Assembly (NCBI GenBank): GCA_001314905.1
Contig: LJZT01000012.1
Coordinates: forward strand, 1-64,000
Source: Phormidium sp. OSCR
GTDB taxonomy: Bacteria; Cyanobacteriota; Cyanobacteriia; Cyanobacteriales; Geitlerinemataceae
Length of the DNA stretch: 64,000 bases
Direction of reading: 5' to 3'
The notes beneath the pieces are model-generated. The model had not been told where the DNA came from. It was given only the letters and a program-made list of their open reading frames with translations, and made no database searches. Shown here piece after piece: positions 1-64,000 of this stretch (the stretch's first letter is position 1; each line of letters opens with the position of its first letter). A program made the translations under genes and the position numbers.

Positions 1-91
1 CCCTGTTCCCTGTTCCCTGTTCCCTGTTCCCTGTTCCCTGTTCCCTGTTCCCTGTTCCCTGTTCCCTGTTCCCTGTTCCCTGTTCCCTGTT
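1..91. repeat. Heptamer tandem repeat CCCTGTT, 13 copies
   Basis: Thirteen perfect CCCTGTT units run from the first base of the window, so the array continues upstream. It is followed at once by a second heptamer array and then by the start codon of the ChaN-like gene. This type of array matches the STRR class (short tandemly repeated repetitive heptamers) described in cyanobacteria. Related arrays lie at 18643-18708 and 52131-52171. Confidence 0.95.
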
Positions 92-98
92 CCCTTCT

Positions 99-147
99 CT
101 TGCCTCTTGCCTCTTGCCTCTTGCCTCTTGCCTCTTGCCTCTTGCCT
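99..147. repeat. Heptamer tandem repeat CTTGCCT, 7 copies
   Basis: Seven perfect CTTGCCT units follow the CCCTGTT array and end 15 bases before the ATG at 163. The same order of the two heptamers is seen before murE at 18643-18708, so the two arrays behave as one composite element. Confidence 0.95.
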
Positions 148-162
148 TCTTAACACCCCACC

Positions 163-1068
163 ATGCGATCGCCAACCCTTAGATTATCTGCCTGTTTATT
201 GGGCCTATGGCTCTGTTGGGGAACCCCCACCTGGGCGCAAGTTCTCCGAGAACCCACTCAGGAGGAGGTTCTCAGCCTCGATGAGTTGTTCACTCGCCTA
301 GAAGGAGTACAAGTCCTCTATCTCGGGGAAGTCCACAATCGCCCTCAAGATCAGGCCGCTCAACTCGAGATTTTGCAACGCTGGTATGAGCAAAACCCGC
401 AACTGGCGATCGGTTTGGAGATGTTTGCACGGCCGCAACAAGCCTATATTGACCAATATCTCGCCGGAGAGATTAGCGAAGCGGAATTTGTGGAACTCAC
501 GGAATTTGAAACGCGCTGGGGCTTTCCCTGGGAATCCTACGCCCCCATTTTGCGCTTTGCTAAGGCCCATAATCTGCCCGTATTGGCCTTAAACGCTCCC
601 ATCGAAGCCATCCGGGAGGTGGCGCGAGGAGGATTTGAAAATCTCTCCCCGCAACGGTTATCAGATCTGCCCCCAGTTGACGAGTTTGACCTGGACAACG
701 CCGCCTATCGTCAACGACTGCGGCAGATTTTTGATGGCTATCATGAGGGTCATGGCTCCAGTGAGGGCTTTGAGAGCTTTTTTAAGGCCCAAATCCTCTG
801 GGATGAAACCATGAGCTACCATGTGGCTCAGTTTTTGCAAACTCACCCCGAACGAGCCATGGTGGTGATTGCCGGACAAGGGCATATTCTCTATGGCGAT
901 GGGATTCCCAGTCGGGTTCAACGTCGTCTGGAGGAGATTGAACAACTCTCGCTGGTGTTTGACCCCGATCCTGACCTTTCCTCTACTCCAGAGCGTCCCT
1001 TAGCCGATATCATCTGGCACCACGAGGACTCAGAGGAGGATTTAGAACTGCAAAACCGCCCAGATTAA
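163..1068 (+). CDS. ChaN/Tiki-type exported protein (DUF399)
   Basis: A 301-residue protein of the ChaN family, whose bacterial members bind haem or iron at the cell surface. Residues 1-25 form a signal peptide ending in a TWAQ-type cleavage site. Family motifs are visible: LGEVHN with its conserved Glu and His near residue 55, LEMF near 85, and a C-terminal GQGHILYGDG near 238 carrying the second conserved His. No lipobox is convincing. The last bases overlap by 4 nt with the stop of the convergent P450 gene. The leader is occupied by heptamer repeats, so its translation signals are unusual. The haem role is family knowledge, not shown here. Confidence 0.85.
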   Translation: MRSPTLRLSACLLGLWLCWGTPTWAQVLREPTQEEVLSLDELFTRLEGVQVLYLGEVHNRPQDQAAQLEILQRWYEQNPQLAIGLEMFARPQQAYIDQYLAGEISEAEFVELTEFETRWGFPWESYAPILRFAKAHNLPVLALNAPIEAIREVARGGFENLSPQRLSDLPPVDEFDLDNAAYRQRLRQIFDGYHEGHGSSEGFESFFKAQILWDETMSYHVAQFLQTHPERAMVVIAGQGHILYGDGIPSRVQRRLEEIEQLSLVFDPDPDLSSTPERPLADIIWHHEDSEEDLELQNRPD

Positions 1069-2414
1069 CGGGTTTTGACCAGGGAGAGTCCCGCTGAGGG
1101 AGCGAGGGTAATTCCCCGCCGTACCGGTTTCACCGGCGGCTGGGGAGGGAGGGTGAACTCATGTTCTGTAATCAGGGTGGCCAGGGCCAGTTTGAGTTCA
1201 TACAGGGCTAAGGCCATGCCCAAACAGCGACGATTCCCACCGCCAAAGGGATAAAACTCATAAGGGGAGTATTGACGCTCTAGGAAGCGTTCTGGCTTGA
1301 AGCTGTGGGAGTCGGGGAAGATGTCTTCTCGATGGTGAGTCAGGTAGATACAAGGGGCGAGGACGGTTTCAGCGGGAAATTGATAGTCCCCTACGCTGAA
1401 GGGGTCCTTGGCGATGCGGGGGAACGTCACCAGAGCCACGGGATAGATGCGTAGGGTTTCGTTGCAAACCGCCGTCAGATAGGGCAATTTAAAAACCGCC
1501 ATGGGGTCGGGGTTGTCGCCTAGGGCCGTGATTTCTTCGATGAGGCGATCGCGGACACTCTCGAATCGATGCACCCAGTACAAGGCCCAAGCCAGAGCGG
1601 TGGCGGTGGTTTCATGACCGGCCAGGAGTAGGGTCACCAGTTCATCGCGCAGTTCCTTATCGCTCATTCCCTGACCCTGTTCGTCTCGGGCCAACAGGAG
1701 CAAACTCAGGATGTCTTGGCGCTCATCTTGACGCTCTTCTGGGGACTCTTGGCGGCGTTGTTGGATTTCGGCGTAGAGGAGTGCGTCCAACTGGTCGCGG
1801 ATGGCGAGAAAGCGCCCCCAGGGACTCCAGGGACCGAAATTTCGTTGTAGGGATTGGAAGAACAGCAAGCTAGATTTAACTGGGGAGGCGGTCATGTCCA
1901 GAAATGTGGACATGGTACGGCGCATGGTTTCGTACTGGCCCCCCTCATTTAAGCCAAAGACAGCTTGGAGGATGACGCGCATGGTGATTTCTTCGGTGAG
2001 CGATCGCACTCGGAACGGTTCCCCTTGGGGTTTGCGGTCAATGGCCTGACCCGTGACCTGGGTGATCATCTTCCCATAGGTGGCCATGCGATCGCCATGA
2101 AAGGGAGGCATCAATAACTGGCGTTGCTGTTTATGGGCTGCTCCGTCGAGGAGCAGCAGGGAGTTATCCCCCACCAGAGGACCTAAAATGCCATTGGCTC
2201 GGCCGGCGTCAAAGCAACGAGCGGGGGCCGAGAGAATGGTGCGAACATGGTCGGGATGGCTGATAAAGACAAAGCGATCGAAGTTCACACCTAGGCGGGC
2301 GTTGAAGGTATCCCCCAGTTTGCTCTGATTCCGTTCCAGGTAGCCGGTTGGATCGAAAATCCACTCGAACAGTTGCCAGTTAGCGGGGGTGTTCGGGGTC
2401 TTGAGTGTCACCAT
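1065..2414 (-). CDS. Cytochrome P450 (CYP110-like)
   Basis: A full-length 449-residue P450, a haem monooxygenase. The I-helix oxygen-binding motif AGHETT is at residues 265-270, the ExxR pair is E319 and R322, and the haem ligand is C397 within FGGGNRRCLG. The N-terminus is soluble with no membrane anchor, and the sequence around residues 60-105 (LLLLDGAAHKQQRQLL) resembles the CYP110 group common in cyanobacteria, for which fatty acids and terpenoids have been reported as substrates. No ferredoxin reductase or terpene synthase is adjacent, so the substrate is unknown. It converges on the ChaN-like gene with a 4-nt overlap. Confidence 0.9.
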   Translation of the reverse strand: MVTLKTPNTPANWQLFEWIFDPTGYLERNQSKLGDTFNARLGVNFDRFVFISHPDHVRTILSAPARCFDAGRANGILGPLVGDNSLLLLDGAAHKQQRQLLMPPFHGDRMATYGKMITQVTGQAIDRKPQGEPFRVRSLTEEITMRVILQAVFGLNEGGQYETMRRTMSTFLDMTASPVKSSLLFFQSLQRNFGPWSPWGRFLAIRDQLDALLYAEIQQRRQESPEERQDERQDILSLLLLARDEQGQGMSDKELRDELVTLLLAGHETTATALAWALYWVHRFESVRDRLIEEITALGDNPDPMAVFKLPYLTAVCNETLRIYPVALVTFPRIAKDPFSVGDYQFPAETVLAPCIYLTHHREDIFPDSHSFKPERFLERQYSPYEFYPFGGGNRRCLGMALALYELKLALATLITEHEFTLPPQPPVKPVRRGITLAPSAGLSLVKTR

Positions 2415-2438
2415 GGTTGGCTAATTTTTAGTGGATAG

Positions 2439-2477
2439 TTGACGTGGATTTTTGACGTGGGTATTTGACAGTTCAAT
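2439..2477. repeat. Three 13-bp units starting TTGAC upstream of P450
   Basis: TTGAC recurs at 2439, 2452 and 2465 with an exact 13-bp step, the first two units being TTGACGTGG. The array lies 25-63 bases upstream of the P450 start, in the position expected for operator or promoter elements. No known cyanobacterial site (NtcA, RpaB, LexA) matches it well. Confidence 0.6.
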
Positions 2478-2579
2478 CGTGACAGTTACAACTGAGTTAA
2501 TTTCCTAATTCAGCCCTAATCCAGTAAGGCTCCAATTAGAATTTTGCATTCAAAAAACGTCCTATCTAGTTTGACTTTT

Positions 2580-2897
2580 TTAGTAAAACTGGAGGTGAAT
2601 GCGAGTATTGAGTTTTTCCTGGACGGGTTCGCCCCCTTTAAGATGTTGCTCTAGGATTTTGGGGACATCTTCCGGCTGAACCTGCCAATACCAGGTTTCA
2701 TCTTGAGTAACCCGCACCGATGGCCCTGTGCTACATTGTCCCAGACAGCCACACCCTTGCACGACAACGCCCTTGGGATTGGCTTCTTGAAAAGCTTGTA
2801 GGGTTTTGGCGGAACCATTGAGTTCACACGAACGGTTCTGACAGACGTAGATACAGGGAATTTGCCGGGAGAGGGGGTTGGTTTGTGCGTCAGTCAT
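2580..2897 (-). CDS. Thioredoxin-like [2Fe-2S] ferredoxin
   Basis: A 105-residue protein with the cysteine pattern of the thioredoxin-fold [2Fe-2S] ferredoxins: CQNRSC near residues 19-24 and GCGCLGQC near residues 49-56, followed by the typical PSVRV strand. Related domains occur in NuoE/HoxE subunits, and cyanobacteria also carry stand-alone copies, which this appears to be. No hydrogenase or NDH genes lie nearby. It stands alone between the P450 and the CBS gene, facing away from the latter. The electron-transfer partner cannot be told. Confidence 0.85.
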   Translation of the reverse strand: MTDAQTNPLSRQIPCIYVCQNRSCELNGSAKTLQAFQEANPKGVVVQGCGCLGQCSTGPSVRVTQDETWYWQVQPEDVPKILEQHLKGGEPVQEKLNTRIHLQFY

Positions 2898-3030
2898 GGT
2901 AGAGCGATCGCCATAGGGTCTTCACTGTTTATGGTAGCGAGTTGTGATGGGCGATCGCGATTCTTCACCGTTGAGGGGATCGTCGGAGGGTATGATAGGC
3001 AGTAACTAAGCGCGAACGGTAAACTCCACT

Positions 3031-3504
3031 ATGGTTAAAACGGTTGCGGACGTGATGAGTCACGATCCGATTGTGGTTAAACCCAAGACTCCCATTCAGG
3101 AAGCGATTCAAATCATTGCCGAACGGCGGATTAGTGGTCTGCCTGTGGTCGATGACCAAGGGAAGCTGGTGGGAATGCTATCAGAAACGGATTTGATGTG
3201 GCGAGAAACTGGGGCAACTCCTCCGGCTTATATCACCATTCTCGATAGTGTCATTTATTTGGAAAATCCCAAACATTACGAACAGCAACTTCATAAAGTT
3301 CTGGGACAAACGGTGCAAGATGTGATGACAAAAGGTCATGTCTTTACGACTAAACCCGATTGTGCTTTGCGGGAGGCGGCTCGGCTGATGCACGAGAAAA
3401 AGGTTCACCGTCTGCCGGTTCTGGGTGAGGGGAATCATGTGATTGGGATTCTCTCCCGAGGCGATATCATTCGCGCCATGGCCAGCCCGGATCTAGAGGC
3501 TTAA
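3031..3504 (+). CDS. Tandem CBS-domain protein
   Basis: A 157-residue protein built of two CBS motifs, residues 5-55 (VMSHDPIVVKP and RRISGLPVVDD) and 95-152 (VMTKGHVFTT and KKVHRLPVLGEG). Such stand-alone pairs form a Bateman module that binds adenine nucleotides and senses energy state. The linker at 60-90 is longer than in the minimal module, as in many cyanobacterial CBS proteins. It is followed after 39 bases by the HEAT-repeat gene on the same strand, so the two may be co-transcribed. The ligand and target are unknown. Confidence 0.9.
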   Translation: MVKTVADVMSHDPIVVKPKTPIQEAIQIIAERRISGLPVVDDQGKLVGMLSETDLMWRETGATPPAYITILDSVIYLENPKHYEQQLHKVLGQTVQDVMTKGHVFTTKPDCALREAARLMHEKKVHRLPVLGEGNHVIGILSRGDIIRAMASPDLEA

Positions 3505-3543
3505 TTCTCTTGTTCTCCCTGTTCTGACGTTCCTGATTAAAAC

Positions 3544-4200
3544 ATGGATATTACACCCGAAGCTGTAAAAGCGCTGCTCGATTCTGATGATTATGGCGAT
3601 CGCCTCAGTGGCGTCAATAAACTTCACTATATTGATCCGAGTCTCGCGTTTGACTATGTGGTTCCCGTGGTTACAGATGCGAATCCACGGGTTCGCTATA
3701 CAGCGGTTTGTAAGCTCTCAAGTTTGGGACATCAGAACCGGGAGTTGTCTCTAACTCTGCTGCGATCGCGTCTCTATGATGACCCTGAATTAGATGTGAA
3801 AGCAGCGGCGGCGGATGCGTTGGGAGCCTTGAAATTCCGAGAGGCCTACCCGGATTTGGCGCAACTCTACCGCAATAACGAGGATTGGATTGTTCGCCTC
3901 AGTATTGTGGCGGCGTTAGCAGAAATGGAAGCCCCCGAAGCGGTAGAATTGCTCCATGAAGCGTTGCACAGTGAGACAGAATTAGTCCAAACTACCGCCA
4001 TTGGTGCGTTAGGGGAAATTGGCGATCCTCAAGCGGTTCCCTGGATTACTGAGTTTATGACTCACCCAGAACCCCAAACTCGGCAACGAGTCGCCCAAGC
4101 CCTCGGACAAATTGGCGGCGAGTCGGTGCAAGAGGCTTTGCAAACTTTGGCCAACGACGAACATCCTCAAGTGGCCGAATGCGCTCAACGTTATCTGTAA
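3544..4200 (+). CDS. HEAT-repeat protein, NblB/CpcE-lyase-like
   Basis: A 218-residue all-helical protein with about six HEAT/PBS-lyase repeats, recognisable by the recurring D-x-x-VR-x-x-A-x-x-AL pattern (for example NPRVRYTAV, EDWIVRLSIVAAL, LVQTTAIGALGEIGD). The N-terminus (TPEAVKALLDSDDYGDRLSGVN) resembles cyanobacterial NblB-type proteins, which act on phycobilisome chromophores during nutrient stress. Lyase subunits of the CpcE/F group are an alternative. No phycobilisome gene is adjacent, so I rate the family as sure and the NblB identity as probable. Confidence 0.75.
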   Translation: MDITPEAVKALLDSDDYGDRLSGVNKLHYIDPSLAFDYVVPVVTDANPRVRYTAVCKLSSLGHQNRELSLTLLRSRLYDDPELDVKAAAADALGALKFREAYPDLAQLYRNNEDWIVRLSIVAALAEMEAPEAVELLHEALHSETELVQTTAIGALGEIGDPQAVPWITEFMTHPEPQTRQRVAQALGQIGGESVQEALQTLANDEHPQVAECAQRYL

Positions 4201-4287
4201 CCTCTTCAGTCCCTCGCAATTCTGGCTCTGTTATCCTGGAATCATCTTGACGGGTTGAGCTAGCCCTGTTGTTGTCTGAGAGGTTTT

Positions 4288-5283
4288 ATGTCTTCTGTCA
4301 CTAAAACAACGACCTATCGCTTTGTAGACTGGTCAACGTACGTGGCCGTCTTTGCGATCGCCCTCGTCCTGCTGGCTGGAATGATTAGTCCCATATTTCA
4401 ACGGCAGATTTTCAATGAGCGCCTTGAGGTAAGTCCAGGAGAAGTTGTTGAATTTAAAACTTGGGAATTGAAGCCCCAGTTAATTGGGGCGATGCGGATT
4501 GATGTTGATGCTTCATTCACCAATAATCGCTGGACAACCTATGAACTTCGGGTTTTAGATGAGCAAGGAAATTTGATTGTCTCGGCTTTAAAACAAGCTT
4601 GGGTGGAATCAGGAACTTGGCGAGAAGGGGGTGAATCAGGAACCTGGCGGGAAAAAGATGTCGAGGCGGAGTTAGATTTGCAGGCTGGCGATGAGCCGGA
4701 AACGATTACTCTTGCCATCAATATTCTCGATTATACCGATACGTCAGGACAACCGGTTGAGGGAGAGTCGGTTCGCTTTCATGTTCGTGTCTTTAATGGG
4801 GCGATTGATACTCGTTATCTAATTCCTGGCGTGATTGGAACGGGAGGCTTAGCCTTGTTTTGTGTCCTCTCAACTCAGAATTCAGGTCAAGATACGATTC
4901 GTAAGTTTATGAAGGATAGCGATATTGGCGGTCGTGCGATTATGGGCGGCGATAATAATTTGATTTGCTGTCGCTTAAAGATTGTTGCTGATGAAACATC
5001 TCCTAGGGTTTTAAATGTTAATCTCTGGCTCACGGATGGCTATGGGGAAAATATTTATGATGACCTAAAACGGGTTTATCTAACATTTCATAGAGATGAG
5101 GATGGAGATATTAAGAGGACAACGGGAAATTTTAAACAGTATTTTACATTAAAAAGAAGGGGATCTTACGGGTTCTATATAGAAGTCACTCCCGATGCAC
5201 CGGTAGATGAGACCGTATTGACCGTCCGGGAAAAGGTGCAGACGGTGACTGGTGTTTCGGTGGTTGAAATTGCCCGAGATTAA
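4288..5283 (+). CDS. Two-TM protein of the spermidine synthase/DUF4178 cluster
   Basis: A 331-residue protein I cannot assign to a named family. A membrane segment at residues 17-38 is followed by a beta-rich, probably extracytoplasmic region to about 180, a second hydrophobic stretch at 183-202, then a soluble C-terminal domain. An internal duplication gives SGTWRE twice, at residues 108-113 and about 117-122. A GAGG ribosome site sits in AGAGGTTTTATG, and exactly the same leader precedes the synthase gene at 5657, which supports a shared operon. Neighbours suggest a role in envelope homeostasis; that is inference. Confidence 0.6.
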   Translation: MSSVTKTTTYRFVDWSTYVAVFAIALVLLAGMISPIFQRQIFNERLEVSPGEVVEFKTWELKPQLIGAMRIDVDASFTNNRWTTYELRVLDEQGNLIVSALKQAWVESGTWREGGESGTWREKDVEAELDLQAGDEPETITLAINILDYTDTSGQPVEGESVRFHVRVFNGAIDTRYLIPGVIGTGGLALFCVLSTQNSGQDTIRKFMKDSDIGGRAIMGGDNNLICCRLKIVADETSPRVLNVNLWLTDGYGENIYDDLKRVYLTFHRDEDGDIKRTTGNFKQYFTLKRRGSYGFYIEVTPDAPVDETVLTVREKVQTVTGVSVVEIARD

Positions 5284-5330
5284 CCTGGATTTATGAATGA
5301 GAAATACGGTCTATTGCAGGAGGGCAAACA

Positions 5331-5567
5331 ATGTTAAGCAAAATCTTGGCAACTATAGCACTTATTCTGGCATTAGTGACCGTTGGGGCGGCCTATTCAT
5401 CCCGAACGGCGGTCACGTTGCGTCAAGATCAGCAACAGCAACGATATTGGCCCCGCCAAGGAACCTATCTCAATGGTTCTTATCGGTCTGGAACTTGGAA
5501 CTATTCGGGGAATCGCGCCAGTTATGGGGGAGGCTTTTTTGGGGGTGGAACGGGGTTCGGGAAATAG
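5331..5567 (+). CDS. Small membrane-anchored Gly-rich protein (78 aa)
   Basis: A 78-residue protein with a hydrophobic N-terminal anchor or signal (residues 3-21), a Gln-rich middle (RQDQQQQRYW) and a tail of Gly, Tyr and Ser ending GGGFFGGGTGFGK. The ribosome site GCAGGAGGG lies 7 bases before the ATG and decides for this frame over two overlapping ones. It sits inside the spermidine-synthase cluster, where small periplasmic or membrane proteins are common. Its tail runs into an 11-bp tandem repeat. No family is recognised. Confidence 0.6.
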   Translation: MLSKILATIALILALVTVGAAYSSRTAVTLRQDQQQQRYWPRQGTYLNGSYRSGTWNYSGNRASYGGGFFGGGTGFGK

Positions 5568-5607
5568 TCAAAAAATAGTCAAAAAATAGTCAAAAAATAG
5601 TCAAAAT
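5563..5607. repeat. 11-bp tandem repeat AGTCAAAAAAT, about 4 copies
   Basis: Four units of an 11-bp sequence begin at the stop codon of the 78-residue gene (each unit contains TAG) and end about 50 bases before the spermidine-synthase-like start. Its position in the intercistronic gap and A-tract phasing at about one helical turn could bend DNA or change mRNA spacing. Confidence 0.85.
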
Positions 5608-5656
5608 CTGACCGGTATTCTAGACGGTATTGTGAACTCTTATTAATAGAGGTTTT

Positions 5657-7276
5657 ATGGAATCGAATCACCCTAATTCTACTGATCTAGTCACGGAAGA
5701 AACGAACAACCCTGGGGACAATGGGGACGATCGCCCCTGGGTTCCCTTAGGGCGATCGCAACGGAATTTGTTGTTAGGGGCGACGGCCATTTGTTCGGCT
5801 TGTGGCTTGGCGGTAGAATTGCTGTTAGGGACGTTAGCCAGCTATTTGGTGGGAAATCAAGCCCTAGCGTATGGGGTGGCGGTGGGAGGATTTCTCGCGG
5901 CGATGGGGATTGGTTCATACTTGAGTCGCTTCTTGGTGACGCAGGGCGATCGCAGCCAACAGCAAGAACAATTGCTGCGTCGTTTTATGCAGGTAGAATT
6001 GGCGATCGCCCCCTTAAGTGCCTTTTTACCCCTAGGCTTATTTGCCATTTTTGTCGTCGATGGCCCCTTATGGATTGGCTTAAGTCTTGTCACCCTAATT
6101 CTGGGAACCTTAGCGGGAATTGAAATTCCTTTATTGACGCGTATTTTTGAACAAGATGATGGGATAAAAGATGCGATCGCCGGAGTTTTGGCCCTCGATT
6201 ATGCGGGGGCGTTAGTGGGATCTTTGGCCTTTCCAGTGATTCTACTTCCCTGGTTAGGATTATTTCCCTCAGCGGCGATTATAGGGGCTTTCCCCGCCGT
6301 GATGGTGGTGATTTTGGCGCAAAACTTCCCCAGTCTGCGATCGTGGCGGGTTTGGGGAGTTGTGATTAGTCTCGTTCTCATTGGCTTTGCCCCTTTAGCG
6401 ATTCCCTTGAGTAATACCCTAGAGAATAATCTCTATGATGCGCCGATTATTGCCCGAGTGCGATCGCCCTATCAACGCATTGTTCTCACTCGTTGGCGAC
6501 AGGATGTTCGTCTCTTCCTCGACGGCGACTTACAACTGTCTACGATTGACGAATATCGCTACCACGAAGCCTTAGTTCATCCCGCCATGAGTGCAACTCC
6601 TAATCCCAAACGGGTGTTACTACTGGGGGCTGGGGATGGGATGGCGGCGCGAGAAGTGTTGAAATGGCCACAAGTTGAGCGTTTATTGCTGATTGATCTC
6701 GATCCGGAAGTGGTGAATCTCTCCCGCCGTCATCCCTTTCTTAAACGAGTGAATCAGGGGGCGTTGGATAATCCTCGCCTGGAGATTCGCATTGCCGATG
6801 CCTTTTTAGCCGCCCCAGCTTTAGAGGAGGAATTTGACGTAATTATTGCCGATTTTCCCGATCCCGATCGCCCGATTTTGGCCAAACTTTATGCCCAGGG
6901 TTTCTATCGCCGTCTCTTACCCCGTCTCGCCGCCGATGGGGTGTTTGTTAGTCAAGCGTCGAGTTCCTTTTTTGCGCCTCGGGTGATGGCCTGTATTGCG
7001 GCGACGCTGGAATCGGTGGGGCTTTCGGTGCATCCTTATACGGTTCAGGTTCCCAGTTTTGGCCCCTGGGGCTTTGTTTTGGCCAGTCGTGAGGCGATTC
7101 ATCCAGAAACCTGGACGTTGCCGGTGGATACACGGTTTTTAACTCAGCCTCTTTTGGCTCATTTGTTTGATTTACCGGCAGATATTAAGTTTACGAATGT
7201 GGCGGTGAATCGTCTCTCTCGTCCGGCGATCGTTGAGTATCAAACTCACAACCGTTGGGATGGTTTTGAGTCGTGA
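5657..7276 (+). CDS. Membrane-bound spermidine-synthase-like aminopropyltransferase
   Basis: A 539-residue fusion. Residues 35-252 hold about seven membrane segments; residues 265-500 form a spermidine-synthase Rossmann domain with SPYQRIVL, LFLDGDLQLS, the nucleotide motif GAGDG at 324-328, the acidic IDLD at 346-349 and the catalytic-type ADFPDPD near 396. The soluble enzymes transfer an aminopropyl group from decarboxylated AdoMet to putrescine. Membrane versions of this type occur with DUF4178 and DUF350 proteins in bacterial envelope-stress loci, and their substrate is not established. The AGAGGTTTT ribosome site fixes the start. DUF4178 follows after 69 bases. Confidence 0.85.
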   Translation: MESNHPNSTDLVTEETNNPGDNGDDRPWVPLGRSQRNLLLGATAICSACGLAVELLLGTLASYLVGNQALAYGVAVGGFLAAMGIGSYLSRFLVTQGDRSQQQEQLLRRFMQVELAIAPLSAFLPLGLFAIFVVDGPLWIGLSLVTLILGTLAGIEIPLLTRIFEQDDGIKDAIAGVLALDYAGALVGSLAFPVILLPWLGLFPSAAIIGAFPAVMVVILAQNFPSLRSWRVWGVVISLVLIGFAPLAIPLSNTLENNLYDAPIIARVRSPYQRIVLTRWRQDVRLFLDGDLQLSTIDEYRYHEALVHPAMSATPNPKRVLLLGAGDGMAAREVLKWPQVERLLLIDLDPEVVNLSRRHPFLKRVNQGALDNPRLEIRIADAFLAAPALEEEFDVIIADFPDPDRPILAKLYAQGFYRRLLPRLAADGVFVSQASSSFFAPRVMACIAATLESVGLSVHPYTVQVPSFGPWGFVLASREAIHPETWTLPVDTRFLTQPLLAHLFDLPADIKFTNVAVNRLSRPAIVEYQTHNRWDGFES

Positions 7277-7345
7277 CAGGTTAATGTTTGGGATTTAAAA
7301 TCGATGTGTTGAATGTAAATAAAACCTGTAATTGGAGTATGAACA

Positions 7346-7930
7346 ATGCTAACTTATTTTTGGATTTTTGTGATTCTAGCATTAGGTATTGCTGCCTTTT
7401 TTATTGTTCGGCAAAAGCGGCTTGCTACTGTTGGTAAATTTTCTCAGATTGTGCCATTAGAACGCAGTATTTTTACGCTACAAATTGGGGATATTGTTGA
7501 ATATATGGGAGAAGATTGGGTTGTACAAGGGAAGCTAATGTATGATGACAATGGCTATCAGTGGCAGGAATATCTCTTGCAGGACGGCGATCGCATCCGT
7601 TGGCTGGCGGTAGAAGAAGATGATCAGGTTCAGGTTAGTTGGCTAATCCCCACGGACGATTTAGAAATTACGGGAACTCCCCCCAAGCAGTTACAATTTG
7701 CTGGGGATGATTACCGCTGCATCGAATCCGGGGAAGCGACGATGTCTCGCCAGGGGATGACGTTAAATCGCAATAACAAACGATGTCAGTATTTCGATTA
7801 TCGGGGACCTGGAAATCAGGTGATGTCCATTGAGAATTGGGATGGGGATATTGAAGTGACCGTAGGAACAATTATTCGTCCCTCGGAACTTCTGCTATTA
7901 CCCGGAGATGGCCAGCGGGTGTATGAGTAG
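7346..7930 (+). CDS. DUF4178 membrane protein
   Basis: A 194-residue protein with one N-terminal membrane helix (residues 3-22) and a beta-rich DUF4178 domain, seen in LQIGDIVEYMGEDWVVQG, WQEYLLQDGDRIRWL and the closing Y-R-x-x-E-S-G / W-DGDIEVTVG strands. DUF4178 proteins are repeatedly found beside membrane spermidine-synthase homologues, as here, and are thought to act with them at the membrane, but no biochemical function is established. A GGAG site precedes the ATG by 9 bases. It is the last gene of the four-gene cluster. Confidence 0.85.
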   Translation: MLTYFWIFVILALGIAAFFIVRQKRLATVGKFSQIVPLERSIFTLQIGDIVEYMGEDWVVQGKLMYDDNGYQWQEYLLQDGDRIRWLAVEEDDQVQVSWLIPTDDLEITGTPPKQLQFAGDDYRCIESGEATMSRQGMTLNRNNKRCQYFDYRGPGNQVMSIENWDGDIEVTVGTIIRPSELLLLPGDGQRVYE

Positions 7931-8236
7931 AGACCCTAATGGAGTGAGGCAACATACGACAAATCAACGGCTCTTACAAACTCAAGGAGGAGTTGGGAAA
8001 GGGCGATCACCCTGCCACAATCAACACCGTGTTACACATTACAAATTCGCAGTTGTTTCTTGATTAGATTTATGGCATAGTAATTACAGAATCACTCCCA
8101 CCGTTCGAGGCTATTACAGCCCATCTCCCCACCTCATCCAAGTTCCCATGTCTCCCCAGTCGGTAGACTCATTGCGATGCGACAGAACCGTTGATGGGGT
8201 GACGCCTCCACTTCGCCAAGAGGACTCAACTGAATC
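7931..8236. other. Intergenic gap, 306 bp
   Basis: No open frame with coding character is visible on either strand. The stretch GTGTTACACATTACAAATTCGC and the AT-rich segment at 8060-8090 are the likeliest promoter region for the dynamin gene, but no convincing -35/-10 pair can be named. No hairpin with a T tract was found after the DUF4178 gene. Confidence 0.5.
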
Positions 8237-10669
8237 ATGACTCATGATGTCACCACCATCTTCACCGAGGTGGAAAACCGGGCCAAGCATCTCGTCCAAT
8301 CCTGGGGGAAATTTCGGGTGGACATGGAACGATACTTACCCGAAAGCTATCAGCCGGAGATTCAGAACCTCTCCGCAGGCCTCGAAGCGGCGTTACAGAC
8401 TCTACTCCATGACCTGAGTCACCCCACCCTCACCCTCGCCACCACCGGAACCACCAGTAGCGGCAAAAGTAGTCTCGTGAATCTCCTCTGCGGTGCCGAG
8501 ATTATGCCCGTCGCCGTTAGCGAGATGAGTGCAGGCATCGTTACCATTGAATATAGCCCCGAGAGTCTCTTGGTCATCCCCCAGACTCCAGACGCTACCT
8601 GGGACTGGGGAGAATGGCGAGGTTTGAGCGATTCAGAGTTTCAGACTCGCCTGCATGATGTGATGTTGAAGTTTATTGACACTCGTGAACTTCAACCGGA
8701 CTTGTCTTCGCCTCAATTTTATATCCGCTATCCCTTTCGCCTCGCCTCTGAACTTCAACTGCCTCCAGGTGCCAAAATCAGACTGATGGATTTACCCGGC
8801 TTAGCCTCGGTGGGGGATGAAGCCAACCGTAAGATTATCCAACAGCAATCGGGGAAAGCCTTATGTTTGGTCACATACAATAGTGCGGAAACGGATCAGC
8901 AAAAAGTCAATCAATTGTTAGATGAGGTTGTCGCCGAAGTCAAGAAACTGGGTGGCTCTCCAAGTCGAATGCTTTTTGTTCTCAATCGAATTGATGTGTT
9001 TCGGGATGATAAGACCTGGCCCGAGTCGGAAGCTCGTTTTACAACCCGGACAGTTGATTCGATTAAACAGGCTCTGAAACGTTATTTACCGGAATATCAG
9101 CGAGAGATTGATGATATCCAAGTCACGAAACTGAGTACTCTAGCAGCCTTGCGGAGTCTTCAGATTCAATCTGAGGATCGCTCGGTCAGTAATCAGGCTT
9201 GTCAAACGGCGGACAGAAAATTCAATAGTTTGATTGGTGAGGATATTCTCGATGATTTACCCCGTAAACCAGAGAAGTGGACGGATCATGATCGCGATCG
9301 CGTGTCCCAGAAATTATGGCAGGAATCCCACGGTGAGGAGTTTGAGGAAGCGTTAAAGAGACATATCGCTGACAATTTCCCCCAGCTTGTGCTTGAAGAA
9401 CTGATGGCTCAGTTTAAGGAAGACGGGGGAAATGCGGTCATTGAGTGGTCACAACAAACCCTCCAGGCGCTCTTGCAGAGTTCTAAGGAGAAATATGAGC
9501 AAGAGGTCGAACAGCTTAAACATATTCGTCATGCTCTTGAGCAGTTTCTTGGGGAGGGGGCGAAAGAAATCCGACGCCCTTTTGAGGAATTAGAGGAAAA
9601 GTTAAAGGAAAGGTTGGGGGACAACCAGACCCCTGGGGGTGAGAGTGATGTTATTGATCTCCTAGAGAATCTTCCCGAGAAACTTGGGTCTATCCCAAGG
9701 TATAGCGGTTTAGTTGAGCCCCTCATTCCTCTTCGTGGATGGAACCGTGAACTCAGGCGTAATGTTAACACCGTTCTGGAGTCCGTCGCGAGTTCTCTAG
9801 AAGACCAGTCGATCAACCTAGAAGAACCTGTATTTACGTTGGTCAACTATGAGCATAAGAAAGCACTTGAGAAGGATTTAGAAACGCTCAATACGGTTGG
9901 CTATTCGGGGTCTTTAGCTCGAAAAGGGGGAAGCAAAAAAGTAACATCAGATGCAGACAAACAAAACCTACGAGACATCAATAAGTCCCTCAATCAGCTC
10001 AGTGTTTCCCTAAGTCATGTCTTAGAGGATGTTATTCAGGCAACCTACACCGTAGAGTCAGGGCGGATGTACAGCGCCTTATCCTGTTTATTTACACACT
10101 ATTTAAATGAAATGGAGACAGGGTGTCATAATCTTGCACCGGATTATGGTATAAACTTTCCCAAGCACAGCCTCGCTCAAATTGACGTCAGTCGAGAAAG
10201 TCCCCCCGTTCACCTCAAATCAGGGTTTCCCATTACCACCACAGAAGAACAAGAAGCCTACAAAGTTAAGAAAGAGGGACGAATTTGGTGGACATTATGG
10301 CTGTGGAAAAAAGTCGATTATAAAACCCAATATCGAAATCGTAGCGTCGATAATGCTGAAATCCCGAGTGCTGAAGTGATGTTAAACGATTGGACTAAGC
10401 AGGTTGGACTCGCGCAAATGGAAATTGTTGAGCGAACAGGTAGCTGGCTTCTAGAACAAGTCAATTCTCTGAACGCCAATGTGGCGGAGGTCAATCACGA
10501 CATCCTAGAGCGATATAAATCTAGGTTGGATGAGGCTCACAAAAACGTTCAGGAAAACCAGCAGCAAGACGAAACCAATTTGCAGCTCCTTCAAAAACAA
10601 GTTGCGACACTTAGTCATCAATTATCTTGCTTTCGCTTAAGTGAGATAATTGGTGCGAAAGATGATTGA
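8237..10669 (+). CDS. Dynamin-like large GTPase A
   Basis: An 810-residue dynamin-superfamily GTPase. The P-loop GTTSSGKSS is at residues 71-79, a switch-I region follows (SEMSAGIVTIEY, 95-106), G3 is DLPG at 185-188 and G4 is NRID at 250-253. The rest is long helical stalk with coiled-coil character (residues 385-470 and 765-805), as needed for nucleotide-driven self-assembly. A hydrophobic paddle is not obvious; the basic aromatic patch RIWWTLWLWKK near 685 could touch membrane. It heads a same-strand run with an unknown gene, a second dynamin and an ATPase. Paired bacterial dynamins often work as heteromers; the process served here is unknown. Confidence 0.85.
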   Translation: MTHDVTTIFTEVENRAKHLVQSWGKFRVDMERYLPESYQPEIQNLSAGLEAALQTLLHDLSHPTLTLATTGTTSSGKSSLVNLLCGAEIMPVAVSEMSAGIVTIEYSPESLLVIPQTPDATWDWGEWRGLSDSEFQTRLHDVMLKFIDTRELQPDLSSPQFYIRYPFRLASELQLPPGAKIRLMDLPGLASVGDEANRKIIQQQSGKALCLVTYNSAETDQQKVNQLLDEVVAEVKKLGGSPSRMLFVLNRIDVFRDDKTWPESEARFTTRTVDSIKQALKRYLPEYQREIDDIQVTKLSTLAALRSLQIQSEDRSVSNQACQTADRKFNSLIGEDILDDLPRKPEKWTDHDRDRVSQKLWQESHGEEFEEALKRHIADNFPQLVLEELMAQFKEDGGNAVIEWSQQTLQALLQSSKEKYEQEVEQLKHIRHALEQFLGEGAKEIRRPFEELEEKLKERLGDNQTPGGESDVIDLLENLPEKLGSIPRYSGLVEPLIPLRGWNRELRRNVNTVLESVASSLEDQSINLEEPVFTLVNYEHKKALEKDLETLNTVGYSGSLARKGGSKKVTSDADKQNLRDINKSLNQLSVSLSHVLEDVIQATYTVESGRMYSALSCLFTHYLNEMETGCHNLAPDYGINFPKHSLAQIDVSRESPPVHLKSGFPITTTEEQEAYKVKKEGRIWWTLWLWKKVDYKTQYRNRSVDNAEIPSAEVMLNDWTKQVGLAQMEIVERTGSWLLEQVNSLNANVAEVNHDILERYKSRLDEAHKNVQENQQQDETNLQLLQKQVATLSHQLSCFRLSEIIGAKDD

Positions 10670-10702
10670 TATTGAAATTGAAAGAAATAGGAGAATCAGC
10701 GA

Positions 10703-11359
10703 ATGTGTCCTAAAAAAGACAAGTCACGTCCAATTAAAACGTCAAAAGATAGCGATAAAACTGACGGCGATGCAAATCCCCTACAATTCTTGAAAAGAAA
10801 CGGACAAGCAGCATGGGAAGCAGTTAAAAAACAAGTCAATCCAGACTTTAGCCAAGAAGAGGATGATAGTTCGAAGCAAAACCTTTACCAAAATCCACCG
10901 TTTGACATTGAAGATACTGATCCAGAGAACTCAAGAGAAACGATTGCAAACACTGACCATCAACCGATTACTGACCATCAACCGATTTACGTCCAGCAAC
11001 GCATCACGGCCGAATTGTGTTTAATCGTTCCAGCATGGCTAGTGAGCAATCTGACTCCTCCGCAAACGTTAACCCGAGAGGAAATCTGTCACCTGATTGA
11101 CAATTGCGCCTATTTCTGTTGTCTTCCATCGAGAGATTTAGACTCTCTTGAACAGGATTTGCAACCCACCTCGGAGCCAATTCTTCACAGTGAACGGGAT
11201 GTTTACATTCGCATTCAAATTGAAAATGGGGAGGACATGATCGACAATTCCAGTTGTTATGGTCTCAAAAAACGCTTACCCCAGACAGAAACTGGCGAAC
11301 TTCAAGAGCGCCTGCTTCTCGCCAACCTATCGGGCCGACAGCATTTTAACCGCATCTAA
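10703..11359 (+). CDS. Unknown protein between two dynamin-like genes
   Basis: A 218-residue protein I do not recognise. Residues 1-95 are hydrophilic and charged, with an exact duplication of TDHQPI near residue 90 coded by a 15-bp direct repeat. Residues 100-200 look folded (AELCLIVPAWLVSN, ICHLIDNCAYFCCLP, VYIRIQIENGEDMID). No membrane segment or motif is clear. It lies 33 bases after dynamin A and 15 before dynamin B, so it is almost certainly co-transcribed and may be an adaptor or regulator of the pair. That role is inference only. Confidence 0.65.
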   Translation: MCPKKDKSRPIKTSKDSDKTDGDANPLQFLKRNGQAAWEAVKKQVNPDFSQEEDDSSKQNLYQNPPFDIEDTDPENSRETIANTDHQPITDHQPIYVQQRITAELCLIVPAWLVSNLTPPQTLTREEICHLIDNCAYFCCLPSRDLDSLEQDLQPTSEPILHSERDVYIRIQIENGEDMIDNSSCYGLKKRLPQTETGELQERLLLANLSGRQHFNRI

Positions 11360-11374
11360 CCCCCCTCATCTCCT

Positions 11375-13660
11375 ATGGATTGGAAAACCGCCTCCTCTTA
11401 CTACACCAGCCGTCTCGATGACGCGCTCACCCTCTCTCACCACGCGCTCAACTTGGCCAACTTACCCCAGGCGGAGGTTCCCAGAGACTTGAGGGAACGA
11501 TTGCAGCAAGAAGTTGAACCCACACGACGACAACGCGATCGCCTCAAAAAAGGAGAATTTCGTATCGCCGTTGTCGGCTTAGAGAAAGCGGGAAAAAGTA
11601 CCTTCATCAATGCCTGGTTAGAATGTGACCTACTCCCAGCCAAAGGGGGACGTTGCACCTTCACCACCACACAAATTTACTCGGTGGCCAGTGAAGCCGA
11701 ACAACGGCTAGAAATCAAAGTTCGGAGTGAGGAACAGTTTGAGGCCTTTTTGCAAGAGTTGGAACAAAGCGAGGCCAAAGAAGATCTCAAAACCATTGAC
11801 GCGAATCGGCAAACCTTAGCCAACGTCCGACATGGCGGCGACTTAACCTTTCCCTTCACCCGTCTCGAAGATATCCGCGAACCGCTCAGTCAATATGTCG
11901 CCAACGATCGCTATGCTTATGCTGTCTTAGAGGCGCGACTTTACACTAATCAACTGGCCCAAGCTGATGGCATTGTCTTTTATGACGTTCCCGGTTCCGA
12001 CTCCGGCTTAGCCAAACACGTGGATGAAGCACAGGCGATTCTCTCCGACTGCGATGCGGTGATTGTCATCCAACGCTTTCGCAGCATCCGAGAAGCAGAA
12101 CTGCAAATCATCCAATTCACGGAACAAGGAGATAAAAACGTCAACATCGCCGAGAAGCTGTTTGTCTTTCTCAGTCATATCGACAGCCTCGGGAGTGCCG
12201 AAGCCTTGCAAACCCATATCCAAGAAGCCGCCGACGACTGGCGAAAACGGGCCAACTTACCCAAACATCGCATTGTAGCGGGTTCAGCGGGGGCCTATCT
12301 GGTCTTGAATGGCCTGGCCAATCCCCAAACTCAATCAGAAATTGGTCGTCCCGAGGGGGTGCGATCGCGCCTCGAAAGCCTCACCCACTGCCAAAACCTA
12401 GACGAGTTAAGCCAGCAAGCCACAGGGATTCCCGACATCAAAGGCCGAATTGAGACCTACATCAACACTGAACGAGTCTCTGTCCTACAAAAACGCTGCG
12501 AAGCCTCCCTCGAAACCACCTTCAACACCGCCAAAGACATTTATCATCTCGTCCATCAACGCTATCCCGAAAATCCCGAAGAAGCCAAACAGCGGGAAGA
12601 AGAAGCACAACGAATTGAGTTCACCCAATGGTGGTCTCAGAAATGGGAGCAAATCAAAGCCGATTTACAAGACTTTTACCGCGCCAGTACCATTTCTGAG
12701 GGGTCAAAACTGCGGTTTAATGCCTCAGAAAGCTTGAAAAAACTCAGACAACGCTACTTACAAGTCCTAGAAAGCGAAATGCAGCAACTGCGGCAAACTA
12801 CCCTGGAGAAACGAGAGCGTATTTTTGCCGCCAACTCTAACCCTGTCTTTGACCGGACTAAGGCGAACATTGCCTGGCGAGAGGATTTGTATAACGATGT
12901 CAAATACCATTTAGAGGCGATCGCCGACCAATTGGCGATCGAATTACAAGAGCAATGTTCCATCTTAATTGCCTACATGACCCAACAGCTTTGGGGAAGT
13001 TCCCAAGTGGAATCCCGCCTAATTCAAAACGCGGACTCTTACCTGGACAAACTACAACATAGCCTGCGAGTCTTATATTTACGGTTCGCTCGTCCCGTTG
13101 CCGATGCCTTAATTCGCGGTCCCGTCAAGAGTGACACCCGCCGCAGCATCATTAAAAATCTCGGGGTCGATATTGAAATTTTAGATAACTATTATAGCGG
13201 CGATGAACCGGCACTTCGGGTCTTAAAACGCTATGCCAATTATGGCTTTCAACTCCTCCTTGATAGTGCCTTGCGCCAGGAAGTCTTAGGAGTCCGAGAA
13301 ATTACCAATCTCATTGAAGCCTTTGACGAGTTTAAAAATCCTGAAGATGAGGTGATTTTTGAGGTTGAGACGGACATTAAGATTTTTGAAGAATACTTGC
13401 AAATTGCCGTTTTTAATGCTGCTAGTTTAGAATCCTATGCTCTGCAAGAACTCCAGGGATTACTAGACAAATTCCGAGAACTTAAGGGGGCCTGGGATGG
13501 TGTGGCGATGAATGAATGGTATCGAGGCAATCCGGCGTTACTCTCAGAACTTCCAGCAGCGTTGCAACCTCGGGAATTGAACCTAGAAGTGAGCGATCGC
13601 CTACGCCAACTCGGGACGGCGATCGAGCATATGCAAACAGGTTTATCAGAGTTTCCATAG
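11375..13660 (+). CDS. Dynamin-like large GTPase B
   Basis: A 761-residue dynamin-superfamily GTPase distinct from its neighbour. An N-terminal helix region (1-60) precedes the P-loop GLEKAGKST at 68-76, switch-I threonines in RCTFTTT at 93-99, G3 DVPG at 204-207 and G4 SHID at 267-270, where the usual Asn of N/TKxD is replaced by Ser. The C-terminal 450 residues are helical stalk. Divergence from dynamin A in every G motif suggests an old heteromeric pair rather than a recent duplication. It starts 15 bases after the unknown gene. No antiphage or membrane-repair role is shown by the sequence itself. Confidence 0.85.
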   Translation: MDWKTASSYYTSRLDDALTLSHHALNLANLPQAEVPRDLRERLQQEVEPTRRQRDRLKKGEFRIAVVGLEKAGKSTFINAWLECDLLPAKGGRCTFTTTQIYSVASEAEQRLEIKVRSEEQFEAFLQELEQSEAKEDLKTIDANRQTLANVRHGGDLTFPFTRLEDIREPLSQYVANDRYAYAVLEARLYTNQLAQADGIVFYDVPGSDSGLAKHVDEAQAILSDCDAVIVIQRFRSIREAELQIIQFTEQGDKNVNIAEKLFVFLSHIDSLGSAEALQTHIQEAADDWRKRANLPKHRIVAGSAGAYLVLNGLANPQTQSEIGRPEGVRSRLESLTHCQNLDELSQQATGIPDIKGRIETYINTERVSVLQKRCEASLETTFNTAKDIYHLVHQRYPENPEEAKQREEEAQRIEFTQWWSQKWEQIKADLQDFYRASTISEGSKLRFNASESLKKLRQRYLQVLESEMQQLRQTTLEKRERIFAANSNPVFDRTKANIAWREDLYNDVKYHLEAIADQLAIELQEQCSILIAYMTQQLWGSSQVESRLIQNADSYLDKLQHSLRVLYLRFARPVADALIRGPVKSDTRRSIIKNLGVDIEILDNYYSGDEPALRVLKRYANYGFQLLLDSALRQEVLGVREITNLIEAFDEFKNPEDEVIFEVETDIKIFEEYLQIAVFNAASLESYALQELQGLLDKFRELKGAWDGVAMNEWYRGNPALLSELPAALQPRELNLEVSDRLRQLGTAIEHMQTGLSEFP

Positions 13661-13756
13661 TGGTATACTTCAGACCATAGGGACTGACTCATTGCCAGGC
13701 AAATTCTAGAGAGTTAGCTAATCGGCATCATCATCCTGAGAGGCCGTACAACGTTT

Positions 13757-14893
13757 ATGCTTGAAAAGATAGAACTTTATAATTTTAAAAGTCATCCATC
13801 GACAGCGCTCAACCTAGACAGTTCACGCCTTCATGCACTGGTAGGACAAAATAGTTCTGGGAAAACATCAGTGTTGCAAGCCCTACATTATCTAAGCCGG
13901 CTTGCAGATTCACCCTTTAAAAACATATTTGGACATCAACGAGCGCCAGAATTTCTGACAACGATGGGACAAACTCATCTGTCTGTCAGCGCCAGTGGCT
14001 TCTGGGGATATCAGAAAAACCGACAACCCTGGCAAGCCTCCTATCACTTTGAGAAACAGCAAGAGAACAAATGGCTTCCAAGAGTATCCTGGACTCTTGC
14101 TGACGATACGGGACACGCGCAAGGTTGGGACAGTTCCTTAAGTGCCACCCCATTTCCAATTCCTCAGGCTTTAAGGTTTGCCGTTCATCTCAAATTGGTG
14201 GCAACCAATCTTGCCAAACCAGCTTATAGTGAAGCCATTACGCCACGAGTTGAATTTGATGGTTCTGGATTAGCACCCACCCTAGACTATCTACGTAGCG
14301 AAGCCCTAGATAATTTTCAAGCCTTGCAGGAGATGTTGCAGCGGGTTGTCCCCGGCGTTCAGAAAGTCGGAGTCAGACGGGCCAAAGTTCTCACGAACCG
14401 CCAACGTTTAATTGAAGTCGATGGAAAGTCTATTTCTTATGAAGAAAGCCAGGAAATGACAGGACAAGAAGTTGTCTTAGATATGAATACGGGTGAGCGT
14501 ATTCCAGCCCATGCTATTAGTGAAGGAACGATTCTCACTCTAGGTCTTTTGACGGTTTTAATGAATCCGACTCTACCCAACTTAGTGTTACTCGATGATG
14601 TGGAACAAGGACTGCATCCTAAAGCGCAACGGGAGTTGATGACGGTTTTCAAAGAGATTATTCAGGCGAATAAAAATCTGCAAATTATAGTGTCAACGCA
14701 CTCCCCGTATATTGTCGATGAGCTAACTCCATCCCAAGTTCATGTTTTAAGTCATCGAAACTCAGGCTTTACTCGTTCTAAACGATTAGACGAGCATCCT
14801 GATGTGGACTGGGCTAAACAAACCTTAACCACCGGTGAGTTTTGGGATGCGGAAGGAGAAGATTGGATCGATGCAGTTGAGGTCAATGATTGA
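13757..14893 (+). CDS. SMC/RecF-like AAA ATPase (OLD-type core)
   Basis: A 378-residue ABC-type ATPase of the AAA_21/RecF class. Walker A is GQNSSGKTS (30-38), an ABC signature-like SEGT lies near 254, Walker B is LVLLDDVEQGLHP (276-288) and the switch His is in VSTHSP near 313. Asp281 stands where many relatives have the catalytic Glu. The C-terminal TOPRIM nuclease of OLD proteins is absent, so a partner would be expected from a separate gene; the next 90 bases may hold only its relic. It follows dynamin B by 96 bases on the same strand. Defence or DNA-repair roles are typical of the class. Confidence 0.85.
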   Translation: MLEKIELYNFKSHPSTALNLDSSRLHALVGQNSSGKTSVLQALHYLSRLADSPFKNIFGHQRAPEFLTTMGQTHLSVSASGFWGYQKNRQPWQASYHFEKQQENKWLPRVSWTLADDTGHAQGWDSSLSATPFPIPQALRFAVHLKLVATNLAKPAYSEAITPRVEFDGSGLAPTLDYLRSEALDNFQALQEMLQRVVPGVQKVGVRRAKVLTNRQRLIEVDGKSISYEESQEMTGQEVVLDMNTGERIPAHAISEGTILTLGLLTVLMNPTLPNLVLLDDVEQGLHPKAQRELMTVFKEIIQANKNLQIIVSTHSPYIVDELTPSQVHVLSHRNSGFTRSKRLDEHPDVDWAKQTLTTGEFWDAEGEDWIDAVEVND

Positions 14894-14976
14894 GTTTGTT
14901 GTCATTCTATCTTGATGAGATTGAGAAACGACTGATTCGAGTTCTTCTCGAACTGAGTGTAGAACCCAACGACTGA
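14886..14976 (+). pseudogene. Possible relic of an ATPase partner gene
   Basis: An ATG at 14886 overlaps the ATPase stop, the usual arrangement for a translationally coupled partner, and reads MIEFVVILS before a TGA at 14913-14915. One frame over, an open stretch reads FYLDEIEKRLIRVLLELS and stops at 14974-14976. The first residues resemble the start of TOPRIM/DUF4276-like partners that often follow such ATPases. The rest of the gene would have been deleted. The evidence is short and could be chance. Confidence 0.25.
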
Positions 14977-15042
14977 GTTAATTCTCAATCCAACCCTCAA
15001 CCCTCAACGATAGAACAGGATTTATTAACTTTTGCTATTCAC

Positions 15043-17043
15043 TTAATTGCGTCCAACAAGTTTATCTCGCAAGTGTTTAATACGATCGCGCAAACTGGCC
15101 GCTGTCTCAAACTCTAAATTCTTGGCCGCCTCTTGCATCTCGGCTTCAAGCTGTTGGATCAATTCTGGAATCTGGGATAACGGAATCTCATCGACTTGTT
15201 CATACGCCGTATCCAATTGTTGCCGATTTAGCCGTCGGGAAATTTCTAAAAATGAGAGAATGGAGTTATCAATGCTTTTAACAATCGAGGTGGGCGTAAT
15301 CCCATGTTTCTCATTATAGGCTAACTGAATCTCCCGCCGCCGCTGGGTTTCGGAAATGGCTTTCTCCATACTTTTGGTGAGATTATCCGCATAGAGAATC
15401 GCTTGTCCCCGCACATGACGCGCCGCGCGGCCGATGGTCTGAATCAGCGATCGCTCGGCCCGCAAAAACCCCTCTTTGTCGGCATCTAAAATCGCCACCA
15501 GGGACACTTCCGGTAAATCTAACCCTTCCCGCAACAGATTTACCCCAATCAAGACATCAAACTCTCCCTGACGCAAGGATTGTAAAATCTCAATCCGTTC
15601 AATGGAGTTAATATCGGAGTGGAGATAACGCACCAAAACTCCCCGCTCTTGGAAGTATTCCGTTAAATCTTCTGCCATGCGTTTGGTGAGCGTTGTCACC
15701 AGAGTGCGTTCCTTGCGGGAGATGCGATCGCGGATTTCTCCTAACAAATCATCCACCTGTCCCTCCGTGGGTCGGACAAAAATTTCTGGGTCAACCACTC
15801 CCGTAGGACGAATAATTTGCTCAACCACTTGTCCGTCCGACTGTTCAATTTCCCACTCTCCGGGAGTCGCCGAAACAAAGACACATTGCCGAACTTTTCG
15901 CCAAAACTCATCGGCTTTCAAGGGACGATTATCCGCCGCACTAGGAAGACGAAAGCCGTGGTCAATCAAAATCCGTTTTCGGGCTTGGTCGCCGTTGTAC
16001 ATTCCCCGAATTTGCGGAACCGTCACGTGAGACTCATCGACGACTAACAACCAATCTTCAGGGAAATAATCCACCAAACATTCCGGCGGTTCCCCCGCCT
16101 GTCGTCCCGCTAAATGTCGCGAGTAATTTTCCACGCCATTGGTATAACCAACCTCTCGCAACATCTCTAAGTCATAGCGTGTTCGTTGTTCCAATCGTTG
16201 CGCTTCGAGGAGTTTTCCGGCTTTCTCTAATTGACTCAATTGATAGTCGAGTTCCGCTTGAATGTCATCACAGGCGATATCGAGGCGATCGCCTGGAGTC
16301 ACAAAATGTCGCGCTGGGTAAATTCGCAACGTATTGACACTATATAGAACCTGTCCTGTCACCGGGTCAACATAGCGAATGGCATCAATTTCATCGCCAA
16401 AAAACTCAATGCGAATAATCCGATCTTCATAAGCCGGGCCAATTTCGACGACATCCCCTTTAACCCGAAACTTACCCCGTCCCATTTCTAAATCATTGCG
16501 TTGATATTGAATGGTAACTAAATCCCGCAACAATTGCCGCTGGTCAATCTCTTGCCCAACTTGAAACAGAATCGAGGCGTTGAGATATTCACTGGGAATC
16601 CCGAGTCCATAGATACAACTAATGGACGCCACCACAATCACATCCCGCTGTTCAAATAAAGAGCGTGTCGCGGAATGGCGCAACATATCAATTTCATCGT
16701 TAATCGAAGCCGTTTTCTCAATATACGTGTCGCTGACGGGGAGATAGGCTTCTGGCTGATAGTAGTCGTAATAACTGACAAAATACTCAACGGCATTGTT
16801 GGGGAAAAATCCCCGCAACTCATTACAAAGTTGCGCTGCAAGAGTTTTATTGTGGGCCAGAACGAGGGTGGGTTTGCCTAGATTTTCAATCACTCTCGCC
16901 ATGGTATAGGTTTTTCCCGTTCCCGTTGCCCCTAGTAAGGTTTGGAAACGGCGATTTTGTTGTAACCCCTGGCTGAGTTGAGTAATGGCTTGAGGTTGGT
17001 CGCCAGTGGCTTGAAAGGGAGAAGTAAACCCAAAAGATGTCAT
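15043..17043 (-). CDS. uvrB: Excinuclease ABC subunit B
   Basis: A full-length 666-residue UvrB, the damage-verifying helicase-like subunit of nucleotide excision repair that is loaded by UvrA and recruits UvrC. Walker A GATGTGKT is at residues 38-45, the beta-hairpin region follows ([10 protein letters not shown]), and the helicase motifs DESHVT and the C-terminal QTIGRAARH are intact. The UVR domain that contacts UvrC closes the protein ([22 protein letters not shown]). No LexA-like box was recognised upstream. The gene stands alone and diverges from the small secreted-protein gene. Confidence 0.98.
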
Positions 17044-17077
17044 GGTAAAATTTATTAGAAGAAATCCCAGAATTAGC

Positions 17078-17106
17078 TTGACAAAAAAGTAGGAAAAGTT
17101 TAGAGT
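17078..17106 (+). promoter_or_regulatory. Sigma70-type promoter for the 17169 gene
   Basis: A perfect -35 TTGACA (17078-17083) is followed after exactly 17 bp by TAGAGT (17101-17106), a good -10. Transcription would begin near 17113, giving a leader of about 55 bases to the ATG at 17169. The element lies in the divergent gap with uvrB. Confidence 0.7.
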
Positions 17107-17168
17107 GGTATCACATAGGCTAGAGTTGCCCGTCTTGTGCCTAATTTTGCCATATTGAGGAGATTGTG

Positions 17169-17609
17169 ATGGGATTCAGCGTCCTAGGACTGTTGCTGCT
17201 GAGTTTGCAAGCCGCCCCTGATGCCTTGCAACCTAACAATGTGGCGGACTTTGTCGTGTTCGAGACGGACGTGATGGAACCGGTGGCCGAGGGGGAAACC
17301 CTACGATTGTACGATGTCCATGTTGCCATTATGTACGATCGCACCCAGCGTTGGTGTGAGCAAGAGGAGTCTCGCGAACAGCTAACCTGGACGTACGCCG
17401 CCGATGGGGGAAACCTGGACTTGGGAGAGTTTGCGATATCCTGTCGCGATGCCCGACGAGTCTCCCGTCGTTATCGCTTAGACTCAGACCTCGATTTTAT
17501 TGTCCCCGAAGGCCGTCAGTCCCGTTGGCAGCGATTTGTGAACCAGTCTCATCCGTTGCCCGAGTCGGACTCTCGGGTTGAACCTGATCCTATCCCGAAT
17601 CGCAAATAA
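17169..17609 (+). CDS. Small exported protein, unknown function
   Basis: A 146-residue protein with a short hydrophobic N-terminus (residues 2-15), probably a signal peptide or anchor, and a charged remainder with two cysteines (RWCEQ and ISCRD) that could pair. The start is placed at the ATG at 17169 because GAGGAG lies 6-7 bases before it; a GTG directly ahead is the alternative. A consensus promoter at 17078-17106 fits this gene. I recognise no domain. It converges on the Uma2 gene with 3 bases between stops. Confidence 0.65.
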
Positions 17610-17612
17610 AGC

Positions 17613-18185
17613 TTAGCAGAGGCGATCGCAATCCAAGACAAACCCCGGCAAAACATCCTCCCCAGACAGTTGTGAGGGAGAATTGACTATCTCCACGGGT
17701 AGCTGAGGGCGATAAATGCGAACCGTTCGAGAACTTGGGTCAATGAACCAGCCTAAACGAGTTCCATTCTCCACATATTCTTGCATTTTCTCCTCTAATT
17801 TGGGCAACGAGTCAGTTCGCGATCGCAATTCCACCACAAAATCGGGACAAAGGGGCAAAAATCCCTGTTTTTCCTCCGCCGTCAACCCCTGCCAACGTTG
17901 CCGAGGAATCCAAGCCGCATCCGGCGAACGGTTAGCCCCATTGGGGAGTTTGAACCCCGTCGAGGAGTCAAAAGCGATTCCCAATTGCGTCTGACGATTC
18001 CACAATCCCAATTCTAAACAGAGTTCAAAATTACGACGTCCCGTTTCCCCACCCGTCGGAGGCATAATAATCAAAGTTCCGTTAGCATTGCGTTCAAACT
18101 GCAACTCCCGGTTATCCTGACAGAGTTGGAAAAACCGCTCATCGTCGAGATGGAGTGCGTCCGTATTTAGAGTTAAGCTATTCAT
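17613..18185 (-). CDS. Uma2-family (DUF820) PD-(D/E)XK nuclease-like protein
   Basis: A 190-residue member of the Uma2 family, very numerous in cyanobacteria and of restriction-endonuclease fold. The pattern is seen in GETGRRNFEL, SPDAAWI (the first acidic residue), PDFVVELRSRTD (the ExK-like site, with Arg in place of Lys) and the closing GWFIDP. The family is sometimes carried by transposable elements, but no mobile element is next to this copy and its cellular role is unknown. The longest frame starts 10 codons upstream at 18215; the internal ATG at 18185 gives the family length. Confidence 0.85.
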   Translation of the reverse strand: MNSLTLNTDALHLDDERFFQLCQDNRELQFERNANGTLIIMPPTGGETGRRNFELCLELGLWNRQTQLGIAFDSSTGFKLPNGANRSPDAAWIPRQRWQGLTAEEKQGFLPLCPDFVVELRSRTDSLPKLEEKMQEYVENGTRLGWFIDPSSRTVRIYRPQLPVEIVNSPSQLSGEDVLPGFVLDCDRLC

Positions 18186-18259
18186 CGCGGGGCCAATCGC
18201 CCTCCTCGAAACCATCTAGCCTCTATCGTAAACTCCAGCCCACCCAGCCGCCACCGACC

Positions 18260-18523
18260 ATGCAACTGATTCTCTTCAGCAAACCCGACTGTCATCTCTG
18301 CGAAGGCTTACAAGAAAAACTCGAACAAATTGAGTTTGTCTCCCTAGAAATACGGGATATCACCGAAAATGAAGAATGGTTCCAACGCTATCAATACGAG
18401 GTTCCCGTCTTGTTCGCGGTAGATGCGTCTGGGGGAGAACACCCCATCCCCCGTCCCTCGCCGCGATCGAATGTGGCACAATTGCAGCAGATGTTACAGA
18501 AGTATGATTCTGCCTCCGGCTAA
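18260..18523 (+). CDS. Glutaredoxin-like DUF836 protein
   Basis: An 87-residue thioredoxin-fold protein. The N-terminus has the strand LILFSKPDCHLCEG with a CxxC pair, and the cis-proline loop follows in YEVPVLF near residue 50. This is the DUF836 type, likely a small cytosolic redox protein. The longest frame begins at 18155 inside the divergent Uma2 gene; the ATG at 18260 fits the fold exactly and is preferred. Partner unknown. Confidence 0.8.
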   Translation: MQLILFSKPDCHLCEGLQEKLEQIEFVSLEIRDITENEEWFQRYQYEVPVLFAVDASGGEHPIPRPSPRSNVAQLQQMLQKYDSASG

Positions 18524-18564
18524 AACAATCGCCAAGCGATGGGTTGTCTTCCCTATCGAAGTGG

Positions 18565-18625
18565 TGCGTTCCGGCAAGTTCTAGATTGTCGGTTCAGTCC
18601 CAAAATTCGATGAAGCCGGAACGCA
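18565..18625. repeat. Inverted repeat, 11-bp perfect arms
   Basis: TGCGTTCCGGC (18565-18575) is the exact complement of GCCGGAACGCA (18615-18625), with a 39-base loop. It lies between the glutaredoxin-like gene and the heptamer arrays before murE. The long loop and lack of a T tract argue against a simple terminator; a small dispersed palindromic element is more likely. Confidence 0.6.
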
Positions 18626-18642
18626 TCCTACCTGATTTCGGT

Positions 18643-18708
18643 TCCCTGTTCCCTGTTCCCCGTTCCCCGTTCCCTTCTTTTGCCTCTTGCCTCTTGCCTC
18701 TTGCCTAA
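18643..18708. repeat. Heptamer repeats (CCCTGTT/CCCCGTT then CTTGCCT) before murE
   Basis: Four CCC(T/C)GTT units are followed by three CTTGCCT units and the array ends a few bases before the murE ATG. The order and position copy the array at 1-147 before the ChaN-like gene. Two of the units carry a T-to-C change. Confidence 0.9.
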
Positions 18709-18711
18709 ATT

Positions 18712-20205
18712 ATGAAACTCCGTGAACTGCTTGCTGCAATTCCCAATCTAAACAGCCTCCCCGAACATCCCTCCTTAGAGATAGAAATTAAGGGACTCAA
18801 TACCAACTCCCATGCTTGTCAGAAAGGAGAATTGTTTATTGGAATGCCGGGAACCCGAGTCGATGGCGGTGAATTTTGGCCTGGGGCCATTGCAGCGGGG
18901 GCTGTGGCGGCCATTGTCTCGGAGGCGGCGTTGCGGAAATATCCGGCCCAGTCCGGGGAATGTGTGATTGCGGTTGCTGATGTCACGACGGCTTGCGGGT
19001 ATCTCTCTAGCTGCTTTTACGGCTATCCCGGACAAACCTTGCCCCTGGTGGGAGTGACAGGAACCAATGGCAAAACCACCACCACCCATTTAATTGAGTT
19101 TCTACTGCAAGAATCGGGCAAATCCCCAGCCTTATTTGGTACGCTTTACGCCCGCTGGCAGGGCTTTGAACAGGTGGCAACTCATACGACCCCGTTTTCC
19201 GTCCATTTACAGGAAAAACTCGCTCAAGCCCGAAATGCCGGGGCTGAGGTGGGGGTGATGGAAGTCAGTTCTCATGCTTTGGCCCAGTCGCGGGTGTTGG
19301 GTTGTGAGTTTGAGGTGGCGGCGTTTACCAATTTGACGCAAGACCATCTCGATTATCACGAGAATATGGATGAGTATTTTGCGGCTAAGGCGTTGTTGTT
19401 TTCGCCCCAGTATTTGAAAGGACGGGCTGTGGTAAATGTGGGGGATGCCTATGGGCAATTGTTGGCTGATCAGATTCCGGGCGATCGCCTTTGGACCTAT
19501 GCTTGTGAGGATACCTCGGCGGATTTGTATACGGAGAATCTCACCTATACGCCAACAGGAGTATCGGGAACCATTCAGTCGCCTCAGGGGTCGGCGGCGT
19601 TTTCTCTACCGTTGGTGGGCCAGTATAATTTAGAGAATATGTTGGCGGCGGTGGGTGTTGTTCTGCATCTGGGTGTGACGTTAGAGGATGTGGTGGCGGC
19701 GTTACCTCGCTTTACGGGAGTTCCGGGGCGAATGGAACGGGTACAAGTGTCGCCCCAGCAGGAGGTGAGTGTAATTGTGGATTACGCCCATACACCGGAT
19801 AGTTTGGAGAATTTGTTGCAGGCGGCCCGGCCGTTTATTCCGGGGCGGATGTTATGTGTGTTTGGCTGTGGGGGCGATCGCGATCGCACGAAACGGCCCT
19901 TGATGGGAGGGATTGCGGCCCGATTGGCCGATGTGGCGATCGTTACCTCAGATAATCCCCGAACCGAGAACCCCGATCGCATTATTAACGATATCCTAGA
20001 GGGGATTCCGGGAACAATTAAGCCCTGGGTGATTCCCGATCGCGCCGAAGCCATCCGCCGAGCCATTTTAGAGGCAAAACCGGGGGATGGGGTGTTAATT
20101 GCTGGAAAAGGCCATGAAGATTATCAGATTTTAGGGACAGAAAAAGTCCATTTCGATGACCGAGAACAAGCACGAGAGGGGCTAAACGCCCGTCTGAAAA
20201 ATTGA
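18712..20205 (+). CDS. murE: UDP-MurNAc-tripeptide synthetase
   Basis: A 497-residue Mur ligase that adds the third residue of the peptidoglycan stem peptide in the cytoplasm. The ATP loop GVTGTNGKTTT lies at residues 114-124, the Mur-ligase middle domain has EVSSHAL, and the C-terminal domain carries the DNPR motif (SDNPRTENP), which marks meso-diaminopimelate specificity. The leader is heptamer repeat right up to the ATG, with no clear ribosome site. A small unknown gene follows within 8 bases. Confidence 0.97.
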   Translation: MKLRELLAAIPNLNSLPEHPSLEIEIKGLNTNSHACQKGELFIGMPGTRVDGGEFWPGAIAAGAVAAIVSEAALRKYPAQSGECVIAVADVTTACGYLSSCFYGYPGQTLPLVGVTGTNGKTTTTHLIEFLLQESGKSPALFGTLYARWQGFEQVATHTTPFSVHLQEKLAQARNAGAEVGVMEVSSHALAQSRVLGCEFEVAAFTNLTQDHLDYHENMDEYFAAKALLFSPQYLKGRAVVNVGDAYGQLLADQIPGDRLWTYACEDTSADLYTENLTYTPTGVSGTIQSPQGSAAFSLPLVGQYNLENMLAAVGVVLHLGVTLEDVVAALPRFTGVPGRMERVQVSPQQEVSVIVDYAHTPDSLENLLQAARPFIPGRMLCVFGCGGDRDRTKRPLMGGIAARLADVAIVTSDNPRTENPDRIINDILEGIPGTIKPWVIPDRAEAIRRAILEAKPGDGVLIAGKGHEDYQILGTEKVHFDDREQAREGLNARLKN

Positions 20206-20212
20206 TAGTTTG

Positions 20213-20653
20213 ATGATAGTTAATTCTTTGACCGTTCTCGTATCCTGGATGATTGGCGGTATCACACACGTCCTCTATTCTGGCTTTTTTCTCTGGCTAC
20301 TATTAGGGATTTCCAATGACCGACTTCCGTTAATGACACCGTCAGCCAGTAATAGTCCCCTGTCCACCGAGTGGCGAGTGATTGATACTCATCCTGTGGG
20401 GGTTCCTTGTCGCTGGAACTCGGAGTTATCTCTGGAGGAAGTGCGGGATTCGTTGATGTTTGAGGAGTGGGCGATCGAACGTCGTCTCACCTGGGGACAA
20501 CGATTCCGCAGTCAACCCCATGATGGAGAGACCTTTTTCTATGATGATCAGGGTTCACCTTGGTTATTTGTGCCGTTTTCTACTTTAACGGGCAAATCTC
20601 AAGGCTGTTTTGTTCCCTTTAAAGACACCTCAATTAAAGCGATTCCTGAGTAA
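20213..20653 (+). CDS. Unknown protein with N-terminal TM, downstream of murE
   Basis: A 146-residue protein with one hydrophobic segment (residues 6-34) and a soluble C-terminal part with ATG start 7 bases after the murE stop. The soluble part (WRVIDTHPVGVPCRWNSELSLEEVRDSL, then RRLTWGQRFRS) shows no family I know. The tight spacing suggests co-transcription with murE and possibly a cell-envelope role, but no ribosome site is clear. Confidence 0.6.
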   Translation: MIVNSLTVLVSWMIGGITHVLYSGFFLWLLLGISNDRLPLMTPSASNSPLSTEWRVIDTHPVGVPCRWNSELSLEEVRDSLMFEEWAIERRLTWGQRFRSQPHDGETFFYDDQGSPWLFVPFSTLTGKSQGCFVPFKDTSIKAIPE

Positions 20654-20696
20654 TCCTGTCAATCTAAAAACAGTCAGGCTATGATTATTAAGAGTA

Positions 20697-20725
20697 GGTT
20701 GGGTAGAGCAGCGTGAAACCCAACC
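20697..20725. repeat. Short palindrome GGTTGGGT/ACCCAACC
   Basis: Two perfect 8-base arms, 20697-20704 and 20718-20725, enclose 13 bases (AGAGCAGCGTGAA). Elements of this form are dispersed in many cyanobacterial genomes between genes. It lies 40 bases before the small antitoxin-like gene. Confidence 0.65.
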
Positions 20726-20765
20726 CGGTCGTTGAACTCAATCCAATTCGTCATTTGGTAAAATT

Positions 20766-20990
20766 ATGTTACACAGCTACGAAGCCATCTACGAAAATGG
20801 TCAACTGAAGTGGCTCAATGACCAGCCTGACGTGACCCATTCCCGAGTCATCGTCACTATCGTTGAAGATATTGAGGCCACTCAACCGGAAACTCGTCCG
20901 AAGCGACGCTTTCCTCCGGCTTCAATTGCTGGAAAAGGGGAGACAGTAGGAGATTTAGTGAGTCCCATTGTTGATGAAGAGAATGTTTGA
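20766..20990 (+). CDS. Small antitoxin-like protein (DUF2281/AbrB-VapB type)
   Basis: A 74-residue protein with an N-terminal strand region (SYEAIYENGQLKWL), a basic middle (RPKRRFP) and the tail SIAGKGETVGDLVSPIVDE, which is typical of small cyanobacterial antitoxin-like proteins that normally precede a PIN-domain toxin. The usual closing Trp-Glu is missing. No toxin follows: the next 130 bases are a repeat element, then the end of a gene on the other strand. It is therefore an orphan or a remnant. Confidence 0.6.
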   Translation: MLHSYEAIYENGQLKWLNDQPDVTHSRVIVTIVEDIEATQPETRPKRRFPPASIAGKGETVGDLVSPIVDEENV

Positions 20991-21034
20991 AGAAAAATTG
21001 ATAGCAACTTACAAACCCTCGCGGTAGAGTCCAA

Positions 21035-21066
21035 AAATCCCCTCCTGGGAGGGGTAGGGGTGGGTT
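21035..21066. repeat. Single copy of the CCCCTCCTGGGAGGGG dispersed repeat
   Basis: The sequence AAAATCCCCTCCTGGGAGGGGTAGGGGTGGGT matches the unit that occurs three times in tandem at 62068-62226. Its core CCCCTCC-TG-GGAGGGG is a perfect palindrome. It lies directly after the antitoxin-like gene, where a toxin gene would be expected. Confidence 0.85.
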
Positions 21067-21121
21067 CGCCTACAATTTGATATCCAACGCTAAACAACGA
21101 CGCTGTATTCTGAGAATACCC

Positions 21122-22174
21122 TTATTTAGACCCAAGCTGTTTATACCTTTCAAACCTTTCAATAATAGGAGCCGCTTTACTGGAAAAAAGACTGGAAAAA
21201 AGATCCAGAAAGTCCTCGCTCTCTTCAATCAGATCCTGCAACTCATTAACAGAAGTTGTAAGTTTTTCGTTCTCCTTCTGTAACTTGTTATTTCTATCTG
21301 CCAGCTTTTTATTTTCTTTCCGAAGCTGTTGTTTATCTATGGTTAGACTTCGATACTCTTTGAGTTCATCCAACTCTTTTTGATGCTGTCTGTTTGATAT
21401 TATTAGAACTACCAATAATATCAAAGCGACAAGCCAACCCAATAACATTACAAATTTTCTGCCAGTCCTTTCACCTCCTCGAAATTCTCCTGATTCTGCT
21501 GCTGAAAATCTCCCAAAAAAAGATTGATTTTTTTTTAAAGGTATCCATCCTTCATTAGAATCAATCTGGTTCGACAAGCCTCTCCAGACATTTTGATTTT
21601 TTAGGTTCGTCTCAGACACATTGGGAGCAACAATCACCAACAATAAGCCATCTCCTTTTGGAAAAGAGAACCGCATCAATTCATTTCGTAAATCTGCCTT
21701 GAATGTAGATAGATTAGCAATTTTGGCTTCCGATGATGATGACTCAGAACCTTCTAGTCTAGAAATTTGTTTCGCCAGATTTTCCATTTTAGAAAAATCC
21801 ACCTGAAAGCCAGGTTCTGTCGTTTTCGAAGAAATAATTTCATCGAGTTGAGCCGCCAACTGATCCCCCAATGGTTGCTCATCTTCCCCCAAAGCCTGAA
21901 TTACTAAACTTCTTATATAAGATTCATCAGCCTGATCTGCAACCCACAAAACAAAATTTCGAATCTTACGATTTTGGGAATCAACTCGTTTAGAAGATGT
22001 TAAACTATTCACCAACAAAGCCAGTTTATCTCCCTGACGTTGCAGGATCAGAGCAAAATCATCGACATCTACTTTAAACTTGGGGAGTTCTGGGGGTTTA
22101 TCAATCTTTTGCTGTCCATCTAGCCAACAGTAATCCTTGGAAACCCCACGGCTTTTAACATAAATTTTAATCAT
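21122..22174 (-). CDS. Membrane-anchored coiled-coil protein of the GTPase module
   Basis: A 350-residue protein with three parts: a folded N-terminal domain (1-115, with a long strand-rich stretch KLALLVNSLTSSKRVD and RNFVLWVAD), a linker, one membrane helix at 241-261, and a coiled coil at 264-320 rich in Lys, Glu and Leu. The start has AGGAGATGCA directly before ATG. It lies 17 bases after the second GTPase-like gene and is surely in the same operon. The N-terminal domain recalls proteins encoded with bacterial GTPase conflict systems, but I cannot name the family. A membrane tether for the GTPases is the plausible role. Confidence 0.65.
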   Translation of the reverse strand: MIKIYVKSRGVSKDYCWLDGQQKIDKPPELPKFKVDVDDFALILQRQGDKLALLVNSLTSSKRVDSQNRKIRNFVLWVADQADESYIRSLVIQALGEDEQPLGDQLAAQLDEIISSKTTEPGFQVDFSKMENLAKQISRLEGSESSSSEAKIANLSTFKADLRNELMRFSFPKGDGLLLVIVAPNVSETNLKNQNVWRGLSNQIDSNEGWIPLKKNQSFFGRFSAAESGEFRGGERTGRKFVMLLGWLVALILLVVLIISNRQHQKELDELKEYRSLTIDKQQLRKENKKLADRNNKLQKENEKLTTSVNELQDLIEESEDFLDLFSSLFSSKAAPIIERFERYKQLGSK

Positions 22175-22191
22175 TGCATCTCCTGAGTCAG

Positions 22192-23184
22192 TTATCTTAA
22201 TAGATGGTTACCCTGCACAATCTCCATTTTATCCCCAATTCCATAGGAAAAACGGCTAACTGCATTCCGCAGGGAAGCATTCTTACTAAAAATGCTAAGA
22301 ATGCGATTTGGCCAAAAATTTTGCTTCTTATCTAAATGTAATTTCACCAAAAAGGACAACAACACTTTTAATGGTATTTCTGTATCTTTAGGTTGATAGG
22401 ATTCATCAGGACTACACCTTCTATAGCAAAACGTTGGTTGATCATCTTCATTTTCTTCAATCCTGGAAAAAATGATGTTGCCAACGGTTTGAACGGGCGT
22501 GATAACCACAGCAACCTTAGGCAACAACTTTTCACTATTTAACCGATTTAATACTTCAGTATAACCCTCTTCAACTCTCTTGAAGAGTTTACTAGGGTCA
22601 TCCTGCATATACTTCTCACATTTAACTGGAGCTAAAATAACCAGACGCGGAAAGTCTAAGTTTTCATAAACCGTCTTAAGTAGGTCATTAATTCTATCAG
22701 GCTTATTATATTCATTATGATATTTTCCATCCTTCTCCATTAAACGTGCAGCGTCGATAGGGACAACAATAGCCGCTGATTCCCGAATTAAGGTTTTAAC
22801 TTTTTCTAGCTTGTCAATTTTGTCTTTATCTTTATTTTTTGTATCAATCCATCCACCTGGGTAGTCTTGAAACTGGATTTTGAGCACTGGCTTTGCCCCA
22901 ATTTCACCTAACTGAAAGCGATGAAAAATCGGGTCATCAACAGCAGTTCCTGCGAGCCCTTCTTCAGATTTAATGCTATCTCCAACCATACTTTTAAGGT
23001 CTTGAAGACGCTTGTCTAAAATGGATTCTGTTTCTTGGTCAGCCTGAAGTTGTAAGTCTTGACTAATTGTGTCAAATTGGTCATACATTGCTGCCAACAT
23101 ACTAGTTTTTCCAACCCCAGAATGTCCTAACATAGTAACTTTTAAGGGTTGATTGTTGAATAGTTTTTCTAAAAAAAATGACAT
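22192..23184 (-). CDS. P-loop GTPase-like protein (DO-GTPase-like)
   Basis: A 330-residue TRAFAC-like NTPase. The P-loop GHSGVGKTS is at residues 20-28 and the G3-like DYPGGW has two glycines after Pro. The place of N/TKxD is taken by LAPVKCEKY, a divergent form I associate loosely with the DO-GTPase group of bacterial conflict systems. ATG at 23184 is chosen because CAGGAGAC lies 6 bases before it; the longer frame begins at 23217. It follows the dynamin-like gene almost directly and precedes the coiled-coil membrane protein. Function is inferred from company only. Confidence 0.7.
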   Translation of the reverse strand: MSFFLEKLFNNQPLKVTMLGHSGVGKTSMLAAMYDQFDTISQDLQLQADQETESILDKRLQDLKSMVGDSIKSEEGLAGTAVDDPIFHRFQLGEIGAKPVLKIQFQDYPGGWIDTKNKDKDKIDKLEKVKTLIRESAAIVVPIDAARLMEKDGKYHNEYNKPDRINDLLKTVYENLDFPRLVILAPVKCEKYMQDDPSKLFKRVEEGYTEVLNRLNSEKLLPKVAVVITPVQTVGNIIFSRIEENEDDQPTFCYRRCSPDESYQPKDTEIPLKVLLSFLVKLHLDKKQNFWPNRILSIFSKNASLRNAVSRFSYGIGDKMEIVQGNHLLR

Positions 23185-23222
23185 ACCAGTCTCCTGATGT
23201 AAAAAACGGATTTTCAATTTTT

Positions 23223-25391
23223 TTATGCTTTGTAAGCTTTTGTTAAATTTTCTATTTCAGTGTTGATAGTTTTAAGGTTGTTCACCCAAATCTGTACAGA
23301 ATCAACTTGCTCTTGAAGCTTGCCAAACTCAGAAGTCCAGATTTTCTCCTTGTTATCTAGTAAAAACTCTCTCCATTGATCTTCAGCATTTTTAGCTCGT
23401 AAAATCCTATCACAAAACTCTTCCACAATTGCAAAAGAGGCTTGACTTGGCTCGACAAAAAAATCTTTCAAGGACTCTTCACAGTTATACACGGCTTCTC
23501 TATATGAAGACTCCAAGTTTTCTGCAATTTTTTTAGCTTCATCCCCTTTTGTTAATTCATAGGCGTTGTCAGGGTTGAGTTCATCGAGTTGGCGGCGAAT
23601 CCGATGCTGAATCAAACCTCGATAAGATAGTGTAAATTCCGAGAGAATTTGGAAGCTAGTTTTGAGTTCAGAATACTCTTTTGGCATATCCTGCGCCACT
23701 TCCGCAATAAACTCACAGCCACGCGCATCGGTTAAACCGCCGAGTTCACATTTATCAATCAAAACGTTAGCGACTTTCTCCTTAGCTCCTTCAATCGTCT
23801 TTTTTAAACCCTCATCCATTTCCAAAAACTTTAAGGAGAGACTGGTTCTTAAATCCTGGAGGTATGCGGTATAAGTATCTCGATAGGCTCCTTTGTTGCG
23901 TCGGAGTTCCTCAATCTCGTCCAGACTCGGAAATTTCACATCGTCACGACACTTAGTGAGCACTTGCTCGATTTGATTTCTCAAATTCTCGTCAGGGGTA
24001 TCACGGTTTTCGATCAACTCACCCATCAGTTTTTCAAGTTCATTAGTAATCACATTCCAAAATTCATCAAACTTTCTAAAATATTGTTTGATGATAGTAT
24101 TGTGACTAATTTTGGGCAGAATCGATTGAGCCGCCTCTAAATCACTTTTCAGAGCTTGGAGACTGCTGTCTAAACTTGTAATCTTCTCCTGGGCGTAAGT
24201 TTGATCGAGTTCCGTAATGTTGGTTCGTAGCTGGTTGAGAACCGTCTCAAGAACGTGAGTATTAGCTTCCTCTGGCGAGGAACAATCGGCAATGACAGAC
24301 TCTAACACCGGCATCCTAACCGCGTTGCTGTCTAAATCTTGCTTCAGGGAACGACACCCCTCTTGATTCTCACCATTGCTATCTGCATTCAAGACAAAAA
24401 TAGAACGGCGGGATAGGTTATTCAGGGCTTGGCTGGCTAGATTATATAGTTGTGTGTCTCGTTGCTCGAAGTTAGCCCGATCTTTAGAAGGTTTGTACAT
24501 AAAGAGGATAAAATCCACTTCTTGACCTAATGCCTCAATGACCAGACTTTCATCCCCTAACCGAAAGTCCCCTAAACCGGGAACATCAATGAGGGCGATC
24601 GCCCCAATTTCATCAACCGGAAACGAGCAGTAAATTTCCACAGACTTCACCGCCAAACATTGATAATTGACAAGCTGATTGTCTTCATAAGTTTGAGCCA
24701 CATAACTCGAAATTTGCGACTCATCCTGTACCCGCAACGGATCACGCCCTAAATACTCGCGATATTGGTCAGTATGGCGATGGTAATCATTCTTCAAGCG
24801 ATTATAAATGTTCGTGTGGGTGTGATTATCCTCCGACGGTAAATCAGGGAGAGCACTAGACGCAAACACCTCAAATGAACTCGGCTTTGGCTCTAACCCC
24901 AGCTTGTCGTAATAGGGAAGAATGACCTCATTCAAAAACGAGTCATAACTATGAAACTCAATTCTGGCTTCTGTGGAACGTCCGTCTTGGTGGCAAATTT
25001 TACTACGCGCGGCGGTGCAGGCTTTACCGGGAAAAGCGGGGATGACCTGGTTCGTCAGTCCCGTTAAACTTTGCAATAGGGTACTCTTGCCCTGTCCCAT
25101 GGAGCCAATCACGCCGATATTGAGCGTATTCCGGGAAAATCTGGCTTTAAGTCGATGCAGGGTCGTTAACTCCTCTCTGACCCGCCGCTCAAATTCTGTT
25201 AACGTTAAGTTTTGTAACTTGGAGGTCGTCTCGGAGTCTCCAGACCACTGTTGCAGTTATCGCTGACGCTCCTGTTCCAGACGGCCAAGGGATTGACATA
25301 AAGTATTGAGGCGCGTTTCAATCTCTCCTAACTTATGCGCTAGAGGCTGCCGTTGCGCGATAATGCCGCTGATGTCCTGTGCTTTCGTCAT
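23223..25391 (-). pseudogene. Dynamin-like GTPase interrupted by an in-frame stop
   Basis: The frame from ATG at 25391 runs 722 codons with one TAA at 25257-25259 (codon 45). Sequence on both sides of the stop is coherent helical dynamin N-terminus (before: IETRLNLCQSLGRLEQERQR; after: TLTEFERRVREELTTLHRLK). In full-length numbering the P-loop GSMGQGKST is at 96-104, G3 DVPG at 269-272, and G4 is the divergent LNADSNG. The part after the stop can restart at GTG 25112, but that start falls inside the P-loop strand and would lose the N-terminal helices. A CAA-to-TAA change would explain it. A sequencing error or suppression is not excluded. Confidence 0.8.
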
Positions 25392-25575
25392 ATTGCAACG
25401 TATCTACAGAGTTTGGCCATCCGTCTCGGGCATTATAACGAAAAAATCTGATTAAGGAAGCTTGTCCATCCAAACCATGGGTAAGCCAACCCCGTAACCC
25501 CAGGTCGCCCTCCAGGTTTCTGTTCCCGAATTGCCGCGACTGTCGTAGGATAGAGCCAGGATTAAATAACTACCC

Positions 25576-26448
25576 ATGTACGCGATCGCCAGCACTACGA
25601 AACTCTATCCCACCTATATCCTGTCCGACGAGTCGGCCCAGTCCCAACTCGAAATCGTCCCCGAACGCGGCGGACTCGTGACCCACTGGCGAGTTGGCGA
25701 TCGCGAGATCCTCTATTTTGACGCCGAACGCTTCGCCAACCCCGAACAGAGTGTACGCGGCGGGATTCCCATCCTCTTCCCCATCTGCGGTAACCTCCCC
25801 GACAACACCTACACCTACGACGGGAAAAGCTACAACCTCAAACAACATGGCTTCGCACGAGACCTCCCCTGGACCGTCGGCGAGTCCAACACCGATCGCC
25901 ACGCCAGCCTCACCCTGGAACTCGCCAGCAGCCCCCAAACCCGCGCCGTCTATCCCTTTGACTTCCATCTGGCCTTTACCTATCGCCTCCAAGGAAACAG
26001 CCTCGAAATCATCCAACGCTACACCAACCCCAGCGACGAGCAAATTCTGCCCTTCTCCTGCGGACTCCATCCCTACTTCAACGTCCCCGACAAATCCCAA
26101 CTACGCTTTAACCTCCCCTCCAAACAATATTGGGATCAACTCGACGGAACCCTCCATGACTTTGACAACCAGTTCAACTTTGACCGAGAAGAAATCGACG
26201 TCGCCTTTACCCAACTCAATAGCCATACCGCCAGCGTCTATGACCGCAAACGGGGTCTAACCCTCAATCTCGAATATAGTATTCCCTTCTCAACCCTCGT
26301 CTTTTGGGCCGTCCAAGGCAAAGACTACTACTGTCTCGAACCCTGGAGTGCGCCGCGAAACGCCCTCAACACCGGCGATCGCCTCATCCATGTCCACCCC
26401 CGCTCTAGCCTAGAAATGCTCGTCCGCCTCGACGTTCAACTCGACTAA
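25576..26448 (+). CDS. Aldose 1-epimerase / hexose-6-phosphate mutarotase family protein
   Basis: A 290-residue galactose-mutarotase-fold protein. Family motifs seen are VPERGGLVTHWRVGDREILY, RGGIPILFPICGN (substrate phosphate or sugar contact), KQHGFARDLPW with the catalytic-type His, and GLHPYFNV with the second His. Asn/Glu near the C-terminus in CLEPWSAP supplies the expected catalytic Glu. It interconverts alpha and beta anomers of a hexose or hexose phosphate in the cytoplasm. The gene stands alone and is unusually rich in GC and HIP1 sites. It precedes the tRNA-Lys gene on the same strand. Confidence 0.88.
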   Translation: MYAIASTTKLYPTYILSDESAQSQLEIVPERGGLVTHWRVGDREILYFDAERFANPEQSVRGGIPILFPICGNLPDNTYTYDGKSYNLKQHGFARDLPWTVGESNTDRHASLTLELASSPQTRAVYPFDFHLAFTYRLQGNSLEIIQRYTNPSDEQILPFSCGLHPYFNVPDKSQLRFNLPSKQYWDQLDGTLHDFDNQFNFDREEIDVAFTQLNSHTASVYDRKRGLTLNLEYSIPFSTLVFWAVQGKDYYCLEPWSAPRNALNTGDRLIHVHPRSSLEMLVRLDVQLD

Positions 26449-26491
26449 CCCAGACCCATCAGCCCCGGTGCAAAAAAAATCTTCAGACCCC

Positions 26492-26519
26492 TTGCACTTT
26501 TAGATGGCTGTGCTATAGT
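26492..26519 (+). promoter_or_regulatory. Promoter of tRNA-Lys
   Basis: TTGCAC (26492-26497) and TATAGT (26514-26519) are spaced by 16 bp. Transcription would start near 26526, about 26 bases before the tRNA. It is the clearest promoter in the region. Confidence 0.75.
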
Positions 26520-26551
26520 AGTTAAGGCGCAAAACAAACGGCGCTTCCCTT

Positions 26552-26623
26552 GGGTCGCTAACTCAACGGCAGAGTATTCGGCTTTTAACCGACTAGTTCT
26601 GGGTTCGAATCCCAGGCGACCCA
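26552..26623 (+). tRNA. tRNA-Lys (anticodon UUU)
   Basis: A 72-nt tRNA. The acceptor arms GGGTCGC and GCGACCC pair fully, with discriminator A. The D-arm has CTCA/AGAG stem sequence, the anticodon stem TTCGG faces CCGAC (the outermost pair is T-C, a mismatch), and the loop CTTTTAA carries TTT at 26584-26586. The T-arm CTGGG TTCGAAT CCCAG is perfect. CCA is not encoded beyond the discriminator. A T6 run follows immediately. Confidence 0.96.
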
Positions 26624-26655
26624 TTTTTTCCTAATCCCCCTACTCCAAGCCCCAA

Positions 26656-27027
26656 CTAGGGCAACGAGGGTAGGGGGATAAACACGTCGGTCGGGTCTGT
26701 AAGGCCGCGATCGACTGGACTGAGTTGCTGCATCTCATCCGCATCCACCGTCGCTGCACCCGCTCCCCCCCCAGCCAGCGGATCAGCCACGCCACTGAGA
26801 GCATCATTGAGGAAGCTATCGGAGAATCCCCGCGCTTCAATCCCTCGGCTTTCCTCCTCAGAAAAAGACGTTGCGGGGCGATCGCGGCGAGGACATTGTC
26901 CCTGGCCCTCCTCCGCTGTCGAGCAACTGCGACGGGGACTCTGAGCCTGAACCGGTATTCCCGGCCAACTCACCAGCCCCCACAGCAAAAGACTTCCGCC
27001 CCCAATCAGCATTCGCGTTACAACCAT
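26656..27027 (-). CDS. Small exported protein beside the zinc metalloprotease
   Basis: A 123-residue protein with a clear signal peptide (residues 1-29, ending VQAQ). The mature part has two cysteines in RSCSTAEEGQGQC, an acidic middle and a Gly/Ala-rich stretch ADPLAGGGAGAA. It starts 31 bases after the stop of the metalloprotease on the same strand, so it is likely co-transcribed. No family is recognised. A substrate, inhibitor or chaperone of the protease are possible roles, none supported by a motif. Confidence 0.6.
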   Translation of the reverse strand: MVVTRMLIGGGSLLLWGLVSWPGIPVQAQSPRRSCSTAEEGQGQCPRRDRPATSFSEEESRGIEARGFSDSFLNDALSGVADPLAGGGAGAATVDADEMQQLSPVDRGLTDPTDVFIPLPSLP

Positions 27028-27058
27028 CTTAACCTCCTAATACTTGTCAAATCTCTTT

Positions 27059-29857
27059 TTAATCATCGCCCATCGCCTCGCGAATCCGCATCCGACTATC
27101 CTGAAGATGAGCGCGAGTGTAGGTATCTAAATCATCCTGCCGTCGTAGGGCCGCCGTCAACGCCTCCTCCAACTCCCGCAAATAATAGCTGGCCAAGGTG
27201 CGCGCGTCCTCTGTACCACGAGTGCGTCCCATGGCCATATCCAACGATAGCTGTAAATGCTGCCGTTGTAAGCCACGACGCAAACTGGACACATTAGTGG
27301 CAATTCGTCGCCCCTGCAATACTTCTGACCAAATCTCACGATAGACGCGATCGAGTAAATCCGGCACTTCCAACGCCTCATCGGGGGGTGTTTTCAGCTC
27401 CAAATCTCGCAAACGACGCAACCGTTCCGGGGAGAGCAGCGATCGCAACACCATCCCCTGCAACCCTAAAATCTGGTCATGAATTGGATAATCCACCCGG
27501 CTAAAACTCGGAGAACTCCCCCAATGGAACCAACGGGAAGGAACCAAACGATTTAATAACGTCGGGGAAAAATCAAAGGCATCCTCAGCAAAAATATACT
27601 CACTGATTAACGCTAAACTACGCTCTTGCTCCTCCAACGGGAGGGGTTCAAAGGGCAAAACCTCGGCGGACTGATGACGATTAAACGATTGCCCGCCAAT
27701 ATGTTTTAACAAAACCCGACTCTGACGGAAATAGTAAAAAAGAATGAAATTAAACTGACTGCGAAGGGTATCCGGCGGCTCTCCCTCACGGGGAAAACGT
27801 TGCTCAAGGCGCTCCAACATCTGCCGCCCCAGTTGCATCTGAGACTCGGCGTGAACCAGCATATCAGCCCCGAGATCAAACCAATTGATGGCCGGGTCGA
27901 TTTCTGACCAGAGATCCTCATCGGTACCATACCTGAGTTCGGGTTCCGTTGAGCGACGGGCGATCGCCTGCAATCGCCGCTGTTCCTCCTGAGGAGGTAA
28001 ATGTTGAAAACTCTCATAGCCATAGGTAATGGCCCATTCATCATAGGGGCCAAGCCGCGTCGGGAAAAACTCTCCTTGTGGCTCTCCCCGAGGCGCGATA
28101 TTAGCCGGTAAATAATCCATCACCGACCCCGTTAGTCCCTCACGACGGGTTAAACTCACATCCTGGAGTTCATCGGTACGACGGAGAGTGCTTCCCTGGA
28201 AATTATGGCGTAACCCCAGAGTATGGCCCACCTCATGAGCCACCAAAAAGCGTAGATAATCCTGAATATAGGCCTCCATCATCGCATCCCCTGGCGGCAC
28301 ATCCCGCAACAAGGATAGAGCTAACGCCCCTTCCTGGAAGGCTTGGGTACAAGCCGCACAATTGCAACTTAAACGCGGCCCGGAATTAAAGGGAAAGTTC
28401 GATCGCGATCGCAACTCCTGCAACAGTCGCGTTCCCTCATTCTCCGCCTCATTCTCCGCCGTCGTACAACTGTCCTCAACACAGCCGCCGGGTAAATCCA
28501 CCAACAGCCGTTCCCTCTCCATCCCCGAAGACGCAGAACCCAGTAAACTCTCCGTCTCTCGCATCAAAAGGCGCACAATATTAGCATTAATCAAAATATC
28601 GGCATCGAGAATCTCTCCCGTTAAGGGATTCACCCGCGACGGACCAATTCCTGCAAAACCTGAATTAAACGACTGAGACCAACGGATGGTATTGTAGCGA
28701 ACATCCGCCGGGTCCCAATCGGCATCAGCGGGCATTTGTCGTACTTCAATCGCATTGAGATACCCGGCTTGTTCAAAGGCTTGATTCCACATCAAAACCC
28801 CTTCGCGAATGGTTTGGCGATAGGCGTGAGGAACGGTATTTTCGATCCAAAAAACAATCGGTTCAACGGGGGGAGATAATGCCGCATTGGGGTCTTGTTT
28901 TTCTAAGTTCCAGCGTTGAATATAGCGTACAAAGGGGTCTCGTTGGCTGAAATCCGATAAGTTTTGGTAGGCGGTGATGAAATAGCCAATGCGGTTATCG
29001 GCCCGTCGTGGTCGGTAGTTAGACGTTTCCGGGAGTCGCGACAAGCTATAGCGAACCCCCAAGGTTAAGGCCCGAGCATCGGGAAGTGTAGAACTGAGGA
29101 AAAACGAGTCTCCTCCTGAGAAGCCTAATTGAGCTTCGATTTCGGTGTTTTCGGGAAAGTTTTTGATGTCTGAAATATAGGAGCGATCGTCTTGCAATGT
29201 AAATGAAAATCTCGTCATTAATGAGTTTAGATTTTGCAAGTCTTCAGTTAACAATAAATTCCCCAAATCAATTAAATAACTTCCCCGTTCAGGGTGAGTC
29301 GCTTTAATCTCTAATGAAGCCAAAACCGAATCACTAAATGACCGCCCTAAACTCACGTGTTGGGGGTCATTTGTTTCAGTTCTAAAATAGGTATTGGGAA
29401 CTGTTATTAAAATCCTATCATTGCGTTTTTGAAATAAAAGCGGAATATCTTGTAGCGGTAATCCTTCCAGGAAAACAACACCAGTTCCCTGAGATAAGGT
29501 CATAATTAACAAATGGAGGCGATCGAGATCCTCAGGACGAAGTTCTAACAAGAGATCGCCATTTTCGGAGTTGTGATAGAGGGGAAACAGTCCCTCAATC
29601 CGAGTCGTATCGGCGACGAGATCCGCGAACGAGGCTTCCTCACTCTCCTCCTCACTCTCCTCCTCACTGCTATTATCCGCTGTTTCCTCCGTTTTTTTCT
29701 CAGTCTCTTGTTTGAGAAGGGTCAGGGGCGTTTTTGTCCGTTGAGAGCGCTCAGAACTCGCCGTAGCTAAGGCGATAGGCGCGATCGCCATCACCGAGAG
29801 TAACGAGAAACCAGCGAACTGACAGAAGCGGGACAAGGAAATCAGGAACTTAGACAT
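27059..29857 (-). CDS. Exported zinc metalloprotease (DUF5117/DUF4953 type)
   Basis: A 932-residue exported protease. A signal peptide spans residues 1-32, followed by a highly acidic stretch (repeated SEEE, near 70-78). The DUF5117-like beta region lies roughly at 85-330, and the zinc site HEVGHTLGLRH is at residues 541-551 with a Met-turn SVMDY about 35 residues on, as in metzincins. All three His ligands and the catalytic Glu are intact. The natural substrate of this family is unknown. It is transcribed with the small exported gene downstream. Confidence 0.88.
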   Translation of the reverse strand: MSKFLISLSRFCQFAGFSLLSVMAIAPIALATASSERSQRTKTPLTLLKQETEKKTEETADNSSEEESEEESEEASFADLVADTTRIEGLFPLYHNSENGDLLLELRPEDLDRLHLLIMTLSQGTGVVFLEGLPLQDIPLLFQKRNDRILITVPNTYFRTETNDPQHVSLGRSFSDSVLASLEIKATHPERGSYLIDLGNLLLTEDLQNLNSLMTRFSFTLQDDRSYISDIKNFPENTEIEAQLGFSGGDSFFLSSTLPDARALTLGVRYSLSRLPETSNYRPRRADNRIGYFITAYQNLSDFSQRDPFVRYIQRWNLEKQDPNAALSPPVEPIVFWIENTVPHAYRQTIREGVLMWNQAFEQAGYLNAIEVRQMPADADWDPADVRYNTIRWSQSFNSGFAGIGPSRVNPLTGEILDADILINANIVRLLMRETESLLGSASSGMERERLLVDLPGGCVEDSCTTAENEAENEGTRLLQELRSRSNFPFNSGPRLSCNCAACTQAFQEGALALSLLRDVPPGDAMMEAYIQDYLRFLVAHEVGHTLGLRHNFQGSTLRRTDELQDVSLTRREGLTGSVMDYLPANIAPRGEPQGEFFPTRLGPYDEWAITYGYESFQHLPPQEEQRRLQAIARRSTEPELRYGTDEDLWSEIDPAINWFDLGADMLVHAESQMQLGRQMLERLEQRFPREGEPPDTLRSQFNFILFYYFRQSRVLLKHIGGQSFNRHQSAEVLPFEPLPLEEQERSLALISEYIFAEDAFDFSPTLLNRLVPSRWFHWGSSPSFSRVDYPIHDQILGLQGMVLRSLLSPERLRRLRDLELKTPPDEALEVPDLLDRVYREIWSEVLQGRRIATNVSSLRRGLQRQHLQLSLDMAMGRTRGTEDARTLASYYLRELEEALTAALRRQDDLDTYTRAHLQDSRMRIREAMGDD

Positions 29858-29954
29858 GAGGGCGATGCTTTAAAACAGAAACCTTTAAAACAGAAACAGA
29901 GTGAACTCAAACCGCTGAACTAGAACCGCTGAACTAGACGGAGTGACAACCCGA

Positions 29955-32918
29955 TCACGGGTTCGACTCAGGAGTCCAATCAATCGTGGGACTTTTCGCC
30001 AGTCGTTGTGACACCGCCACCGCACCATAGCGATTGAGGTGACTCGGATCAGAAAAGTAGTCATACTCCTGACTCCACAACTGAGCAAAGTTGCGGAAAA
30101 CAAAACCATAATCTTGAGATTTCTGCACCAAAAACTGCACAAAAACATCTTCATACTCAAGCCGTACCGGATCTAAATACTCATCCGTTAACGGTAAATT
30201 GACCACAATCAAATTGAGATCTTGGAAACGGCTAAACTCCAACACCGATCGCAGGGCGATCGCCTGTACCCCTTGCAACTGAAAATTCGCATAGTCCCCA
30301 TCATAGGCCCCCGACACCCGAGCATGATTCTGATAATACTGCTGCGGCTCAAAGCGGTTGGGAATCGCCAAAAAGCCATTGTCATGGAGTAGTGGTTCAT
30401 CAGCCGGGAGTTGAGCCGTCTCCGGTGTTGGCGCTACCTCCGGCGTTGGGCGATCGCTCAGAGTCTGGGCCAGCCAATCCTTGAGCGCATCCCGTTGAGG
30501 ATAAGCCGCCGAATAGTGAGCCACTAGATCTTGCAACTGCTCATCGAGAGCCTGATAGCGATCGCTGACTCGTTCAAACAGCGATCGCTCCCGCAGCACC
30601 GGTTCCGCCTCCAAAGACGACTCAATGGGCCGGAAGCCCCGTTGAATCTGTTGATAGCCCGGCGATCGCACCATCGCCTCATAGGTGATATCCTCACGAC
30701 CACTATTAAACGCCCGCGCCCCATCAGCCCAGACAATCGTTTCCGGGAGGCGGTCCGGCGGAATAATCTCCTGTAACAGCAGATTCACCACCTGAGCCGT
30801 AGCCCCATTAATCCCCAAATTGAACACCCGTAGAGCTGGATAGCCCTCCTGCTTCAACTGTTCTTGTAACACCGTCGGATGAATCCCGCGCAAGGCCCGA
30901 GAACTTCCCACCACCAGCACATCAGGAACCCCATGTTGCTCAACATACTCCCGATAGAGCGCCAACTGGCGATCCATCTGCTCACTATTGAACGTCGCAA
31001 ACTCCACCTCCGGCTCTCGTAGCAGACGAATCTCATCCATCCCAGCCGCCACCACCTGAGGTCGGCTTGGCGTTGCTGTAAAGCCAGCGCCATCAAACAC
31101 ATCCTCATCCAACTCCTCCGCCTGAGACAACTCAGGAAGCTGGATATCATACTCAAACTCCGTCTCCTCATCAAGAGGTTCCACCGCCAACGTTGGCGGC
31201 GGCGCTTGCGCCTGCTGACGACGCTGTAGCGCCGCGCTCGCCAACCAATCGGCCTGAATCGTCAGAACGCATCCCAACAGCCCCCAAATCAGCAACGTCG
31301 GTAGCGCCACCTGAGGTCGTTGCGGCTGCTCCGTCGTCGCCGACTCCGGTAAAGACTCCCGTGGCCGGAAGAGACTGCTGCGACACAGCCAGTCTGAGAG
31401 GGTCTGGCCCGAGGATTTTTGAGCCGTTGGCGAGTCGAGGATCTCCTCCGAGACCTCCGGTTCCGTCGCCGTCGTCAGATCCAGGGGAACCCCATCGAGG
31501 GATTGAAAATCCGGGACCTCCGGCTGGCGATCGCGGCTGTCCTGGCTCGGCTGATCCGCCGGAGTCGCAAAATCGACCCCATAACTCCAGCGCGGCTTCC
31601 GTTGGCCACTGCGGCGGCCATAAACCCGTACCCCCGCCAAATGAGTTAACTCCAACTGTCCCAAAAACTTGACAATTGGCGGTGCAATCTCCGACTGCAC
31701 CGGACAGGTGAGTCCCTCGCTCATAATATGCAAGAGCGCCCCCTTGCGGCGAATTTGAATGCGAATCCCGCCCGTGGCTAACTTGTCCGTTAACGACGGG
31801 TTGAGTAACCGCTCCAAAATAAACGTCAACGCCGAGAGACTTCCCCCCCGAGCCAGTTCCAGAGCCGAGGGAACCAAATCCGGTCGTTGGCGAGCCGGTA
31901 AATCCTGCCAAGCCACCCAAACCGGCGTTTTCGGCTGAGGGAAACTGGCCTCATAGGGAATATCCACCGCATAGACCGTCGCCCCGAGAATCCCTCGCGG
32001 CGCCAAAGACCCAAGCACCGCCGAGAGTTTCTCCATCACCGCCTCACGGCTCGGGAACGTCTCCAGGTTCAATTGTCCATAGTGAAGGGGACTACAGACC
32101 AGATGTAGCGTAGAATCCTTGAGAACCGCCGACACTTGTAGCTCAAACGGGGCGATGGCCCGATTCAGCCGTAAGGCGATCGCCGCCACATCTCCCCAGC
32201 GAGCCCAGGCCTCAATCGTGCGATCGCTCGGCGTGAGATCCACCCGTAACAGCCATTCCGGCCGCGACTCCCCACTGACCTGTCCTAAGAGAACCGCATC
32301 CCGAAAGCCCCGTAAATTGAGATCTCGTAAACAGCGGGCGATCGGTTGCGCCAACAGAGCCGCATCCGGCGCATACGCCGACTCACACGCAATCCAGAGA
32401 CGACGGCCACCCCGTTGACGCTCAATCCGTTTCACCGAAATCCAAACATCCGTCGAGATCTCCTGCAACGCCCGCTCAACGGTTTCAATCAAGGTTTTCT
32501 TGCTGGCTTGGCGGCGCACCGAGCCACGCTCTGGCGGGGTCTGAGCCAGCCTCGTCTCCCCCTCCCCCGTGGTCACCGGCGGCGGCGCGGCTACCGAAAA
32601 ACGAACCGTCCAATCCGGCTGCTCAAACGGTGGCGTATCACTAGGGGGGGCCGATAGCGATCGCCCATAGAGACACACCCGATCAATCGGTGGCGCATTC
32701 GCCGGGAGGGGCGTATCCTGATGAATCGCCTGAGACAACCGGGCCATCACCCGAGGCGCATCCGGGCAATCCTCCCCCCAACACCAAAGGTGCAAATCGC
32801 GATCGCACACCGACACCGCAATCGAGACCCCCGGCAGATCCAGCGCCTGGTAGGCCCAGGGGGTTAAGTCAACGGTCGTACCCGCTTGCGGGGCATTGTC
32901 TGTATTCAGTACCACCAA
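29955..32918 (-). CDS. DUF1574 protein with four N-terminal repeats and SGNH-like C-domain
   Basis: A 987-residue cyanobacterial protein. The N-terminal 480 residues contain four diverged units of about 100 residues, each ending in a V-x-x-YGR/LLGQ-type strand and a W-x-x-x-VDF/VDLT-type strand (for example ARVYGRRSG-like and LLGQVSGES). A Pro/Glu-rich linker leads to one membrane helix near 545-562. The rest is DUF1574: VLVVGSSRALRGI near 670 gives the SGNH-type Ser, and DPSHLNRYG near the C-terminus gives the Asp/His. Related domains modify or trim cell-surface polysaccharide, but no activity is established. It stands upstream of the metalloprotease on the same strand. Confidence 0.8.
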   Translation of the reverse strand: MVVLNTDNAPQAGTTVDLTPWAYQALDLPGVSIAVSVCDRDLHLWCWGEDCPDAPRVMARLSQAIHQDTPLPANAPPIDRVCLYGRSLSAPPSDTPPFEQPDWTVRFSVAAPPPVTTGEGETRLAQTPPERGSVRRQASKKTLIETVERALQEISTDVWISVKRIERQRGGRRLWIACESAYAPDAALLAQPIARCLRDLNLRGFRDAVLLGQVSGESRPEWLLRVDLTPSDRTIEAWARWGDVAAIALRLNRAIAPFELQVSAVLKDSTLHLVCSPLHYGQLNLETFPSREAVMEKLSAVLGSLAPRGILGATVYAVDIPYEASFPQPKTPVWVAWQDLPARQRPDLVPSALELARGGSLSALTFILERLLNPSLTDKLATGGIRIQIRRKGALLHIMSEGLTCPVQSEIAPPIVKFLGQLELTHLAGVRVYGRRSGQRKPRWSYGVDFATPADQPSQDSRDRQPEVPDFQSLDGVPLDLTTATEPEVSEEILDSPTAQKSSGQTLSDWLCRSSLFRPRESLPESATTEQPQRPQVALPTLLIWGLLGCVLTIQADWLASAALQRRQQAQAPPPTLAVEPLDEETEFEYDIQLPELSQAEELDEDVFDGAGFTATPSRPQVVAAGMDEIRLLREPEVEFATFNSEQMDRQLALYREYVEQHGVPDVLVVGSSRALRGIHPTVLQEQLKQEGYPALRVFNLGINGATAQVVNLLLQEIIPPDRLPETIVWADGARAFNSGREDITYEAMVRSPGYQQIQRGFRPIESSLEAEPVLRERSLFERVSDRYQALDEQLQDLVAHYSAAYPQRDALKDWLAQTLSDRPTPEVAPTPETAQLPADEPLLHDNGFLAIPNRFEPQQYYQNHARVSGAYDGDYANFQLQGVQAIALRSVLEFSRFQDLNLIVVNLPLTDEYLDPVRLEYEDVFVQFLVQKSQDYGFVFRNFAQLWSQEYDYFSDPSHLNRYGAVAVSQRLAKSPTIDWTPESNP

Positions 32919-33159
32919 TCACGTCCTGACTTGACTGCTGTGCGATGCTTGAACGTCGGAACCTCCGGCAGATATCCGGTGACTCATCGGCCGAGTTCCT
33001 CGGATTCACCTATCCTAGACCCAAGAGAGGTTCGAGTGACAAATTAACCTAGGCCAGAGATTGAGTTTTGCCTCTATTTGCAGTACGAAAGAGGTGAAGA
33101 TCATCAACCGATCACATTCTGGCATATCGACCGACCTAATTTTCAAGAGGGCTAGTCTC

Positions 33160-33417
33160 ATGGAATCCTATAATAACTCAGGTCATCACCCCGAGGTCAG
33201 CACCTCCGGGCCAACCCTGGCCAACCTCCTCGTCGGAGTGGCCACGGCTCCGGTTCTCGCCGGACTCTGGGGCGCTCAGACCCTCCTAGAGTCCACGATT
33301 GCCCTCGGACAAGCCAGCGAGGAGTTATTTCGGGGCGATCGCCTCCCCGTTCTCAACGTCCCCAGCGACGAAGTCCCCAGCGACGAGTCCAACCCCAGCA
33401 ACGCTGAATCGGGTTAA
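33160..33417 (+). CDS. Small unknown protein with hydrophobic centre (85 aa)
   Basis: An 85-residue protein with a hydrophobic, Ala/Gly/Leu-rich centre (residues 18-50, ANLLVGVATAPVLAGLWGAQ) and an acidic Ser/Pro tail containing two copies of PSDE. The ATG at 33160 is preferred to the longer frame at 33061 because AAGAGGG lies 8-10 bases upstream and codon use becomes cyanobacterial-like only from here. The centre could be one amphipathic or membrane helix. No family is known to me. Confidence 0.6.
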   Translation: MESYNNSGHHPEVSTSGPTLANLLVGVATAPVLAGLWGAQTLLESTIALGQASEELFRGDRLPVLNVPSDEVPSDESNPSNAESG

Positions 33418-33650
33418 TGTCTGTCACGCAGACTACAACACTAAACGAGGATTTGTTGACAGAATAAACTGTTTTCTACTGTTTTCTGACGACAACCTCC
33501 CGAGTCTGCCCGTTCTGCTCAGTTCACAAGTCTCTAAGACCTTCGGTCATTACAGTTTCGTCGGTGTGACCGGCTCGTACCCTGACAGCAGCGGGCAAAC
33601 ACCAGGAAACCTGCCCCAACATTGGCAAGCCGCCTAATTCGAGTATCATA

Positions 33651-36600
33651 ATGAGTCCAACCCTTGAGAGAACCGATCGCCCATTCAACGTCTCCTCCAC
33701 TTCAGACGTTCGGCTGCGTCACCGTCTCAAAGTCGTTGAGGACTTGTGGGAGTCCGTACTGCGTCAGGAGTGCGGTCAACAAATGGTTGACCTCCTACAT
33801 GAACTCAACCCCATGCAAGCCGAAGGCGGACAAGCACCGAATCTCAACGATTCTCCCGTCGTTCGCAAAATTGAACAGCTTGACCTCAACGATGCGATTC
33901 GCGCGGCCCGAGGCTTCGCGCTATACTTCCAACTGATCAACATCGTTGAACAACACTATGAACAACGAGATCAGCAAAAAGCCAACGTCAGCAACAATTT
34001 AACCTTTACCGAGGAATCCATCTCTCGGGTCGATTCTCCCGCCGAGGACTTGACCGACGCCAGTCGCCCCGGTGCTGAGACCAGTCAAACCCCGGAACGG
34101 GGAACCTTTGGCTCCCTATTTCCCCAATTGCGACAACTTAATGTTCCCCCGAACCTAATTCAGAAATTACTCGATCAACTCGATATTCGCCTCGTCTTCA
34201 CCGCTCACCCAACGGAAATTGTCCGGCGCACCATTCGCGGCAAACAACGTCGTATCGCCCGCGTCTTACGCCAACTCGACCGGGTTGAAGATGGCCTACA
34301 TTCAATGGGACGCACCTCCTCCCTCGAAGCCGAAGCCCTCCAGGAACAACTGATGGAGGAAATTCGCCTCTGGTGGCGCACCGATGAATTACATCAATTC
34401 AAACCCACGGTTCTCGATGAAGTTGAATATACCCTGCATTACTTCACCGAAGTGCTGTTTGATACCCTGCCCCAACTCTACCAGCGGCTCAAACGCACCC
34501 TAAACGTCTCGTTTCCCTATATTGAACCGCCCAGCTACAACTTCTGTAAATTTGGCTCCTGGGTCGGGTCCGATCGCGATGGAAATCCCTCCGTGACCCC
34601 TCGTGTCACCTGGCAAACGGCCTGTTATCAACGGAATCTCGTCCTAGAGAAGTATATCGATGCCATTGATAGCCTCAGTGAGTCTCTGAGTCTATCTCTC
34701 CATTGGAGCGATGTGCTACCGGAACTGCTCGAATCCGTCGAACAAGATCGGCTACAAATGAGCGAAGTGTACGATCGCCTCGCCATCCGTTACCGCCAAG
34801 AACCCTATCGCCTCAAACTGGCCTACGTGCAGAAACGGCTCGAAAACACCCGCGATCGCAACCTCAGCCTCTATCATGCCGAAGACTGGCGACAGCAAAT
34901 TCGCGAAGTCAACAGCATCCCCGTCTATCGCTCGGGATCAGAGTTTCTCGCTGAACTGCAACTGATTCAACGCAACCTCTTTGAAACCGGCTTGCAATGC
35001 AGCGAACTCGATACCCTCATCTGTCAAGTGGAAATCTATGGCTTTAACTTGGCCCATTTAGACATTCGCCAAGAATCCTCACGCCATGAAGATACCCTCA
35101 ACGAACTGACTGAGTACCTACAAATTCTCCCTAAACCCTATTGCGAACTGACGGAAGCCGAACGAGTCGAGTGGCTAACCAAGGAACTGCAAACTCGCCG
35201 GCCCTTGGTTCCCACGGAATTACCGTTTTCGCCCATTACCAAGGAAACCATCGAAACCTTCCGCATTGTGCGCCTGCTACAACAGGAGTTTGGCACCGAA
35301 CTCTGTCAGACCTATATCATCAGCATGAGTCGCCAGGCCAGCGATCTCCTCGAAGTGCTGTTGTTGGCCAAAGAAGCAGGCCTCTATGACCCCGCCACGG
35401 GAACCGGGACTCTGCAAGTGGTACCTTTGTTTGAAACCGTCGAAGACTTGAAACGAGCCCCTTCGGTCATGAAGGATTTGTTTGAGTTACCCCTCTACCA
35501 AGTCCTCCTCACCGGCGGTTACGGCCGAGAAGACTCCTCAGCCACCCCCCTGAGTCCCTCCCTACAAGAGGTGATGCTGGGCTATTCCGACAGTAACAAG
35601 GACTCGGGCTTCCTCAGCAGTAACTGGGAAATCCATAAAGCGCAAAAGTCCCTACAAGCCGTCAGCGAACCCTATGGGGTGAAACTGCGTATCTTCCACG
35701 GACGCGGTGGTTCTGTCGGCCGAGGAGGCGGACCGGCCTATGAAGCCATTTTGGCTCAGCCAGGACGCACCATCGATGGCCGCATTAAAATCACCGAACA
35801 GGGAGAAGTGTTGGCCTCGAAATACTCTCTGCCTGAGTTGGCTCTCTATCACCTAGAAACGGTCACCTCAGCGGTGATTCAATCGAGTTTATTGGGGTCC
35901 GGCTTCGATGATATCCAACCCTGGAACGAGACCATGGAGGAGTTGGCTCACAAATCTCGGCAACATTATCGCTCCCTCGTCTATGAGGAACCCGATTTTG
36001 TCGACTTCTTCATGCAAGTGACGCCAATTGAGGAGATTAGCCAACTACAGATTTCCTCCCGTCCCTCCCGTCGCCGTCAAGGAAAGAAAGATATCGGCAG
36101 TTTACGAGCCATTCCCTGGGTGTTTAGTTGGACTCAAAGCCGTTTCTTACTCCCGGCTTGGTACGGCGTCGGAACCGCCCTCAATGAGTTCTTACAGGAA
36201 AAACCCGAGGAACATCTCAAGTTATTGCGCTATTTCTACATGAAATGGCCCTTCTTCAAAATGGCCATCTCTAAAGTTGAGATGACCCTAGCGAAAGTGG
36301 ATTTACAAATCGCCGAGCATTATGTACGGGAGTTGAGCCATCCTGAAGATCGCGATCGCTTTGCGGTGATTCTCGATCGCATCGTTGATGAATATCATCA
36401 GTCGCGGGACTTGGTTCTACAAATTACCGGCCATAAACATCTCCTCGATGGGGACCCCGGCCTACGCCGTTCGGTGCAGTTACGCAACTCCACCATTATC
36501 CCCCTAGGACTCTTGCAAGTGTCCTTACTCAAACGGCTGCGTCAACATGGCAAAAGTGCCACCCCAGGGGTGATTCACTCACGCTATAGCAAAGGGGAAT

Positions 36601-36662
36601 TGTTGCGAGGCGCTTTGTTAACCCTCAATGGAATTGCCGCCGGAATGCGGAACACCGGCTAA
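33651..36662 (+). CDS. ppc: Phosphoenolpyruvate carboxylase
   Basis: A 1003-residue PEP carboxylase that fixes bicarbonate onto PEP to give oxaloacetate, the main anaplerotic step in cyanobacteria. Catalytic H186 lies in VFTAHPTE, the loop [10 protein letters not shown] and the motif [14 protein letters not shown] are intact, and the protein ends with the canonical MRNTG. The extra segment at about 110-155 is the variable insertion common in cyanobacterial enzymes. Start by the ATG that gives family length. The gene stands alone. Confidence 0.98.
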
Positions 36663-36813
36663 GTTCCCCCCAGACAGGTCCTAGTCCCAGTCTCAGTCTC
36701 AGACAACACCCACAGCGGCGAGTCGGCGTTGAGTTTTGCCAATCAGCCCGACTACACCGCAAAACCATTTAAGATGGGTAACTAGGCCTGTTTATTCTTT
36801 TGCTACTAACGTC

Positions 36814-37905
36814 ATGTTTGTTCTGGCAGCGATCGCAGTTATCGCCATTCTTATCGCCGTTCACGAGCTAGGTCATTTCCTCGCGGCTCGCTGGCAAGGC
36901 ATCCATGTCAACCGCTTTTCGATTGGCTTTGGTCCAATTTTGCTCAAATACCAAGGGCCGGAAACGGAATATGCCGTCCGCGCCTTCCCCCTCGGCGGCT
37001 TTGTCGGCTTCCCTGACGACGATCCCGACAGCACCATCCCCGAGGATGACCCCGATTTACTTCGCAATCGGCCGGTTCTCGATCGCGCGATCGTCATTAG
37101 CGCTGGCGTCATCGCCAACCTAATTTTCGCCTATCTGGTGCTCGTCTTCCAAATCGGTTCGACCGGCATCCCCAGCGGCTTTAACGCTGAACCCGGTGTC
37201 GTCGTTCCTCAAGTGATGGCTGTCGATAGTCCCGCCGCGCGGGCCGGCTTAGAAGACCTCGATCTCATTGTTGCCATTGACGGCAACCCCCTCGGGGCGG
37301 GAGAATCAGCCATTTTAGATCTCAAACAAACCATCGAAGATCACCCGGAAACCCCCATCCCCCTAACCGTCGAGCGCAATGACGAACGCCTCTCCCTAAC
37401 GGTTATCCCCGAACGAGGCAACGATGGCAACGGGCGCATTGGCGTGCAACTGGCCCCCAATGGGGAACGAGTCTATCGTCAAGTTCAAAACCCCTTGGAG
37501 GTGGTGGGCATTGCCGCCCAACAGTTCCAGGTGATTTTTGTCAATACCCTCAAGGGCTTTTATCAACTCATTACCAACTTCGAGAGTACCGCCGGCCAAA
37601 TTGCTGGCCCCGTGGGTATTGTGGCTCAGGGGGCTGATTTTGCCGCCCGCGATGCCATGAATCTCTTGTTTTTTGCGGCGGTGATTAGTGTCAACTTGGC
37701 GATTATCAATATCTTGCCCCTCCCGGCGTTAGATGGCGGCCAATTGGCTTTTCTACTGGTTGAGGGAGTTCGCGGCAAACCGGTTCCGGTGCATATCCAA
37801 GATGGGGTGATGCAATCGGGGTTACTGTTACTCCTAGGATTAGGAATTTTTCTGATTGTACGGGACACCAGCCAACTCGAATGGGTGCAACAACTGAGCC
37901 GTTAA
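36814..37905 (+). CDS. rseP: Site-2 type M50 membrane metalloprotease
   Basis: A 363-residue intramembrane protease. The first helix carries the zinc motif HELGH (near residue 17-21), a PDZ domain occupies about 120-210 (SPAARAGLEDLDLIVAIDG), and the last third has the second metal motif region LPALDGGQ plus two membrane helices. The family cleaves membrane-bound anti-sigma factors or other substrates in the bilayer. The longest frame starts at 36736; ATG 36814 begins directly with the first helix, as in homologues. nth follows after 20 bases. Confidence 0.93.
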   Translation: MFVLAAIAVIAILIAVHELGHFLAARWQGIHVNRFSIGFGPILLKYQGPETEYAVRAFPLGGFVGFPDDDPDSTIPEDDPDLLRNRPVLDRAIVISAGVIANLIFAYLVLVFQIGSTGIPSGFNAEPGVVVPQVMAVDSPAARAGLEDLDLIVAIDGNPLGAGESAILDLKQTIEDHPETPIPLTVERNDERLSLTVIPERGNDGNGRIGVQLAPNGERVYRQVQNPLEVVGIAAQQFQVIFVNTLKGFYQLITNFESTAGQIAGPVGIVAQGADFAARDAMNLLFFAAVISVNLAIINILPLPALDGGQLAFLLVEGVRGKPVPVHIQDGVMQSGLLLLLGLGIFLIVRDTSQLEWVQQLSR

Positions 37906-37925
37906 GGCAAAATCGAGACGTCTCT

Positions 37926-38576
37926 ATGGCGGCAACATCTCCGGCAATGCAACAACGAGCCTCGGAAATTTTGAGGCGTTTAACGGCGTTATATCCTGAT
38001 GCCACCTGTAGCCTCAACTATGAGACGCCGCTGCAATTACTTGTGGCGACGATGCTCTCGGCTCAATGTACCGATGAACGGGTGAACAAGGTGACACCGG
38101 CCCTGTTTGCCCGTTACCCCGATGCAGCATCCTTGGCGGGGGCGCAACTGGAGACGTTGGAAGCGTTGATTAAATCGACGGGTTTTTATCGCAATAAGGC
38201 TAAGAACATTCGCGGCGCTTGTGAGATGATTTTGGGACGGTTTGACGGCCAGGTTCCCCAAACGATGGCGGCGTTAACTCAACTCCCTGGAGTCGCCCGC
38301 AAAACAGCGAATGTGGTTCTCGCTCATGGCTTTGGTATCAATGCTGGGGTGACGGTGGATACTCATGTGAAGCGCTTGAGTCAACGGTTGGGGCTAACGG
38401 ATGAGGAGAATCCCGTTAAGGTGGAGCGAGCCTTGATGCCCTTGTTACCTCAGTCAGAGTGGGAAAATTGGTCAATCCGTCTGATTTATCATGGACGAGC
38501 GGTGTGTAAGGCTCGTAAGCCTAATTGTGGGGGCTGTGTGTTAGCGGATCTCTGTCCCGTAGCCTTGGGGCGTTAG
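37926..38576 (+). CDS. nth: Endonuclease III
   Basis: A 216-residue DNA glycosylase/AP lyase acting on oxidised pyrimidines in base excision repair. The helix-hairpin-helix LPGVARKTANVVL contains the catalytic Lys, the catalytic Asp is in VDTHVKRLS, and the [4Fe-4S] ligands are in CKARKPNCGGCVLADLC. The longer frame starts at 37881 inside rseP; the ATG at 37926 fits homologues. It follows rseP closely and converges with yifB, their ends overlapping by 4 bases. Confidence 0.96.
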   Translation: MAATSPAMQQRASEILRRLTALYPDATCSLNYETPLQLLVATMLSAQCTDERVNKVTPALFARYPDAASLAGAQLETLEALIKSTGFYRNKAKNIRGACEMILGRFDGQVPQTMAALTQLPGVARKTANVVLAHGFGINAGVTVDTHVKRLSQRLGLTDEENPVKVERALMPLLPQSEWENWSIRLIYHGRAVCKARKPNCGGCVLADLCPVALGR

Positions 38577-40099
38577 GTCATGCGATCGATGGTGCGATAT
38601 TGGATGGCTTCGGCGATGTGAGGGGCCTCGATGCGATCGGCTTGGGCCAGATCGGCGATGGTGCGGGCCACTTTGAGGATGCGATCGGTCCCTCGGGCCG
38701 ATAGGCCTAATTTGCGAATGGCGGCGGCCAGTAAGCCCTCGCAGGCTTCATCGAGTTGACACCAGCGGCGTAAATGATGACGTTGCATCTCGGCGTTACA
38801 GCGAATTGGCTCCGTGGCGAAGCGCATCGAGGCGTAGTCTCGGCCCATCTTGACCCGCGATCGCACAGATTCTGAGTTTTCTCCCAGGCCCGGCTGTAAA
38901 ATTTCTTCGGGTTTGAGACGATTGACAACCACTTGCAAATCAATGCGGTCCATGAGGGGTCCCGAGAGTTTAGCCCAATATTGGTCTCGTTGTCGCGCTG
39001 AACAGGTGCATCCTTGAATCGGATCGCCATAATAGCCACAGGGACAGGGATTGGTACTGGCGACGAGGGTGAAGCGAGCGGGAAATTCCACCGATTGACG
39101 GGTGCGGGAAATGGTCACTTGGCCATCTTCGAGGGGTTGACGCAGAAATTCCAAGACATCCCGTTTAAACTCAGTTAATTCATCGAGGAATAAGACACCG
39201 CGATGGGCCAGGGAAATTTCGCCGGGTTTGGGATAACTGCCTCCGCCGACGAGGGAGGGGCCACTGGCGGAATGGTGGGGGCTACGGAAGGGACGTTGAG
39301 CGATGAGTTGGCCGCGATCGCGCAACAACCCGGCCACTGAATGAATCTGCGTCACCTCCAAGGCTTCGGGCAAACTCAACGGTGGCAGAATCCCCGGTAA
39401 ACGTCGCGCCAGCATCGTTTTACCACTTCCCGGCGGTCCCACAAAAATCAGATTATGTCCCCCAGCCGCCGCAATTTCCAGGGCGCGTCGCGCATGGGCC
39501 TGTCCTTTAACATCTTGGAGATCTAAACCCACATCCTCACGACTGGCCAGGGCCTGTTGCAAATTCACCACCGTGCGCGGGAAGCGTTCTGGCTGATCGA
39601 GAAAGCGAGTCACCTCCGCCACGGAACCAAAGCCATAGACCGATAGGCCCGCAATCACCGCCGCCTCTTTCGCATTGGCCTCGGGAACCACGAGCCCCGT
39701 CATTCCCATCTCGGCCGCCGCCGCTGCAATGGGAAGCACCCCAGTCACCGGCCGTAAACTACCATCGAGGGACACTTCTCCGAGAAATAGATAATCTCCC
39801 AACAGTTGGGGGTTGATTTGTTCTGACGCGGCGAGAATCCCCAGACTGATGGGTAAGTCAAAGCTTGGCCCTTCTTTGCGTAGGTCGGCTGGGGTGAGAT
39901 TGACGACGATTCGCCGCATGGGAAAGCTGAAGCCGGAATTTCGTAGAGCGGCTTTGACTCGTTCCCGAGATTCTTGCACGGCGGTATCGGGAAGTCCCAC
40001 CACCACTGTTGCGGGAAGTCCGCCAGAGACATCAATTTCGACCCCGACGCGCACGGCGTTGATGCCATAGAGGGATGCACTCCAAATTCGCGCTAACAC
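38573..40099 (-). CDS. comM: YifB/ComM-type Mg-chelatase-like AAA ATPase
   Basis: A 508-residue protein of the YifB/ComM family, a hexameric helicase that drives branch migration during uptake of homologous DNA in naturally competent bacteria. An N-terminal Lon-like substrate domain (1-165) precedes Walker A GPPGSGKT near 219 and Walker B FLDE near 287, and the C-terminal Mg-chelatase-type domain follows, with a Cys cluster PCPCGYYGD...CTC. All motifs are intact. Natural transformation is known in several cyanobacteria. Upstream is a long divergent intergenic region. Confidence 0.93.
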   Translation of the reverse strand: MLARIWSASLYGINAVRVGVEIDVSGGLPATVVVGLPDTAVQESRERVKAALRNSGFSFPMRRIVVNLTPADLRKEGPSFDLPISLGILAASEQINPQLLGDYLFLGEVSLDGSLRPVTGVLPIAAAAAEMGMTGLVVPEANAKEAAVIAGLSVYGFGSVAEVTRFLDQPERFPRTVVNLQQALASREDVGLDLQDVKGQAHARRALEIAAAGGHNLIFVGPPGSGKTMLARRLPGILPPLSLPEALEVTQIHSVAGLLRDRGQLIAQRPFRSPHHSASGPSLVGGGSYPKPGEISLAHRGVLFLDELTEFKRDVLEFLRQPLEDGQVTISRTRQSVEFPARFTLVASTNPCPCGYYGDPIQGCTCSARQRDQYWAKLSGPLMDRIDLQVVVNRLKPEEILQPGLGENSESVRSRVKMGRDYASMRFATEPIRCNAEMQRHHLRRWCQLDEACEGLLAAAIRKLGLSARGTDRILKVARTIADLAQADRIEAPHIAEAIQYRTIDRMT

Positions 40100-40643
40100 A
40101 GTTGACGCTTTTGTTGATTGAATTTGACGGCTTAATTATTTCGGCTTTGGACTCAAGAGGATATGATCTGCATCACATCGTCGGTCTTATTTTGTGAAAA
40201 CATCCCTATTATTACTGAGAATACTTCCGTAATTATACGTAAAAACAAAATTTGGAGTTAAGATGAAACGATGATAGTGTCTCTGAAAATCCCTAGTTTT
40301 TTAGGATTTTGCGATCCAGGACACTTTTGTTCTTTTTACGGTGTTTGTTTTAAAGGTTAAGTTTAGTCTATGTTGTGAAATCCCTGTACCTTAAGTCAAG
40401 ATTGAGGTGGTAATCAAGAGATTCGTTGGCAAATCAAAGCATAAAGTCTCTAAAAAAATGCAAAATATGGATTCTTTAGACGATTAAGAGAGGTTTATCC
40501 CACGTTAAGTTGGGCGTTAGGTAAAAACATTGATACCTGAAACCCCTTTCTCAGTAATTTTAGTGAGCTAAACTGGTATAAATTGTTGTAAATTAGCGAT
40601 GCGACCCTAGACGCCCGTAAATGGGAGAATCAGATAGCTGCTT
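40100..40643. other. Intergenic region between comM and the TPR gene, 544 bp
   Basis: An AT-rich divergent gap without a coding frame. The 16-mer TATGATCTGCATCACA at 40162-40177 resembles a CRP-type site. TATAAA near 40574-40579 could serve as a -10 for the TPR gene, but no matching -35 is clear. No stable RNA fold of a known riboswitch class was recognised. Confidence 0.5.
40162..40177. promoter_or_regulatory. Possible cAMP-receptor (SyCRP1-type) site
   Basis: TATGATCTGCATCACA matches the palindrome TGTGA-N6-TCACA at nine of ten defined positions and lies about 65 bases upstream of the comM start. In Synechocystis the CRP homologue controls motility and uptake-related genes, and a class III cyclase gene of adenylate type occurs in this window (55965-57665). 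The site is untested. Confidence 0.35.
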
Positions 40644-41255
40644 ATGATCATGTATGACGTTAATCGAACCATCAGGAATGGACTGATGAGGACGCTCCTC
40701 AGTTCAGTTCCCCTCGCTCTAACCATTGTCCTAGTGGGCGGAACGAATCGGGCGATGGCCGGTAAGTTCTTTCAATTTGGTGGAGTGCGAGGACTCCTAA
40801 GCCTTCCTAACTCTGGGAGCTTTAGCCAAAACAGCTATGAACTCGAAGAACTTGAGGATCTCTGTTCTAATGCAGACCCTCTCATGGCTTTGAATGCGTG
40901 TTCTGAGGCGATTCAGCGACAGAATTGTCACCGACGAGACATCTTAGACCCCAATTTGTTTGCAAAGTGCGCGATTTTGTTTGATAACCTTGGTGCTGTT
41001 TTAGAGCAAACCGGGCGTTATGAAGAGGCGTTGACATCCCTACGCTATGCAGCAGAGCTACAACCGACGGATGCTAATATCTGGTATAACTTGGGCGTGG
41101 TCTATATTCACTTGCACCGCTACGAGCAGGCTCTCGATGCGTTTGATAAAGCGGCGGATCTCGATCCGAGTGATACTCAGGCCCAAAAGCAAGCTGATTT
41201 GCTGCGTGAATTGCTCGACCCCGGTTCTCTTCCGAGGGAGCCTGAGGTTGAGTGA
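40644..41255 (+). CDS. Exported tetratricopeptide-repeat protein
   Basis: A 203-residue protein with an N-terminal signal peptide and two to three TPR units at the C-terminal half (ILFDNLGAVLEQTGRYEEALTS, then NIWYNLGVVYIHLHRYEQALDAFDKA). Two cysteine-rich stretches precede the repeats (LEDLCSNADPLMALNACS, then RQNCH), giving SEL1-like spacing. The start may instead be the ATG at 40686, which gives a cleaner signal peptide ending NRAMA. TPR proteins of this kind scaffold envelope complexes; the partner is unknown. Confidence 0.75.
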   Translation: MIMYDVNRTIRNGLMRTLLSSVPLALTIVLVGGTNRAMAGKFFQFGGVRGLLSLPNSGSFSQNSYELEELEDLCSNADPLMALNACSEAIQRQNCHRRDILDPNLFAKCAILFDNLGAVLEQTGRYEEALTSLRYAAELQPTDANIWYNLGVVYIHLHRYEQALDAFDKAADLDPSDTQAQKQADLLRELLDPGSLPREPEVE

Positions 41256-41267
41256 GGCGGGTTCGGC

Positions 41268-41597
41268 TCAACCGCCACTGCGTTTCGCCTGATACCCCGC
41301 CTCCGTCAGCAAGGCCACGACTCGCTCGACGACATCCCCTTGAATTTCGAGGCTATTGTCTTTCAATGACCCCCCCGCACCGCATTGGCGTTTGAGGGAT
41401 TTGAGCAAGGCTTTCAGGGTGTCGGGATGACTTTGAAAGCCTGTTATCACGGTTACGGTTTTTCCTTTGCGTCCTTTGCGGGTGGGTTGAACCCGTAATT
41501 GCTGTTGTTGAGGGGGAAGGTCTGGGGTTGGGCGGGCGATCGCATCATTATTATCGCCGTTATCGCCAAATTCAGAGTAAACGAGACGGTTTTTCAT
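41268..41597 (-). CDS. SUI1/eIF1-like translation factor (YciH family)
   Basis: A 109-residue protein with the SUI1 fold: the basic loop TRKGRKGKTVTVI, the strand FQSHPDTLKALLKSLKRQCGAGGSLKDN and the closing EIQGDVVERVVALL are typical. Bacterial members are thought to influence start-site fidelity, but are non-essential. The first 40 residues are linker-like. It converges with the TPR gene with 12 bases between the stop codons. Confidence 0.92.
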   Translation of the reverse strand: MKNRLVYSEFGDNGDNNDAIARPTPDLPPQQQQLRVQPTRKGRKGKTVTVITGFQSHPDTLKALLKSLKRQCGAGGSLKDNSLEIQGDVVERVVALLTEAGYQAKRSGG

Positions 41598-41680
41598 GAG
41601 ATTGAGGAACTAGGACGAAAAAATCAGGAATCTGCACGTGTAGTTAGGGTAGCGAGGCCCAGCCGTTCCTGTCAATCCTG

Positions 41681-43414
41681 TTAAAGCAGGGACTGAGGAT
41701 CTCGGGAAAAACGATTGATTTCCTCTTGTAAGTTTTCGACGGACTGTTGTAGGTTGGCTAGATTGTCATTCATTTGCTCTAAGGTCTGACGTAGGTAGTC
41801 TGAGGTTTCTTCATTTGAACTACCCAGTTGCGTGATTTCTTCTCGTATTTTTTGGGCGCTGAGAACTTGTGCTTGAATCCCTTGGTTAATTAGACTAATC
41901 CGGGGCGTAATGGCTCGAACATGAGCTTCAGTAAAGGTATTCATTTCCTCAACGCCATTGGTTACGGCCGCTTGCATCTCTTGAACGATGGGGTTGATAC
42001 CCTCGGCTGTGGTACGGGTTTGACTGGCTAAGGCGTTGATTTCTTTGGCGACAATGTTAAAGCCTTGTGCTTCTTGATTGTTCCCTGAACCAATGGCTTG
42101 GATTGAGGCGTTGATGGCAAGGAATTTGGTTTGTTTGGCGATATCATCAATGGTACGGGTAATACGGGTGATACGATTGGCTTGGTCGGCGATCGTCCCG
42201 AGTTTCTTGGAGAGGGAAATGCAGGACATCCGCAGTTTCTCGAAATCTGCTTCAATTTCGGCTACGGTTTCGACTAACTCCTGCGATCGCCCAGAAATGG
42301 TTTGCGCTGTCTTAATCACTTCCGTCGTCGATTGGGTCTGATGGGTCATCATCGCCTCAAGTTTTTCTCCAGATCGTGTAATCTGAACCGTAAAGCGAGT
42401 TGATTCTAAAATATTATGAACTAATTTTTTGATAAACTTCAGGCTTTTTTGTAAGTCCTGAAATAAAGATCGAGCCTGTCGTCTGTAAGTTTGAATATAC
42501 TCTATAGCCAAGCCAATAAGGGGAACAAAATAAGCAATAATTTTAAGGAAATGCGCCACATTAAAGGCACTATCAAATAATGCAGTTGAACCAAAAGTCA
42601 TATAGGCTTGAGTAGCCACATTGGGAATGGCACTAATAATTAGGGCATAGGCAAAAGGCGTTGGATTACTTCGATAAAATTTAGGATAAATCCAAACTCC
42701 AGCCACCAAAAATAAGAGCATGGGAATGAAATCCCAGGGGCGAGTCAACAGAGCATCAGGATAGGTAGTTCGGGGCAGAACCTCCTGAGTTGCGGTAAAA
42801 TAAATTAGAGTATAAGCCAACAGTCCACAGATACCACTAACGATTAAAATAAATCCCAGATTGCCCCGAGGATTAGTATGTTTTTGGTTCAGAGTTCGAT
42901 TGAGCAAGACTAAGACACCAATAATCATGATCAGAGCATGAAATAGGCGGCAAATTGCCCATGTAAAAGGCACTAAATCCTGAGTGGGGGCCACAACGGT
43001 GAGTAAGCGATTTGCGGCTAAGGTATGGAAACCATCCATCATCCCCGAGAAAAATAGGGCCACCCCCAACACAGGAGTAATGGGATTACCACGTAAGCTA
43101 TAGTCCATTAAACTTAACAGAACAATTAAGAGAGCCACACAAAAGGCAGTCCATTCGAGGAGAGTATGAACAAAACTCCCCTCCAGACTCTCGTGCATCG
43201 CCTCAAACAGTTCTGTGGGATTCAGTTCGGCGGCCATATCTGGGGTTAGCACTTCTCCGAAGCTAGAAAAGTCAACCCCAAACAGATTGAGGAGAAGGGG
43301 TAAAAGACAAATCGCCACAACCCCCCAGGTAATACTGGTGGGAATCCGATTTTCGGATTGGGGTAAGGTCTCTGATGTGTGAGCTGTAGGGTCGGACTCC
43401 GTTAATCTCGTCAT
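41681..43414 (-). CDS. Multi-TM receptor with degenerate MCP signalling domain
   Basis: A 577-residue protein. Residues 28-310 hold about eight membrane segments (a MASE-like integral sensor, possibly MASE3), followed by an MCP-type coiled coil to the end. The hairpin tip is altered: the usual E-x-x-x-GFAVVA-x-EVR-x-LA reads EAQGFNIVAKEINALA and neighbours keep NASIQAIG instead of NAAIEAAR. No CheW, CheA or pilin gene is near. A HAMP domain is missing. It may still enter a chemotaxis array or may signal alone. Confidence 0.8.
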   Translation of the reverse strand: MTRLTESDPTAHTSETLPQSENRIPTSITWGVVAICLLPLLLNLFGVDFSSFGEVLTPDMAAELNPTELFEAMHESLEGSFVHTLLEWTAFCVALLIVLLSLMDYSLRGNPITPVLGVALFFSGMMDGFHTLAANRLLTVVAPTQDLVPFTWAICRLFHALIMIIGVLVLLNRTLNQKHTNPRGNLGFILIVSGICGLLAYTLIYFTATQEVLPRTTYPDALLTRPWDFIPMLLFLVAGVWIYPKFYRSNPTPFAYALIISAIPNVATQAYMTFGSTALFDSAFNVAHFLKIIAYFVPLIGLAIEYIQTYRRQARSLFQDLQKSLKFIKKLVHNILESTRFTVQITRSGEKLEAMMTHQTQSTTEVIKTAQTISGRSQELVETVAEIEADFEKLRMSCISLSKKLGTIADQANRITRITRTIDDIAKQTKFLAINASIQAIGSGNNQEAQGFNIVAKEINALASQTRTTAEGINPIVQEMQAAVTNGVEEMNTFTEAHVRAITPRISLINQGIQAQVLSAQKIREEITQLGSSNEETSDYLRQTLEQMNDNLANLQQSVENLQEEINRFSRDPQSLL

Positions 43415-43623
43415 AGGTATCGAAGTATAGGCATTTTGGAGCAGGGAAGATATTATCTTTAGTATTATCAGCTATTGAACTAACGGGAGTAAATCGGGTT
43501 TTCTGCGGCTTGTAGCGAGTTGTCGCCTGACCATTAGCACAATCTATTCTAGGTTAGTTCAGGATGGTGAACTTGTCGAACAGCCCCAGATGATTTGTCA
43601 TGTTTTTGATACAACCGCCATTT

Positions 43624-45624
43624 TTACTCGGATGGTGATCCCGGTAAAACTTCAAAAATGAAGAGAGTTTCTTCCTCACTGGGGAAGTGAAAACGCTCTT
43701 GCAACTGGTTCCCTGGAGTTTGGCATTGTTCGCCTACGCAAAGGACATAGTCTAGGGGGGGTGAGAGGGTTAACATGGCATCTTCGAGGGTATCAAATGT
43801 TTGACTAGGGAAATTGCGGCGATGGGGTTCATCCATACAAATAGATTGAAACCTAACTTGGGGAAGATGTAGGAAATAGTAGTGCAGACGAGTGGAACTT
43901 TCGGTGAAAAAGCCAACTCGACTTCCCTCTGGGAAAAATTCAGCCAGGATTTTGAGTCGTTCATCACCATGATATTTTTCGGCAAAGTAGAGGCGATCGC
44001 GTCCCCAGTCACCCTGCACCCAGTCACTTGATTTTAGATCCCAATTAGTTGGGCGATATCCCTTAAGAACTAGAGCATCAAGATCATACAGAGAAATATA
44101 GAATAGATTCAAAATTGCCACACTTGAAATTAAGTAGTAAACAATGAGTTCTTGCTTGTATGTTTTTATAAACCGAGGCAAGCTATTAGCGACACAAGCT
44201 CCTGAACAAGCAAAAAACAGCAAAAGCATTCTTATTTTTGTTGGTGACCAAGTTGATGTAAAACAAAATATGACTAAAAATAAAAGTAACGTGTAAGCTA
44301 AATTTCTACTAAATAAAGTTCGATTCCAAACATTCATAAAAATACAAGGAATCAGGACAAGAACCCCCAATAAACCAAAGCTACTAAACCCTTGATGGGT
44401 TATCAAAGATAAATGAAAGATTCTTGATCCTTGTAAACCAGCATCCCCGAATACTGGATGAAATAGTATTTCATAGATTCGCTCTAAAATATCAAAAAAT
44501 CCAAAAAACTCATTAACTTTTTCTTTTGGAATAGGTGTTGAATCGATAAATTCAAATGAGAAACGAACAAAATTAGCTATTCCTCCACGAATTCCGTCTT
44601 GATTTTTGTGAAAATCAACAAATCCAGGAGGCCCTGACCAAGTCCCCCAAATAATATGATTGTAAATGAACAGCCAAATTTGAGACATAACGCCTAAAGG
44701 AACTATTGCAGCTAACCACCAATACCAATTTTGACGAATTTCACTTAACCAAATTTTAATCCCATATTTTTTAATCAAGGATAAACCATAAAATATTATA
44801 AATGGAAATGCAAATGCCAAGAAGGTTGTTTTAGCAGCCAGCCCAAATAGCAGTCCTAATACAAGCAAAAACAAGTTTTTAGATGTCGGAGATTTTAGTA
44901 GCTTATCAACAACTAAAAGACAAAAAATAGCTGCTGACGCAGTAAAAACATTATTTTTAGCTACCCACCCTTGAAAAATTAACTGGGGAATGCTTGCTAT
45001 GGTAAAGGCAACGGCTACCGATAGCCTCTCAGAAGCATACTTCCGAGCTAAAGCATAATTCCCTGTTACAATTACAAGATAGGCTAGAAAACTAAAAAAG
45101 CCCCCACCGATATCTGTATTAAAACGCAAGAAAGCATGAGGTAAAATGTCAGAACCAACAGGAAAAACCGCATGGTGTACTTTGCATACATTATCTAAAA
45201 AGAGGCTATTTTGGCTCTGGTAAATAAAAACTCTTGGAAAATGATAGGTTAGCACATCACCAGTGTTTTGAGGGAAAACGATAGATTTGATACCCAGGTA
45301 TAGTAAAGGTATAGCAGTAAAACAGGATAAAAAAGGTCTAGATGAAATAAATGATATGATTTGCTTTGCTATGACTTTTGTTTTTTGTTTGTTAGCCCAA
45401 ACAACCCCCATCATTACAAATACTAGGGGGATCTCCATCAAAAAAGAAGCCTGAGAGATATTAACTAAAAAAGATAACTGAAAAATAAAAGACAGGCTGA
45501 TTATAGCTAGATTAATGCCAAAAGCGATTGATGTAGATAAGCGATTTTTGTAATCATAAACTAGCAACGTAAAGCCACAACAGAGAAAACAAATTTCAAT
45601 TAAAGAAAAAAGTATTAACCACAT
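43624..45624 (-). CDS. GT-C type membrane glycosyltransferase-like protein 1
   Basis: A 666-residue protein with about 12 membrane helices. The pattern is that of the GT39/ArnT group: a first large loop with the acidic-type DVLTYHFPRVFIY motif, the stretch VGSDILPHAFLRF, and a soluble C-terminal domain with QGDWGRDRLYFAEKYHGDERLK. It is clearly paralogous to the 669-residue protein at 47300-49309 over its whole length. The two flank a sulfatase gene on the same strand. Such enzymes move sugars from lipid carriers to surface glycans or proteins. The donor and acceptor are unknown. Confidence 0.75.
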   Translation of the reverse strand: MWLILFSLIEICFLCCGFTLLVYDYKNRLSTSIAFGINLAIISLSFIFQLSFLVNISQASFLMEIPLVFVMMGVVWANKQKTKVIAKQIISFISSRPFLSCFTAIPLLYLGIKSIVFPQNTGDVLTYHFPRVFIYQSQNSLFLDNVCKVHHAVFPVGSDILPHAFLRFNTDIGGGFFSFLAYLVIVTGNYALARKYASERLSVAVAFTIASIPQLIFQGWVAKNNVFTASAAIFCLLVVDKLLKSPTSKNLFLLVLGLLFGLAAKTTFLAFAFPFIIFYGLSLIKKYGIKIWLSEIRQNWYWWLAAIVPLGVMSQIWLFIYNHIIWGTWSGPPGFVDFHKNQDGIRGGIANFVRFSFEFIDSTPIPKEKVNEFFGFFDILERIYEILFHPVFGDAGLQGSRIFHLSLITHQGFSSFGLLGVLVLIPCIFMNVWNRTLFSRNLAYTLLLFLVIFCFTSTWSPTKIRMLLLFFACSGACVANSLPRFIKTYKQELIVYYLISSVAILNLFYISLYDLDALVLKGYRPTNWDLKSSDWVQGDWGRDRLYFAEKYHGDERLKILAEFFPEGSRVGFFTESSTRLHYYFLHLPQVRFQSICMDEPHRRNFPSQTFDTLEDAMLTLSPPLDYVLCVGEQCQTPGNQLQERFHFPSEEETLFIFEVLPGSPSE

Positions 45625-45737
45625 AACTCAGGGGTAATAAATTGCAGTTACTTGAGGGATCGTCCTTGTTGCTTCTATGCCTAAATAAAAGCAAAGTTAT
45701 TTGGGGCTTGCCTTTTAAGTTATTCATATAGAGTTTG

Positions 45738-47202
45738 CTAGGCAGACCAACCCTGTTCTAGCATCTGTTGGTGTTGAGCGACGATCGCCTGAGCTTCGGG
45801 ACGTTCAGCAATGTTAACCGTCTCACCTGGGTCTTCAACATGGTCATATAACATCCGCGCCCAGACCCCCCCCATCATCATTTTTCCACTCGGTATATCG
45901 ATAGCGATCGCTCTTAACAGAATACCCTCCGTTGTAATAACTAAAAACGGCTTCTTTCCAAGGTAAGTTAGGATTGTCTAATAGAGGGACAAAACTGCTG
46001 CCCTCTAAATGCTCTGGTTTCTCTAACCCAGATAAATCACAGAGAGAGGGATAAATATCTACAAACTCCACTAACGCATCTGTCCGTTGTCCCGCCGGGA
46101 TTCCTGGCCCTCGAACAATCATCGGCGCGTGTAGCGAGGTTTCAAAGTTAGCGTGTTTGCACCACAAGCCATGTTCTCCGAGTTGCCAGCCATGGTCTCC
46201 CCAGAGAATGACAATAGTATTATCCGCGAGTTCCAGGCGATCGAGGGCATCGAGAATCTGCCCGACCAGGGCATCAGCGTAACTGGTGGCGGCGTAATAG
46301 CCGTGAATCAAATTCAGGGCCATCTCATCGGATAGACGCCCCTCAGCCGGAACCCCATAATAATTGCGCAGTTCTCCCCAATTATGCAACGCCGCATCGG
46401 GCGCACCAGCAGGACGAAAGGGGTTATCCGCAAGGCTGAGGTTTTCCCGTTGATAGAGGTTCCAATAGGGAGTTGGAGAGTTAAACGGGAGATGAGGGCG
46501 AAAGAGTCCAGTAGCCAAAAAGAAGGGTGCGTGACCCTCTTGGAGACGTTCTAAGGTGCGGACGGTGCGATCGGCAATTTGCCCATCGGTGTAGATATTA
46601 TTCGCCACATTGGCCATTTCAAACGGAGGTCCGTAGGTTCCTCCATGGGCTTCAACGATCGCCCGGTTTTCTGGCGTAACATAGGATTCTAGCCCCCACA
46701 TCCCCCGAGGCCGCCAGGGGTCTTCGAGCCAACTGTCCGCGTCATCCTGAATGACGTGATAGATTTTGCCGTAGGAAATGGTCCGATAGCCCTTGTTCTT
46801 GAACCAGAGAGGTAAACTCGGCTCATTGGGCATATCCTCGTCTTTACGGGCTTCATAATCACTACCGAAACGGGTTGGGGTAGCTCTAGCCCCAGCCAGA
46901 GTACTGGCCCGAGAGGCCCCACAAATTGGAACTTGGCAATAGGCTCGTTCAAAGAGAGTGCCTTCAGCGGCGAGGCGATCGATGTTCGGGGAGACCATCT
47001 CGCTGCGTCCGTAGCAGTTGAGTTGAGGACGTAGATCATCGATGAGTAACACGAGAACATTGGGATAGTTGTCACGACCAATACGACCTCGATTCGGGTT
47101 ATCAGACGTACGGCGATCGCCGCAACCATGTAGAAGATTAACTCCGGCACCAACAGCCGTTGCTGCAACCAGTCCATTAACAAGACGACGGCGGGTAATC
47201 AT
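45738..47202 (-). pseudogene. Sulfatase with one-base frameshift in a G8 tract
   Basis: A sulfatase of the iduronate-2-sulfatase type. A twin-Arg signal with a lipobox-like LLHGC begins it; the metal ligands are DD at 55-56, the formylglycine Cys is C94 in CGASRAS, and WGDHGW carries further ligands. The frame ends early at 45844, but with one G fewer in the tract at 45866-45873 it continues through LYDHVEDPGETVNIA to a stop at 45738, the normal end of the family (487 residues). All catalytic residues precede the slip. The lesion could be real, a phase-variable tract, or a base-calling error. Confidence 0.85.
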
Positions 47203-47299
47203 AGGCCTCGATTTAACCTTCCTCAGAACAGTAGAACGGGTTAGATGCCACGATTGAATGACTCAATGGCATTTTCATCGGATAGTCTAGCATTTCAGA

Positions 47300-49309
47300 T
47301 CAGAAGTTTTGTGATTGAGGTGGCAAGACTTCAAAAATAATAGTTTCTTCTTGATTTTTGTCAAACCGGAACCGTTCTCTTAACTGTAGTCCAGGACTTT
47401 GACAGATCTCCCCAACGCAAAGGACGTAGTCTAGGGGGGGTGATGTTTTTGCGATCGCCTCTTCGAGAGTTGCAAACTTTTCAACTGGTTCACTCCGCTG
47501 CTCTAAGTCATCCATACAGATCGATTCAAATTCAACCTGAGGTATATGCAAAAAGTAGTAATGCAATCGAGTTAGATTTTGGCTAAAAAAGCCTACTCGA
47601 CTTCCTTCTGGGAAAAACTCTGCGAGAGTTTTTAGTCGTTCATCGCCATAAAACTGGTTGGGGGAATAGAGGCGATCGCGTCCCCAATCACTTTGCACCC
47701 AATAACTATCTCGAATACTTAGTTTTCGAGGATCATGGCTATTTAAAACTGGCAAATCTTGCTCATACAAACAAACATAAAAAAGAATCAAAATAGAAGC
47801 AAGTGATGTTCCCAAAAACAAGAACTTTTTGCCCCTCCTGTTAATTGTGAGCCTATCAAAAAAATTAGACACACAAGGTCCAGAGCAAGCAAAGAAAACG
47901 ACGAGCATCCTAATCTTATAGGCTGACCAAGCCGATGACATACAGAAGATGAATAAAAATGAGATTAATGTTAAGGCTACATTGCGGGGAAATGTTGGTC
48001 GAGTTCGAAGACTCACGAGAATGGCTGGAATGATAACAAGCAAACCAAATGGACCAAATCCACCATGAGACTGATGAGTCCTCCAAATCATAGAGAAGGG
48101 TAGTTTACTTTGTAATGCTGCATCACCAACAATGGGATAAACAATACTATCATAAACAGATTGCAACGCATTTACAACTGAAAAATCTGCGCCTTTCTCA
48201 AGTATAATATGAGTGATATTTAGGAAATCAATAAATTGAAACAAAAAACGGAATAAATTGGCAATTCCGCCCAAAAGACCATCTTGGTTTTTATGAAAGG
48301 CAACAAATCCCGTCGGCCCGGCCCAACTTCCCCAAACGATATGATTATGAATAAACAGCCATAATTGAGACAGTACAAGAATAGGGATTAAGCCGACTAA
48401 CCACCAGTACCAAGATTGTCGAATTTGATCCATCCAGATTCTGATTCCATAGTTCCTCAATACCGATAATCCGAAAAAAATAGTAAACGGCAATAAAAAA
48501 GCCAAAAATGTTGTTTTTGCCGAGAGTCCAAACATCAATCCAAGAATCACTAAAAATAAATTACGGGATGTGGGTTTATCCATGAGTCGACTCACGGCTA
48601 GCAAGCAAAACATCGCCGCAGAAGCTGTAAATATGTTATTTTTAGCAATCCAAGATTGAAGGAAAAACTGGGGTAATCCTGCAATAATCAGACAAACTGC
48701 AAGAGAACCGTTTTCCGACAAATATTTTCTGGATAATGCATAATTTCCAAAAAGAATAGAAAGATAAGCCAAAAAAGAAAACATACCAACACCTATGTCG
48801 GTATCAAACCGTAAAAATAGATGAGGGAGAATATCAGAGCCAACAGGAAAGATGGCGTTGTGCATCTTACACACCTTGTCCAGAAGCAGGCTGTTATGAT
48901 GTTGAAATATAAAAACCCTGGGCAAATGATAGACCAAAACATCCAAGGATTCTTGGGGTGCAATAAATCCTTTGACACCAGCATAGAGGATAGGAACTGC
49001 TGAGACGCTAATCAGGAGCAGGTGTCGCCGATAAAACAAGCCGAAGCTCCGTAATACTTGTTGTACAAAACCATAATTTTTGTAAGTTTTGACAAGAATC
49101 CAAATAGCCAGCAGGATTTCGATCGCAAAAGACAGGTGAGGGCGACCAACTAAAAAAGAGACTTGAAAAATAAATGATAAGAGAATTAATGCCAAGCCAA
49201 GCCCCAAAGATAAAGACTCTGACAAGCGTCGTTCTCGATGATGTAAGAGTAAAAATCCTCCCCAACAAAACAGCAACAGTTCCACAAGGGAGGCAAGACT
49301 ATATAACAT
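47300..49309 (-). CDS. GT-C type membrane glycosyltransferase-like protein 2
   Basis: A 669-residue paralogue of the gene at 43624-45624: identical blocks recur throughout (for example FPVGSDILPH, RFDTDIGVGMFSFLAYL against RFNTDIGGGFFSFLAYL, WGRDRLY, and LDYVLCVGE near the C-terminus). About 12 membrane helices and a C-terminal soluble domain are predicted by eye. The two copies differ at most third positions, so the duplication is not recent. It lies upstream of the sulfatase on the same strand. An envelope glycan-building function is inferred. Confidence 0.75.
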   Translation of the reverse strand: MLYSLASLVELLLFCWGGFLLLHHRERRLSESLSLGLGLALILLSFIFQVSFLVGRPHLSFAIEILLAIWILVKTYKNYGFVQQVLRSFGLFYRRHLLLISVSAVPILYAGVKGFIAPQESLDVLVYHLPRVFIFQHHNSLLLDKVCKMHNAIFPVGSDILPHLFLRFDTDIGVGMFSFLAYLSILFGNYALSRKYLSENGSLAVCLIIAGLPQFFLQSWIAKNNIFTASAAMFCLLAVSRLMDKPTSRNLFLVILGLMFGLSAKTTFLAFLLPFTIFFGLSVLRNYGIRIWMDQIRQSWYWWLVGLIPILVLSQLWLFIHNHIVWGSWAGPTGFVAFHKNQDGLLGGIANLFRFLFQFIDFLNITHIILEKGADFSVVNALQSVYDSIVYPIVGDAALQSKLPFSMIWRTHQSHGGFGPFGLLVIIPAILVSLRTRPTFPRNVALTLISFLFIFCMSSAWSAYKIRMLVVFFACSGPCVSNFFDRLTINRRGKKFLFLGTSLASILILFYVCLYEQDLPVLNSHDPRKLSIRDSYWVQSDWGRDRLYSPNQFYGDERLKTLAEFFPEGSRVGFFSQNLTRLHYYFLHIPQVEFESICMDDLEQRSEPVEKFATLEEAIAKTSPPLDYVLCVGEICQSPGLQLRERFRFDKNQEETIIFEVLPPQSQNF

Positions 49310-49407
49310 TGTTATTACTCCAGGTGATCACTCCAGCATGACTTGAAACTAGAGAGTGTTCCGGACCGATCGCCCTTCAACGCTCGGCCCGAAAGAATTA
49401 CAGAACG

Positions 49408-49635
49408 TTACTCAGGAGTGTTTTGCAAATCAGGGCGTTCCTCATCCACGATCGCCCCCTCAACGGGACAAACTTGCAGACAAATCCCGCAATCGATACA
49501 AGTCGCAAAGTCAATCCAGTACCAGGCGGTTCCCTTCTTGTTCTTACCCGGTCCTTCATGGATACAAGCCACGGGACAGGCTTCAACACAATCAGCAACG
49601 CCTTCGCAGGTATTGGTGAGAATCGTATGAGACAT
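49408..49635 (-). CDS. Ferredoxin with two Fe-S clusters
   Basis: A 75-residue bacterial-type ferredoxin. The second cluster motif is canonical, CIDCGICLQVCP; the first is CEGVADCVEACP, with a five-residue gap that suits a [3Fe-4S] or altered [4Fe-4S] cluster. The insert between them, GPGKNKKGTAWYW, and the N-terminus MSHTIL match the cyanobacterial small ferredoxin type (ssr3184-like). No enzyme gene is adjacent to name a partner. It sits alone on the minus strand ahead of queC on the plus strand. Confidence 0.93.
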   Translation of the reverse strand: MSHTILTNTCEGVADCVEACPVACIHEGPGKNKKGTAWYWIDFATCIDCGICLQVCPVEGAIVDEERPDLQNTPE

Positions 49636-49870
49636 CAGGTTCTCCTTAACTCGGTATCAACAACCCGATGCTGAGATGGGTTAGATAGCATCGGTCTCCT
49701 CATGTCATGGTTAATTCATGGTCAATGGGAGCTAGTTCCCATTGTGACGGATTGCGAGTCGTCGTGCTTGCGGTGACTTACGTCAGAGTGATCCAGAGAG
49801 TGATCCAGTTAGAGGGGTCTCCATTGGTATCGTGAAGATAGTCAAGATTATGCCTCTCAACCCTAACCCT

Positions 49871-50554
49871 ATGGCTAAAACTGCGATCGTTCTCCTCTCA
49901 GGCGGCTTAGACTCCTCCACCGTACTCTATCAAGCCCAAGCCGACGGCTACACCTGCCACGCCATCTCCTTTGACTACCAACAGCGACATCGCCGGGAAC
50001 TCCAAGCCGCACGGGATATCGCCCAAGCCGCCGGAGTCGTCAACCATCAGGTGGTGCAATTCGACCTCAGCCAATGGGGAGGGTCTGCCCTGACCGATGT
50101 TAGCCTAGACTTACCCGGCGATCGCAGCCTCGCGCAGATGGCCCAAGACATCCCCATCACCTACGTTCCCGCCCGCAACACCATCTTTCTCAGCTTCGCC
50201 CTCGCCCTAGCCGAAGTCCAACAAGCCGAACGCATCTACATCGGCGTCAACGCCCTCGACTATTCCGGCTACCCCGACTGTCGCCCCGACTATATCCAAG
50301 CCATGCAAGAAGCCTTCCGCCTGGGAACCAAACAAGGGCGAGAAGGAACCCCCATCATTATTCAAACCCCCCTCATCAACCTTAAAAAAACCGAAATCAT
50401 CCAACTGGGGAACCAATTGGGCGTTCCCTGGGAGAAAACTTGGTCCTGCTACGCCGGGGGAGACCTGGCCTGTGGTGTCTGTGACTCCTGCAAACTGCGA
50501 CGGGCCGCCTTTGACAGCCTTAACCTCACCGATCCCATTCCCTACGCCCAATAA
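49871..50554 (+). CDS. queC: 7-cyano-7-deazaguanine synthase
   Basis: A 227-residue PP-loop ATPase that converts 7-carboxy-7-deazaguanine to preQ0, the precursor of queuosine in tRNA (and of deazaguanine DNA marks in some bacteria). The PP-loop SGGLDSST is near residue 10, and the zinc Cys4 is CYAGGDLACGVCDSC near the end. The start is set at the ATG at 49871 by comparison with the family (MAKTAIVLL); ATG 49850 and GTG 49832 are alternatives without ribosome sites. No preQ1 riboswitch was recognised upstream and no other queuosine gene is in the window. Confidence 0.95.
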   Translation: MAKTAIVLLSGGLDSSTVLYQAQADGYTCHAISFDYQQRHRRELQAARDIAQAAGVVNHQVVQFDLSQWGGSALTDVSLDLPGDRSLAQMAQDIPITYVPARNTIFLSFALALAEVQQAERIYIGVNALDYSGYPDCRPDYIQAMQEAFRLGTKQGREGTPIIIQTPLINLKKTEIIQLGNQLGVPWEKTWSCYAGGDLACGVCDSCKLRRAAFDSLNLTDPIPYAQ

Positions 50555-50682
50555 AGTCCCAATACTCTCCAAGAACCTCAAGGGGGCGATCGCTTTCTCA
50601 AAGTTTCTTTACAATTGAACTTAGAGCGCTCATATCATCGCCCATCTCACTCAGCCCATCTCACTCAGGAGGATCTCATCTC

Positions 50683-52107
50683 ATGGTCGAACAAACGCGA
50701 CAAAACTGGGACTTCCGACGATTCCTCGATACCCTAGGTTTTTTCGGAGAAATCCCCTTCATCGGCAGTTTCACCTGGCTGCAAAAATTACTCGGTATGA
50801 AAGACGACGCCATCTTAGATAGCCCCAACAGCCCCGGAGTTGTTCTCGTCGCCGGCGCCACCGGAGGCGTAGGTAAACGAGTCGTACAACGACTGCACCA
50901 ACAGGGGATTCCCGTGCGGGGCCTCGTCCGCAACGCCCAACGAGGGCGAGAACTCCTCGGAGATGAGGTCGATCTCGTCGAAGCCGATATCACCCTGCCC
51001 GAAACCCTCACCCCGAAAGTCTTTGAGAACATTCGCGCCGTCATTTGCTGCACCGGAACCCGCGTGCAACCCGTCGAAGGCGATACCCCCAGCCGCGAGA
51101 AATACTATCAAGGGGTGAAATTCTATCTCCCCGAAGTCGCCGAGACTCCAGAATATATTGAGTATCAGGGGGTGAAAAACCTCGTCAACGCCGCAAAACC
51201 CTATCTAAAACAGCGGCAAAACGAAAAAATGATATTTGACTTCAGACAGCCCATGCCCAACTTCAACAGCCTCTGGGGAGCCGTTGATGACGTGGTTATG
51301 GGCGGTGTCAGCGAAAGTGGCATTCGTCAAATTTCCGGTGCGGCCCTGTTTGAGGGCAACGTCTCAACAGCGAACTCCGGGGGCTTTGCCTCCGTGCGGA
51401 CACGTCCGTTGGACCAACCCTTGGACTTATCGGATTATGAGGGCATTGAGTTGCGAGTTCGCGGCGATGGCAACCGCTATAAATTTATCCTACGGGGCGA
51501 CGATCGCTGGGATGGTATTAGTTACTGTTATTCCTTCGATACGGTCTATAACATCTGGATGACCGTGCGGATTCCCTTTGCGGAGTTAATCCCCAACTTC
51601 CGCACCAAAACCATCGAAACAGCAGAACCCTTCCCCGCCGCCACTGTTACCGCGTTTCAACTGATGTTGAGTAAATTTGAGTATGACGGCGAACTCAACC
51701 CCACCTTTTCAGCGGGAGGCTTCCGTTTAGAACTTGAAACCATGAAAGCCTACGGAGGGCCACCGTTGCCGCAATTTATCATGATCAGTTCTGCCGGGGT
51801 GACTCGTCCAGGGAAACCGGGCCTAAACCTAGAAGACGAACCCCCAGCGGTACGGATGAACGACCAACTCGGGGGCATTCTCACCTGGAAACTGGCCGGA
51901 GAAGACAGTGTGCGCGAGAGTGGCGTTCCCTATACGGTTGTCCGTCCCTGCGCCTTAACGGAGGATGCTGGTGGTAAGGTTTTAGAGCGCGATCGCGGTG
52001 ACACGATTAAAGGCCAATGTTCCCGCAACGACATCGCCCAACTCTGTATCAATCTCCTCAACGCCCCCGAAGACACGAATACAACCTTTGAGGTTAGGGA
52101 GAAATAG
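50683..52107 (+). CDS. NAD(P)-binding protein with inserted CIA30 domain
   Basis: A 474-residue protein of atypical SDR fold. The N-terminal Rossmann part (residues 45-165) has the dinucleotide loop GATGGVGKR, a CIA30 domain is inserted at about 185-360 (NFNSLWGAVDDVVMGGVS and FILRGDDRWDG), and the C-terminal SDR half follows (MISSAGVTRP, then VVRPCALT). CIA30 proteins help assemble respiratory complex I in eukaryotes; cyanobacterial members are conserved and may serve NDH-1 or photosynthetic assembly, but that is inference. CTCAGGAGG lies 11 bases before the ATG. Confidence 0.88.
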   Translation: MVEQTRQNWDFRRFLDTLGFFGEIPFIGSFTWLQKLLGMKDDAILDSPNSPGVVLVAGATGGVGKRVVQRLHQQGIPVRGLVRNAQRGRELLGDEVDLVEADITLPETLTPKVFENIRAVICCTGTRVQPVEGDTPSREKYYQGVKFYLPEVAETPEYIEYQGVKNLVNAAKPYLKQRQNEKMIFDFRQPMPNFNSLWGAVDDVVMGGVSESGIRQISGAALFEGNVSTANSGGFASVRTRPLDQPLDLSDYEGIELRVRGDGNRYKFILRGDDRWDGISYCYSFDTVYNIWMTVRIPFAELIPNFRTKTIETAEPFPAATVTAFQLMLSKFEYDGELNPTFSAGGFRLELETMKAYGGPPLPQFIMISSAGVTRPGKPGLNLEDEPPAVRMNDQLGGILTWKLAGEDSVRESGVPYTVVRPCALTEDAGGKVLERDRGDTIKGQCSRNDIAQLCINLLNAPEDTNTTFEVREK

Positions 52108-52130
52108 GCAAAAGGCAAGAGGGAGGTTCT

Positions 52131-52171
52131 CCCCTGTTCCCTGTTCCCTGTTCCCTGTTCCCTATTCCCTT
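52131..52171. repeat. Heptamer array CCCTGTT, 4 copies plus variants
   Basis: Four CCCTGTT units and a CCCTATT follow the CIA30 gene. Just ahead at 52107-52123, AGGCAAAAGGCAAGAGG is the reverse complement of the CTTGCCT-type unit, so the composite element is rearranged here. Unlike the copies at 1-147 and 18643-18708 it is downstream of a gene and about 150 bases before rpsB. Confidence 0.9.
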
Positions 52172-52315
52172 CTTTCGCCCCCCCCATGCTATCCTAGTCA
52201 GGTTGTCAAAATTTCGCACATTTGGCGTTTCGGGTGTTTCTGACGGGACGAGAGTTCCTCAGAGATCAAACGCTGGATGGAGGAAAAACCCGAAAATACG
52301 GAGATTTCAAGTTTT

Positions 52316-53200
52316 ATGGCAGTTATTACACTGGCTCAACTCCTCGAATGTGGAGTTCACTTTGGACACCAGACCCGTCGCTGGAACCCTCGGATGTCTC
52401 AGTACATCTTTACCGATCGCAACGGGGTTCACATCATCGACCTGGTGCAGACGGCGCAACTGCTCGAAGATGCTTACGACTATTTGCGTTCAGCGGCTGA
52501 AGCGGGCAAAAAATTCCTGTTTGTGGGAACCAAACGCCAAGCTGCTGCGATTATCGCCCAAGAAGCCGATCGCTGCGGGGCTTACTACGTCAACCAACGT
52601 TGGTTGGGGGGAATGCTCACCAACTGGACGACCATTAAAACCCGTGTCGAACGCCTCAAAGAACTCGAGAACCTCGAAGAATCCGGGAACTTAGATCTAC
52701 GTCCCAAGAAAGAAGGGGCCATGTTGCGTCGGGAACTGTTCAAACTGCGCAAGTACCTCGGTGGAATTAAAGGAATGCGTAAAGTTCCCGATATCGTCAT
52801 CTTGGTTGACCAACGTCGCGAATACACCGCCGTTCAGGAATGCCACAAACTCGATCTGCCGATTGTGTCTCTGTTGGATACCAACTGTGATCCTGATGCC
52901 GTCGATGTTCCCATTCCCGCTAACGACGATGCCATCCGATCGATTAAGCTAATATTGGGCAAACTGGCCGACGCGATCTATGAAGGTCGTCATGGTGAAC
53001 TCGATTCTCTGTCTGAGGATGATTATGACGATTACAGCGTCGATGATTTTGAGGACGAGGATTTAGAATCTGATGACGCCTCTGATGATACTTCTGAGGA
53101 GTTCTCAGAGTCTGACTCGGATGACACCGAGAACGAACCTGAGAAAGAGGCTGAACCCGTGGCTCAAACCGCTCAAACAGCCCAGTCTGAGGAAGAATAA
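52316..53200 (+). CDS. rpsB: 30S ribosomal protein S2 with acidic tail
   Basis: A 294-residue S2. Residues 1-225 are the conserved ribosomal fold (start [29 protein letters not shown]). From about residue 228 an Asp/Glu/Ser-rich tail of some 65 residues follows, ending AQSEEE, with hardly any hydrophobic residue. Tails of this kind occur in cyanobacterial S2 but this one is long. The ATG at 52316 is well inside a longer frame starting 52277. A region of 120 bases upstream separates it from the heptamer repeats. The tsf gene follows after 48 bases as in most bacteria. Confidence 0.97.
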
Positions 53201-53248
53201 GCAGCTTCCCTTGTACGTGTAGCATAAACGACAGAAACAGAAGCAATC

Positions 53249-53914
53249 ATGGCGCAAATTTCAGCAAAAGACGTTAAGGAACTGCGCGATAAGACGGGCG
53301 CAGGGATGATGGACTGCAAAAAGGCTCTCAGCGAGAGTGGCGGCGATTCCGAGAAAGCCATTGAGTGGCTTCGTCAAAAAGGGATGGCTTCCGCGAACAA
53401 AAAAGAGGGCCGTGTTGCAGCCGAAGGGCTAGTCGGAAGCTACATCCACACCGGTGGACGCGTGGGCGTTCTGATTGAAATCAACTGTGAAACGGACTTT
53501 GTGGCTCGTCGCGAGGAGTTTCAAGACCTCGTGCGCAACATTGCCATGCAAGTCGCAGCCTGTCCCAATGTGGAGTATGTCCGGGTTGAGGACATCCCCG
53601 AGGAAATCGCCGAGAAGGAGAAATCCATCGAAATGGGGCGCGATGACTTAGCTGGGAAGCCGGAAAACATTCGCGAGAAAATCGTTGAAGGTCGGATTGG
53701 CAAACGGCTCAAGGAATTGGCCCTATTAGAACAACCCTATATCCGGGATACCAACATCACCGTCGATGAACTGGTAAAACAAATGGTGGCTCAGTTGGGT
53801 GAAAACATCCGCGTGCGTCGTTTTGTGCGCTTTGTTCTCGGTGAAGGTATCGAGAAAGAAGAGAGCGATTTCGCCGCTGAAGTGGCCGCTCAAGCCAATG
53901 TGAGCAAAAACTAA
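53249..53914 (+). CDS. tsf: Elongation factor Ts
   Basis: A 221-residue EF-Ts, the nucleotide-exchange factor for EF-Tu. The start ([27 protein letters not shown]) and the core TDFVAR motif are canonical. Length is as expected for the short bacterial and chloroplast type. It lies 48 bases after rpsB, forming the usual rpsB-tsf operon. A strong terminator hairpin follows at 53933-53970. Confidence 0.98.
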
Positions 53915-53932
53915 CCCATTCGGCTAATGTAT

Positions 53933-53970
53933 GAGGGTTCAGGAGACGTGTGTCTGAACCCTCTTGTTTC
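53933..53970 (+). terminator. Rho-independent terminator after tsf
   Basis: GAGGGTTCAG (53933-53942) pairs perfectly with CTGAACCCTC (53954-53963) around an 11-base loop and is followed by TTGTTT. It closes the rpsB-tsf operon. It overlaps the 5' end of a longer frame of the next gene, which supports a start at 54005 for that gene. Confidence 0.85.
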
Positions 53971-54004
53971 GGCGGGATGGCTAGATCACGGGGGAGATGA
54001 TGAG

Positions 54005-55075
54005 ATGACTGGATCAACGGAGCGACTCTATCAGACGTTGGAGCGTTTAAAGGGTGAGTTGTCGCAACTTTCAGAGACGTTTGAGGACACCTACCGCGAA
54101 TACATCACGGCCTTAGCCAATGCGGTGCAGCATCAACTGATCTTGGCAACCTATCACTTGTGTACTCAAGGTTATCCTGAGGCGTTCTTATCTTTGTCAT
54201 TTTCTCAGCGACAGGCGTTGCAACTCAAGATTCGTCAGTTGGCGAAACAGGTTGAACCCTCGATGTTGCAATCGTTTTATCGCTGCACGGCTGAGGTGAT
54301 GCAGGAGGCTCGTGCAGCGACAACCCCTTCGCCCTCGCCGTCAGCCGCTTCGACGACGTCAACGACTGAGAAGGATGATGAGGATGAGGATGAGGATGAG
54401 GAGTTCGGGAGCATCAGTGAGAGTGATCAGGTGGCGTTGGAGGCTTTTGCTGAGGAGTTCGAGTTACCGGATGATTTATTTAGTCGTGTTAGTCTGCAAC
54501 GTTTGTCGGTGGGGGACGATGATGAGGCTCCCTTTATGGAAACGGAGACTCCCAAGGCGTTGGGGCCGGAGTTATTTGATTTGGAGGATGGGGAGAATTT
54601 ACCCTCTCTGTCTGACTATGATCCGATGAGTCCTGAACTGATCGCCAGTTGGCAACGTACGGTAGAACAGGGTGCGTTGCGGGTGTTGTCTCAGTTATCA
54701 CAGCGAGTGAACCGTCTGTTGCAAAGTCGGGGAATTTTGCCCGCAACGGTTCCGCCGAAGTTGGTTCAGGCGGCGACTCAGGTGGATGCGACGGCGGATA
54801 CGTCGAGCAATGTGCCGAATTTGTTGAAGTTATTGGTGGAAACGGAGTCGGGGGATGAGTCGCGATCGCAGGTGGCCGAGTTGTTGGCGGTTCGCCTGCG
54901 TCTGTCGGATATTGAGTTTGCGGACCCGACTCTCAAGACTTGGCGCGATCGCCTCCGCAAGTTATCGTCGCAATTGGTCACTCTTGGGCGCAACTATCAG
55001 GAAAAACAACGACAACGGGCCGTGATTGAGGCCGAATCGGCCTGGCGATCAAGTTGGTTTGAGGAGGAGGATTAG
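54005..55075 (+). CDS. Unknown cyanobacterial protein with acidic linker
   Basis: A 356-residue protein. Residues 1-95 are helical (LYQTLERLKGELSQLSETFEDTYREYITALANAV), a Ser/Thr/Pro and Asp/Glu run follows near 110-135 (DDEDEDEDEE), and the C-terminal part is helical again. The start is placed at ATG 54005, because the longer frame begins inside the tsf terminator. No family name is known to me, though the N-terminal helix pattern is of a kind I associate with conserved cyanobacterial proteins. Position after rpsB-tsf may be accidental. Confidence 0.65.
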   Translation: MTGSTERLYQTLERLKGELSQLSETFEDTYREYITALANAVQHQLILATYHLCTQGYPEAFLSLSFSQRQALQLKIRQLAKQVEPSMLQSFYRCTAEVMQEARAATTPSPSPSAASTTSTTEKDDEDEDEDEEFGSISESDQVALEAFAEEFELPDDLFSRVSLQRLSVGDDDEAPFMETETPKALGPELFDLEDGENLPSLSDYDPMSPELIASWQRTVEQGALRVLSQLSQRVNRLLQSRGILPATVPPKLVQAATQVDATADTSSNVPNLLKLLVETESGDESRSQVAELLAVRLRLSDIEFADPTLKTWRDRLRKLSSQLVTLGRNYQEKQRQRAVIEAESAWRSSWFEEED

Positions 55076-55082
55076 CGGCGAT

Positions 55083-55445
55083 TTAGGAGTCTAGGGGGCG
55101 GGTAATCTCAATGGTAATACGGCCGCCAAAGTCAGGAATCGGGGCGGCGGGTTTGCTGAGGCGGACTCGTACTTGCTCGACTTTCTCTAGGTTTAACATG
55201 GCGTCGGCGATCGCCCCGGCCAGTCGCTCCACGAGAGCAAATTTCTCGGTTTTGATAATGTCTTTGACTTGGGCGATCGCCTGGCGATAGTCTAAGGTGT
55301 CCTCAATGGCATCACTGTGGGTCGCCGATGCTAAGTCTAGCCAGAGCGTTAAATCCACTTCAAACCACTGGCCTAAAACTTGTTCCTCGGGGAGAAACCC
55401 GGTGTACCCATAACAACGAATTTGTGAAAGTTCAATACAATCCAT
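55083..55445 (-). CDS. folB: Dihydroneopterin aldolase
   Basis: A 120-residue enzyme of folate synthesis that cleaves 7,8-dihydroneopterin. The N-terminal CYGYTGFLPEEQVLGQ region carries the typical strand-turn; the conserved Glu in that loop, the VDLTLW strand, the DTLDYRQ stretch and the Lys in RLSKPAAPIP near 100 match the family. It converges with the previous gene. Only this pathway member is present in the window. Confidence 0.93.
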   Translation of the reverse strand: MDCIELSQIRCYGYTGFLPEEQVLGQWFEVDLTLWLDLASATHSDAIEDTLDYRQAIAQVKDIIKTEKFALVERLAGAIADAMLNLEKVEQVRVRLSKPAAPIPDFGGRITIEITRPLDS

Positions 55446-55485
55446 GACCGCATTTTTTATCTTGACAATTTAACATTAAAATGCT

Positions 55486-55881
55486 CTATTTAGCTGCATC
55501 GGCCGCCATGGTTTCTTCCACGGCTGGACTAGCTTTACTAATGGCTTGTAGCAATAAGTAATTTAACACAGTTCGCACAGCAATAATCGCCGCCAAACGG
55601 GCAATATCATCCCAACGACTAGAAATCATCGTTTTAAGAATGGTTGCCCCAATCAAGAAACTCAGAGCCAAAGAAAACGAATATCCCATCACCAAACGAC
55701 CCCGTTGAAATGCCTCAGTGGTTTGTGGCCGAAACAGAGCATCTTTGAGATAAATAACCAGAGCGCGAGTCACGCCAATGGCAATTACAAATAAGGCCAA
55801 CAGTTGACAAAACCCCGTTAAAATTCCATTGAGGGCAATCACAAATCCAGACAGTTCTGCCTCAATCCCATCTAAGAGCAT
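55486..55881 (-). CDS. DUF1622 membrane protein
   Basis: A 131-residue protein with three membrane helices (about 12-38, 62-82, 93-112) and the pattern RGRLVMGYSFSLALSFLIGATILKTM, typical of DUF1622. Function is not established. It is followed downstream by folB and preceded by the cyclase gene on the same strand. Confidence 0.85.
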   Translation of the reverse strand: MLLDGIEAELSGFVIALNGILTGFCQLLALFVIAIGVTRALVIYLKDALFRPQTTEAFQRGRLVMGYSFSLALSFLIGATILKTMISSRWDDIARLAAIIAVRTVLNYLLLQAISKASPAVEETMAADAAK

Positions 55882-55964
55882 TTTCTAAGTTCCATTCGTC
55901 ATAATTCCTTGCGGCTTGAGTCAACGTGAGACAGCTTCAAATCGCGGCATTTCCCGCACGGGTA

Positions 55965-57665
55965 TTATTTTTTGCCAATCAGCCAATAGGATTTCATCTC
56001 CCCTCGTCCTTTCAAGGCAACCATCCCTCGTTCTTGGAAATTATAGCGTTGTTTTAAGCGTTCGTAGGTTGCTTCCGTGACCTGAATTTTTCCCGGTTCC
56101 CCATGAGACTCCATGCGAGAGGCTACATTAACCGTATCTCCCCATAAATCATAAATAAACTTGTGGGTTCCGATGACTCCAGCCACCACGGTACCGCTAT
56201 TGATACCCAGACGAATGCGAAATTCCTCGGGATATTGCTGTTGCACATGGTCCACGGAGTCTAACATGGCTAAGGCCATATCGGCGATCGCCTCAGCATG
56301 ATCCGGGCGAGGAATCGGTAAACCCCCAGCCACCATGTAAGCATCGCCAATAGTTTTGATTTTTTCAAGTCCGAGTTTTTCGGCGATCGCATCAAACTCT
56401 GAGAAAATCTGATTGAGAAGATTCACCACCTCAACCGGAGTTAAGCGCAACGATAAAGGCGTAAAGCCGACGATATCCGCAAACAAAATCGTAACATCAT
56501 CAAACAACTCGGCGATCGCCCCTTCATCCACCTTCAAACGAGCGGCGATCGACTCAGGTAACACATTCAACAACAGACGTTCGACGGTTTCCCGTTCCTG
56601 GGCCAAAGCGGCGGCATTTTTCTCCAAATCCTCCAACATCCCATTAATCGAAGCCCCCAAATCACTGAGTTCATCGGTACCCGGAGTCGAGACACGCAAC
56701 GTTAAATCATTACTCTTGCCAATCTCCGACACCGACTCACTTAAACGAGCCAAACGCCGCAGCACCAAACGCTCCAGGAGAACTACCGTCAGACCCCCAA
56801 AGACACCTCCCACCAAAAGCAGAGACCCCAGTAAATAGCCTAACGCCTGCCGTCCCTCCCGATAGACATCCCGAGCCATCGTCACCTCCAGCAAAAGCGC
56901 AGGCGTACCATGAATATCGTAGATCCAGCGATATCCGGCCAGTTCCTGTGGGTTGAGCGGTTCGATCGCCGGCTGATTGGGATTATCCTGTAATTGGCTG
57001 GCCATGGCCTGTAACTGGCTGGAGTTCTCCACCGCCGAGAGACGATGAAACTGAACCTGCAACTGGACTTCTTCGGCCAATTTCTGTACCTGAGACTCAT
57101 CCCACCGTCGTAGCATAATGATTGTCCCCGGCATCGAGCCACCGCCAGCACTGGTTAAGATAGGACGAGACGACACTAGCAGCGTCTCCTCGGGTAAAAC
57201 CCAAAATCCCGCCGTTAGACTATTTGGACCCTCATGAGCCAGCAGGGGATGCTCTGGGGACAGTCGTTCTAGCCAAGAGTCCGGGGGAGGCTGTCCTGGT
57301 TCCCCAGGGGACTCAACGGGACCACCGGCTTTGACCTCCCCCTCACGGTTAATTAAAAGTAGCCCCCTCAGTTGCAAGTTTGTCAAGACTGTGTCGGTGA
57401 TGTTCTCCTGAAAAAATTGCTCATTATCCCCGGTCATGAAATCATGCATAGCATCCCAATTTGACCAGTCTGCCGTCACGAGATTGAGTTGAGCGACGTT
57501 TTGCCTTAAGGCATTGTCCACCCGTTGGATATCTCGGGTCGCATTTTTACGTTCTAACGCCCAAAAACTACGCAAGAGAAACACTGAAAGACTACCATAG
57601 AGAATGACAATCAACCCAAGGAGACTACAGCCAATTAGAATCAGGGTTTTTTGATACAGCTTCAT
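55965..57665 (-). CDS. CHASE4-HAMP class III adenylate cyclase
   Basis: A 566-residue membrane cyclase. A first membrane helix (7-32) leads to a CHASE4-like extracellular sensor (WSNWDAMHDFM near 70), a second helix lies near 270-292, a HAMP domain follows, and the class III catalytic domain occupies 385-566. The metal-binding Asp pair is in FADIVGF and KTIGDAYM, the purine-selecting Lys is in EKIKT and the Asp partner in YDLWGDTVN, which indicates adenine rather than guanine use. It would make cAMP in response to an external cue. No receptor partner is nearby. Confidence 0.9.
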   Translation of the reverse strand: MKLYQKTLILIGCSLLGLIVILYGSLSVFLLRSFWALERKNATRDIQRVDNALRQNVAQLNLVTADWSNWDAMHDFMTGDNEQFFQENITDTVLTNLQLRGLLLINREGEVKAGGPVESPGEPGQPPPDSWLERLSPEHPLLAHEGPNSLTAGFWVLPEETLLVSSRPILTSAGGGSMPGTIIMLRRWDESQVQKLAEEVQLQVQFHRLSAVENSSQLQAMASQLQDNPNQPAIEPLNPQELAGYRWIYDIHGTPALLLEVTMARDVYREGRQALGYLLGSLLLVGGVFGGLTVVLLERLVLRRLARLSESVSEIGKSNDLTLRVSTPGTDELSDLGASINGMLEDLEKNAAALAQERETVERLLLNVLPESIAARLKVDEGAIAELFDDVTILFADIVGFTPLSLRLTPVEVVNLLNQIFSEFDAIAEKLGLEKIKTIGDAYMVAGGLPIPRPDHAEAIADMALAMLDSVDHVQQQYPEEFRIRLGINSGTVVAGVIGTHKFIYDLWGDTVNVASRMESHGEPGKIQVTEATYERLKQRYNFQERGMVALKGRGEMKSYWLIGKK

Positions 57666-57744
57666 GTTTTGTTGGCGAACCGAATCACCCAGTTCAGGCT
57701 TTAACAGGAATTTTAAGACTCAACAGCTTAGCTTAATTGTTTGT

Positions 57745-57870
57745 TGGTCCTATTAACGGAGTCTTCAGGATTGGCGGTGGTTAGTAGGGGCAATCCCTTG
57801 TGGTTGCCCAGCCCAGATTTTGTATACATGGCAATAAATTGCACCAGATTTCCTGAAGACCCTATTAACA
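57745..57870. repeat. Nested palindromic element
   Basis: GTCTTCAGGA (57761-57770) and TCCTGAAGAC (57851-57860) are perfect inverted arms enclosing a second hairpin, GGGCAA (57788-57793) with TTGCCC (57804-57809). CCTATTAAC flanks both ends as a direct repeat (57749 and 57861). It lies between the ppx gene and the cyclase gene. Form and flanks suggest a small non-autonomous mobile element (MITE-like) with target duplication. Confidence 0.6.
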
Positions 57871-57884
57871 TCAATTGATGAGGG

Positions 57885-59534
57885 TTAGCTCGCCAATAAC
57901 ACCAATAACTCAACCCCAAATTCATTCTCAAACAGCTCTTTTTTATAATTAATACTCCAACGTTCCAAATCACAAGAATCGCCAGCCGATTTGGGATAGA
58001 GTAACAAATTCATCTGTTTAGAGTCCGGGCGATAGTCACAACGGACTTTCTGAATCGCGCCGAGTTGGCGGCGATCGAGGGCGATCGCCAACCGCATCAA
58101 ACCACTCAATTGGCGAACCAGGAGGCGATCGCTACTCGATAAGTTTGCATAAGGCTCATGCTTTTTCTTCGGGGGACTCTTGCGGTGATAGCGTGCCAAA
58201 TTAGCAATGATCTCAACCTCCAACTCGGTAAATCCCAGCAACTCACCATGGCGAATCAAATAATAGGAATGCTTGTGATGCGCCGAGTGACTAATATAAA
58301 GTCCACAATTGTGGAGTAACGTCGCCACCCACAATAACTCCCGTTCCGTCTCACCCCACTCATGGAGAACCCCCTGAGTTTGATCGAACAAACTTACCGC
58401 AAACTCAGCCGTGCGTTCAGCATAAGGCAAATCCACATGATACTTTTTAGCAATCTTGCGAGTACTGCGTTCACGAACCGAACTTTGATAACAGAGTTTA
58501 TCCTCAATCAAGCCCCGATTGAGCATCCAATCGACGATCATGCCCTCTCGTAAAGCCCGCTCACAAATAATCAATTCATCCACGCCCAACAAAGACATCG
58601 CCTCATGGAGAATCACCGCCCCCGCCACAATAATCTCAGCCCGACGTTCCACCATTCCCGGAATATCGAGTCGTTCCTCATAACTACTCTTGCGGAGTTT
58701 TTTGAGTAGTTTATGGAGATGCTTAAAACTAAGAACATAACCATTGAGGGGACTCGGAACCCCACCGAGATTGTCGATCGCATCCATCGTCGCCAACGCC
58801 TCAATGGTTCCCGAGGTTCCCACCATACGTAACGTTTCCCCCGGTTGAACCTTAGCCAACACCTCCTCAACCGGACGTTCAAGCATTCCCTGCACATAGG
58901 CTTCGAGGGCAGTATAATCCTTATCCTCAATGGGATCACTATGGACATACTGGCCCGACAGACGCACCGCCCCCACCTTGGTACTACTGAGACTGCGCGG
59001 TTCCTGGCCATCGCCGAGAATCAACTCCGTCGAACCGCCGCCAATATCAATCACCACATGAGGCTGACGGGCTAACTCCATCCCCGACAACACCCCCAGA
59101 TAAATCCGTCGCGCCTCTTCAGGCCCCGAAATGAGATGAATCGACAAATTTAACTCATCTCGCACCCGTTGGATAAATTCCTGGCCATTGGGGGCTTCCC
59201 GCGTCGCACTGGTGGCTACGGCGACAATCTCATCAGCCGCGAGACTATGGGCAATTTTTTGGTAGCGTCGTAGCGTCTCGACTGAACGCTCAATAATTTC
59301 AGGTTTAAGATTTCCCGTTTCGAGATCACAGTCCCCCAAACGGACAGTTTCCTTTTCTCGCGTAATAATGGTGAAAGCAGGGAGTTCCGGCTGAATCTGA
59401 ACCACAACCATGTGAATGGAGTTGGTCCCAATATCAATGGCCGCCAAAACATAGTTAGAACGGACCGAAACCCCCGCAGGGCGAGCCTGCATCCGAATAG
59501 CATTGCTCGGCGGTGTGGTGTCTGTCATGACCAA
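57885..59534 (-). CDS. ppx: Exopolyphosphatase/GppA-type phosphatase
   Basis: A 549-residue protein of the Ppx-GppA family. The ATPase-fold motifs DIGTNSIHMVV near 33 and DIGGGSTELILG near 163 are intact, followed by a helical HD-like domain (HNCGLYISHSAHHKHSYYLI near 410). The members hydrolyse polyphosphate or pppGpp; both activities bear on nutrient stress, and sequence alone does not separate them. The N-terminus has about 25 extra residues before the first strand. Gene stands alone, its start facing the unknown gene at 59804. Confidence 0.9.
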   Translation of the reverse strand: MVMTDTTPPSNAIRMQARPAGVSVRSNYVLAAIDIGTNSIHMVVVQIQPELPAFTIITREKETVRLGDCDLETGNLKPEIIERSVETLRRYQKIAHSLAADEIVAVATSATREAPNGQEFIQRVRDELNLSIHLISGPEEARRIYLGVLSGMELARQPHVVIDIGGGSTELILGDGQEPRSLSSTKVGAVRLSGQYVHSDPIEDKDYTALEAYVQGMLERPVEEVLAKVQPGETLRMVGTSGTIEALATMDAIDNLGGVPSPLNGYVLSFKHLHKLLKKLRKSSYEERLDIPGMVERRAEIIVAGAVILHEAMSLLGVDELIICERALREGMIVDWMLNRGLIEDKLCYQSSVRERSTRKIAKKYHVDLPYAERTAEFAVSLFDQTQGVLHEWGETERELLWVATLLHNCGLYISHSAHHKHSYYLIRHGELLGFTELEVEIIANLARYHRKSPPKKKHEPYANLSSSDRLLVRQLSGLMRLAIALDRRQLGAIQKVRCDYRPDSKQMNLLLYPKSAGDSCDLERWSINYKKELFENEFGVELLVLLAS

Positions 59535-59699
59535 ATCCTCAAAACTAGGACGTTGTTCCTCAGTATCCGCGAGAACACGTCCGACAACAAATAGGTTGAT
59601 TTTATCGTGGCTGGGGGGAGTCCCCCGTCTTGACGGCTCGAAAACTTAGGAGTACAAACAGTGCAACTTGTCTTGATGATATCTCGTCTTGTGCCATCA

Positions 59700-59775
59700 G
59701 TCTGTGGGCGAGTCTGTGGGCGAGTCTATGGGCGAGTCTACGATTATGTCCCTTGCCTGTATGTCCCTTGCCTGT
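59700..59775. repeat. Two tandem repeats upstream of an unknown gene
   Basis: Three 12-bp units GTCTGTGGGCGA (59700-59735, last one with one change) are followed by two 15-bp units ATGTCCCTTGCCTGT (59746-59775). They lie within 30-105 bases before the GTG start at 59804, the position of promoter and leader. A longer frame through the repeat would add a low-complexity peptide (ASLWASLWASL) and is not believed. Confidence 0.75.
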
Positions 59776-59803
59776 GCGCCCGGTGCATCTTAAGAGCGTA
59801 AAC

Positions 59804-61039
59804 GTGTTTGATAGCGACGAACTGACGGTGACTCGAATCCAAGGCCCCGACGATCTCTTTGACGTGCGGGGACAGTTGTTGCGTAAAACCAATCCCCTAC
59901 GCAGCAAAATTCTGATTTTTTCGACGATTTATCGCCAGTTCGATTTTAGCGATCGCGACTGGATGGCCCTGAAAGCCCAGGAACTCGACGAACTGCTACG
60001 CAATCTCTTCGAGGCCTGTCCAACGTTAGACGAACTCGATAGTCGTCTCCATCGCACCGCCCGCAATCTCGATGGAGTTGATGAGAATCTCAACGCCGCC
60101 GATTTACTGGTTCGTTGTTTGACGCGCTTTTATGTTGAAGCGGTGGGCGATCGCTCGCAGGAAAGTTCACAGGAAAGTTCGCAAGAAAGTTCTCAGAATC
60201 TCGTCGCCGAGTTTGAGTCGTCCCCAGAGGAGGTCGGCTTTGGCCATCATATTACCGATAGTCCTGCCTTACAGATGGACTCTCAACGAGGCTCAGAGCC
60301 AGGCGTAGAGGACGATGAGAGCGAGAATAGCCTCTTTTTTGACATGACCTTCAATAGAGCGGCTAACCAGCCTGTATTGCCCGCTGAGGAGCCAGCACCC
60401 GTTTTACCCGCCGTCGCCAATCCAGCCAACTCGCCGGCCACGAGTTCACCGCGTTTATCCGATCGCCTGCTGCAACATCTAGCCACCACCGATGAAGTCC
60501 AGGATCTGATTCGGCGATCGAGTAAAGATCTCACCGAGGCGATCGCCCAGAGCATTACTGACTTAGAGATGAACCTCGAAGCCACCTGCGCTCACATCTC
60601 CCCTGAGGAACAACTACGCATCAAACATGAAGCCGTCAGCAGCCTCCTCAACGACGTACGCTTAAACCTCAATCGCATTGGCGGCGTTCTCGAACATCCC
60701 GTTCTCCCCAGTCCCCCCAGCCAGTCAACCGCGCCAGCCAACACCGAGTTACAGCACCAGGCCAGCCAAGGAACCCCCCGCGCGATCGCCCGTTGGCTGA
60801 TTCAGCGTCATCGCGCCTTAGGGATTAACCTGCTCGCCACCCAAAAAGGCCGCTGTCTCCATGTTGTCCTCGACTTAGCCTCCCTCAATCCCAGCACTGA
60901 CCACGATCCCCATCGCCTCGGCACTCAGATGTACGAGAGTATCCTAGAATTGAAGCTAAGCAGTGCCGATCGCCTGAAAGTCCATGGCCGGGAGCCGGGA
61001 CAGAAACGTCCGAGTTGGACGCGATCGTTTTTACTGTAA
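59804..61039 (+). CDS. Unknown cyanobacterial protein
   Basis: A 411-residue protein starting at GTG 59804. The N-terminal 110 residues look folded (DELTVTRIQGPDDLFDVRGQLLRKTNPLRSKILIF is broken here by me into its core, TVTRIQGPDDLFDV), the middle 115-215 is acidic and Ser-rich with three QESS units from a 36-bp tandem repeat, and the C-terminal 190 residues are helical and basic. No family known to me. The longer frame begins at 59630 in repetitive DNA. It precedes the pentapeptide gene by 33 bases on the same strand. Confidence 0.6.
   Translation: MFDSDELTVTRIQGPDDLFDVRGQLLRKTNPLRSKILIFSTIYRQFDFSDRDWMALKAQELDELLRNLFEACPTLDELDSRLHRTARNLDGVDENLNAADLLVRCLTRFYVEAVGDRSQESSQESSQESSQNLVAEFESSPEEVGFGHHITDSPALQMDSQRGSEPGVEDDESENSLFFDMTFNRAANQPVLPAEEPAPVLPAVANPANSPATSSPRLSDRLLQHLATTDEVQDLIRRSSKDLTEAIAQSITDLEMNLEATCAHISPEEQLRIKHEAVSSLLNDVRLNLNRIGGVLEHPVLPSPPSQSTAPANTELQHQASQGTPRAIARWLIQRHRALGINLLATQKGRCLHVVLDLASLNPSTDHDPHRLGTQMYESILELKLSSADRLKVHGREPGQKRPSWTRSFLL
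60158..60193. repeat. 12-bp in-frame repeat, 3 copies (QESS)
   Basis: CAGGAAAGTTCA, CAGGAAAGTTCG and CAAGAAAGTTCT follow each other in frame, adding QESS three times to the acidic middle of the unknown protein. Copy-number change would keep the frame. Confidence 0.9.
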
Positions 61040-61072
61040 GCTCATGATTGGATGACACTGGGCCAAACCCCT

Positions 61073-61996
61073 ATGGACGCTCGGGAAGTTTTAGAACGTT
61101 ACATTTCCGGAGATGTAGATTTTAAGAGCGTCACCCTCTGTAACGCCAAATTATCCGGTGCAGAACTGATCGGGATTCGACTGAGTGGGGCCAATCTTCA
61201 AGGGGCTGACTTACTCTTCGCCTATCTTACCCGCAGTCAACTCGATGGGGCTGATCTGCGCAAAAGCAAACTCGGCGGCGCCAATCTCAAACAAGCGAAT
61301 TTACAAAATACCCATCTGCGAGATGCAGATTTACATGGAGCCATTTTACAACGGGCCGATTTACGCGGCGCGGATTTAAGTCTGGCCACCCTAATTGACG
61401 CCAACTTAATGGGGGCAGATTTACGCAGTTGCAACCTCAGTGGTGCCGATTTACGGGGCGCCTCGTTGCGGGGGGCCAATTTACGCTATGAACGCCGGAT
61501 TTATAACCCCGTCAACTTACGAGGGGCGAATTTATCCTATTGTGATTTACGGGATATTGATTTAAGTTATGCCGATTTAACTCGTGCTAACTTAACCGGA
61601 GCGAACTTAACTCAAACCCATCTTCGGGGAACCATTTTCACCCAAGCCAAACTCAAATGGGCCAGTCTGCGACGTGCCACCATGATTGATGCCGATTTGA
61701 CGGAGGCTGACGTTCGCGGTGCTGATCTATCTGATGCGATTATTGCCAGTGCTAGGATGCGAGACGTGCGCCTACAAAAAGCGACTCTTTATATGACCAA
61801 TTTGGCGCGTTCCAATATGACTCGCGCCGATTTGCGAGGAGCTAATTTACGAGAAGCCAATCTCTTAGAAACCAATTTAACGAAAGCCGATTTAACGGAT
61901 GCTGATTTAACAAATGCCAATTTATTCGACGCTGATTTGACCTTAACTCGCACCAAAGGCGCGAATTTTACAGGAGTTAAAATCAACGACGATTAG
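61073..61996 (+). CDS. Pentapeptide-repeat protein
   Basis: A 307-residue protein made almost wholly of A(D/N)Lxx pentapeptides from residue 20 onward, forming a right-handed quadrilateral beta-helix. A short break near residue 140 (RYERRIYNPV) divides it into two blades. Members of this class include gyrase-protecting mimics of DNA, but most cyanobacterial ones have no known function. The ATG at 61073 matches the usual start (MDAREVLERY); ATG 61052 is possible. It follows the unknown gene at 59804. Confidence 0.92.
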   Translation: MDAREVLERYISGDVDFKSVTLCNAKLSGAELIGIRLSGANLQGADLLFAYLTRSQLDGADLRKSKLGGANLKQANLQNTHLRDADLHGAILQRADLRGADLSLATLIDANLMGADLRSCNLSGADLRGASLRGANLRYERRIYNPVNLRGANLSYCDLRDIDLSYADLTRANLTGANLTQTHLRGTIFTQAKLKWASLRRATMIDADLTEADVRGADLSDAIIASARMRDVRLQKATLYMTNLARSNMTRADLRGANLREANLLETNLTKADLTDADLTNANLFDADLTLTRTKGANFTGVKINDD

Positions 61997-62067
61997 AATT
62001 ATTTTGGCTGCATCTCAATTCAGAAAATGTTGAACCCACCCCGCGCTAACGCGCACCCCTCCCAGGA

Positions 62068-62226
62068 GGGGAAATACCTGAAAAATCCCCTCTTGGGAGG
62101 GGTAGGGGTGGGTCATCTAAGGGGAAATACCTGAAAAATCCCCTCTTGGGAGGGGTAGGGGTGGGTCATCTAAGGGGAAATACCTGAAAAATCCCCTCCT
62201 GGGAGGGGTAGGGGTGGGTCATCTAA
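62068..62226. repeat. Three tandem 53-bp repeats with a palindromic core
   Basis: Three exact-length 53-bp units start at 62068, 62121 and 62174. Each holds the near-palindrome CCCCTC(T/C)TGGGAGGGG. Copies 1 and 2 have T, copy 3 has C as does the single copy at 21035-21066. Just before, GCGCACCCCTCCCAGGAGGGG gives another inverted half. The array fills the gap between the pentapeptide gene and the peroxiredoxin-like gene. Confidence 0.95.
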
Positions 62227-62270
62227 AGCGATCACAAAAGTGAGATGCATCCGCTTGGAAGTTGTACAGA

Positions 62271-62807
62271 TTAGCCCATACCCCGGGTGGGATAATTCTT
62301 CTCAAGAATAAACCCTAAACTTCCCTGAAGTTCCTTCAAATTAGGACGACCAAAGGGAGCATTATTAATTGCCGCATAATACAGCGTTCCATCAGGGCGA
62401 ACCAAAAACAACCCCGGTTCAGCAAAGCGTTCCGGTTCATAATCAAACGCCTGATCCGACACATAGAGTCCCCAATCTCGCATCGACTCGACCGATTGAC
62501 CATAGCCAACCGTTAAGGTCTTTAACCCCCAATCTGCCTTGGCTTGGCGGGCTTTCTCCTGGGTATCTCCACTGACGGCGATCGCCCCAATTCCCATGGC
62601 CGCAAACTTGTCCAAAAGTGCCTCTAAATCCGTCAAATAGGCTTGACAAATGGGACAATGTAGCCCCCGATAAAACACAATCATCGTAAAGTTTTGCGGC
62701 TGTTGGTCTTGCAACCGCCAGGTCTCTCCTCCAACCGTAGGAACCGTTAACTCAGGAGTGGACACCCCCGGCATTAGCTTCGGAGACGGATGATAGGTTA
62801 CGCTCAT
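62271..62807 (-). CDS. Peroxiredoxin-like AhpC/TSA protein
   Basis: A 178-residue thioredoxin-fold protein with a Trx-like CxxC: FYRGLHCPICQAYLTDL near residue 48-60. The peroxidatic context differs from classical peroxiredoxins (TxxC replaced by HCPIC), as in the AhpC/TSA group of unclear substrate. The rest, AVSGDTQEKARQAKADWGL and DGTLYYAAINNAPFGRP, is typical. The ATG at 62807 is chosen over the 62900 frame, which would overlap the ubiA leader. It diverges from ubiA. Confidence 0.87.
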   Translation of the reverse strand: MSVTYHPSPKLMPGVSTPELTVPTVGGETWRLQDQQPQNFTMIVFYRGLHCPICQAYLTDLEALLDKFAAMGIGAIAVSGDTQEKARQAKADWGLKTLTVGYGQSVESMRDWGLYVSDQAFDYEPERFAEPGLFLVRPDGTLYYAAINNAPFGRPNLKELQGSLGFILEKNYPTRGMG

Positions 62808-62892
62808 GAAATGTATCTCTTTAACGGCAAGATGGTCTGTCATAGATACGTCAAGCCCCGAGATTTGGATGTCTTCACCCCCTCCGCCGACT

Positions 62893-63762
62893 ATGCTCAC
62901 TCAACCCTCAGAACCCACCTGGAAAACCGTTATTCGCCTCCTACGTTGGCATAAACCCGCCGGCCGGTTAATTCTCATGATTCCCGCCCTCTGGGCCGTC
63001 GTCCTCGCCGCCCAAGGGACCCCACCCCTGCCCCTAATTGGAATCATTATCCTAGGAACCCTAGCCACCAGTGCCGCCGGTTGTGTCGCCAATGACCTCT
63101 GGGATCGCAACATCGATAATCAAGTCGAACGCACCCAATCCCGTCCCCTAGCCTCCCGGGCCTTGTCCATTAAAACCGGAATTGTCGTGGGGTTGGTATC
63201 CCTCCTCTGTGCGGCGGGCCTGGCCTCCTATCTCAACCGCTTCTCCTTTGCCCTCTGCGTGGCAGCCGTTCCCGTGATTTTGCTCTATCCCGCCGCGAAA
63301 CGGGTGTTTCCAGTCCCCCAATTAGTTCTATCCCTGGCTTGGGGATTTGCAGTGTTGATTAGTTGGAGTGCTGTAGAGGGAGGATTAACCGCCTCAACCT
63401 GGTGGTTATGGGGGGCGACGGTATGGTGGACTTTGGGCTTTGACACCATTTACGCCCTCTCCGATCGCGAGGATGACCTGAAAATCGGCATTAACTCCAG
63501 TGCGATTTTCTTTGGAGAGGCAGTTGTGGGGGCGATCGCCCTCTGTTTTATAGCCACAGTGGTCTGTTTGGGGGTTGTGGGCATTCAACTAGGCTTAGGG
63601 AGCGAATTTTGGCTGGCTTTAGTGGTAGCCACGGGGGGCTGGACTTGGCAAGTGGCCCGACTTCAGGAAGAAACTTTACCCCGTCCGGCCTTTGGCGATT
63701 TGTTTGCGCAAAATGTTTGGCTGGGGTTTGGGGTGTTACTGGGGATGCTGTTGGGACTGTAG
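62893..63762 (+). CDS. ubiA: 4-hydroxybenzoate polyprenyltransferase family protein
   Basis: A 289-residue membrane prenyltransferase with about eight helices. The two Asp-rich motifs that bind the prenyl diphosphate through Mg are NDLWDRNID near 65 and DREDDLKIG near 195. In cyanobacteria such enzymes act in plastoquinone synthesis, prenylating a 4-hydroxybenzoate head group. ATG 62893 gives the usual N-terminus before WKTVIRLLRWHKP; 62869 and 62806 are alternatives. It faces the peroxiredoxin-like gene. Confidence 0.93.
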   Translation: MLTQPSEPTWKTVIRLLRWHKPAGRLILMIPALWAVVLAAQGTPPLPLIGIIILGTLATSAAGCVANDLWDRNIDNQVERTQSRPLASRALSIKTGIVVGLVSLLCAAGLASYLNRFSFALCVAAVPVILLYPAAKRVFPVPQLVLSLAWGFAVLISWSAVEGGLTASTWWLWGATVWWTLGFDTIYALSDREDDLKIGINSSAIFFGEAVVGAIALCFIATVVCLGVVGIQLGLGSEFWLALVVATGGWTWQVARLQEETLPRPAFGDLFAQNVWLGFGVLLGMLLGL

Positions 63763-63830
63763 GGGATGATTTGCTGGCAACGTCTCTCTTACACTAATGG
63801 GGACAGCAGCTTGTGATCAATCTCGACGTT

Positions 63831-64000
63831 ATGAAAACCCGTCAACTCGGTAACAGTGATTTACAGGTCTCAGAAATCTGTCTGGGAACCATGACCTATG
63901 GGCAGCAAAACAGTATCGAGGAGGCCCATGCACAACTCGACTATGCGATCGCCCAAGGCGTCAACTTCATCGACACCGCCGAAATGTACCCCGTCCCCGG
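63831..64000 (+). CDS. Aldo/keto reductase, 5' part only (Tas-like)
   Basis: The first 56 codons of an NADPH-dependent aldo/keto reductase, cut by the window end. The start RQLGNSDLQVSEICLGTMTYGQQ and the catalytic-type VNFIDTAEMYP are characteristic. The match is closest to the Tas group of oxidoreductases. The active-site Tyr is in AEMY; the remaining catalytic residues lie beyond the window. Confidence 0.9.
   Translation, partial: MKTRQLGNSDLQVSEICLGTMTYGQQNSIEEAHAQLDYAIAQGVNFIDTAEMYPVP

Follow-up and report, generated by a model that had tools for sequence, protein, structure and literature searches.

An apparent frameshift in a G8 tract truncates a predicted Tat-exported sulfatase of the mat-type cyanobacterium Phormidium sp. 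OSCR

The sulfatase gene on the minus strand of the window, a 64,000-nucleotide stretch of contig LJZT01000012.1 of Phormidium sp. OSCR, loses its reading frame at a G8 tract, and the remainder of its coding sequence lies off-frame. We regard this as probably a real frameshift indel, recent and specific to this strain. Comparison with orthologs showed that a tract of G7 would be in frame, while G8 is not. The features of the gene are as follows.

47122..47202, minus strand: N-terminal export signal, residues 1-27, with TRRR, which we take to be a twin-arginine motif, and LLHGC, which we take to be lipobox-like
46909..46923, minus strand: catalytic C-G-A-S-R motif, residues 94-98, read from the sequence, with C94 and R98 conserved without exception among 45 homologs
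46189..46200, minus strand: G-D-H-G metal-site motif, residues 335-338, invariant in 45 homologs and upstream of the lesion
45844..47202, minus strand: truncated sulfatase ORF from the ORF list, 452 aa, ending in KNDDGGGLGADVI and a stop
45866..45873, minus strand (C8 on the plus strand): G8 homopolymer, the point of frame loss, located from the sequence and the ortholog alignment
45738..45865, minus strand: conserved C-terminal coding remainder (starting VWARMLYDHVEDPGETVN), now off-frame relative to the ORF
45738..45740, minus strand: TAG stop of the off-frame remainder, at a site that is a Tyr codon in relatives, whose proteins run a few residues longer (YQI)

The window ORF is a truncated copy of a member of the PF00884 family. 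It matched the Pfam profile PF00884 (Sulfatase) with an E-value of 9e-43 and 147.1 bits (cut-off 25) over positions 1-300 of the 301 in the profile, and it is 89-96 % identical to the orthologs of five genomes of the same genus. The C/S-x-P/A-x-R motif and the metal ligands are present: besides C94 and R98, the residues D55, D56, D336, H337 and K349 are invariant in the 45 homologs. The first-pass annotation had placed all active-site residues before the lesion, and the catalytic residues are indeed encoded upstream of the tract. R4, R5 and C27 of the export signal are invariant in alignment A1. Since the N-terminus carries both the twin-arginine motif and the lipobox-like Cys, export is predicted, and the sulfatase is a predicted Tat-exported lipoprotein. 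A role in modifying the cell envelope has been suggested for exported sulfatases in cyanobacterial mats (PMC9723792).

The maturation of the enzyme was considered separately. The Cys of the catalytic motif is the precursor of formylglycine in type I sulfatases. A bona fide FGE was not found in this draft genome, which may lack genes, or in the congeners G001-G006. Those PF03781 paralogs of this genome that were inspected, on contigs C139, C110, C2, C102 and C28 (L224-L228), were without the FGE Cys-pair motif, the best being 39 % identical to a bona fide FGE, and the PF03781 matches of the congeners were weakly similar to true FGE. For anSME (TIGR03942) there was no match over the cut-off in this genome or in the congeners. 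True FGEs adjoin other sulfatases in three more distant relatives. In this genus strong purifying selection acts on a Cys-type sulfatase, yet the genus seems to be without a bona fide FGE or an anSME over the cut-off.

After the G8 tract the ORF reads GLGADVI and then meets a stop, six codons past the tract, and the C-terminus of the family (VWARMLYDHVEDPGETVNIAERPE onwards) is encoded one frame over and reaches the TAG at 45738. When one base is skipped at the tract, the downstream DNA encodes VWARMLYDHVEDPGETVNIAERPEAQAIVAQHQQMLEQGWSA, followed by the TAG at 45740-45738; the stretch encoded in the restored frame includes MLYDHVEDPGETVNIAER. The segment replaced is 42 residues long, and the net gain is 35 residues. 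It had been proposed that a frameshift in the G8 tract truncates the sulfatase and that removing one base restores 35 residues and a stop at 45738, and both statements agree with the present results, five congeners having the gene intact and without the tract. The restored residues had also been described as the exact ending of the family. The off-frame remainder is colinear with the C-termini of the five same-genus orthologs in the alignment, but the ending is not exact: a TAG stands here where the relatives have TAC or TAT and continue with YQI(x), so that the protein would be a few residues short even in the restored frame.

The consequence of the truncation was assessed from an alignment-based AlphaFold model (mean pLDDT 91) of the ortholog from Phormidium willei, in which the gene is intact. 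In this model the strand 446-453 and the helix 468-483 belong to the ordered fold and are confidently predicted, and the truncation would cost the protein both of them, the last strand and the last helix of the predicted fold. The near-invariant residues L451, D457, E460 and N463 (ortholog numbering) are lost in the window ORF. In a set of 80 homologs, drawn from many phyla, 77 extend beyond the point of truncation, almost always via an LYDHxxDPxExxN motif; the three exceptions were contigs or frames running off the end. Solved sulfatases, among the matches listed, align through model residues 479-491. A complete C-terminal subdomain of a type I sulfatase is absent in the window ORF. Because the last strand and helix are lost together with four near-invariant residues, the 452-residue product is probably misfolded, unstable or inactive.

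The genus is Sodalinema, a mat-type cyanobacterium, in which AB48 and similar strains are now placed; the congeners compared include P. willei BDU 130791 and apparently Phormidium yuhuli AB48. The gene is intact in five of the six congeners, at about 487-491 codons, the exception being G001. At the tract site the intact congeners have GATGATGGGTTTGTTTGG, GATGATGGGGTTGTTTGG, GATGATGGGTATGTTTGG or GATGATGGCTTTGTTTGG, with GGGG at most, and the position of the tract in relatives reads GGGTTTGTT, GGGGTTGTT, GGGTATGTT or GGCTTTGTT. The alignment showed no G8 tract in the five congeners or in two more distant orthologs. Since the five congener orthologs are intact without it, the G run is new and belongs to this lineage alone. 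The comparison of tract length in relatives that the first-pass annotation had suggested found the tract in none of them. A second sulfatase was seen in the P. willei assembly (G004) on contig C115 (L229), a contig of apparently high GC, un-cyanobacterial in look and probably contamination.

The lesion shows no trace of age. In the 444 codons that precede the lesion, dN/dS against the closest ortholog was 0.041 (105.5 synonymous and 18.5 nonsynonymous differences), and in the 38 codons after it 0.043 (9 synonymous and 2 nonsynonymous differences). With dN/dS near 0.04 on both sides, the frameshift is either very young or an assembly error; in other words, the frame after the tract was kept until very recently, or is still intact with the eighth G an error. 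An old pseudogene is ruled out by the same ratios, together with the 9 synonymous against 2 nonsynonymous differences after the lesion.

The 4.69-Mb assembly contains 173 G8/C8 positions; base composition would predict 135, and a dinucleotide model fitted to the window 292. The count is about chance level and the tract as such is unremarkable. In a survey of sampled stretches, which gave 89 distinct G/C tracts of at least 8, 60 tracts were internal to an ORF of 120 aa or more and had 40 or more codons to either side. Inspection of the suspicious tracts yielded a single further genuine frame break, which lies at a C9 on contig C12, in a fasciclin-like gene. The remaining apparent frame changes at tracts (L145, L129, L168, L169, L134, L147 and L148) proved on inspection to be gene starts, gene ends or adjacent genes. 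As the sampled tracts are mostly in open frames and there is one other break, long G/C tracts are in general assembled correctly here, and a systematic homopolymer problem was ruled out. The genome is without a visible class of tract-based switches. In the broken fasciclin-like copy (C12:3046-3054; L119 1501-1509) the C9 is lineage-specific and two bases above the relatives, and an intact, 97 % identical copy is found on contig C94 (L245).

The sulfatase gene lies between two paralogous membrane proteins, an arrangement kept in the genus.

47300..49309, minus strand: upstream neighbour, a membrane protein with a weak PMT_2 glycosyltransferase match, paralog of 43624-45624
43624..45624, minus strand: downstream neighbour, a paralogous membrane protein

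The position of the upstream neighbour is kept in the four same-genus genomes in which the sulfatase is intact and its contig is of sufficient length, and also in the sister species G001. Both of these tandem paralogs of approximately 670 aa contain an in-frame run of seven G/C in the same place (43755-43761 and 47434-47440). The complete genome of G001 has a deletion of approximately 2.46 kb at this locus, which removes the GDHG metal-site motif. Sulfatase residues 1-293 are thereby joined in frame to the last ~80 residues of the downstream membrane protein, giving a 365-aa chimeric ORF (locus L189, 8140-8210), and at the deletion junction there is a short sequence common to both sides, all or part of ATGGATGA. 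This loss is independent of the lesion in the window, and the sulfatase is therefore disabled in two of seven Sodalinema genomes. Since the sister species lost it independently by deletion, the exported sulfatase gene is dispensable in the genus.

The comparison shows that substitutions in this lineage turned ancestral GGG-TTT/GTT-GTT codons into a G run. In the mechanism we propose, one extra G was then added to it, most likely by replication slippage, throwing the last 42 codons off-frame. The outcome would be the 452-residue protein without its final strand and helix, probably unstable or inactive. A less likely reading, next in rank, is that the extra G is an error of sequencing or assembly and that the true tract is G7 in an intact gene. 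The low dN/dS of about 0.04, with the frame conserved on both sides, is expected also for an intact gene, and the assembly is a draft of 187 contigs. BLAST-validated singleton frameshifts are moreover expected to be mostly sequencing errors; however, validated ones near 3' ends are likelier to be true indels than those at other positions (PMC3711429), and the position of the present frameshift thus leans to a true indel. Tract-length errors are also uncommon in this assembly, given the sampled tracts lying well inside ORFs and the one other break described above. A different alternative is recoding, in which +1 ribosomal or transcriptional slippage on the G8 would yield some full-length enzyme. 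A peptidyl-tRNA on GGG could slip one base into GTC-TGG with cognate pairing kept. Conserved recoding sites cluster across species (PMC3711429), but no same-genus relative showed the slippery run here, or any frameshift in this position; because the site is not conserved, recoding is unsupported and we consider it extremely unlikely.

The gene had also been suggested to be phase-variable, that is, a contingency locus in which reversible slippage switches the exported sulfatase on and off. A G8 in a conserved gene for a surface enzyme, one base off the in-frame length, is what such a locus would have, and the selection on both sides of the tract is compatible with frequent ON states. A coding G8 also counts as a hypermutable tract, though weakly, chance giving approximately 135-292 such positions per genome. 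The suggestion nevertheless found no specific support: the tract is missing in each of the five congeners with an intact gene and in both of the more distant orthologs, and hence is not kept with varying length in relatives, the G8 positions of the genome are at about chance level and mostly in ordinary ORFs, and in the sister species the gene is simply deleted. The literature searches brought up no account of cyanobacterial phase variation by homopolymers. We therefore hold phase variation to be improbable. Still less probable, in our estimate, is a newborn contingency switch, with the in-frame G run born in this lineage now slipping reversibly and toggling an exported sulfatase that modifies mat polysaccharides within one population. 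The recent frameshift indel remains the preferred explanation. Mutations of the slippage kind are able to revert at the tract itself, but for regulated or selected switching in the present case there is no specific support.

As it stands, the lesion adds another case of a recent slippage mutation (or of a consensus error) to those known in non-essential genes, and it shows that Sodalinema has seen this exported sulfatase disabled repeatedly. A label of functional sulfatase for the window gene is unwarranted in annotation unless the reads are checked. Should a mixture of G7 and G8 prove true, this would be a rare cyanobacterial case of homopolymer phase variation.

The closest known counterparts can be described for both the enzyme and the lesion. 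The best sequence match, with the intact ortholog as the query, was the SulfAtlas S1_7 ulvan sulfatase FA22070 of Formosa agariphila (PDB 6hhm; E=2e-96). Among the matches listed, this structure was also the closest in fold to the Phormidium willei model, with a Z of 52.0 and 40 % identity, the rmsd being 1.5 for 431 superposed residues. The sulfatase gene resembles S1_7, as judged by closeness to 6hhm and not by a SulfAtlas profile. Unlike 6hhm, the window copy is truncated, cyanobacterial and a predicted Tat lipoprotein. With the slipped-strand poly-G contingency genes the locus shares a long G run in an ORF, one base off frame, in the gene of an exported enzyme; it differs from them in that the tract is not conserved in relatives and that G8 is not enriched over chance genome-wide. 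A further counterpart is the class of strain-specific pseudogenes of recent indel origin, which Antonov et al. (2013, PMC3711429) describe as singleton frameshifts; there likewise one genome is affected, the homologs are intact, the frameshift lies at the 3' end and coding is conserved on both sides. Among the features tested here, none distinguishes the present frameshift from these.
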